DNA of 36,910 nt, from NCBI GenBank assembly GCA_035629175.1, contig DASPIL010000093.1:1-36910 (forward strand). The letters run 5' to 3'. Below, piece by piece: positions 1-36,910 of the stretch. The stretch comes from Verrucomicrobiia bacterium (GTDB taxonomy: Bacteria; Verrucomicrobiota; Verrucomicrobiia; Limisphaerales; DASXHY01). Numbering within the stretch: position 1 is the first letter of the stretch; every line of letters begins with the position of its first letter. Position numbers and translations under genes: made by a program. Under the pieces are notes generated by a model, which saw only the letters and a program-made list of their open reading frames with translations, did not search any database and was not told the DNA's origin.

Positions 1-298
1 CTGCCGCCACTCTGTCACGAAGCTTCGTCGCTCCTCTGCACTGTAACGGGCTCGTCTTGTTTTTGTTGATCTTTGCATTGACCGCAACCTTAACCCATCC
101 CGGCTCGCTCAAGAAGGACGCCCGCCGCTTACCGCTTACACTCTTTCGGCGTCAGTCGCACCGAGCATTGTTATGTTTCAAGCACCGGATCGAATATGCA
201 TTGGTCCTGGGCAAATTCCGGTATTTTTGTCGCGAAACGGGTCTCTCAAGCCGCTGCGGCCGTCATTCTGAATCAAATTTCTTGGGGTTAGGGCTTAA

Positions 299-517
299 AC
301 CTATCATTTTGACCTGGATTCCGTCTTTCGCAGGCAATTCCCTATTTTTTTGCTGCGAATCCTATCGCTCCAATTCAAAAACCTATCTTTGAACAACATC
401 CTCTTATCACTCAGCGACTTTCCCTAACCATGTTTCCGGAAACTCCATGGAATTGTGACATTCTCTTAACGAGTAAACATGTTCTCTTATCCGCCTGGAG
501 CCCCGACCTATCTTTTT
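299..517 (+). repeat. Three dispersed ACCTATC(A/T)TTT direct repeats
   Basis: The motif ACCTATCATTTT occurs at 299-310, ACCTATCTTTG at 381-391 and ACCTATCTTTTT at 506-517. A weaker CCTATCGCTC lies at 361-370. All are on the plus strand in the leader of the sensor kinase gene, with irregular spacing (82 and 125 bp between the three best copies). Short direct repeats upstream of a regulator can be binding sites for an activator, but nothing here identifies a protein. The T-rich context makes some chance similarity likely. Confidence 0.35.
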
Positions 518-539
518 GTCTCATTTCCCATCTTTTCTT

Positions 540-574
540 CGATCTTTCAAAGATCGGAGGACATTCCCGAATGT
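540..574. promoter_or_regulatory. Two adjacent perfect palindromes upstream of HK1
   Basis: CGATCTTT-C-AAAGATCG (540-556) is a perfect inverted repeat with 8-bp arms and a 1-nt centre. Four bases later comes ACATTC-CC-GAATGT (561-574), with perfect 6-bp arms. They lie 65-100 bp upstream of the sensor kinase start, where an operator would be expected. The first could also act as a short hairpin, but no T-run follows it. Binding by the kinase's own regulator (autoregulation) or by another dimeric factor is inference. Confidence 0.45.
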
Positions 575-639
575 TTTGGCGGAAGAAATAACTTGTGGCG
601 AAGAAAACAAGAGGGGTAGAAGACGCTGAACCGTGATCC

Positions 640-2640
640 ATGGAAGCCAGCAACCATGATTTGATCAGGCGTTTTCGCCGATGGCTTGCGAAACTCGCCT
701 GCTGCTCCTGCCTCCTCGGCACGGGCGTTTCGACCCACGCAGAGTTGTTGCTGCGCGAAAGCTTTAATCAACCCGTCGCTGATTTCAGCCCAGTGGCAGG
801 TGCCCCCGGCTGGCGAGCCCTGGCGCTTTACAACGGAGTGGTGACTGACTTTTCGTTTGTCACACCTGGCGACAAATTTCCCAATCTGTCGCACACCGCG
901 AGCGTTAACGGCGTGGACGGGCCGGGTTACCTCGTTCTCGGCTCCGGTCAAAACGTAAGCAACGTCCTCGCCTGGCTGGAATGCCGTTTGCCCTTGACCG
1001 GTTGTCCTTCGAGCACCATCAGTTTCTACACAAAGAACGATCTGGCGGGCGCGACCGAACGGCTCGTGGTCCGGGTTGGTTCACAATGGTACGCGACTGT
1101 GCAAACCTTCGGCGACGACGGAGGAAACGTGGAGTGGAAGTTGAACACATTCCGGTTCTCCACCGCAGCTCAGTCCTGGCAATTGCTCGATACCAATGCC
1201 CTGGCCTTGGGAGCGCGCGCGGCAGGCCCGCTTCCTTCAGCAGAAATCGAGGCGATTGGTTTCCTGGGGCACGGGGCTGGTTCTGGCAAAATCCGCATTG
1301 ATGAGCTGCACGTGCGTTGCGGTTCGTTGGTCATGGATCCAACTTTGCGCGTGGGATCGTGGATCTGGTCCGATGAAACCAAGGATCGCCAATACTGCCG
1401 CATCTGGAAAACGTTTGAACTGCCTGCCAACTCTGCGATCAGCAAGGCACGTCTGCGCATCACGGCGGACAATTCCTACGACGTTTATCTGGATGGCGAA
1501 AAAATTGGCCAGGGCGCGGAATGGCGCCGGCTGACGGAATACGATTTGACGCTGCTGCTGCGGCCGGGATCTCACGTATTGGCAGTGCAGGCTTTCAACG
1601 AGGTTGGTGCCGCTGGCCTGCTTGCCGGCATCACCGTGGACTTGGATGACGGGCGGGTCCTGGAAATTCCTTCGGATTCCTCGTGGCGGATCGTACCCGA
1701 CGATCAGAAGGGATGGATCAAGAAAAGCAGCCCGCAACCGAGCTGGGGCTCGGCCCGCATTGTCGCCCACTTGCATGATTACCCGGGATTTCCAAATCGT
1801 CCGCAGGTGCTGTTTCCATCCGCACTGCAACCGGTCATGATCCGATTCTGGCAACGCGGCTGGTTTCAAATCACCATGCTGACGACTTCCGTCATTTTCG
1901 TGGTCTTCTATTTTCGCCTGCTGGCGCGACTGGCGCTGCAATCGAAATCGCAGGAGGTGCTGCAGCGCGAACGGGCGCGCATCGCGCGAGACATTCACGA
2001 CGACCTCGGCGCAGGCCTCACACAGCTCGTGTTGTTGGGTGAAGCGGAACAACGGGAAGCGGCAGCGCAGCCGGAAATGCGTGCGAAGTTCGAGAGCATC
2101 TCGGAAGCGGGCCGCCGGTTGCTGCGTTCGATTGATGAAGTCGTCTGGCTGGTTAATTCCCAACGCGACAGCCTCCAGGATTTTGAGGCGTATATCTGCC
2201 GTTACGCTGAGAACTTCCTGCGTGCGAGTTCCGTGCGCTGCCGGCTGGACGTCGATTCCGAGGTCCCGCCATTCAGTTTTAATCTTGCAGCACGTCGCAG
2301 CCTGTTCCTCGTCATCAAGGAAGCACTGAACAATGCGGTGCGGCATTCCGGGGCAAGCGAGGTGGAACTGACGATCCAGGTGGTTAACGACGAGGTGCGC
2401 GTGCGAATCAAAGACAACGGAAAAGGTTTTGATCCGGCGCAGGGGAAACCTGAGCGTGACGGCTTGACGAACATGTCGCAGCGCATGAGGGAAATCGGAG
2501 GCCGTTGCCAGATCACAAGCCAGCCCGGAAGCGGCTGTTGTGTGGAATTGACGGCTCCGCTCCGGGATCGGGAACGCGGTGTGCGCGGTTGGTGGCGGCG
2601 CTGGACAAAATCCCGGATCGCGAAGAAACATCTCTCATGA
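640..2640 (+). CDS. Sensor histidine kinase HK1 with an A-domain ectodomain (HisKA_3 type)
   Basis: 666 aa. An N-terminal signal or anchor (about 12-34) precedes a long extracytoplasmic part, a single membrane helix (about 407-429) and a cytoplasmic kinase. The kinase has a HisKA_3 dimerisation/phosphoacceptor region with H453 in DIHDD and an HATPase_c domain (N-box KEALNNAVRHS at 560-570, DNGKGFD at 592-598, later GSG turn). The ectodomain has two parts. Residues 35-226 match a domain found four times in the secreted proteins at 4420-12531 (F-N-Q..GW..VTD, SQWYA, SWQLLDT, PLP, GKIRID). Residues about 236-345 resemble the jelly-roll domain at the N-terminus of bacterial alpha-L-rhamnosidases (ADNSYDVYLDG, YDLT.LL.PG.HVLAV). 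The stop overlaps the start of the response regulator, so the two form a coupled pair. It probably senses a carbohydrate or surface polymer; the ligand is unknown. The start is not marked by a clear ribosome-binding site. Confidence 0.93.
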   Translation: MEASNHDLIRRFRRWLAKLACCSCLLGTGVSTHAELLLRESFNQPVADFSPVAGAPGWRALALYNGVVTDFSFVTPGDKFPNLSHTASVNGVDGPGYLVLGSGQNVSNVLAWLECRLPLTGCPSSTISFYTKNDLAGATERLVVRVGSQWYATVQTFGDDGGNVEWKLNTFRFSTAAQSWQLLDTNALALGARAAGPLPSAEIEAIGFLGHGAGSGKIRIDELHVRCGSLVMDPTLRVGSWIWSDETKDRQYCRIWKTFELPANSAISKARLRITADNSYDVYLDGEKIGQGAEWRRLTEYDLTLLLRPGSHVLAVQAFNEVGAAGLLAGITVDLDDGRVLEIPSDSSWRIVPDDQKGWIKKSSPQPSWGSARIVAHLHDYPGFPNRPQVLFPSALQPVMIRFWQRGWFQITMLTTSVIFVVFYFRLLARLALQSKSQEVLQRERARIARDIHDDLGAGLTQLVLLGEAEQREAAAQPEMRAKFESISEAGRRLLRSIDEVVWLVNSQRDSLQDFEAYICRYAENFLRASSVRCRLDVDSEVPPFSFNLAARRSLFLVIKEALNNAVRHSGASEVELTIQVVNDEVRVRIKDNGKGFDPAQGKPERDGLTNMSQRMREIGGRCQITSQPGSGCCVELTAPLRDRERGVRGWWRRWTKSRIAKKHLS

Positions 2641-3323
2641 GCCCCGAGACGAGAGAATCCCGTGCTCCATCGGAAGCATCGCGAAGCAGTCCCGTGAGCG
2701 TCGCATTGGTTGAGGATGAACGGGAACTGCGGGAAGGCCTGGTCAAGATGATCAACTCCTTTCCAGGCTTCAATTGCTCGTGCGTTTGCGTTTCGGGCGA
2801 GGAGGCGCTCAAACAAATCCCGGTTGCACGTCCCACCATCGTGTTGATGGATATTTTCCTGCCACGGATGTCCGGCATCGAGTGCACGTCGAGGCTCAAG
2901 GCGCAATGGCCCGACACGCTGATCCTGATCCTCACGGCCGTGGCGGACGATGAACTGGTTTTCCTGGCCCTTCAGGCCGGCGCGGATGGCTATTTGTTGA
3001 AATCCACCCCTCCCGCGGAATTGCAGGTCGCGCTGAACGAATTGCTCAACGGCGGAGCGCCAATGACCAGTGCCATTGCACGGCGGGTCGTGCGCTATTT
3101 CCGCAAGCAATCAAAACCGCAGGGGGAGGAAGTCAACCTATCGGCCCGCGAGGAGGAAGTGCTGATCCTGTTGTCGAAGGGCTATTCCAACAAGGAAATC
3201 GCTGCGCAACTTTCTTTGAGCATTGATACGGTCGCGAGTTACCTGAAGCTGATCTATAAGAAAATGCATGTCCGCTCGCGGACGGAAGCCGCGATCCGTT
3301 ACTCGCAATTAAAGGTCGGTTGA
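2637..3323 (+). CDS. NarL/FixJ-family response regulator RR1, partner of HK1
   Basis: 228 aa from an ATG that overlaps the kinase stop (ATGA at 2637-2640). The overlap suggests translational coupling and decides the start over a longer upstream reading. The receiver domain (about 20-138) has acidic pocket residues E26 and D27, phosphoacceptor D72 in VLMDIFLP, T100 and K122. A LuxR-type helix-turn-helix follows at about 167-225 (LSAREEEVLILLSKGYSNKEIA, then TVASYLKLIYKKM and RSRTEA). Phosphotransfer from H453 of HK1 to D72 and DNA binding as a dimer are expected from the family. RR2 at 26623-27339 is a paralogue: both share the linker GG(A/S)PM(T/S)S.IAR(R/K)VV.YF. Likely targets are the genes downstream, but no site is proven. 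Confidence 0.95.
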   Translation: MSPETRESRAPSEASRSSPVSVALVEDERELREGLVKMINSFPGFNCSCVCVSGEEALKQIPVARPTIVLMDIFLPRMSGIECTSRLKAQWPDTLILILTAVADDELVFLALQAGADGYLLKSTPPAELQVALNELLNGGAPMTSAIARRVVRYFRKQSKPQGEEVNLSAREEEVLILLSKGYSNKEIAAQLSLSIDTVASYLKLIYKKMHVRSRTEAAIRYSQLKVG

Positions 3324-3386
3324 TCGCCTTTGCAACGGTCCTTCTTCGGTAGCCTCACCTGATCAGGGGTATGGACGCTTCACTGC

Positions 3387-3424
3387 CCGGGTTTAGGATC
3401 ACCGTCATTGCACGACAAACCCGG
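3387..3424 (+). terminator. Inverted repeat after RR1, possible weak terminator
   Basis: CCGGGTTT (3387-3394) and AAACCCGG (3417-3424) are perfect 8-bp arms separated by 22 nt. They lie between the RR1 stop (3323) and the prepilin-like gene (ATG at 3459). No T-run follows, so this is not a classical intrinsic terminator. It may be a transcript-stabilising hairpin, an operator or chance. An in-frame TTG at 3408 lies inside the loop; I did not take it as the start of the next gene. Confidence 0.3.
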
Positions 3425-3458
3425 ATTCCCCGGCCGAACCACTGAAATCAAGACGATC

Positions 3459-4364
3459 ATGCGCGTGACATTGGGAGGATCAACATGTGGCCTCAGCCCG
3501 ACTGGCCTCCAGAACATCAAGCCCGGTCGGACGAAACGGCCGGACGGATCGTGCAGCGGCTTCACGCTCATCGAACTGCTCGTCGTCATTGCAATCATTG
3601 CGATCCTCGCTGCGATGTTGTTGCCTGCGTTGAGCCGCGCCAAATCCAAGGCACGGCAAACGTCGTGCCTGAATAATCTGCGCCAGGTTGGAATCGCCGC
3701 GCACATGTATGTCGGCGACCATGGTATGTATCCGGGTTGCGCGTGGGTCGGCGCAGGAGGCTCGCATTATTACGTCTGGCCGGTCCGCCTTCTGGGATCC
3801 ATGGGGGAAAAGCGACAGGCGTTTTGGTGTCCCGCGGCTGACACGAGATCTTCATGGGATCGGAACAACAATCTGACCCTGGGCGGCATCAATCCCCAGG
3901 GAGCGTTCGATCCGTTCGGCATCACCGCAAACACGCTGTTCTCCTACGGATACAACAACTGGGGATTGAACATCGATAACCCCATGCAACTCGGCCTCGG
4001 CGGCGACATCAATGGTCCTCTGTCGAAAGGCCAACTCAGGGATTCTGCGGTTCGGAATCCATCGGAGATGATCATGGTTGCGGACGCCAAGGTGGGCGGC
4101 GATGGGGGATCGTTTCCCGGGACTCCGCCGTACTTCGACGGCAGTCTCGACCCAACGACGGAATCGCAATGGCCCTCCAACCGGCATCAAAAGAGAACCG
4201 TGATTATGTTCGCTGACGGTCACGTTGAAAGTCCGCGGCGCAGCGAAGTAATCGATTCGAAACCCAACGCACCATGGCGGAACCGATGGAACAACGACAA
4301 CCAGCCGCACAATGAAGTGACATGGGTTGTGAATCCCGCCCGCGAAAGCCTGACCGACCGCTGA
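3459..4364 (+). CDS. Prepilin-like protein with H-X9-DG motif (pseudopilin 1)
   Basis: 301 aa from the ATG at 3459. An alternative in-frame TTG at 3408 would add 17 residues. A leader of about 34 residues ends in the type IV prepilin cleavage motif GFTLIE (G34/F35, with E39 as Glu5), followed by a hydrophobic helix to about residue 58. The remaining roughly 240 residues form an extracytoplasmic globular domain. Near the C-terminus H and DG are nine residues apart ([14 protein letters not shown]), the H-X9-DG signature of a large prepilin-like family of Planctomycetes and Verrucomicrobia. A prepilin peptidase would process it in the membrane. A role in a type II secretion-like or surface structure is plausible but undemonstrated. 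A relative lies at 16070-16864 in the facing gene block. Confidence 0.92.
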
Positions 4365-4419
4365 ATCTCAGACGCAAACCACACAAACCAGATCCCGTCC
4401 GCGCAAAAACTCAACCTCA

Positions 4420-7400
4420 ATGAAAATGAAACGACTCCTCTATTCCCTTCGGTTACTGCTGGCCGCAGCGGTGGTTGGTTTATGCCTCGATTCCAGGGGC
4501 GCCCAACTGGTCTTGGAACAGTTCAATCAAGCCGTGGCCGACAACAGTCCCATCGGCCTGGCAACCTCCTGGCACGCCATCTCCTACGAAACTGCGGGAG
4601 GCGTTGTTACCGATTACACATTGTCGACCCCCAACGGCAACTATCCGACAATTTCCCGGGCGAACAACGGTGGTTTCGGCGGTGTGACAGGGAACACGGT
4701 GATGGCCACCTTCGGTTTTTCCACACCGTCCCTGTTCTGGACCAATGCGGGGCCGGCGTTGCAGGACAGTGCGATCAGCAACATCGTTTTCTTCACGAAG
4801 AACAACGCCAACACCAGCACCGAGCGGGTCGTCGTTCAGATCGCGGGCCAATGGTACGCAGCAACGAACATCTTCAGGGACAACGGTGGCAACAGCGTTT
4901 GGGCATCGAACTATTTTGCATTTACCCGTGAGGCCACGTCCTGGCAAATGCTCGACACAAACACACTGACCCTCGGCGCCACTCTCAGCAATCCGCTGCC
5001 GGAAGGGAATATCGAGGCAGTGGGGCTCTATGGAATCGTTCCCGTCTCAGGAAAAATCCGGATGGATCAATTCTCGGTCAACGGCACCCCGCCCGCCGCT
5101 CCCGTGGTCGGCGAACCGATTGCCTCGCCCGCTGCAAATGTCACTGCTCCGACCACGCTCACCCTGGAAGCCTCCGTCTTTGGGGTCCCCGCTGTATCCA
5201 GCCTTCAATGGCGCAAGGGCGGCATCGCGCTGAACAACGGGCCGAGTGGAAGCGGATCAACGCTCGCAGGCGCAACCAGTGGACAACTGGTGATTACCTC
5301 GACGAGCCCAGCTGATTCCGGAGATTACGATCTGATCGCCAGCAACAGTTACGGCGCCACGACGAGCGCCGTTGTGGTTGTTACTGTCACTGCGTCGGCA
5401 ATTCCCCCTTCCATCGCCAGCATCGACACTGTTCCGGTCAACGGCATCAGCGAAGTGGGCGGTGCGCCAATGAGCATCACCGTAACCGCGAGCGGCACGG
5501 GACCGTTCACTTACCAATGGCAGAAAGGCGGTGTGCCCATTCTGAATGAAACCAATGACGTCCTGACCCTGGCCTCGACGTTTGCCAATGCCGGGAATTA
5601 TGCGGTGGCTGTCAGCAGCGCTTACGGCAGCATCACCAGCGCGCCGCCGACCACACTCACGGTGGTGGACACAACGGCGCCGGTCATCACGTTTCCGCTT
5701 GGCAACACAACGAACATCGCCTTGAACGCCGCCTTCTCCCCGGCTTATGCAGCCACCGACAACAGCGGTGAAACGCCCGGAGTTGCGATCTCAGGCAGTG
5801 TGAACACGAGCGTCGCGGGCAGTTATGCCGTCACCGTCACAGCGTGGGATTCCGCGCTGAACACCAATACAGCTGTGCTCACCGTGAACGTCTGGCTGCT
5901 TAACGAGAACTTCGATGAAACCTTAGCGGACAATGCCGCGGTCTCCGCCGTTCCAGGCTGGCACGCCTCTGCCATTGCGACGGCCTCAGGGCAGGTCATC
6001 GATTACACCACCGTGGGTGGCAACGCCAATTTTCCAACGATCTCACGCAGTGCGACAGCGCCCGGCGCCATTGACGGAGCTCCAGGTTTCCTCGTCATGG
6101 GCGACGCTTTGAATGCCACCCCGAGCCTCGTGTGGAAGGACACGACCACGATCCTGCAGAATCAGCAGGTGACCAATATCACCTTCTTCTCGCGCAACAA
6201 TTCGGCGTCATCGGTGACTTACGTCGCGATTCGCATTCACACCAATTGGTATGTGTCGTCGCAGGGCTTCACCGACACGACCGCGGGCGCGGTGCCATGG
6301 GCAGCCCACAATTTCGAGTTCAACTACGACGCGTCCTCCTGGCAGCTGCTGGACGCGGCGACGCTCACGATCATCGGGCCAGTTTCCGAGCCGTTGCCCA
6401 ACCTGAGCATCTCCGCCCTGGGTTTCTATGGCGTAATGGCGGCCGGAAAAATTCGTATTGATGCGCTTCACGTTTCGGGAAAGCCGGCAGCCTTCCCCCC
6501 GACCCCGCCGTCTGTGAGCGAGCCTCTGGTCTCGCCGCTGAACCGCGTGGACAACACTGCCTGGACTGGCACGCCCGTGACGTTCTCGGCGACCGCAGCA
6601 GGCACACCGCCTCTGTCGTATCAATGGCGCAAGGATGGTGTTGCCATTGCGGTTACAACCAATGTCTGGACGCTGGTGAATCCAACCACATCCGACAGCG
6701 GCGAGTATGATCTCGTTGTTTCCAATCCTGGCGGATCGGTTACCAGCTCCGTTGTAAACCTGACGGTGAGTTCCGCGAGACTCTTCGTGGATCAACAGTT
6801 CAACCAATCGACCAATGACCCTGGAGTCATAGGCCAGGTTCCTGGATGGCATGTGCTGGCATTGAACCTGACTAACTTGACGGTGACGGATTACACGTTC
6901 GAGCCCAATCCACCAGCGAGTTTGAACTTCCCGAACTTGTCGCGTGGTCCGGGTGCGGACGGGGCCATTGGGTACATGGTAATGGGACAGGGCGACACCG
7001 TGAATCCGGTTCTCGCCTGGATGGAAACCCCGCCCCAGCTGCAAAGTGGATTCATCACGAACGTGCAGTTTCATACCCGAAACTCATTTTCTTCCAGCAC
7101 GCTGCAGGTGGCTGTTCAAATCGGCGGGCAATGGTATGTCTCAACCACGTCCATGCAGGATTTTGGAGGAGGGCTGGTGTGGATGCCGCAGAACTTCGTC
7201 TTCACGAGCGATGCAGGGGCATGGCAGGCGTTGGACATCACCACACTGGCGCTGGGCGATTTCACCGTGGAACCGTTGCCGAACCAACCTGTCACAGGCA
7301 TTGGTTTGTTTGGCAATATGTATGGAGTGGCAACGGCGCGGCTTCGCGTGGACGGGTTTCAAGTGGATGGTTTCACAAGCCTTGCAACTTCGCCCAGCAT

Positions 7401-7608
7401 TCAGCGGGTGTATGTGAGCGGCGGCAACCTGGTATTGCGCACGGGGACCGAAAGCGGCCGCAACTACGTCCTCGAGGCCACTCCCAATCTTCAAACGCCA
7501 GGCTGGACGGCGATTGCAACAAACGCCGGAACGGGTGGAACCATTACGAACCTGGTGCCAGTGAAGCCAGCAAGCGCATCGGAGTTTTTCCGGTATCGCA
7601 TCCAGTAA
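4420..7608 (+). CDS. Large secreted protein with three A domains and Ig-like domains
   Basis: 1062 aa with a clear signal peptide (about 1-28, RLLLAAAVVG core). Order of domains, approximate residues: A1 29-222; Ig-like 223-327; Ig-like 328-417; HYR-like 418-490 (DTTAPVITFP..VTVTAWDSALN); A2 491-688; Ig-like 689-784; A3 785-985; C-terminal module 986-1062. That last module (NYVLEATPNLQTPGWTAI, then GTGG and FFRYRI) resembles C-terminal modules seen on many verrucomicrobial secreted proteins. The A copies share a GW near the start, VTDYT, NWY/QWY, SWQLLD-like and PLP signatures and a terminal (K/R)(I/L)R(I/M/V)D. No catalytic motif is visible, so it may be a binding or scaffold protein on the surface. 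It follows the prepilin-like gene by 55 bp and may be co-transcribed with it. No PEP-CTERM or sortase signal is seen. Confidence 0.9.
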   Translation: MKMKRLLYSLRLLLAAAVVGLCLDSRGAQLVLEQFNQAVADNSPIGLATSWHAISYETAGGVVTDYTLSTPNGNYPTISRANNGGFGGVTGNTVMATFGFSTPSLFWTNAGPALQDSAISNIVFFTKNNANTSTERVVVQIAGQWYAATNIFRDNGGNSVWASNYFAFTREATSWQMLDTNTLTLGATLSNPLPEGNIEAVGLYGIVPVSGKIRMDQFSVNGTPPAAPVVGEPIASPAANVTAPTTLTLEASVFGVPAVSSLQWRKGGIALNNGPSGSGSTLAGATSGQLVITSTSPADSGDYDLIASNSYGATTSAVVVVTVTASAIPPSIASIDTVPVNGISEVGGAPMSITVTASGTGPFTYQWQKGGVPILNETNDVLTLASTFANAGNYAVAVSSAYGSITSAPPTTLTVVDTTAPVITFPLGNTTNIALNAAFSPAYAATDNSGETPGVAISGSVNTSVAGSYAVTVTAWDSALNTNTAVLTVNVWLLNENFDETLADNAAVSAVPGWHASAIATASGQVIDYTTVGGNANFPTISRSATAPGAIDGAPGFLVMGDALNATPSLVWKDTTTILQNQQVTNITFFSRNNSASSVTYVAIRIHTNWYVSSQGFTDTTAGAVPWAAHNFEFNYDASSWQLLDAATLTIIGPVSEPLPNLSISALGFYGVMAAGKIRIDALHVSGKPAAFPPTPPSVSEPLVSPLNRVDNTAWTGTPVTFSATAAGTPPLSYQWRKDGVAIAVTTNVWTLVNPTTSDSGEYDLVVSNPGGSVTSSVVNLTVSSARLFVDQQFNQSTNDPGVIGQVPGWHVLALNLTNLTVTDYTFEPNPPASLNFPNLSRGPGADGAIGYMVMGQGDTVNPVLAWMETPPQLQSGFITNVQFHTRNSFSSSTLQVAVQIGGQWYVSTTSMQDFGGGLVWMPQNFVFTSDAGAWQALDITTLALGDFTVEPLPNQPVTGIGLFGNMYGVATARLRVDGFQVDGFTSLATSPSIQRVYVSGGNLVLRTGTESGRNYVLEATPNLQTPGWTAIATNAGTGGTITNLVPVKPASASEFFRYRIQ

Positions 7609-7628
7609 CTGCACGTTCCCCATTGCCG

Positions 7629-7659
7629 CCGGCGAGGCGCGAGACAGCGTCCTCGCCGG
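7629..7659 (+). terminator. GC-rich hairpin between the two A-domain genes
   Basis: CCGGCGAGG (7629-7637) and CCTCGCCGG (7651-7659) form a perfect 9-bp stem with a 13-nt loop, beginning 20 bp after the stop of the 1062-aa gene. The following bases are only moderately T-rich (GGCTTGTCTTCTC), so efficient factor-independent termination is uncertain. It could be a partial terminator or an mRNA-processing hairpin that sets relative expression of the flanking genes. Confidence 0.45.
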
Positions 7660-7725
7660 GACGGCTTGTCTTCTCGAACTTGCCAATCCAAGTTCACAAC
7701 CCACACATCGAAGCTGCCAAAATTG

Positions 7726-10700
7726 ATGAAATTCCGAACTCCACCCGTTCATTCAAATCGAGGGATAGGAACGATCTGCAAACTGATTGTTGTGTCGATG
7801 ATTCTCCTAGGCGCCGCTCACCCCGCCAATGCGGCGGTTCTGCTCAACGCGCGCTTTGATCAGAACGTGCCTGATAACAGTCCCGTGGGAGCAGCGCCGG
7901 GCTGGCATGCCATTGCGTTGCACAACGGAGCGGTCACGGATTACACCACGAGCACTCCGAACGGAAATTATCCCACGATCTCTCACAGCACGGCGGGTGC
8001 GGGCAACGGCGGGGTGGGGTACCTTGTGTTCGGGGCTGGCAATCTGGTGAGCAATGTTTGCATCTGGCTGGATACGCCAAGCCTTTTCCAGGGAAAGAGC
8101 ATTTCAAGCATTTCCTTTTACTCGCGGAACAATGCCTCCGCTTCGACCGAGCGGATTATCTTGCGCATTGGGAATCAATGGTACGCGTCCGCGCAAACAT
8201 TGAACGATTCCGGCAATGGTTCCAGCTGGACCCTCAACGAATTCGGTTTCGATTCTGGCGCGGCGTCCTGGAGATTGTTCAACACGAACACCCTGACCGT
8301 GGGTGCGCCGTTGGCCAGTCCGCTTCCAGCAGAGACCATCACTGGGATCGGCTTCTTCGGCTTCATCCAGCAGGATTCGGGCAAGATTCGAGTGGATGAA
8401 GTCGTGGTGACTGGATTCGTCACGAACGCGCCGCCTGAAATACTTGCGGTCAACGCGCAGCCCGCGACCAATGTTTATGCGGGCACGACTTTGGTGCTAA
8501 ATGTTTCCGCGGATGGCGCGCCGTCCTTGAATTATCAATGGCGAAGGAACGGCACCAACCTTCTCAACGCGCCCGGCATCAGCGGGGCGACTTCCTCCTC
8601 TTTGACACTCAGCAATGCAACCCCCGCAGACTCGGGCGTTTACCATGTCGTTGTCAGCAATGCGCACGGCACAAACACCAGCGCGCCAGTGCCGATATCC
8701 GTGAACGTTGCCACCCCAGCGATTGTGGATTGGTCGGAATTCAACGCAAACGGCGCGATCGCCGTCGCCAGTCAGGAGACCAACACGCTGACCGTGTCGT
8801 GGACGAACAGGTCGGGGAATGCGTTCCGGGTCCGATTCAACCTGATGCCGGGGCAAGTTCTGCTGCGAAGCGTAGAAACCGCTGGGGGCCCTGGCGCAGC
8901 GTTCACCACGATTGCACAGGACGTGGATGTCCGTTATCGCGTCACGCTCGGCTCACGTTTTGAAAAAGCCGGCTGGCCCTACATTTTCTTCGATCGAGTG
9001 GATGCCAATTCGCCCGCCCCGATTCCGCATCTATCTTCCCTGGATCCGAAGAAGGTGCGCGTCGTCAGTGACAGTCCCCATCGGGCGAGGCTGATATTCT
9101 CGGGTCTGCAGATCGGACCGTACGTGGGCGAAATGACGTGTGTCATTTACGACGGCAGCCCCTTCGTTCAGTTCCAGGCGTCGATGGAGGTGACCAGGCC
9201 GTGGGCGGCTTACCTCTATGACGCTCTGTTTTATGCGGATTTTGCGAATATTTCCTATCGCGACAGTCATGGAACATTTCAAATGACGCCCGCCCATTCA
9301 TTGTCGCAAACCCTTCCCGGCGAAGCGGCCCGCGTCCTGGCGAAACATCGGACCATTATGGGCACCGTCGCGGGTGGCACTGGGACATTGGCTGTGATGT
9401 CACCGCCACACGCAGCGATCTATCCGATTGATCAGAGTGATAACTACGGGTTCCTTCAGGCCGGCAAGAAGTTTATCGGAACGAAGATGTCCTATTCGGC
9501 AGACAATCGTTATCGCCCGTGGGTGGATGCGCCGAACGGATCGACCCAAAGGATGGATGTCTTTCTCGTCCTGGGGGCCGGAACGCCGCAAGCGACGCTG
9601 ACTACTGTTCTGGACTATACGCATGGAGATTTCTTCAAGCCGCTGGCCGGGCATTACACGATGGCGGAACATTTCCATCCCGAGTTCACCGCGAATTATC
9701 GCAGCGGACGCGATACAGTGACTCCGTTCAAGGAGGCGATGCAATCCATTGGCGTTCGAATCGTGCAGCCGATGGAGTTTCACGGCCCCGGCAGTCCGTT
9801 CAACAACATGACCAACCGGCTCGCCGAGTTGCATGACATGTTCAACATCATGGCCGCGCACTCTGATGAGAATTTCCTTTTTATCCCGGGGGAGGAATAC
9901 AACAACTGGTTCGGGGGGCACTGGTCTTACATGTTCACCCGTCCCGTTTATTTTACAGGATGGCCGGGACAAGGCACCCGGCCGTTCAAGATGACCAATC
10001 TGGTTGCCGGGACCAGGACGTATCCGCTCGTTTATCAAGTGGGCGACGCCGATCACATGAGCCAGTTGCTGCAGGAGGAAGGAGGGCTGGCGTGGACCTC
10101 TCACCCCCGGATCAAGGGTTCTCGTCAGAACCCTGATATCTTCGCGAACACGGCATTTTTCAAGGACGACTCGTTCCTCGCTGGCGATTGGAAATCGATG
10201 CCGCTGGATTTGTCGAAGGATCGATTGGGTTTCCGCTCCTTTCAATTGATGGACGATGTTGCGCAATGGGGATATCGCAAATCCATGCTCGGGGAAGTGG
10301 ACACATTCCTGCTGGACGCGACGCATGAAATCTATGCGCATATGAATGTGAACTATCTTCAGTTGCAGGAATTTCCTTCAAAGACTAATTGGGCAAGCGT
10401 CGTGGAGTGTGTGCGGAACGGAGAGTTTTTCACCACCACGGGAGAACTGTTGATCCATCGATGGAACGCCACGAGCGCTGGCGTGACGGCGACTGTGGAA
10501 TGGTATTTCCCGCCAGCGTTCGCAGAAATTACCTGGGGCGACGACAACGGGATCCGCAAGCTCAAACGCGCGCTGACGAATGGAATCGAATTCGAAACCT
10601 GCGAACTCGTGATGCCGGCCGATCTGTCAGCAGCAAACTGGGTACGATTCGAAGTGTGGGATGTTGCGCGCAACGGCGCATTCACCCAACAACGGTGGTT

Positions 10701-12531
10701 GAAGGCGCCAGCCAAACCGGAAACCATCACAGGCGCGACAACGAGCTTCACGTTGATTGACTCGGATACCGATGCGCCCGTACCGGGGTTCGATCCAATA
10801 CAACCCAATGCCGTTCTCAACAAAGCGGCGCTTCCCCCCAACCTGACGATTCGCGCGAACGTGAGTCCGTTGCTGATGGACAGCGTTGTCGTCGACATGA
10901 ATGGCGTGGCGGTTACGCGAACGCAATGGCCCTACAGTTTGGCGCCCTGCGCTAGCGGCCCCGGCATCGGGGATTCAGCCGCCTATAATTACGCCGCCAC
11001 AGTATTCAATCTCGGAAACCATGTGATCACCGCCACACCGTATCGAGGCGCAGTCGCAGGCAAGTCATTGACCCTTCACTTCTCGGTTGTTCATTCGAAT
11101 GCGCCTGCAACGAGCTTTAACATGGATGGAAAACTGGACAGCCACGGCTATCAGGTTGCGCCGGACGGAAAGTTGTTCGCGGCAATTCGAGGCACAGTGC
11201 TGTATGTCGCGGCTCCGGCTAGCGGCGCGGCGGACCAGTTTATTTTCGTCACAGATCAACCTGGCGGGCTGTTGCCAGCTCCGCGAAGCAAGGCGGGTCT
11301 GGTCGCGATCGACATCAACACCGTGCCATTTTTGACACACGACAGCACTTCGGGCCTGATCGCATGGGACAATGGAGGAACGAACGCTTTTGCTCCCGAG
11401 CAGGCTTCGAACGCATACATGGAAGGACAACTGAATCTGGCCACAGCGTTTGGCGCCGTCCCGCCCCTGATCTACATCGCCCTTGCTGGATACGCGCCGC
11501 ACGAGGGCGGTGCGCTGCTGCCCGGATCGCAAATTGCCTCGGGCAACGGCGACGGCAACATTGACAGCACGGAATTCCTGTCCGTTCCCAGCGCAACCAT
11601 TCGCGACGACCAATTGAATGGAGTGTTGGACGTCCTGGAACCGGGGCTCTCGTTCACGGCTTCATTCGACACGAACCCAGGCATGTTCATCGTGCGTTGG
11701 CCGTCCGTTCCGGGCTACACCTACCAGGTTTACGCCGCCAACGAGATCGCCCAATCCTTCGCGCCAATATCGGGCCCTTTGGTCGCAAACCCGGGAACCT
11801 TCAGCATGAGCTACACCGATCTGCCGCCGGCGACGATCTCGCGCCGGTTTTATCGCGCAAGCCGTTTGGTCTCATCGGCAACTCCGTTGTCGCGTTTCCA
11901 GTTCAATGGCGATTTCACCGACGCCGGTCCCGCTTCGCTGGCGGCGTCCGCAACAGACGTCGCTTTTACGACGGACTGCAAAGAAGGCGATTCCGCAGTC
12001 GAATTCAACGGTGTTTCGAGCGTAATCCAAACCGGCGGGCCGAACCCGGTCAGTGGCAGTTTTAGCGTGGCGTTCTGGTTGAAAACGATGGGGACGAATC
12101 CCGGAAACCCGGGCGATCAATGGTTTCTTGGCGCCGGTCTCGTGGACGCTGACACGCCTGGCGTGAACACGGATTGGGGTATCGCGATGACAGGGAGTTG
12201 CGTCGCATTCGGGATCGGCGGGGGAAGCGTGGGCGCGAATGCCACGATCACCTCAAGCCCAGTGGCCGACGGGCACTGGAATCATGTCGTCGCCAGCTGG
12301 AATGCGGACACACGCGAAATGAACCTCTATCTGAATGGGGAAAGCAATGTCGCCGGCATGAGTGCTTCAGGAGAAGCTCGCGTGGGGGCTGCTGAAATTG
12401 TTGTCGGCCGCTGCGCCACAGCAAGCCGTTTCCTTCGCGGCCTGCTCGATGACATCCAGATTTTCGATCGTGTGCTGACGTTTCGTGACATTTCGCTTCT
12501 GGCCCACGCGTCCGGCCTGAGCCATCCCTGA
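7726..12531 (+). CDS. Giant secreted protein: A domain, Ig-like, PHP-like region, C-terminal LamG
   Basis: About 1601 aa from the ATG at 7726; an in-frame TTG at 7666 would add 20 residues. The signal peptide ends near residue 36 (MILLGAAHPANA). One A domain (about 37-229) with all shared signatures is followed by an Ig-like domain (230-328) and a beta-rich region. Around 640-900 is a part with scattered metal-ligand-like motifs: EHFHPEF (about 648), PGEEYNN (about 720) and TSHPR (about 793). This pattern resembles PHP-superfamily metallo-hydrolases, but the similarity is weak and not proof of activity. Later parts include a DGN.D..EF calcium-loop-like segment (about 1275) and a C-terminal concanavalin A-like/LamG domain (about 1390-1595, WNHVVASWN..LYLNG). 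It is probably a secreted or surface enzyme acting with the neighbouring 1062-aa protein. Confidence 0.88.
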   Translation: MKFRTPPVHSNRGIGTICKLIVVSMILLGAAHPANAAVLLNARFDQNVPDNSPVGAAPGWHAIALHNGAVTDYTTSTPNGNYPTISHSTAGAGNGGVGYLVFGAGNLVSNVCIWLDTPSLFQGKSISSISFYSRNNASASTERIILRIGNQWYASAQTLNDSGNGSSWTLNEFGFDSGAASWRLFNTNTLTVGAPLASPLPAETITGIGFFGFIQQDSGKIRVDEVVVTGFVTNAPPEILAVNAQPATNVYAGTTLVLNVSADGAPSLNYQWRRNGTNLLNAPGISGATSSSLTLSNATPADSGVYHVVVSNAHGTNTSAPVPISVNVATPAIVDWSEFNANGAIAVASQETNTLTVSWTNRSGNAFRVRFNLMPGQVLLRSVETAGGPGAAFTTIAQDVDVRYRVTLGSRFEKAGWPYIFFDRVDANSPAPIPHLSSLDPKKVRVVSDSPHRARLIFSGLQIGPYVGEMTCVIYDGSPFVQFQASMEVTRPWAAYLYDALFYADFANISYRDSHGTFQMTPAHSLSQTLPGEAARVLAKHRTIMGTVAGGTGTLAVMSPPHAAIYPIDQSDNYGFLQAGKKFIGTKMSYSADNRYRPWVDAPNGSTQRMDVFLVLGAGTPQATLTTVLDYTHGDFFKPLAGHYTMAEHFHPEFTANYRSGRDTVTPFKEAMQSIGVRIVQPMEFHGPGSPFNNMTNRLAELHDMFNIMAAHSDENFLFIPGEEYNNWFGGHWSYMFTRPVYFTGWPGQGTRPFKMTNLVAGTRTYPLVYQVGDADHMSQLLQEEGGLAWTSHPRIKGSRQNPDIFANTAFFKDDSFLAGDWKSMPLDLSKDRLGFRSFQLMDDVAQWGYRKSMLGEVDTFLLDATHEIYAHMNVNYLQLQEFPSKTNWASVVECVRNGEFFTTTGELLIHRWNATSAGVTATVEWYFPPAFAEITWGDDNGIRKLKRALTNGIEFETCELVMPADLSAANWVRFEVWDVARNGAFTQQRWLKAPAKPETITGATTSFTLIDSDTDAPVPGFDPIQPNAVLNKAALPPNLTIRANVSPLLMDSVVVDMNGVAVTRTQWPYSLAPCASGPGIGDSAAYNYAATVFNLGNHVITATPYRGAVAGKSLTLHFSVVHSNAPATSFNMDGKLDSHGYQVAPDGKLFAAIRGTVLYVAAPASGAADQFIFVTDQPGGLLPAPRSKAGLVAIDINTVPFLTHDSTSGLIAWDNGGTNAFAPEQASNAYMEGQLNLATAFGAVPPLIYIALAGYAPHEGGALLPGSQIASGNGDGNIDSTEFLSVPSATIRDDQLNGVLDVLEPGLSFTASFDTNPGMFIVRWPSVPGYTYQVYAANEIAQSFAPISGPLVANPGTFSMSYTDLPPATISRRFYRASRLVSSATPLSRFQFNGDFTDAGPASLAASATDVAFTTDCKEGDSAVEFNGVSSVIQTGGPNPVSGSFSVAFWLKTMGTNPGNPGDQWFLGAGLVDADTPGVNTDWGIAMTGSCVAFGIGGGSVGANATITSSPVADGHWNHVVASWNADTREMNLYLNGESNVAGMSASGEARVGAAEIVVGRCATASRFLRGLLDDIQIFDRVLTFRDISLLAHASGLSHP

Positions 12532-12737
12532 TCCAGTTCAACCCATCTGGTGGAGGCACAGGGAGGATCGCGACGGATCGGAGACACTACCGCACCGCGA
12601 CTTGGCGGCGTCCTCGTCGAGCACAACCCCACACGCCCTTGTCTCCTCTTTAGTGGACGCGACATTCCCGGCTCCACTGGCATGATGTATCGATCACAAA
12701 AACTACGTTTGCAGAAATATCGGGCCTCAAGTTCGTT
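12532..12737 (+). other. Leader region of the lyase-like gene
   Basis: About 200 bp with no confident gene. It carries the 18-bp conserved motif (12641-12658). An ATG pair at 12682 and 12685 opens a 22-codon frame (MMYRSQKLRLQKYRAS..) that ends at 12750, overlapping the start of the next gene in another frame. Its basic content looks like the n-region of a signal peptide. It may be a leader peptide, or the true start of the next gene separated by a frameshift. Confidence 0.5.
12641..12658 (+). promoter_or_regulatory. 18-bp conserved upstream motif, copy 1
   Basis: GTCTCCTCTTTAGTGGAC, 79 bp before the TTG start at 12738 (23 bp before the ATG at 12682). It matches copies at 19001-19018 and 26560-26577 when those are read in the direction of their own genes. 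The consensus is GTCTCCTnTTTAGTsGAC, with one variable position and one C/G position. All three lie just upstream of genes for exported carbohydrate-related proteins. It may be an operator or a specialised promoter; an insertion-sequence end is an alternative. Confidence 0.65.
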
Positions 12738-15700
12738 TTGCGCAGTTTGACCGGAGTGAATGGCATCGTCACGTCGCCGCTTCTCGCTTGCTGCCTGGGC
12801 GGTGCATTGCTCACGCCGGTGCCGGTGGCTCACGGTGGCCTCATCTTTCAGGAAAGCGGCGGTGCCACGCTCGGGGCGACGCGCACGCTTTCGGCATCCA
12901 GCTCCATCCAAAGCGGCGACCCCTTCAACAATAGCAGTGGCGCATACTTAAAATCCACCGCTCCGGCTGGATCGGGCACGATCACCATAGCGACGTTCAA
13001 TCCTGTGTCCCCGGACCATTCGTGGGCCGCGTTGACGGGTGATTCGATCCACATCAACGGGGTGAATTATTTGAACCTGAATGGTGCGTTCGAAATCTTC
13101 GTGCGCCCGAACTCCATCGCATCTGGCGCCGGATGGTTTCGCCCGGTCGACGTCGTGATCAACAAGCCGTTTCGCATCATTTTTGCCAGCGGAACCTCTT
13201 TCCAGTTGCAGGTGTTAACCAGTTCCTCGGCGGCCTTGGGCGCGGCTCCCGGTGCCTTTACGACGGGCAACTCGTTTTCATTGCCGGGCGGAATGTCCAG
13301 CATTCCCAGTCCGTTCACGCTCGGCAGCGTGACGCATTTGGGCTTCACCATCGAAACGGCGGAAAACGGACAGATTACCATCAAGGTCTTTGGAACAGGG
13401 GGCACAGGGCAGATGGACACGAGTTCCGACACGGTGGGTGTGGGCAACCTGCTGGCAAAACAATCGTTCTATGCGGATGCGGACGCGATCGGGGCCAACC
13501 CACTTCCCAGAGGCCCGTGGTCGATGTCGGCGCGGCCCAACGGCGCCACCTTTACGTCGATCACCAGCGCGGATTACGACACGATTCGCCTGTACGACGC
13601 CGTTCCGGAAATATTTCCTGCAGCCGATGTATTGTTGGAATTCCCCGAACCGCCCCCGCCGGACTGGTCGACGTTCACGTCGCGAAAACAATGGCTGCTG
13701 GGGCTTAACTGGCCGGGGCCCAGCCCGAGCAAATACGGAATGCCCTACAATCTCGCCACGTTTCACAACCATCCTGCGGGCACTCCGCAATCCAACCTCG
13801 CGGTCACTTATACGACAAACCTGCTGGCGCAATTGACTGTAGCGGATCTCTCGTCCTCCGAATTTCTGCCGTTGGGCATTGTCCGCGCCATCCATCAATT
13901 TGCGGATCGGTTCGACGCCCAGCAGTTGGCGCGGATTGGTGCCGATGCGCAGAGAATGTATAACTGGTATGGCGGCGGAACTGAAAACCATCATTTGATG
14001 CGGCTCGCCAATTCATACCTGTTGACGCAGAAGTTTCCGTCCGGCCAATGGCACACGGGCGGGAGTGGCAGTGCCAAGGTAAGCTCCGCGACTTTGATGG
14101 CCCGCAACAAGGAGGAACTGCGCAAGGAGGGAAAGTTGCGTTACAGCCGCTCCTTTTCCGAGGCGCTGTCGCCCAATTATTTGATGGTCCACATCATCCC
14201 GCTGCAGCACCTCTACGAGTTCGCGCAGGATCCCGAGGTCAAACATGTTGCTGAAGCCATGCTGCTCCACATCCTTGCGCAGCTCGCGGCAAACGTGTAC
14301 GAAGGCTACATCCTCGATCCCTATCCGCGGTTCAATAACTTTTGTTTCCTCAACGGTGGAATTGGCCCTGGCGCGGAGGACGGCGAGAAAAACGCCACGC
14401 TGCTGCTGAACTGGCTGTTCTGGAATCAAAGCGTTCCCGACGCCAGCCGCTTCACCACGTTCAGCGACACACTGTTTCCAGTCTACCCGGCGCTTTCTTC
14501 CTACCCGTTGCTTCCCGCGCTGGAACGGATAGCCAATATCAGCAGTGATACGCCGGGCAAAGCGCACTGGGTGCGCACCTCCGAACCCAACTGGCCGCAC
14601 AATAATTATCCGATATTCAGCGACGTCGCGCGACGTCGCGTCTGGCGCGATCGTGAATTCGCCCTGAGTTCGGTCGTTGGCTACCATGTGCCGGTGGGAT
14701 TCTATTTGCAGGACGGGAGCAGGATGGGCCTGGCCTACCGTTCGACCGACAGGCTGCAATACATCCAGGCGGGGCATCCGTATTGGCGCGCGGATGAGGG
14801 CGGGTTGGGATGGTGGCAGGCTCCGCACTCGCCATTCATGCAGGTGGCGCACCACCAAAGCACGGCCATTGTCATGTTCAACATTCCGCCAACCGATCCC
14901 TGGCCAACCTCCGGACGCCAAGACTTCTATTTGACTGATCGAAACGTGAACCCGCCGAGCCTGCGGCGCAGCGAACATTGGAATTCATTGCGCACTGATT
15001 GCGCGGTGCGGTATCCGCTCACGATGGATGAAACCAGCGAAATGACCAATGCCGATGGCACAACCTGGTATTTTCTGCGGGAAGGCCACACCTACATCGG
15101 CATTCGCACCCTGACGTCGGCGGGCGTGCCGCAACAGGACAACTTTTGGAGGATCATTCATGCAACCGCCGTTCCTCACGGAGGGCGCTCGCAAACAGGT
15201 TTCATCATTGAGATCGGCACGAGCATGGCCAGCGGAGGCGAATTCGATTCCTTCGCCGCGTTTCAATCAGCCCTGGCATCCCGGACACCGGAAGTCACCT
15301 GGGGTTCCGGTGACACACCGTCTCTGGCGGTCGCTTATACAGATCACCGTAACGTTACCATCGCGACCCAATACGACACCAACCTTGCATCAGACACCGG
15401 CGGCAAAGTGCGGATGTTTCCTGAAACCACCCTCAACGGCGTGCCCGATCCTTCCGACCCGTGGCCGGATCTCGACGCGCGCCTCTCACCCGATCAACCG
15501 ATGGTGACGATGGTGAACAATGTCCTGACGATTCACGATCCTGACACCGGGGAAGCGGCACGGCGGATCGATTGGAATGGGAATTTGCCGATCATTTCGG
15601 AACTACCGAAGTTCCAGTCCACCGTATCCGCACCTGGCCAGATCACTATTTCCTGGACGGGTAATGGCCAACTTCAATGGGCGCCTGCTGTTCACGGACC

Positions 15701-15797
15701 TTGGGAATCGTTTGATCCGCCGATAACTACCTCGCCAAGTGTCCAGGCGGTTGGACCCGGTGAAAGCCGGTTCTACCGGCTGAAAACGCCAGAGTGA
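12738..15797 (+). CDS. Secreted B-domain protein, possible polysaccharide lyase
   Basis: 1019 aa from a TTG; GTG at 12756 is an alternative and no ATG lies in frame nearby. The signal peptide is about 1-33 (LLACCLGGALL core). Residues about 35-300 form a B domain, also present twice in the 668-aa protein at 16932-18938 (NLNGAFEIFVRP, VTHLGFT, ITIKVF, FYADA, DTIRLYD). Residues about 315-620 look alpha-helical with NWYGGGTENHHLMRLANSYL; about 640-950 look like beta-sandwich (ALSSVVGYHVP, DEGGLGWWQ, MQVAHHQS). A helical toroid followed by beta-sandwich is the layout of heparinase- or alginate-lyase-like enzymes, but I cannot assign a family or catalytic residues. The C-terminal tail (about 955-1019; GNGQLQWAP, GPWE, RFYRL) is shared with the 668-aa protein. 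The N-terminus is uncertain, see the findings. Confidence 0.82.
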   Translation: MRSLTGVNGIVTSPLLACCLGGALLTPVPVAHGGLIFQESGGATLGATRTLSASSSIQSGDPFNNSSGAYLKSTAPAGSGTITIATFNPVSPDHSWAALTGDSIHINGVNYLNLNGAFEIFVRPNSIASGAGWFRPVDVVINKPFRIIFASGTSFQLQVLTSSSAALGAAPGAFTTGNSFSLPGGMSSIPSPFTLGSVTHLGFTIETAENGQITIKVFGTGGTGQMDTSSDTVGVGNLLAKQSFYADADAIGANPLPRGPWSMSARPNGATFTSITSADYDTIRLYDAVPEIFPAADVLLEFPEPPPPDWSTFTSRKQWLLGLNWPGPSPSKYGMPYNLATFHNHPAGTPQSNLAVTYTTNLLAQLTVADLSSSEFLPLGIVRAIHQFADRFDAQQLARIGADAQRMYNWYGGGTENHHLMRLANSYLLTQKFPSGQWHTGGSGSAKVSSATLMARNKEELRKEGKLRYSRSFSEALSPNYLMVHIIPLQHLYEFAQDPEVKHVAEAMLLHILAQLAANVYEGYILDPYPRFNNFCFLNGGIGPGAEDGEKNATLLLNWLFWNQSVPDASRFTTFSDTLFPVYPALSSYPLLPALERIANISSDTPGKAHWVRTSEPNWPHNNYPIFSDVARRRVWRDREFALSSVVGYHVPVGFYLQDGSRMGLAYRSTDRLQYIQAGHPYWRADEGGLGWWQAPHSPFMQVAHHQSTAIVMFNIPPTDPWPTSGRQDFYLTDRNVNPPSLRRSEHWNSLRTDCAVRYPLTMDETSEMTNADGTTWYFLREGHTYIGIRTLTSAGVPQQDNFWRIIHATAVPHGGRSQTGFIIEIGTSMASGGEFDSFAAFQSALASRTPEVTWGSGDTPSLAVAYTDHRNVTIATQYDTNLASDTGGKVRMFPETTLNGVPDPSDPWPDLDARLSPDQPMVTMVNNVLTIHDPDTGEAARRIDWNGNLPIISELPKFQSTVSAPGQITISWTGNGQLQWAPAVHGPWESFDPPITTSPSVQAVGPGESRFYRLKTPE

Positions 15798-16069
15798 TGT
15801 GTTCTCGCAGTCCTCTGGAAGCGGCGCATTTCAATCGTCACCCAAACTTCGAAACGGAATCCGAAGAAGGAAGCAGAACTACCTGGGAAAAGAAATTCAT
15901 GGGAGTGCTGTGGTTCGGGGAAGCGGCAACTTCTTATTTCTTGGGTGCCCGTTGGGCGGATGAACCTCTTCCGATTTTCTGACTGGGAACCAATCGCGGA
16001 GGTTGAAACCGCTTCCGCTTCAGACGAAATCGTCATCACCATCGCTATTCGAGAAAATCCGCTTTCGGA
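15798..16069. other. Intergenic region between the converging gene blocks
   Basis: The plus-strand block ends at 15797 and the minus-strand block ends at 16070. Open frames here on both strands are short and lack recognisable features. A small hairpin, AATCCG-CTTT-CGGATT (16056-16071), overlaps the stop codon of the minus-strand prepilin-like gene. Read on the minus strand it is followed by TTCTCG, so it is only a weak terminator candidate. I see no mobile-element end in the region. Confidence 0.5.
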
Positions 16070-16864
<795 letters not shown>

Positions 16865-16889
16865 AAATTCCGAGCAAAGTTGCGAAACG

Positions 16890-16922
16890 CGGAACCGTCA
16901 CCCCGCGTGGAGTGACGGTCCG
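16890..16922 (-). terminator. Hairpin between the B-domain protein and pseudopilin 2 genes
   Basis: CGGAACCGTCAC (16890-16901) and GTGACGGTCCG (16912-16922) form an almost perfect stem with one bulged base and a loop of about 10 nt. Read on the minus strand it lies just after the stop of the 668-aa gene and before the prepilin-like start, without a T-run. It could attenuate transcription or protect the upstream mRNA segment. Confidence 0.45.
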
Positions 16923-16931
16923 CTTTCAGCC

Positions 16932-18938
16932 TTACAAACCAAGCAACCGATAAAAGCGGGCATCGCCCGGGACCAACTCCTCCGTGTACGGCGACGTCGG
17001 AGCCGGCGTGATGGCCTCCCACGGACCTTCCACTGAAGGCGCCCACTCGAGTTGTCCGTTACCAGTCCACGTCAAGGTGACTTCGCCGTCCTCGGCAACC
17101 ACCGATTGGAATACCATGGGCGCAGACACCGAGCTCAGTCCGGCAAATGTGCCCGGATCCCTCCGGTATAGCCGCACCGAGTCGTAATTCCACACAGCCG
17201 GCGCGGGAACGGCCGCCAGCAGAGGCCAGTTCAGCTGCGTTTTGATCAACTTGCTCCCGTCCGCATAGAACATCTGGGTGCCGAGCAACGCCTCCTCCGA
17301 AGTCGTGTCGATTGGCCCGGTTCCCGGTGCTGCAAATACTTTGACTGTGATCAACCCTGTGTTGGTGTCAGTGTTGAAGGTCAATCCGACATGCGTCACT
17401 TCTCCGGCCGTGAACGGATTGTCCATGGCGGCCAGGCCGTTTTCCAACCCTTGAGTGCTCGATGCCGTGTAGCTGTCGGGGGTTGTTCCAAACGCGTTGG
17501 CGGTGGGATTCCTCGCTTGAAGCAGGAACTGCAGGAAACCTGCGTTGTTGCCATTCAAGATGATCCGCATGGGTTCGCTGAACCCGAGGTCGAATCGAAA
17601 TCCACTGATGTCGGTCGGGGAAGTCAGAGAGACTGGGCGCACGAAAATATCCATCGCGCCGTTCAGGTTGAGGTTGGTGCGGCCGTTGAAAACCAGCGGA
17701 GCCCCGATCATGGCATTCCACGATTGAGCGACGCTGACTGGAGTGAAGGGATTGACCCAGTTGTAGTTCACGCCTGTCCCGTTAAAGATGACCTCCTGAT
17801 ATTTTCCGCTCCCGGGAGCAAAAGGGTTCGCGTCCGAAAGGTAGTTGGTGCCATTCACCGTGTTGGCTCCCAGCGTCGCGCCGCCACCCAGGGTAACCAC
17901 ATTGTTCGTGCCGCCCGTTCCGTTGCCCGGCCCATTGTAATCGGCCTGAAAAATCAAGGCCGAAGGCGGCGGGGTTCCTTCCAAGGCCGTGAATGTCTCC
18001 GGGACGCTGTCGTAGATCCGGGAGGTTTCGTAATCGATGTCAAACGGACCTGCCGGGCCATGGCCCATGCCGTAGTTCCAAGGGACATTTACGAACGCAT
18101 TGCTGATCACCGCGGCGTTCAGCCGGAAGGATGCCCACGATACGGGCAATTGCCCGGGGTTGATCTCGTCGGTGCCGGCGATGACAAACAGTTTTGCAGT
18201 GGTGAGTCCTGTTGGGTCAGTGGTCAGCGTGAACGCCACATGATAAGGGACGCCGGCAACGATGGAACCGCCTCCGAGTGTGACGCGTCTCAAGCTGTCG
18301 GACGAAGCGCCCGGTCCGCCGACAAAATCCGAAATGGCTGCCGGGCTGAAGTCGTCGTACTTGAGTGCGATCATTTCCATGATGATCTGCTTCTTGTTGT
18401 CGCCTCCCAGCCAAACGCGTAAACCGTCGCCCCCGCCTCCGCCCCAGACCACGCCGTCCATCGGACGAAAAGCGGAGGAGATCGTCGTTGCATCCACCGC
18501 GCTGTTGATCCGGAAGAATGCGTCAAAGGCGGCGTGCAAGGCGGTGTTGGTGGTTTCCCCCTGGCCCGGAATGTCCGCGCCCTGCCACGCAAGCCAGGAA
18601 TTGGCATCCGAGGCAAATGTGAATTGTGCCGGGATATAAACTGTTCCCTCGCTGTTCAGCCTTTTCACATTCAAGTAACTGCCGCTGCTTGGAGTGAACG
18701 GATGACTGTTTGAGATGCCGCCCACAACAGTGGTGCCGTCGGCGATGATTGCGCCCGTGCCACCGATCGTCACCATGTCGGTGGGTCCGCCCGTGCCACC
18801 GTCGGGCCCGTTAAAATCCGACTGGAAGATGACGGCGGCGTTCAGGCTGGTGGCGGTCAACAGGAGTCCAACTATGGTGGCCAGCGACTGGCCAACCTTC
18901 AGGGGCGGAGAATGCAGGGTCGGAATTTTCATTGGCAT
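16932..18938 (-). CDS. Secreted protein with two B domains
   Basis: 668 aa; ATG codons at positions 1 and 3 both work. The signal peptide is about 1-34 (SLATIVGLLLTATSLNAA). Two B domains follow: B1 about 35-322 and B2 about 329-600. Each starts with IFQ(S/A)D(F/Y)NGP and contains N.NGAMDIFVRP-like, VTHVGLTFNTD, ITVKVF and YDSVRLY-like segments. B2 aligns better with the N-terminal domain of the lyase-like protein at 12738-15797. The C-terminal tail (about 603-668; TWTGNGQLEWAPSVEGPWE, DARFYRL) is the same module that ends that protein. No catalytic motif is apparent, so a carbohydrate-binding or surface role is likely. The gene has its own copy of the 18-bp motif 62 bp upstream of the start. 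Confidence 0.88.
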   Translation of the reverse strand: MPMKIPTLHSPPLKVGQSLATIVGLLLTATSLNAAVIFQSDFNGPDGGTGGPTDMVTIGGTGAIIADGTTVVGGISNSHPFTPSSGSYLNVKRLNSEGTVYIPAQFTFASDANSWLAWQGADIPGQGETTNTALHAAFDAFFRINSAVDATTISSAFRPMDGVVWGGGGGDGLRVWLGGDNKKQIIMEMIALKYDDFSPAAISDFVGGPGASSDSLRRVTLGGGSIVAGVPYHVAFTLTTDPTGLTTAKLFVIAGTDEINPGQLPVSWASFRLNAAVISNAFVNVPWNYGMGHGPAGPFDIDYETSRIYDSVPETFTALEGTPPPSALIFQADYNGPGNGTGGTNNVVTLGGGATLGANTVNGTNYLSDANPFAPGSGKYQEVIFNGTGVNYNWVNPFTPVSVAQSWNAMIGAPLVFNGRTNLNLNGAMDIFVRPVSLTSPTDISGFRFDLGFSEPMRIILNGNNAGFLQFLLQARNPTANAFGTTPDSYTASSTQGLENGLAAMDNPFTAGEVTHVGLTFNTDTNTGLITVKVFAAPGTGPIDTTSEEALLGTQMFYADGSKLIKTQLNWPLLAAVPAPAVWNYDSVRLYRRDPGTFAGLSSVSAPMVFQSVVAEDGEVTLTWTGNGQLEWAPSVEGPWEAITPAPTSPYTEELVPGDARFYRLLGL

Positions 18939-19000
18939 TTTGGTTCGGGTTGGGGTTGGAAAACGGTGAACACTTTGCCCGCGGCGACCGCGTTTGTATT

Positions 19001-19018
19001 GTCCACTAAATAGGAGAC
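19001..19018 (-). promoter_or_regulatory. 18-bp conserved upstream motif, copy 2
   Basis: On the minus strand this reads GTCTCCTATTTAGTGGAC, 62 bp upstream of the start at 18938. With one flanking base on each side it is TGTC..GACA, an imperfect palindrome. It separates the 668-aa gene from the upstream glycoside hydrolase (stop at 19064), which suggests a separate transcription start here. Confidence 0.65.
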
Positions 19019-19063
19019 AGTGCCCTCACGCTCCGTTCGCATCCTTTCAAACGCGGCGCCAGC

Positions 19064-20533
19064 CTACCGCCGCGCCAGCTTCAGCGCGGCATCCTCGCGG
19101 TACACGGGCGATTGAAGGACAAGCCGCCCACCGCGGTGGCGATGCGTCTCGCGCCGGTCGATCTTCCCAGTCAGCGGGTTGATCCATTCGCTGCGATACC
19201 TCCCTGCGGGAAGGTTAACCGCAATGGTGGCCTCATGGTCCTGCGGCTTCGCTGCTTCACGCGGTTTCTTCGGGCCGATGTAAATCGCATACGCCTTTCC
19301 CGTCTCCGCCAGCACGTGCGTGGTGTGATTGGTGTTCAGGCACACCACTTCGATCCCGTCCCATGGTTTCATTTTCACGAAGTCAAAGCCGTGGATGAAG
19401 TCCTTCAGGGTCTTGATTTGCCGCCTAAACCCCGTATTTCCGCCGCCGGGCTGGGTCCTGGGATAAACGAACGTCCCGCTTTCATGCCCAACGGCGAATG
19501 AGTAATCCAGGTTGTTATACAGCGCACCGCCCGCGAGGATGAACGCCCACGCCTCGACGCGATAGGGACGATCGTTCGTTCCGGCAAATCCGGTTTCATT
19601 ATCGCCGATGACTTTGTCCAGGTGATAATTCAAGCCCACGGCTTCGGGAGGATGCGCGTAGTGGAAATTGAACACGGAGACAGCCGGGTGCGGCGTTTCA
19701 ATTCTGGCTGCGCCATTCGCAATATTCTGGGTGATGAGATGTTTGTTCCGGAAGTCCTTCTCGGCATCCGTGATCACGTCGGCAATCCGGTGCTGCCATT
19801 CCATCGTCACCCCGGCGAAATACGGTTCGTTGCAGATTTCATACATCACGTTGTCGAACTCTTTGAGCTCGGCCACCACCTTGCGGACGAGTGCCTCGTG
19901 AACCGCGAGCAGCCCGCCATGTTTGTCCAGCGTGTAAACGTTCGTGTGCGTGACTGCGCCGATGCCATTGATGTTGTTGCTGATGTTCTGCGGGCTGAGT
20001 TCCCACTGCATCTCTTTGTAAAACGGGCAGAAGAATACGTATTCCACGACGATCCCGCGCCGACCGGCGTGGGCCATAAACGCCTTGAGCCGTTTGAAGT
20101 AGTTGGCGTCCCATTCTGTGAGATCGAACTTGTTCCCGCCTTTTGCATAACCTGGAACATTGGAGCGTGCCCACGGAGAGATAAAGCGGCCCGCCTCCGG
20201 CGCCAAGGTGTTGCGGGCGATGTTGAACGCTCCCTGCGGCTCAACGTATGCGCCCGAAAAAAGGCGCGTATTATTTAACCCGTCCTTCGCCAGCGCATCG
20301 AGGTACTTGCGATAATCAAAATCCAGGTTGATCACCGCGCCATAGTGCTCCGCAGACGTGACCAGCACGGTCGGTTTGCCGCGAAACTCAAAATAGTGCG
20401 GATTTTCCGGGTGCAACGCGATCGGCTTTCGGACTGCTCCCAAAACGCCGGGAGTGATTGCCAGCAGCACGCCGAGCATCAATGCCAGCCGAACCCCTGG
20501 CCGCCATTGGAATAGGGAGAATTTCTTTTTCAT
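19064..20533 (-). CDS. Secreted glycoside hydrolase-like protein, clan GH-A type
   Basis: 489 aa from the ATG at 20533, which overlaps the stop of the GH29 gene by one base (TGATG); this coupling and the signal peptide (about 8-33) decide the start over a longer reading. The fold looks like a (beta/alpha)8 barrel. E236 in YEICNEPYF fits the acid/base of the NEP motif of clan GH-A, and E313 in GDNETGF at a later strand fits the nucleophile. The N-terminal segment (NPHYFEFRGKPTVLVTSAEHYG) is typical of the start of such barrels. The C-terminal part (about 400-489) looks like a small beta domain. I cannot assign a GH family or substrate. Translational coupling to the fucosidase suggests the two act on the same glycan outside the cytoplasm. 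Confidence 0.85.
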   Translation of the reverse strand: MKKKFSLFQWRPGVRLALMLGVLLAITPGVLGAVRKPIALHPENPHYFEFRGKPTVLVTSAEHYGAVINLDFDYRKYLDALAKDGLNNTRLFSGAYVEPQGAFNIARNTLAPEAGRFISPWARSNVPGYAKGGNKFDLTEWDANYFKRLKAFMAHAGRRGIVVEYVFFCPFYKEMQWELSPQNISNNINGIGAVTHTNVYTLDKHGGLLAVHEALVRKVVAELKEFDNVMYEICNEPYFAGVTMEWQHRIADVITDAEKDFRNKHLITQNIANGAARIETPHPAVSVFNFHYAHPPEAVGLNYHLDKVIGDNETGFAGTNDRPYRVEAWAFILAGGALYNNLDYSFAVGHESGTFVYPRTQPGGGNTGFRRQIKTLKDFIHGFDFVKMKPWDGIEVVCLNTNHTTHVLAETGKAYAIYIGPKKPREAAKPQDHEATIAVNLPAGRYRSEWINPLTGKIDRRETHRHRGGRLVLQSPVYREDAALKLARR

Positions 20534-22290
20534 CACTGTGCGGGAATGAGGGTTATCCGCCTCAGTTCGAATCCTTTCCACTCCGATTTGTCTGGCTTGA
20601 GTTCCAGTGTGTAGTCGCCCGGGCGCGCAATCGAAATGGACCCTAGGTCAATGGTGCGCGCCGCCTTGGAACTTTCCTCTGGAACCGTCGCCACGGCATG
20701 GCTCGTATCCAGCAGCAACACCAGCTTTCCGGAACCGGATCCGATGATATCGGCCTGAATGTTGAAGGTCCCCGCCTGAGTTGCGCGGAATTCCCAAGTC
20801 ACCCGCGACTGAGGATTATCCCAGTGTGTGATCTTCGCATCGGCGCCCGAACCTTCCACCTTCGCATTCGCGTGCATGCTGTTATGCAGATCGGAAATAT
20901 CCGCGCCCAGCACAATGCGGCCGTCCGCCGCTGGAGCGGGAAGAATCCGCTCGATTTCGAGAGGCCCGGCAAAATTCACTTCAATTACGCTGGCAACGGC
21001 GTCAGGGGCTGTGGTTGGCAGGGACAAAACCACGCTGTCGCCTTCAACACTCGCTTTGATTTTTTGACGCGTGGCGAGAACGCGGGCCTGAGTCACTTTG
21101 CTCTTCAGGCCGGGAACGACGAGACGCCCATCGTTTGGCCAATGAAACACATGCAGGTAGAGCGTGCCGCCTTTGCTGGTGACCTTCTTGGTGCAACGCC
21201 CCCAGCTTAATTTGGCGAATGGATTGGCAGTCGTGCCATGGATGCTCGATCCGTTGACCTTCATCCACGCGCCGATCTCCTTGAGGCGCTGAATGCTTGG
21301 CGCGGGAATCTGGCCATCAGCCGTCGGGCCAACGTTGAGGAGGTAATTGCCGCCTTTGCTGACGATGTCCACGAGGTTGCGGAGCAGCGTCTCGGTGGAT
21401 TTCCAGTTGTGATCGTAACTCTTGTAACCCCAGGTGTCGTTCATCGTCATGCAGGTTTCCCAATCACGATCCTTGAAGCCCGTGGCAGGAACGTGCTGCT
21501 CGGGAGTTTCCGTGTCGCCGCGATATCCGCCGCCGAGGCGGTTGTTCGTGATCAACCCCGGCCGCAGCGCGGTGAGTTCGTGAAGCCGCTTTGCCCGATT
21601 GGTCGTCATCCAGTCCGGAGTGTCCCACCACAGAATGTCCGGCTTGATTCGCGTCAGGATCTCGCGCGTTTGCGGCACGGCGATCTTCTCCAGGTATTCG
21701 TCAAAATTTCCCTTGTGCGCCTCATCCCAGCCTCCGCCTTCCCGGTGGCCGGATTTTGCGCCGCCGGGATGCGTCCAATCCTGAGCTTGGGAATAATACG
21801 TGCCGAACTTCAATCCCTGGCGGCGGGCCGCAGCTGCGAGCGGCCCGAGCAAATCCTTGCCGTACGGCGTGGCGTCGGCGATATCCCAGTCCGTCACGTC
21901 CGAAGGGAAAAGCGCGAACCCATCATGATGTTTCGCCGTGATGACGATGTATTTCATGCCGGCCTCCCTCGCCAGTTTGGCCCATGCCCTGGGATTATAT
22001 TTCACCGGATTGAACTGCGTGGCATACGCGCGGTATTCAGCGACGGGAATTCTGCCGCGAAGCATGATCCATTCGCCAATGCCTGCGACGGGCTTATCCT
22101 GATAGGTTCCCGCCGGAACCGCATAGACGCCCCAATGAATGAACAGGCCAAACTTCGCCTCGCGCCACCATTCCATCCGCGCGTCGTTCTGTTCACGCAT
22201 GTCCGCGCCGTGTGCAATGGCCGTCGCAGCGAGTCCCCACAGGATGAAATATCGGAACGGGGCCTGAAGATAAGAGAATAATGGGTTCAT
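20533..22290 (-). CDS. GH29 alpha-L-fucosidase, exported
   Basis: 585 aa from the ATG at 22290, which gives a signal peptide (about 1-29, FILWGLAATAIAHGA); the open frame reaches 22443 but the extra N-terminus is not signal-like. The GH29 barrel is recognisable: WWREAKFGLFIHWGVYA, ITAKHHDGFALF (H121, H122), YYS, then D223 in ILWWDTP, the expected nucleophile, and later MNDTWGY and GGNYLLNVGP. Family members release alpha-L-fucose with retention of configuration. Acid/base residues vary in this family and I do not name one. After the barrel (about residue 350) come a beta-sandwich and a C-terminal jelly-roll-like module that may bind carbohydrate. It lies downstream of a Gfo/Idh/MocA gene and upstream of the GH-A-like gene with an overlapping start. 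Confidence 0.95.
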   Translation of the reverse strand: MNPLFSYLQAPFRYFILWGLAATAIAHGADMREQNDARMEWWREAKFGLFIHWGVYAVPAGTYQDKPVAGIGEWIMLRGRIPVAEYRAYATQFNPVKYNPRAWAKLAREAGMKYIVITAKHHDGFALFPSDVTDWDIADATPYGKDLLGPLAAAARRQGLKFGTYYSQAQDWTHPGGAKSGHREGGGWDEAHKGNFDEYLEKIAVPQTREILTRIKPDILWWDTPDWMTTNRAKRLHELTALRPGLITNNRLGGGYRGDTETPEQHVPATGFKDRDWETCMTMNDTWGYKSYDHNWKSTETLLRNLVDIVSKGGNYLLNVGPTADGQIPAPSIQRLKEIGAWMKVNGSSIHGTTANPFAKLSWGRCTKKVTSKGGTLYLHVFHWPNDGRLVVPGLKSKVTQARVLATRQKIKASVEGDSVVLSLPTTAPDAVASVIEVNFAGPLEIERILPAPAADGRIVLGADISDLHNSMHANAKVEGSGADAKITHWDNPQSRVTWEFRATQAGTFNIQADIIGSGSGKLVLLLDTSHAVATVPEESSKAARTIDLGSISIARPGDYTLELKPDKSEWKGFELRRITLIPAQ

Positions 22291-22403
22291 GTTTACAGCT
22301 GGTTGGATTGAGAAGAGATTCGCGAGCTTTGTCATTGGAATTGGCGCGCGGAAGTTTGCGACGTCTGCTAGCTCGCTGTCGTGTCGCCTGAATTCATCCA
22401 TGC

Positions 22404-23756
22404 TCAGACCTTCCACGGACCACGATATTCGCGCGTCAACCACTTGAGGTCACCCCCGCCCGTGGCGAATGATAACTGTTCGGGATTCCAGCCAATCTCC
22501 TGATGGTGCCGATAGGCCAGGTTCAACAGGTGGCAACAAATTGCCGAACGCCCGCGGACTTGCGCGTTGGTGATGGGTTGTTGTCGCGACTTCACGCAGT
22601 TCAGGAAATCGCCCACATGGCTCTTGCTCACGTACAGGTTCACTTTCGAATCCTTGAGGAATTCCTGCGCGATTTTAACCTGCTGCGCCACACTGGTTTC
22701 CTCGTCAGGTTCTCCCCTGCACGAAGCGATTACTTTTCCTTCGCGCTCGAATATGAACTTTCCGCGGTTCACTCGCACCCGGCCTTCGCTGCCGGAAAAA
22801 TCCACTCCGAAACCGTTCACGTGTTTCACCGAAATCCCTCCGGCATAAACCAGCTGCGCGCCTTCCTTGTCGCCCCTGCTCTTTGGCGGCAGAACCCGCA
22901 CCGGCCCGCTTGCATCCATGCCCAGGCCCCATTGCGCGATATCGAGATGATGCGCGCCCCAATCTGCGACGATGCCGCCGCCAAACTCGGAATACAGACG
23001 CCAGCGAGGATAATGCTTATGCACTCCTCTGGGGCTCAGGATCGAGTTATAGGGCCGCATCGGAGCGGGCCCCACCCATCGATCCCAATCCAGCCCCGGC
23101 TCGATCGGTTCCTCTGGCAGATCGCAGGGAATGGGCGGCGGGCCGAAACTGCATTCCACGCTTTTCACGGTTCCGATCGCACCATTGCGAACCAGTTCGC
23201 ACGCGACCCGAAATTCGCTGCTGGAGCGCTGCATGGAACCGGTCTGGAGCACGCGGCCGTTCCCGGTGACGGCTTTCATCACCTCAACGGCTTCGTGGAT
23301 GTTGTGCGTGAGCGGTTTCTCGCAATACACGTCCTTGCCGGCACGCAAGGCAGCGAGCGTGATAATGGCATGCCAATGATCCGGAGTGGCAATACAGACG
23401 GCGTCGATGTCCTTGCGTGCGATGATTTCCTCGAAGTCCTTGTAAGCGGCACAACTCGCCGGCTGCATCGTCGCGCCTGCCCGTCCAGCATAGAATTCAT
23501 CCACCCGCTGCCGGGCTTCCTCACGGCGGTTGGCATCCACATCGCACACCGCAACGACCTGGGTGTCATGCCTGAGAAACGAATTGAGCAGTGACCGCGC
23601 ATGCGTTCCCATGCCAATGAATCCGATGGTCAATCGGGAGTTGGGTGGGGTTTCCGCAGCCCAAATGTTCGAAGACATCAGCCTGGGAAACACGAAAGCG
23701 CCCGCGCCTCCCATGACGGCGTGTCGAATGAAGCTGCGCCGGGTCCGATTTTTCAT
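22404..23756 (-). CDS. Tat-exported Gfo/Idh/MocA family oxidoreductase
   Basis: 450 aa. The N-terminus RTRRSFIRH followed by a hydrophobic stretch (about 12-34) is a twin-arginine signal, so the folded, cofactor-loaded protein is probably exported. A Rossmann fold follows (GFIGMG at 45-50, VVAVCDVD), then ATPDHWH and the family motif CEKPL (EKP 147-149). The C-terminal alpha/beta substrate domain contains GGGIVADWGAHHLDIAQWGLG. Family members oxidise or epimerise sugars and related polyols with NAD(P); some exported members act as glycoside hydrolases by an NAD-dependent redox mechanism. It starts 21 bp after the beta-helix gene, so it belongs to the same operon as the fucosidase. The substrate is unknown. 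Confidence 0.94.
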   Translation of the reverse strand: MKNRTRRSFIRHAVMGGAGAFVFPRLMSSNIWAAETPPNSRLTIGFIGMGTHARSLLNSFLRHDTQVVAVCDVDANRREEARQRVDEFYAGRAGATMQPASCAAYKDFEEIIARKDIDAVCIATPDHWHAIITLAALRAGKDVYCEKPLTHNIHEAVEVMKAVTGNGRVLQTGSMQRSSSEFRVACELVRNGAIGTVKSVECSFGPPPIPCDLPEEPIEPGLDWDRWVGPAPMRPYNSILSPRGVHKHYPRWRLYSEFGGGIVADWGAHHLDIAQWGLGMDASGPVRVLPPKSRGDKEGAQLVYAGGISVKHVNGFGVDFSGSEGRVRVNRGKFIFEREGKVIASCRGEPDEETSVAQQVKIAQEFLKDSKVNLYVSKSHVGDFLNCVKSRQQPITNAQVRGRSAICCHLLNLAYRHHQEIGWNPEQLSFATGGGDLKWLTREYRGPWKV

Positions 23757-23777
23757 AGACAGGATAGTAGTTGCATT

Positions 23778-26507
23778 TTAGTCGGCCATGGAATGGCTCC
23801 GAAGCATTGAGCATTGAACCGCACCTGGATTCTCCATCTTGATATTATCCAGGTGAAACATCGTGCGTTGCGTGGCAGTGGAAATAAAACCCACCCAGCC
23901 AACACCAGCCCAACGCGAATCGCAGGTTAACCCTTTGAACTCACGCGGCGCCGCGCCTGGCAGCGTGGCGATCAAATCCCACCGAGGCTCGGGCTCGCCA
24001 AGGGTGGCGCGCATTTCGACTTGAAACCACGTGTCGGCGGGAACGCTCAACAACTGGCGCCCCCGAACCCAGACTCCCCCGCCACGGAAATCCACGCTGG
24101 GCCCCACGATGCCACGGCTCCCATAACGCCATTCGCATTTGGCTTGAGCATCGGTCTCGAGGCGGATCGCGAATTTCAGTTTTGCCACACCAGAGGAGTA
24201 ATGCGGATTCCAATTCAGGAATGGATAGAAATCGCGATCCAGGCCCGGTGCGTCTTCGAATCGAAGGCAATGGTTCCCTGGGTCGGCGGGATCATTCGTG
24301 ATGACGATCAAGTCCGAACGTTTCCCCTGGTTGAGGCTGGCCACATTCAGCAATGGCGATGCCGTGCGATCTTCAAAGTCGTCGTGAAGTTGAACAGGGT
24401 CCGGTGTGGGCGTCACAAATGCCGGGGGCCACGTTCGGTCCGCTGCCAGATTCTTCCACGCAGTAGAACCATAAACGCCCGCGCGTCGCGGATCGAACGG
24501 TTGAAACCCGATCCGCGAAGCGGGTGAATCCGCCCGCAACCGGAAATCGCGGCGCGCTGCGTCCACGAAGAGCGGATCGGTTATGATCGAACCGGCGTCG
24601 TTTCCCTGCTCCCGCCATTGGTCCCATGTCTTGCCATCGAAATCAATTTTCTGCCCTGCCGGCCTCCAATAAAGATTCGTGCGCGACTGCACTTTGGCAC
24701 CCTTCCAACCGCCATACGCCAGTAATTCCCCCTGATCCCAGTAAACCACGTTCCGCTCGAACGTGAACGACAGATGCGGTTCAGCGCGGGTGACGGCCAT
24801 CTGCGTTTCCCGGCTGAATGCCAGGATGTTGTTCCGAAAGACATTTTCGCGCCCGTAATGCTGGTGCATGCCGCCATCCAGGACGTCGTAAACCAGATTG
24901 TTTTCGAAGAGGATGTGCGAACTTCCCTCATCGCAATACAGTCCCCAACCGCCGTAGCTGCCCGCGTAGACGTCATGAATCACGTTGTTCCTCACCACCG
25001 TTCCCTCTGATTTGCCCAACGTATAAACGCCCGCCATGTCGCTTAATATTCCGTAACCAATGTGATGCAGATGATTGAACTCAATCAGGTTTCGCTTCGC
25101 TCCATTTTCTCCATATCCCCAGCGCCAGCCCGCCGAGATCGCGGTGTAGAAGAAATCCCCGACGTCGCAATGGCGGATCACATTGTCCGCGCTGTGGCCG
25201 ATCCAGATCCCCACGGCATCGGGCCGGATTCGCCCTCCGCTCTGAATGATGCAATTGTCAACCGTGATGCCGCTTGTCCGGACGTCGCTCGGAACAATCC
25301 CGGTCTCGCCGATGCGCACTCCGCTAACGCCGACGTCAAACACGCGGGAATGTTCGACGGCGCAATCCTGGGTGTTTCGACGGAACCAGATGGCCGTGCC
25401 GCCGATGTGCTCAACGGCGCAATGGGTGAATTGAATCCCGCGGGCATGGTCCAGCGCAATGGCCGCCGCCGTCACATTCATCGCAGCCTGGTTCGGAGCA
25501 TACCCCTCCGGAGGAATTCGCAATTCCGCGTGACGGAACTTCAAACCTTCGAAACGAAGATGCTGCACCTGCATTTCGGGCGCTCCCTGGATCGACACCA
25601 GGTGCTCCAGCATCGGCGCGATCACTTCCGCGTTGCTCAGATCCTCGCCGGGTCGCGGCTGGTAATATAGCCAGCCTTCGCGATCCAGAAACCATTCACC
25701 GGGCGAATCCAGCGCTCCCAGAAAGTTTTCCAGCAGATACAGGCCCCCGCGCTGCATCTGGTTCCACCATTTCATGACTGCCCCATCGGAAACTAATCGT
25801 CCATCGGCAGGAGCAGCTTCTCGAAGCCGCTCGCGGGTTGTGTCCCATTTGTGAAAAACGAGGATCTGCACATCCTGCAATTCTTCCGCTGGCAAGCCCC
25901 GCAGTGCTGCAGCATCTTCCGGTTTCACAGTGAATGTATGTCGATAAGGCCGCCTGCGATCGCCAGATGGCTCTTCCGCGACCCCCTTCAAAATCGAGAA
26001 ATCCCAGGCATTCGGCGTTCGCGCACGCGTGGCTCGCGCTCCATTCACCCAAAGCTGCTCAAAACGCCATTCGCCCGCGGCCTGATCCCCTGTTCGTTGG
26101 ATGCGCGTCTTCCATATCCCCGGTCTTTGGGAATCCGCCTGCCAGCCAGTGACGCGCCGGCCGCCGCTTATGATCACTTCGGCGCCTGGCTGGGCGCGGT
26201 AAACCGTCGGTTGCTCTGCCGAGATTCCGGAATCCAAGGGTGTGAATTCCAGGGACCTTTGCATCTCATACACTCCCGGGCCAAACGTAACGATCACGCT
26301 GGATCCGGGCGACGTGGATCGTGCAAAGCGAGCGGCCATTTGCGCGCGTTCGACCGAAGCGAACGGCCGGGCCTGCGTTCCGGGATTTGAATCATCGCCC
26401 GCAGGACTGACGAACAGTTCAGCTGCCAGCGCGGGAGGGTTCAAAGCTATCGCCGCAAGAGTGAGGACGGACAACAAGCGGCAGGCAAAGGTGATGATCA
26501 ATGGCAT
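23778..26507 (-). CDS. Secreted right-handed beta-helix protein, GH141-like
   Basis: 909 aa with a signal peptide (about 1-29, LLSVLTLAAIALNPPALAA). The mature protein opens with LFVSPAGDDSNPGT..RPFASVERAQ and VIVTFGPGVYEMQRSLEF, the usual entry into parallel beta-helix carbohydrate enzymes, followed by IISGGRRVTGWQ. Repeating segments such as NVIRHCDVGDFFYTAIS, NLIEFNHLHHIGYGI and NNVIHDVYAG are turns of the helix (to about 690). The C-terminal part (about 700-905) looks like a concanavalin A-like beta-sandwich. The layout recalls GH141, which includes an alpha-L-fucosidase, and the GH29 gene nearby fits that, but related helices occur in other families and I see no certain catalytic residues. 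It is the first gene of a four-gene operon and has the 18-bp motif upstream. Confidence 0.88.
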   Translation of the reverse strand: MPLIITFACRLLSVLTLAAIALNPPALAAELFVSPAGDDSNPGTQARPFASVERAQMAARFARSTSPGSSVIVTFGPGVYEMQRSLEFTPLDSGISAEQPTVYRAQPGAEVIISGGRRVTGWQADSQRPGIWKTRIQRTGDQAAGEWRFEQLWVNGARATRARTPNAWDFSILKGVAEEPSGDRRRPYRHTFTVKPEDAAALRGLPAEELQDVQILVFHKWDTTRERLREAAPADGRLVSDGAVMKWWNQMQRGGLYLLENFLGALDSPGEWFLDREGWLYYQPRPGEDLSNAEVIAPMLEHLVSIQGAPEMQVQHLRFEGLKFRHAELRIPPEGYAPNQAAMNVTAAAIALDHARGIQFTHCAVEHIGGTAIWFRRNTQDCAVEHSRVFDVGVSGVRIGETGIVPSDVRTSGITVDNCIIQSGGRIRPDAVGIWIGHSADNVIRHCDVGDFFYTAISAGWRWGYGENGAKRNLIEFNHLHHIGYGILSDMAGVYTLGKSEGTVVRNNVIHDVYAGSYGGWGLYCDEGSSHILFENNLVYDVLDGGMHQHYGRENVFRNNILAFSRETQMAVTRAEPHLSFTFERNVVYWDQGELLAYGGWKGAKVQSRTNLYWRPAGQKIDFDGKTWDQWREQGNDAGSIITDPLFVDAARRDFRLRADSPASRIGFQPFDPRRAGVYGSTAWKNLAADRTWPPAFVTPTPDPVQLHDDFEDRTASPLLNVASLNQGKRSDLIVITNDPADPGNHCLRFEDAPGLDRDFYPFLNWNPHYSSGVAKLKFAIRLETDAQAKCEWRYGSRGIVGPSVDFRGGGVWVRGRQLLSVPADTWFQVEMRATLGEPEPRWDLIATLPGAAPREFKGLTCDSRWAGVGWVGFISTATQRTMFHLDNIKMENPGAVQCSMLRSHSMAD

Positions 26508-26559
26508 TTAGGTGGTGACGTTTTCGGGTTCAGAATAGCAGACCCGGGAACGCTGTCCT

Positions 26560-26577
26560 GTCGACTAAACAGGAGAC
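26560..26577 (-). promoter_or_regulatory. 18-bp conserved upstream motif, copy 3
   Basis: On the minus strand this reads GTCTCCTGTTTAGTCGAC, 52 bp upstream of the beta-helix start at 26507. It differs from copy 2 at two positions. It lies in the 115-bp gap after the RR2 gene, which suggests that the carbohydrate operon is transcribed independently of the regulators. A TATTCT sequence about 25 bp further downstream could be a -10 element, but it is not conserved in the other copies. Confidence 0.65.
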
Positions 26578-26622
26578 ACCCTTCGCCTATCCTGCAGCGC
26601 GACGCCAACTGCCTGCCGTTTG

Positions 26623-27339
26623 TCAGCCGCGCCGAAACTTGGCGACTGCCTGAGTGCGCGAGCGCACTTGAAGCTTTTCGTAGATGCGGCGGCTGTAGGT
26701 GTGGACCGTTCCAAAACTCACGCCAATCCGGTCGGCAATTTCCTTGAACAGGTAACCTTCCGCAACGAGTTCAAGCACTTCGCGCTCGCGCGCGGAGAGC
26801 ATCTCCATTTCCTTGTTGGGGGTGGCCTCCTCTTTGAAATATTCAACAACCTTCCGGGCGATATGGCTGCTCATCGGGGAGCCGCCGCGATTGATCTCGC
26901 GCAACGCCCCGAGCAGTTCCTCAATCGAAGTTTGCTTCAGCAGATAACCGCCCGCCCCGGCCCGCAACGCGCTGAAGATCGCTTCCGTATCCTCATAAAC
27001 TGTCAGCATCAGCACCTGTGGCTGGGGACAAATCATTTTGAGCTGTCGCACGCACTCCACTCCATCCACATCCGGCAGATTGATGTCCATGATGACAACG
27101 TCAGGATTCAATCGTGGAATACCCTCCAGCGCCGCGGCGCTGCAGTTGAAGCGTCCTTCCACTTGAAAACCCGCGTCGGTATCGATCAATCTCGCCAGCG
27201 CGGCGAGCAACTCGGCGTCGTCCTCCACGATAGCCACGCGGATCTTGCCCGGCGGCTTTCGCGTCGAACTCGGCGCCACCACCGGCTTTGGCGTTTCGCT
27301 TGCGATTCCCATCCTCACAACCTTGTTGTGCTTCGTCAT
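26623..27339 (-). CDS. NarL/FixJ-family response regulator RR2, partner of HK2
   Basis: 238 aa from the ATG at 27339, which overlaps the HK2 stop (ATGA); a TTG three codons upstream (27348) is a poorer choice. After an N-terminal extension of about 31 residues, the receiver domain has acidic residues E39, D40 and D41, phosphoacceptor D85 in VIMDINLPD, T113 and K135. The LuxR-type helix-turn-helix is at about 181-236 (LSAREREVLELVAEGYLFKEIA, TVHTYSRRIYEKL, RSRTQA). It is a paralogue of RR1, with the same linker motif, so the two regulators may recognise related sites. The adjacent beta-helix operon is the obvious candidate target. Whether the 18-bp motif is bound by RR2, RR1 or neither is unknown. 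Confidence 0.95.
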   Translation of the reverse strand: MTKHNKVVRMGIASETPKPVVAPSSTRKPPGKIRVAIVEDDAELLAALARLIDTDAGFQVEGRFNCSAAALEGIPRLNPDVVIMDINLPDVDGVECVRQLKMICPQPQVLMLTVYEDTEAIFSALRAGAGGYLLKQTSIEELLGALREINRGGSPMSSHIARKVVEYFKEEATPNKEMEMLSAREREVLELVAEGYLFKEIADRIGVSFGTVHTYSRRIYEKLQVRSRTQAVAKFRRG

Positions 27340-30300
27340 AACCGGCAAGTCGCCTGTTTGATGGACACGGGCGATTCTAATCTGGGTTGCATGACCTTGA
27401 AACGGACGGTGGTCCCTTCACCGGGCACGCTGTTGAACTCGCAAGTCCCTCCCAGCTTTGCCAGCCGCTCGCGCATGTTACCCAGACCGTCGCCCCGTTG
27501 TTCGGGGATCGCCGATGGCAATCCCACGCCGTCGTCGCAAATTTCCAGCGTGAATCCGTCCTCCTGAAGCGTCATCCGGAGCTGCAATTTCCGGGCGGAG
27601 GCATGCTTGATGGCATTGTGCATTGCCTCCTTGCAGGCGAGAAAAATGTTCAATCGTTCCGCGCCATTCATCGGCCGCCTGGGTATCACTGGAGGAATGG
27701 TCAACTGGCATCGCAATCCCGCGGTGCGCGCCAGATCGGTTGCCAGTTTGCTCAGGTACGAAACCAGCGCGTCCAGCGTGTCGTTGCGCGGATTGATCGC
27801 CCACACGATTTCGTCCAGGCGCCGGGTGATTTCCCGCGCAGCACCCCGGATCGCCGATAAATGGCCCTCGGGGGTGAACACCTGTTCCGGCTCGCGTCCG
27901 GCCAGCTCGGTAAGCAGCACAATGCGCGTCAGTGTTGAGCCGATGTCATCATGAATGTCGCGCGCGATCCGTGCGCGTTCTCGATCCAGCGCCTGATGCG
28001 CTTCCACCAGCGCCAGCCGCTGCCGCATCTTGCGCGTTGAAATACCGTGGGCGACCGCCGTGGCCCCTGCGGCCAGAAGCAGCAGCACCACGATTCCCAG
28101 AAGCAGGCACAAAATCAAAAATGCCCGCGTTTGATGGAAAAACGGCTCTTGCACGAAATGGACCCGGCTTCCGTTTTCATTCCAGGCGCCGCTGGCATTC
28201 CGGGCGTGCACCTCAAACTCGTATTCGCCAGGCGGCAATTTGGTGAACCGCGCCACCCGATTGTTTCCCGCGTGGGCCCACTCCGGATCCAAGCCCTTCA
28301 ATCGGTACCTGTAAACCGCCTTTCCCGGCTCCACATACGTCAAGGCGGCATAATGAATTTCCACGCTGCTCGTCCCAGGCGGCACGTTGATCTCGGCCTC
28401 TGGATTTTTAGGAAACCCGGGAGCCGTCCGTTGATCCAACAATACGTGCTCGATTACCAGAGGCGGCGGTTCGGGATCCCGGAGGCCCTTGGGGTTCACT
28501 GCGACGACGCCAGTTTTTGACGCGAACCAGAGACGTCCCTCGGCGCCGCGCGCCGCGCCCTGGCCCCATGGGGAGCCGCCGAGATAACCAGCTCGCATCC
28601 CCTGCGCCTTGCCGAACTGCACCACGCCCAGCTGCCGCGCCGCGCCCTCGAGATAGTGATCCACGTCACTGCGCCGGATTCGGAACAATCCATTCGCACA
28701 ACCGAACCATAGATTATCCCGCTCCACGAGCATGCTGTTGATGCGGCCCAGTTCCGACAGGACGCCCTCCGCATCGATGGACTTCCAATCGTACCGGCGT
28801 CGCGCAACGGCCTTATCAGTTGCCAGCCACAAGGTTTCGCCCTCCCACTCGAGCGCGGTGATGCGCGATCCTGGAATCTGCTTTCCCAGGTCAAGCGTTT
28901 GGCTGAGTTTACCAGACCATTCGAACAAACCTTTTGAGGATCCGATCAGCACGCCCCCGTCTCGGTTGGTGATTACCGCGGTAATGCTCATCGCGGGCCA
29001 TCCATTTCCGATCGATGTGAGGGTCTCGTCATGAAACGAGAACAGGTTGGTGGGCGTGACGATCCAAATGCGGTCCCCAGCCTCACAGAAAACTGCCCGT
29101 CCCTCGATGGTTCGCATTGGAATGGTTCTGCCGTTGCGAACGCGATAACAACGCGTGTCGGTGGCAACCCAAAGGTCGCCCTGGGTGGTTTCCATGAACC
29201 GGAAGTCGCCCAGAAGATCGGGAATCGCCACGCGGTTGGTCCACACCTCACCCTCTCGCCGGAAGATGCCGCGGGAAAAGATGCTCGCCCAAATTCCGCT
29301 GGGACCAGCTGTAATGCTGCTGACTGGCCCCAATCCATCCAAAGATCCATAGTGCTCAATCGGATTGTTGCGGATGCGATACAACCCATCTGCGGTGCCG
29401 ATCCAAAGACTGCCCTCCCGGTCGTAAAGCAGGGAAAAAATAAACGCGGTTCGCAGATCCGTTTCCTCGACCGCGAAAGCCCGGCCCTCGCGCACACAAT
29501 AAAGCCCCGAATAAGTCCCGACCCAAAGGTTGGTTTCTGCGTCCTCGCACATCGCCCAGACACCAACCGGGCCCAAACCTTCAGCTCGGGCGTATGTAAT
29601 CAATCCGCCCCTGGACGTAATCTGAACGAGGGCGGGTTCCAGATCGCTGCCCACCCACATGCTTCCATCGCGGCTGCAGAACACACCGGTCAACCGGTTG
29701 GTGATTGGATAGGGGCGATCAAAACCATCCGGTTGACAACGCACCAGGCCCCGGCTGGTGGCCAGCCAGATTGTGCCGCTGCCATCCTCTGCAATCTGCC
29801 GCACTTCGCCGAACTGCTCGGCGAACGTGGGGAATCGTTGTACGTGCCCCTCAGCCGTCCGCACCAGCAACCCACCTCCACCCAGCCAAAGATTCCCGCG
29901 CTGATCTTCATACAGGGGGATTCCCCTTGCGCCTGGGCGCGGCAGAGCGATTTCGAATCGAGCCGCCTGCCCATGCTGCCACCGCACCAGCGAGTTGGTG
30001 TTCGACGACTTGGTGATCCATAAGCTGCCTTCCCTGCCGGACGCGAGCCGCGTGTGGTCCCGGTCGCCGCCAGCCGTCATGGGTGCCGGAGAGGCGAATT
30101 CGACTCCGTTGAAACGCACGAGGCTGTTTGTGGAACCGGTTGTTCCAAGCCAGACATAGGCGTCGCCCGTTTGAACCAGGGAAACAACGTTGTGGTTTGG
30201 CAAACCATCGGAGGTTTGCCAGTGGTCGGACTGGATATTGCGAATGGATTGGAACGCGGCGAAACCCTGGAGCGGCACGGCCAGAAAAATCCATCCCATT

Positions 30301-30344
30301 AAGGCAAAACCTTGCAACCATTGCGTCAATGGATGGTTTTTCAT
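27336..30344 (-). CDS. Beta-propeller sensor histidine kinase HK2 (Reg_prop/Y_Y_Y/HisKA_3)
   Basis: 1002 aa from the ATG at 30344, which has AGGA eight bases upstream; the frame reaches 30386. A signal or anchor (about 8-30) is followed by a double-propeller ectodomain of Reg_prop repeats (about 38-620), such as LWIGTADGLYRI, LWVGTYSGLY, IWLATSRGL and LWFGCANGLFRI. A Y_Y_Y domain follows (about 655-733, YRYRLKGLDPEW, PPGEYEFEVHA), then a membrane helix (about 741-765). The kinase has H798 in DIHDD, N910 in the N-box and DDGVG at 937-941. This architecture is close to the periplasmic sensors of polysaccharide-utilisation loci that bind oligosaccharides, although those usually carry a HisKA/AraC layout in one hybrid protein; here the regulator is a separate gene. 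The ligand is probably a glycan fragment, but is not identified. Confidence 0.95.
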   Translation of the reverse strand: MKNHPLTQWLQGFALMGWIFLAVPLQGFAAFQSIRNIQSDHWQTSDGLPNHNVVSLVQTGDAYVWLGTTGSTNSLVRFNGVEFASPAPMTAGGDRDHTRLASGREGSLWITKSSNTNSLVRWQHGQAARFEIALPRPGARGIPLYEDQRGNLWLGGGGLLVRTAEGHVQRFPTFAEQFGEVRQIAEDGSGTIWLATSRGLVRCQPDGFDRPYPITNRLTGVFCSRDGSMWVGSDLEPALVQITSRGGLITYARAEGLGPVGVWAMCEDAETNLWVGTYSGLYCVREGRAFAVEETDLRTAFIFSLLYDREGSLWIGTADGLYRIRNNPIEHYGSLDGLGPVSSITAGPSGIWASIFSRGIFRREGEVWTNRVAIPDLLGDFRFMETTQGDLWVATDTRCYRVRNGRTIPMRTIEGRAVFCEAGDRIWIVTPTNLFSFHDETLTSIGNGWPAMSITAVITNRDGGVLIGSSKGLFEWSGKLSQTLDLGKQIPGSRITALEWEGETLWLATDKAVARRRYDWKSIDAEGVLSELGRINSMLVERDNLWFGCANGLFRIRRSDVDHYLEGAARQLGVVQFGKAQGMRAGYLGGSPWGQGAARGAEGRLWFASKTGVVAVNPKGLRDPEPPPLVIEHVLLDQRTAPGFPKNPEAEINVPPGTSSVEIHYAALTYVEPGKAVYRYRLKGLDPEWAHAGNNRVARFTKLPPGEYEFEVHARNASGAWNENGSRVHFVQEPFFHQTRAFLILCLLLGIVVLLLLAAGATAVAHGISTRKMRQRLALVEAHQALDRERARIARDIHDDIGSTLTRIVLLTELAGREPEQVFTPEGHLSAIRGAAREITRRLDEIVWAINPRNDTLDALVSYLSKLATDLARTAGLRCQLTIPPVIPRRPMNGAERLNIFLACKEAMHNAIKHASARKLQLRMTLQEDGFTLEICDDGVGLPSAIPEQRGDGLGNMRERLAKLGGTCEFNSVPGEGTTVRFKVMQPRLESPVSIKQATCRL

Positions 30345-30487
30345 CGAAGCCATCCTGCAACAGAAAAAGGATGACAACAAACGCAAAACGTTCGAGGTGT
30401 GGATGACTCAAACCGCGGCGATCATGGAGGGTCCGCCGCTCGCGCTTCCCCACGTTGAAAGCAGCGAAATCTGTGATAGCGTCCGGC
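30345..30487. promoter_or_regulatory. Divergent intergenic region between HK2 and the aldo/keto reductase
   Basis: 143 bp between two divergent genes, so promoters for both are expected. I see no conserved motif and no copy of the 18-bp sequence. An in-frame TTG at 30455 could extend the reductase by 11 residues, but the ATG at 30488 matches the usual family N-terminus better. Confidence 0.4.
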
Positions 30488-31447
30488 ATGAACAAGGCCT
30501 TGGGACTTTCAGATATTGCCATCAGCCCAGTTGGATTCGGGTCGTGGGCCATTGGCGGAGATTGGGAATTCGGGTGGGGATCGCAGGACGACAAGCAATC
30601 GATTGCCGCCATTCATCGAGCACTGGAACTTGGGATAAACTGGATCGACACGGCGGCCGTCTATGGGCTGGGGCATTCGGAGAAGGTTGTTGCACGCGCC
30701 CTTGCGGAATGGAAAGGAAAGCGTCCTTACGTCTTTACCAAGTGCGGCATGATCTGGGACGACAAGGGCAAGGTGGGCTACTCTTTGAAGGCAGAGTCCG
30801 TGCGGCGCGAATGCGAGGAAAGTCTGAAGCGGTTGGAGACCGATGTGATCGATCTCTATCAGATCCACTGGACGGCCGACGACATGGCGGAAACGATTGA
30901 GGGCTGGCAGACGCTCGCGGCGCTTCAGAAAGAGGGCAAGGTCCGGGCAATTGGGGTTTGCAATGCAACCGTTGCCGAGATGAAGGCGCTGCATGAAATC
31001 GCGCCCATCACAAGTCTTCAACCTCCTTACTCATTGATTCGGCGCGACGTCGAAAAGGAACAGCTTCCCTGGTGTCAGCGCGAGCACGTCGGCGTCATCG
31101 TTTACTCGCCGATGGAATCCGGCCTTCTGAGCGGAACGATGACGCGCGAGCGGATTGCGTCACTTCCATCAGGCGACTGGCGCAAGCGCAACGAGCGCTT
31201 TCAGGAACCACAACTGTCGCGGCATTTGCAAATCGTTGAACGATTGAGGAACATAGGAGCGCAGCATGGACGTTCGCCCGCGGAAGTTGCGATCGCCTGG
31301 ACGCTCGGAAACATCGCCGTGACCGGCGCGATAGTTGGCGCACGCACGCCGAAGCAGGTGGAAGGGGTTATCGGCGCACTGGAATTCCGGCTGAATCCAG
31401 CCGAAATGCAGGAACTCGAATCGATCAATGCGTCAAAATCCAGCTGA
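30488..31447 (+). CDS. Aldo/keto reductase
   Basis: 319 aa from the ATG at 30488. A typical AKR barrel: LGLSDIAISPVGFGSWAIGG at the N-terminus, then the catalytic tetrad D54 and Y59 (WIDTAAVYGLGHSE), K85 (FTKCG) and H127 (YQIHW). A NADP-binding segment near the C-terminus (GAIVGARTPKQVEG) completes it. Such proteins reduce aldehydes or ketones with NADPH in the cytoplasm; the closest style is the YajO/GSP69-like group of broad sugar-related reductases. The VOC protein starts 8 bp later and is probably co-transcribed. Whether it belongs to the glycan locus or only borders it is unclear. Confidence 0.95.
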   Translation: MNKALGLSDIAISPVGFGSWAIGGDWEFGWGSQDDKQSIAAIHRALELGINWIDTAAVYGLGHSEKVVARALAEWKGKRPYVFTKCGMIWDDKGKVGYSLKAESVRRECEESLKRLETDVIDLYQIHWTADDMAETIEGWQTLAALQKEGKVRAIGVCNATVAEMKALHEIAPITSLQPPYSLIRRDVEKEQLPWCQREHVGVIVYSPMESGLLSGTMTRERIASLPSGDWRKRNERFQEPQLSRHLQIVERLRNIGAQHGRSPAEVAIAWTLGNIAVTGAIVGARTPKQVEGVIGALEFRLNPAEMQELESINASKSS

Positions 31448-31455
31448 CTGCATTC

Positions 31456-31827
31456 ATGCGCCAATTCTTCGATCACATCGACATCCGTGTTCCAAATCTG
31501 GCGGCTGCGACCCCGTATTACGAGTCGCTTCTTCCTGCCCTTGGGTTCACACAACCAGTGCAGATCGAGGGCTGGCTTCAGTTCGAGGCGGGAGAGTTCG
31601 AGCCGTTCGTCGGAGTCACGGAGTCAAGAACACATGTAGCAAATGAGAACAGGGTGGCATTTCGAGCGAACAGCTGCGATGAGGTCGATCAACTCAGCGA
31701 AGTTGTTCGTCGAGCCGGTTCCCGAAATATCGAAGGGCCGATGGATTACGAAACAAACTATTATGCTCTGTTCTTTGAGGATCCATGGGGTAATCGCTTC
31801 GAGATCTGCCACCGGGCGCGGCCCTAG
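31456..31827 (+). CDS. VOC-family (glyoxalase-like) protein
   Basis: 123 aa, one module of paired beta-alpha-beta-beta-beta units. H7 (FFDHIDIRV) and E116 (FEDPWGNRFEI) sit where the first and last metal ligands of this superfamily usually lie. Members include glyoxalase I, dioxygenases and resistance proteins, so the family alone does not give a reaction. It starts 8 bp after the aldo/keto reductase stop and is likely translated from the same mRNA. A role in removing reactive aldehydes together with the reductase is only a suggestion. Confidence 0.9.
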   Translation: MRQFFDHIDIRVPNLAAATPYYESLLPALGFTQPVQIEGWLQFEAGEFEPFVGVTESRTHVANENRVAFRANSCDEVDQLSEVVRRAGSRNIEGPMDYETNYYALFFEDPWGNRFEICHRARP

Positions 31828-32323
31828 GGAGGTTCCCAGTTGCCGCGCGAAATCGCGTGCGTAAATTGTTCCATGAAGAAGCGTCATCATTCATCTGAGA
31901 TCACGTGGAATCGGAATAATCCGACGAAGCCAAGCCGCGAACAGTTGCGAACGAAGACGCCGCGGTTTAACTCGCCGCGCCAGTCGGCCCGTCCGATGGA
32001 ACGCAGCGGGCAGCGTCGCAGTCATTGATGTATTTCCTCACCGCTGCTCCAGCGCGGCACACTGGTTGCGCCGAAGCCATGGTCCATGAATGCCGCGGGA
32101 CTGTAGAACACCGATCGCTTTCGAAACCCAGCCCAATGCGGCAGTTGCTGCCAGTTGGCCAAAACAACGCCCGCCTTCTCGGGCTGCGGGCGAATTCTTG
32201 AGGATCGCGGCGACTTTCAACAAATCGCGCAAACGCCACAAGACCCGGTGAACGTTTGCGGATTCCTGCCAGCCAATGTAGCCGTTGGCAGCGTGTACAT
32301 TTCCGATTACATTTCGCGGCTCA
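31828..32323. other. Gap with no confident gene
   Basis: About 500 bp between the VOC gene and the TrhO/RluA fusion. Besides the small frame annotated separately (31873-32028), open frames exist on both strands but none shows a recognisable domain. The longest minus-strand frame (32038-32547) runs into the start of the fusion gene and is probably a shadow or decayed remnant. The promoter of the fusion gene should lie here, but I cannot place it. Confidence 0.45.
31873..32028 (+). CDS. Possible small basic protein, 51 aa
   Basis: An ATG at 31873 opens a 51-residue frame that is rich in Arg, Lys, His, Ser and Pro and has no hydrophobic segment. It begins MKKRHHSSEITWNRNNPTKP and ends in an arginine-rich tail. 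I do not recognise it. A high-GC region can produce such frames by chance, and no ribosome-binding site is visible. A small nucleic-acid-binding protein is possible but unsupported. Confidence 0.22.
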   Translation: MKKRHHSSEITWNRNNPTKPSREQLRTKTPRFNSPRQSARPMERSGQRRSH

Positions 32324-34114
32324 ATGCCAACGTTTCTTAACATTGCCGCATACAGGTTTGCGCCTTTGAGTGATCTCGGACCGCTCCGGGGCCGCCTGCT
32401 TGACCTCTGCAAAGGCTGGTCTTTGCGCGGCACGATTTTGCTGAGCCCTGAGGGAATCAACCTCTTCGTCGCAGGATCGCCTCCCCATGTGGAACTGTTG
32501 CTGGCCGAATTGCGTTCGATTCCCGGTCTGGGCGACCTCGATGTCAAAACAAGCGAAAGTGATCATCAGCCGTTCAACCGAATGCTTGTTCGTTTGAAGA
32601 AAGAGATCATCGCGTTCGGCATCGAGGGCATTGCTCCGGGCTCACGGACTTCTCCGAAGGTGCCGCCGAAGAAGCTCAAAGAGTGGCTGGATGAGGGCAG
32701 GCCTATCACGCTCCTGGATACGCGAAACAATTACGAGGTGAAGCTGGGAACGTTTCAAAACGCGCTGCCGATCGGCATCGATCACTTTCGCAATTTCCCC
32801 GAAGCCGTCCGCCAATTGCCGTCCGAACTGAAGGAAAAGCCCGTTGTCATGTTTTGCACCGGGGGTATCCGCTGCGAGAAAGCCGGGCCGTTCATGGAAA
32901 TGCAGGGATTCAAACATATCTTTCAGCTCGAGGGAGGAATTCTAAAATACTTTGAGCAATGCGGTGGCGCACATTTCGAAGGCGAGTGCTTCGTGTTCGA
33001 CCAGCGTGTCGGAGTCGATCCCTCATTGCACGAAACCGATTCGACTCAATGTTTCGTTTGCCTGGTCCCGCTGAGTCGCGCCGAGCAGGAGGACGCCCGC
33101 TATGTGGCGGGCAAGTCATGTCCGCATTGCTTCAAAACGCCCGACCAACGAAGGGCGGCTTTGATCGAGGAACGTCACAAGGCAATCCAGCGCTGCACCG
33201 ACCCTCTTCCCGGCGGGCTGCCTTACGACAACTACCGCCCGTTGAATATTCCGTCCAACTGCGATGGTCACGCCCTTTGTGACGCACTGAGTCAAATCGT
33301 CCGACACATACCGGCTGCGCACTGGCGGGTCCAATGCGATCGCGGATTGATACTCGACAGCGAAAAGCGGCGTGCCGCTGCAGAACAGATTGTCCATGCC
33401 GGGGAACGTTATTTACACAGGTTCCCCGGCATTGTGGAACCGAATGTAAACGGGAACATTCAGATAATTCACGAGGACGAAGCTCTGATCGTTGTCAACA
33501 AACCGGCCCCGCTGCCGATGCACGCTGGCGGACGATTCAATCGCAACACGCTGCAATACATTCTGAATCAGGTTTATTTCCCGGAAAAGCCAAAGCAGGC
33601 GCATCGTCTCGACGCAAATACGACGGGCGTCGTGCTTCTTACCCGCATGCGCCGTTTTGCTGCTCTATTGCAGCCACAGTTCGTTCGCGGCGATGTTAGG
33701 AAATTTTATCTGGCCGGCGTTTGGGGTCATCCGCAGGCAGATGAATTCGTTTGTGATGCGCCGATCAGTGCCGAAGCTGTTGAAGTCGGCACGCGGGAAA
33801 TCGATTTTGAAAGCGGGTTACCATCTCGCACCGAGTTCACAGTCCTTCGCCGGAATAGCAATGGAACAGCTTTGCTACAAGCGCGGCCGGTAACGGGGCG
33901 CACAAACCAGATCCGCGTTCATCTGTGGCACCTGGGGTTCCCGGTTGTTGGCGATCCCGTGTATTTGCAAGATAAGAAGCTGGGGCACGTTCAGACCCTT
34001 TCAACTCTGGATGAACCGCTGCAATTGCATTCGGAACGCATTCACTTTTTTCATCCGCTGACAAAAAAGGCCGTGGAGTTTGCTGCGCCAGCGCCGGTTT
34101 GGGTTGCCTCTTGA
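32324..34114 (+). CDS. trhO: Fusion of tRNA uridine-34 hydroxylase (TrhO) and RluA-type pseudouridine synthase
   Basis: 596 aa from the ATG at 32324. The N-terminal half (about 1-290) matches TrhO/YceA: an acylphosphatase-like part (GTILLSPEGINLFVAG), then a rhodanese domain with C178 in FCTGGIRCEKA and EGGILKYFE. Paired cysteines C243/C246 and C266/C269 (CPHC) probably form a zinc site. TrhO makes 5-hydroxyuridine at the tRNA wobble position. The C-terminal half (about 375-590) is an RluA-type pseudouridine synthase with catalytic D430 in HRLDANTTGVVLL, GRTNQIRVHLWHLG and GDPVY. Residues about 300-370 may be an S4-like linker. Both activities keep their key residues, so the protein is probably bifunctional on RNA. 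The target uridine of the second half is not known. Confidence 0.94.
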   Translation: MPTFLNIAAYRFAPLSDLGPLRGRLLDLCKGWSLRGTILLSPEGINLFVAGSPPHVELLLAELRSIPGLGDLDVKTSESDHQPFNRMLVRLKKEIIAFGIEGIAPGSRTSPKVPPKKLKEWLDEGRPITLLDTRNNYEVKLGTFQNALPIGIDHFRNFPEAVRQLPSELKEKPVVMFCTGGIRCEKAGPFMEMQGFKHIFQLEGGILKYFEQCGGAHFEGECFVFDQRVGVDPSLHETDSTQCFVCLVPLSRAEQEDARYVAGKSCPHCFKTPDQRRAALIEERHKAIQRCTDPLPGGLPYDNYRPLNIPSNCDGHALCDALSQIVRHIPAAHWRVQCDRGLILDSEKRRAAAEQIVHAGERYLHRFPGIVEPNVNGNIQIIHEDEALIVVNKPAPLPMHAGGRFNRNTLQYILNQVYFPEKPKQAHRLDANTTGVVLLTRMRRFAALLQPQFVRGDVRKFYLAGVWGHPQADEFVCDAPISAEAVEVGTREIDFESGLPSRTEFTVLRRNSNGTALLQARPVTGRTNQIRVHLWHLGFPVVGDPVYLQDKKLGHVQTLSTLDEPLQLHSERIHFFHPLTKKAVEFAAPAPVWVAS

Positions 34115-34148
34115 AACGTAGCCTTCTGCAATCCCGACCATTGGCTGA

Positions 34149-35228
34149 TCAGTCGGATATCGCAGCGGCGGAACGCCGGGCCCAACGCAGTTTGGCTGGG
34201 GTTGATCGCGGATTCGATCTGCGTTCGTCGAAGTCGGGACGGATCACATCCGGCGCGATTTCCTGATAAAACCCATTTTCGAATCCTGCTCGAAACGCTT
34301 TTTTGACGCGACGATCCTCACCCGAATGAAAGCTAATCACAGCGGCGCGTCCGCCTGGTTTCAAACAGGCTGGAAGGTTTCTGAGAAAACTCTCCAACGC
34401 TGAGAACTCATCGTTAATCTCGATCCGAATCGCCTGGAAGACACGGCGAACCGTAAGATCCACATCGTTTCGATCCCGCAGTGGGATTGCCTCACGAACC
34501 CCTGCAACCAGAGCCCTGGTGGTCGGAAACGACTTCCCCGCCAGGGCAATCGCAAGCGCGTGAGCCTGGGCTTCGTCCGCATTTTCCAGAAGTATCGCGG
34601 CAAGGCGCTGCGGCGACACAGATTTCAGAAACACAGAAGCCGGCTGGCCACGTTCAGGATTCATACGCATGTCCAACGGGCCATCGAATTTGACGGAGAA
34701 ACCGCGTGACGGATCATCCAACTGCATCGAAGAAACTCCGAGATCGGCCAGAATCACGTCTGCACCCTCCGTCAGGTTTTCTGACTTTAACGCCTTTGAA
34801 GCGCCTGCAAAATTCATCCGGTGCGCTGAAAACGTGCTGTCCTGCCAGCCTAGCGCGCGAAGTCGGGCTTCGGCTCGACGCAATTCGATGGGATCGGCGT
34901 CCAGCCCTAACAGTCGTCCGCCAGGCTGCAATCGGGACAAGATCTCGGCCGTGTGCCCTCCATATCCGAGAGTGCAGTCAATGGCGATTTCCCCCGGCTT
35001 CGGATCCAGCACCATCAAGACCTCTCGAACCATGATGGGACGGTGAGTTCCCGCAGGAGTTTTTCCCGCGGCAATTACCTTGGAGATGGTTTCAGGATCA
35101 AGGGATTCTGAATGTTCCTTGTATTTCTCAAGAAAATGGCGCGGATATTTGCCGGCGTAACGTTTTCGGCGCTTGTGAGCTACCTGGCCAGCCGCGTGAT
35201 TCAATTCTGAGGGGCTTTGGTCGGGCAT
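34149..35228 (-). CDS. rsmH: 16S rRNA (cytosine(1402)-N4)-methyltransferase RsmH
   Basis: 359 aa. The SAM-binding fold begins with THRPIMVREVLMVL and DCTLGYGGHTAEIL, followed by LGLDADPIELRRAEARL, ADLGVSSMQLDDPSRGFS, DMRMN, FQAIRIEINDE and VISFHSGEDRRVK, all RsmH signatures. It transfers a methyl group to N4 of C1402 in 16S rRNA. An N-terminal extension of about 60 residues (RKRYAGKYPRHFLEKYKEH) precedes the usual start of the family. RsmH is normally the second gene of the division and cell-wall cluster; here it sits between an SDR gene and a tRNA-modification gene. It may be a relocated or second copy. It starts 47 bp after the SDR stop on the same strand. Confidence 0.95.
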   Translation of the reverse strand: MPDQSPSELNHAAGQVAHKRRKRYAGKYPRHFLEKYKEHSESLDPETISKVIAAGKTPAGTHRPIMVREVLMVLDPKPGEIAIDCTLGYGGHTAEILSRLQPGGRLLGLDADPIELRRAEARLRALGWQDSTFSAHRMNFAGASKALKSENLTEGADVILADLGVSSMQLDDPSRGFSVKFDGPLDMRMNPERGQPASVFLKSVSPQRLAAILLENADEAQAHALAIALAGKSFPTTRALVAGVREAIPLRDRNDVDLTVRRVFQAIRIEINDEFSALESFLRNLPACLKPGGRAAVISFHSGEDRRVKKAFRAGFENGFYQEIAPDVIRPDFDERRSNPRSTPAKLRWARRSAAAISD

Positions 35229-35251
35229 TCAGTGGAATCTCTCCAAAACCG

Positions 35252-35265
35252 CTCGCGCGCGCGAG
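35252..35265. repeat. 14-bp perfect palindrome of alternating CG
   Basis: CTCGCGCGCGCGAG lies in the 47-bp spacer between the SDR stop and the RsmH start, about 24 bp upstream of the RsmH start codon. Read on the minus strand it would form a short, very stable hairpin or self-paired element. It could reduce RsmH translation or be chance in a GC-rich genome. Confidence 0.35.
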
Positions 35266-35275
35266 AAACTTTCAC

Positions 35276-36127
35276 CTATTCTGAAAGTTGCTTCTCTTCA
35301 GCCTTCCGTTCAATGTCCCCTCGCTGGCGTTTCCGGCTTTGCGGCTTGGCCTTTTCGTAAAATTTCTTGTTTAGCCTGGCCTGGCCACCTTCGGTGAGGA
35401 ATCTTCGCGCAAAGACCAGCGCTTTATTCGACCCTCCCGCGACTACTGTGCGATCCCCGCGCATGATCCCTCGATAGCCGATAGCGGCGACATCCTGCGG
35501 TGCCATAACGTGGGCCTTTTGAAAGGCGTTCGTATCGACCATTCCCGCCTTGGGAAAAAAGTCCGTATCCGTTGGTCCGGGGCAGATTGCAGTCACCGTG
35601 ATTTCAGTCTTTTCAAGCTCTGTCGCGAGGGCTTCCGTAAATGAAAGCACGAACGCTTTGCTTGCGTGATATACAGCCAAAAGAGGGCCGGGTTCAAAAC
35701 CGGCAATTGAGGCTGTGTTCGCCACCCGCCCGCGGTTTCTCGAAATCATCTCAGGAAGAAATAGATGCGTCAGTCGCATCACTGCTTCGATATTGACCCG
35801 GACAATCGAAAGCTGATCGTGGAGCGTTATATCCCAGAAATTCCCCCGATATCCGAGGCCGGCGTTATTTACAACGATATCGATCCGTTCACCATCCCGT
35901 AAAACTGCGTCGTGAATCCGTTTGGGAGACTCCGGGTCCTCTAAATCGGCAGGAATGACGCCTACTTTTATGTCAAAGTCGGCACTTAAGTTCGATGCGA
36001 TCGCGCGGAGCTCCTCCTCCTTCGGGGCGGTGAGGATGAGGGAGTGACCGTTCTTCGCAAATTCACGTGCCAGGGCGAGGCCGATTCCGCTCGACGCACC
36101 TGTGATCAATGCAGTTTCCGAATTCAT
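35276..36127 (-). CDS. Short-chain dehydrogenase/reductase (SDR)
   Basis: 283 aa from the ATG at 36127; an in-frame TTG at 36160 would add 11 residues. Classical SDR: TGASSGIG (9-16) binds the nucleotide, NNAG at 87-90, and the catalytic S140, Y153 and K157 (YHASK). The PGPTDTDF segment follows. Family members oxidise or reduce alcohols and ketones with NAD(P); the closest style is the DltE/YqjQ-like cytoplasmic group. A lysine- and arginine-rich C-terminal tail (about 250-283, KPQSRKRQRGDIERK) is unusual for the family. It is the first protein gene after the rRNA terminator on the same strand, 51 bp downstream of it. Confidence 0.94.
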   Translation of the reverse strand: MNSETALITGASSGIGLALAREFAKNGHSLILTAPKEEELRAIASNLSADFDIKVGVIPADLEDPESPKRIHDAVLRDGERIDIVVNNAGLGYRGNFWDITLHDQLSIVRVNIEAVMRLTHLFLPEMISRNRGRVANTASIAGFEPGPLLAVYHASKAFVLSFTEALATELEKTEITVTAICPGPTDTDFFPKAGMVDTNAFQKAHVMAPQDVAAIGYRGIMRGDRTVVAGGSNKALVFARRFLTEGGQARLNKKFYEKAKPQSRKRQRGDIERKAEEKQLSE

Positions 36128-36178
36128 AGGTGAACATGCTTTCGGAATGGCCCGCGGCAACTGGGCTCTCTGCCTACT

Positions 36179-36211
36179 AAAAAAAAACCCGGAGCCTGAT
36201 GCTCCGGGTTT
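36179..36211 (-). terminator. Intrinsic terminator of the rRNA operon
   Basis: Arms AAACCCGGAGC (36185-36195) and GCTCCGGGTTT (36201-36211) form an 11-bp stem with a 5-nt loop. Read on the minus strand the stem is followed by a T-run. It lies 10 bp after the 5S rRNA gene and is the strongest terminator in the window. Confidence 0.9.
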
Positions 36212-36220
36212 TAATTAAAG

Positions 36221-36335
36221 ACTGGCGGCGACCTACTCTCGCAGAATCTATAAGACTACTACCATCGGCCCTGCAGCGTTTGACGGCCGTGTTCGGAATG
36301 GGAACGGGTCGGACCGCTGCGGTATTGCCACCAAA
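36221..36335 (-). rRNA. rrf: 5S ribosomal RNA
   Basis: About 115 nt. On the minus strand the gene starts near TTTGGTGGCAATACCG and ends near GGTCGCCGCCAGT. The two ends pair (TGGTGGC with GCCGCCA). The conserved loop ACCCGTTCCCATTCCGAAC and the later GCCGATGGTAGT segment are typical of bacterial 5S rRNA. It follows the 23S gene with a spacer of about 170 bp in which I see no tRNA. The ends are estimates within a few bases. Confidence 0.93.
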
Positions 36336-36509
36336 AACTGAAGGTTCCAGATAAAAAATCCAAAACCAAATATTAAAGAACCTTACCGAAACATTCGGGA
36401 TTCTCTGAAATCTACACACAGGGATTCGGGGAAAACCCAATTCGCGAGTTAAAATCGCATTTTCAAACATCGCCCACAGGCTTGCACCTGCAGGATCCGA
36501 AAGAAAAAA

Positions 36510-36910
<401 letters not shown>

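Follow-up and report, generated by a model that had tools for sequence, protein, structure and literature searches.

A conserved fusion of a TrhO-type tRNA hydroxylase and an RluA-type pseudouridine synthase in Limisphaerales

The window analysed here is 36,910 nt long and makes up the full length of one contig in a draft genome of 5.4 Mb from the order Limisphaerales (Verrucomicrobiota). In one of its genes, a single frame of 596 codons runs from a TrhO half through an S4-like segment into an RluA-type pseudouridine synthase (PSU) half (Table 1). Both parts are ordinary; their combination is a new variant. The fusion is genuine, old and conserved, occurring in many Verrucomicrobia and in some other bacteria, and a chance frame is excluded by the 14 further genomes of the order in which the homology extends from end to end. 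The reading that we tentatively favour, at somewhat short of an even chance, is a bifunctional anticodon-loop enzyme, in which the TrhO half would form ho5U34 and the PSU half a pseudouridine at a neighbouring uridine. No published description of a TrhO-PSU fusion was found in the open-access papers searched.

The fused gene and its two halves

The frame is open from a TTG at 32285, with an alternative start at the ATG at 32324, where conservation begins, and its stop codon ends at 34114. All three Pfam domains score above their cut-offs (UPF0176_N 78.9 bits, Rhodanese 37.5, and PseudoU_synth_2 83.9 at residues 388–534). Within its own genome, the fused gene is the only match to UPF0176_N and one of eight matches to PF00849. 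The first-pass annotation had read the gene as TrhO joined to an RluA-type synthase, which the frame, the Pfam domains and the homologues all confirm, and the signature residues it named (C178 in CTGGIR, C243/C246 with C266/C269, and D430 in HRLD) are correctly numbered. The gene is preceded by a glyoxalase-type gene and an aldo-keto reductase and followed by a convergent rsmH, neighbours that offer no operon clue within the window. The genome also holds a second RNA-modification fusion, on contig C23 (L005:373-2067, minus strand), where a 565-aa frame combines an RluA-type pseudouridine synthase (about residues 37–234) with an RlmI / Rlm_2499C5-like 23S rRNA methyltransferase (241–564), with scores below the equivalog cut-offs.

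Table 1. Position of the fused gene and its parts in the window
Feature	Position	Strand	Basis
Fused gene, TrhO + S4-like + RluA-type pseudouridine synthase (PSU)	32324..34114	+	ORF, domain profiles, 14 full-length homologues in the order
UPF0176_N acylphosphatase-like domain, residues 6-95	32339..32608	+	Pfam; basic R90, K92 correspond to E. coli TrhO K112, R114
Rhodanese (hydroxylase) domain, residues 115-209	32666..32950	+	Pfam; structure match to TrhO 9j5o, 4f67
Active-site loop CTGGIRC, C178-C184	32855..32875	+	Sequence; invariant in fusion alignment
Two CxxC pairs, C243/C246 and C266/C269 (probable zinc binders)	33050..33130	+	Sequence; invariant in 44/44 fusions
S4-like segment, residues 301-371	33224..33436	+	Structure alignment to RluD 2ist; weak profile match
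RluA-type pseudouridine synthase catalytic domain, residues 379-591	33458..34096	+	Pfam, structure match (about 372-592)
HRLD motif, residues 427-430, catalytic D430	33602..33613	+	Sequence; invariant

The protein passes the NCBIfam TrhO model NF001133 (234.7 bits, cut-off 170) and falls slightly under the cut-off of the longer PRK05320 sulfurtransferase model (322 bits, cut-off 331). TrhO acts on U34 of NYN-decoding tRNAs; in E. coli its essential residues are C200, T201, G203 and R205, and the basic pair K112/R114 lies on its surface (PMC6599085). In an alignment of 44 fusions, which combines the window with four fusions from the order and 39 of the 62 named loci whose fusion is complete, counterparts of all four essential residues are present in every row, and C178, T179, G180, G181, R183 and C184 of the loop are invariant. 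The pair equivalent to K112/R114 is R/K in 43 rows and K/K in one; in two forms that lack the rhodanese domain (see below), the K92 position is occupied by Q (L108) or by a gap (L148). As for other enzymes, the TrhP search of the same genome returned one 860-aa U32 peptidase (214.6 bits, TrhP cut-off 534). CmoB (PF08003) is matched in 42 of the 58 genomes of the order, 25 of them above the Pfam cut-off, with 63.5 bits in the genome studied here, and the best three matches span only 101–217 of the 315 model positions.

The PSU half carries the PF00849 domain (pseudouridine synthase family 2, which includes RluA, RluC and RluD) above cut-off and with the catalytic Asp, Tyr and Arg. Against the RluA-family model TIGR00005 it lies slightly under the cut-off of 192.7 (179.2 bits for the whole protein, 181.8 for the PSU half alone), and an unfused relative in genome G177 passes at 195.0 bits. 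Assignment to RluA proper was rejected, the equivalog score of 108.1 bits being far under the cut-off of 286. Residues K393, H427, R428, D430, Y462, R526, R531 and H533 are invariant in all 81 PSU rows (66 fused, including the window, 11 alone, three without rhodanese and one split). The S4-like segment ahead of the catalytic domain is of a kind typical of the rRNA enzymes RluC and RluD. In profile comparison it shows a weak match to the S4 region of the genome's own RluD-type protein (probability 85%; 40% for E. coli RluD, 14% for RluC), and the S4 Pfam domain itself has no match in the fused protein at E 0.1; W334 of the segment is W in 64 of the 66 fused rows. As both active sites are conserved, both halves are under selection, and each is predicted to be catalytically active.

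The model of the whole protein, computed from the 44-row alignment, has a mean pLDDT of 86.2 and a pTM of just 0.56, so the individual parts are confident and the placement of the halves relative to each other is not given by the model. Among known structures, the PSU half most resembles RluA in complex with an anticodon stem-loop (2i82, Z 26.7, 208 residues, 2.1 Å), followed by RluC (Z 25.3), and the TrhO half is nearest to TrhO with tRNA-Ala (9j5o, Z 25.8, 266 residues, 5.2 Å), which ties with 4f67 (UPF0176, Z 25.4). Model residues 301–596 align to full-length RluD (2ist, Z 24.3, 277 residues), where the deviation of 7.5 Å probably reflects another domain angle. A model of the PSU half only (pTM 0.77) gave the same order, RluA at Z 24.6 and RluC at Z 23.3, and aligned to 2ist over 273 residues (model residues 20–316, Z 22.1).

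Distribution and descent of the fusion

In the survey of the order, UPF0176_N occurs in 17 of 58 genomes, 15 of which (that of the window included) carry the full fusion. The full-length fusions of the 14 others are 49–70% identical to this one, and the two remaining genomes have a gene cut by a contig end (L040) or TrhO alone (L028). In 16 of the 58 genomes a PSU of the fusion's type was found, every time in the same frame as UPF0176_N. Across the phylum, 68 of 288 genomes have UPF0176_N and 20 of these also have the fusion's PSU type, in one frame in 18 (again counting the window's genome) and apart in two. Four of the 18 phylum fusions (the window, L068, L070 and L073) were read as sequence, and the other 14 were judged from the places and open frames of both matches, with stated lengths that differ in G123 and G271.

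The named loci are the best 80 of 485 relatives, chosen by closeness to the PSU half, and the shares given for them hold for that set; among the matches listed, the nearest by PSU half are Verrucomicrobiota of the Limisphaerales or Pedosphaera type. Sixty-five of the 80 are fusions, of which 62 have the start of TrhO complete and three are truncated at contig ends; 11 have the PSU alone, three lack rhodanese and keep UPF0176_N, and one (L103) is split by a single in-frame TAG between the halves. Most loci come from metagenome assemblies, and three fused loci lie in records titled as strains, a title on which their isolate status rests: Povalibacter uvarum DSM 26723, Peristeroidobacter agariperforans KA5-B and Steroidobacter agaridevorans SA29-B. 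In the order of Povalibacter the fusion profile is matched by 59 of 147 genomes at E 1e-40, comprising four full fusions, 54 with the TrhO half only and one weak match with the PSU half only. Plasmid records gave 186 matches, none covering more than 80% of the query, and the 20 matches listed are to the TrhO half only. Two further loci, L237 (in G390) and L238 (in G376), show TrhO matches whose open frames measure 557 and 556 aa; the fetched stretch contains no PSU match, and these may be a different TrhO fusion.

The preponderance of metagenome assemblies and the stop between the halves in L103 might suggest an artefact of assembly or annotation. The first-pass annotation had itself named a frame split in close relatives, with the fusion due to an assembly error, as evidence against its reading, and had proposed a search for the domain pair in other genomes. 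Such a search recovers it from 14 more genomes of the order, from 18 of 288 in the phylum (the window's own among them) and from the three strain-titled records; the fused frame is widely kept, and an artefact is refuted to the point of having practically no probability.

In the TrhO tree, 23 fused rows group with the G177 gene and two rows of TrhO only in a fusion-type clade (100/100), from which the phylum's ordinary TrhOs are separate. This tree was built without L057 (a long branch) and without part of the fused rows, and a larger one with 51 fused rows gave the same grouping (SH-aLRT 99). In the PSU tree, built from 34 of the 81 rows, four order fusions, two rows from G177 and G297 and seven outgroup rows, the PSU halves likewise fall into a single clade (97/84) that excludes E. 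coli RluA, RluC, RluD and TruC and three paralogues from the window's genome; the long branches of G177, G297 and the outgroup make the root unsure. The two halves agree in their pairwise distances (Mantel r 0.83, 0 of 2000 permutations). The trees fit one fusion origin, and the two halves share their descent. Fused genes whose records carry the titles Planctomycetota or Pseudomonadota are interspersed with Verrucomicrobiota rows, as horizontal transfer would produce; the fusion has probably spread horizontally, and some metagenome records may be mis-binned.

Genome G177, of another class, encodes the fusion-type TrhO and the PSU by adjacent genes that differ in frame and whose open frames overlap (contig C108, L280:2575-4582, minus strand). 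Its PSU branches under all fused PSUs (99/87), and its TrhO lies inside the fusion-type clade, where the TrhO tree gives it no firm place, lowest or otherwise. Perhaps an adjacent gene pair of this kind was later fused; a long branch or a later split are the alternatives. The PSU-alone forms nest inside the fused clade, which makes loss of the TrhO half the most likely course there, and as UPF0176_N was not found in any of their 11 draft genomes, the PSU of these organisms needs no TrhO half. Conversely, TrhO of the fusion type stands without its PSU in L028 (G036) and L061 (G159), again in draft genomes. In L087, L108 and L148 the rhodanese domain is missing and UPF0176_N is joined directly to the PSU, with the CxxC pairs kept in L087; these represent two or three events of loss, since L108 and L148 group together in the PSU tree. 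Each of the three genomes has a second UPF0176_N gene: a 757-aa full fusion beside L108, a fusion-sized frame of 624 aa beside L148 and an ordinary TrhO beside L087. Povalibacter also holds a separate ordinary TrhO.

Candidate target uridines and gene neighbourhood

Anticodon loops were taken from 46 distinct tRNA genes of the window's genome. Of the six NYN-type U34 tRNAs, four have U32, in the loops UUUGCAA (Ala), UUUGGGA (Pro), UUUGUAA (Thr) and UUUACAC (Val), and two have C32, in CUUGAAA (Ser UGA) and CUUAGGA (Leu UAG). Besides U33, U34 and this U32, their one further loop uridine is U36, in Thr alone. By comparison, U32 occurs in none of the seven other U34 tRNAs, all of which have C32 (Fisher p 0.021, for a small sample and a comparison picked after the loops had been seen). 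TrhO puts an oxygen on C5 of U34, and a pseudouridine synthase joins this same C5 atom to the ribose. The two enzymes had been suggested in the first-pass annotation to act on the same or neighbouring positions: both reactions on one base are unlikely and were rejected on this established chemistry, as both use C5, while action on neighbouring positions stands as plausible, given U32 in four of the six.

Published passages describe pseudouridine 32 in tRNAs as a product of RluA (PMC9481147, PMC11421799), which in E. coli requires the sequence UURNA and also modifies rRNA and mRNA (PMC11421799); for YjbO, its counterpart in B. subtilis, positions 31/32 are discussed (PMC7408541). Among the U32 tRNAs of the window's genome, A36 is found in none of 18, so none follows the UURNA rule and the recognition used by E. 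coli RluA cannot be copied. If the site is 32, recognition must therefore differ from that of E. coli RluA; a natural supplier would be the N-terminal domain of TrhO, which the PSU-alone forms do without.

A pattern search for tRNA-Thr(UGU) in 30 genomes gave matches in 29, chance matches included, as the reversed control also matched. Of 16 genomes that carry the fusion or a version truncated at a contig end, 15 gave a match with U32, as did 12 of the 13 lacking both and also G036, which has TrhO alone; one match, in G041, has C32. As a correlate of the fusion, position 32 was rejected as uninformative, and U32 may simply be what these tRNAs normally carry. The occurrence of Thr U32 in both sets of genomes, together with the persistence of single halves in some genomes, argues against tight coupling.

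No tRNA-modification operon was seen around the fusion in the 81 loci, many of which are short. A DEAD-box helicase (more than 70% identical to that of L079) is present at 11 of the 81 loci, a 23% match at L115 having been left out of the count, and at ten it lies upstream on the same strand. At six (L079, L081, L097, L077, L093 and L080) it is less than 400 nt from the fused open frame. An RRM protein occurs at eight of the 81. The loci with helicase and RRM protein are mostly near relatives, so that the synteny may be inherited.

Possible roles and comparison with known enzymes

Fused genes point to enzymes with a common substrate or place. For this one, we infer two activities on a common tRNA substrate, with the N-terminal domain as shared tRNA-binding part and position 32 as the second site. 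The N-terminal domain and CxxC region would bind NYN-decoding U34 tRNAs (Ala, Pro, Thr, Val, Ser and Leu types), whereupon the rhodanese loop would hydroxylate U34 with O2 to give ho5U34. The S4-like segment would provide a second RNA grip for the RluA-type domain, which would convert another uridine close by in that loop to pseudouridine, U32 being the likeliest wherever it is present. This bifunctional reading draws on the catalytic residues kept in both halves (44/44 for TrhO, 81/81 for PSU), on nearest structures that are RNA-bound RluA and TrhO with tRNA-Ala, on Psi32 as a known product of RluA, on U32 in four of six NYN-type but none of the seven other U34 tRNAs, on the agreement of distances between the halves, on the rhodanese-less forms that retain UPF0176_N on the PSU, and on the PSU type of the order being always in one frame with UPF0176_N (16 of 58 genomes). 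Counting against it are the 11 of 80 loci with PSU alone, the TrhO genes without PSU in L028 and L061, Thr U32 in genomes that lack the fusion, C32 in Ser UGA and Leu UAG, the lack of a UURNA context among the U32 tRNAs, the low RluA equivalog score (108 against 286), the low pTM of the whole model, the Q or gap at the K92 position of L108 and L148, and an S4-like segment typical of rRNA enzymes.

Another explanation, which we regard as a real possibility, though a doubtful one, is that two active enzymes serve unrelated RNAs, ho5U34 being made in tRNA and pseudouridine in rRNA (or mRNA) as by RluC, RluD or RluA, and the fusion merely ties their amounts. The S4-like segment resembling that of RluD, halves that are separable both ways and the helicase (upstream at 10/81 loci, within 400 nt at six) and RRM protein (8/81) are consistent with it, as is the action of RluA itself on rRNA and mRNA (PMC11421799). 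However, it is hard to see why three rhodanese-less forms retain the TrhO N-domain if that domain serves ho5U34 alone; the closest fold, by a small margin, is RluA rather than RluC or RluD; and the inheritance of synteny among near relatives weakens the helicase and RRM argument. Those same rhodanese-less loci, from two or three events, taken with the PSU-alone loci and the separate ordinary TrhO in Povalibacter and the L087 genome, could instead indicate a pseudouridine synthase with a tRNA-binding TrhO part, kept chiefly for its PSU activity, with the rhodanese minor or redundant. This appears quite unlikely: the active-site loop is invariant in 44/44 full fusions, the L108 and L148 genomes also hold the 757- and 624-aa UPF0176_N frames described above, the first a full fusion, and L028 and L061 retain the TrhO half without PSU.

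Even on the same tRNAs, the PSU site could be U33, or 31, 39 or 40 in the stem, and not U32. Each of the six NYN-type U34 tRNAs has U33, and Ser UGA and Leu UAG have C32. Yet RluA acts at 32 (PMC9481147, PMC11421799) and YjbO is discussed for 31/32 (PMC7408541), and position 33 is not named for the RluA family in those passages, which makes another site decidedly improbable. A bolder form of the bifunctional reading, which we consider rather unlikely, would make UPF0176_N a portable tRNA-anticodon reader that, since an old fusion, delivers ho5U34-type tRNAs to an RluA-type domain freed from the UURNA rule, producing Psi32 (or modifying U33) in tRNAs outside the known range of E. coli RluA; the hydroxylase would have been cut out at least twice and the reader kept for the PSU.

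If both halves act on one loop, wobble hydroxylation, with its wider codon reading, would be linked to a loop-stabilising pseudouridine, and the fusion would offer a handle on the role of the TrhO N-terminal domain. Labels such as 'sulfurtransferase' or 'pseudouridine synthase' may conceal a two-headed tRNA enzyme.

Among known systems, MnmC and yeast Rib2/Pus8 have two modification activities per chain, and the second of these involves Psi32; their chemistries differ from that of the TrhO-PSU fusion, and we know of no fused tRNA-modification enzyme of their kind that joins TrhO to a PSU. TrcP of Vibrio cholerae has, to our knowledge, no TrhO part. It is a dedicated Psi32 enzyme (tRNA-Tyr) that exists beside RluA (PMC12588516). 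RluD and RluC, which act on 23S rRNA, have ahead of the catalytic domain an S4 domain to which the S4-like segment of the fused PSU may correspond; however, a separate RluD-type gene (L001) is present in the window's genome, and the fused PSU branches away from all seven outgroup rows. RluA, the enzyme of tRNA Psi32 and 23S Psi746, has the same fold and catalytic residues and, of the E. coli paralogues, scores best in sequence, model and structure comparison, whereas identity is about 30% and the extra S4-like segment belongs to the fused PSU. TrhO (YceA, the O2-dependent tRNA U34 hydroxylase) is alike in UPF0176_N and rhodanese domains, CTGGIR, CxxC pairs and essential residues, but the TrhO half of the fusion is joined to a PSU and forms its own well-supported subfamily (100/100).
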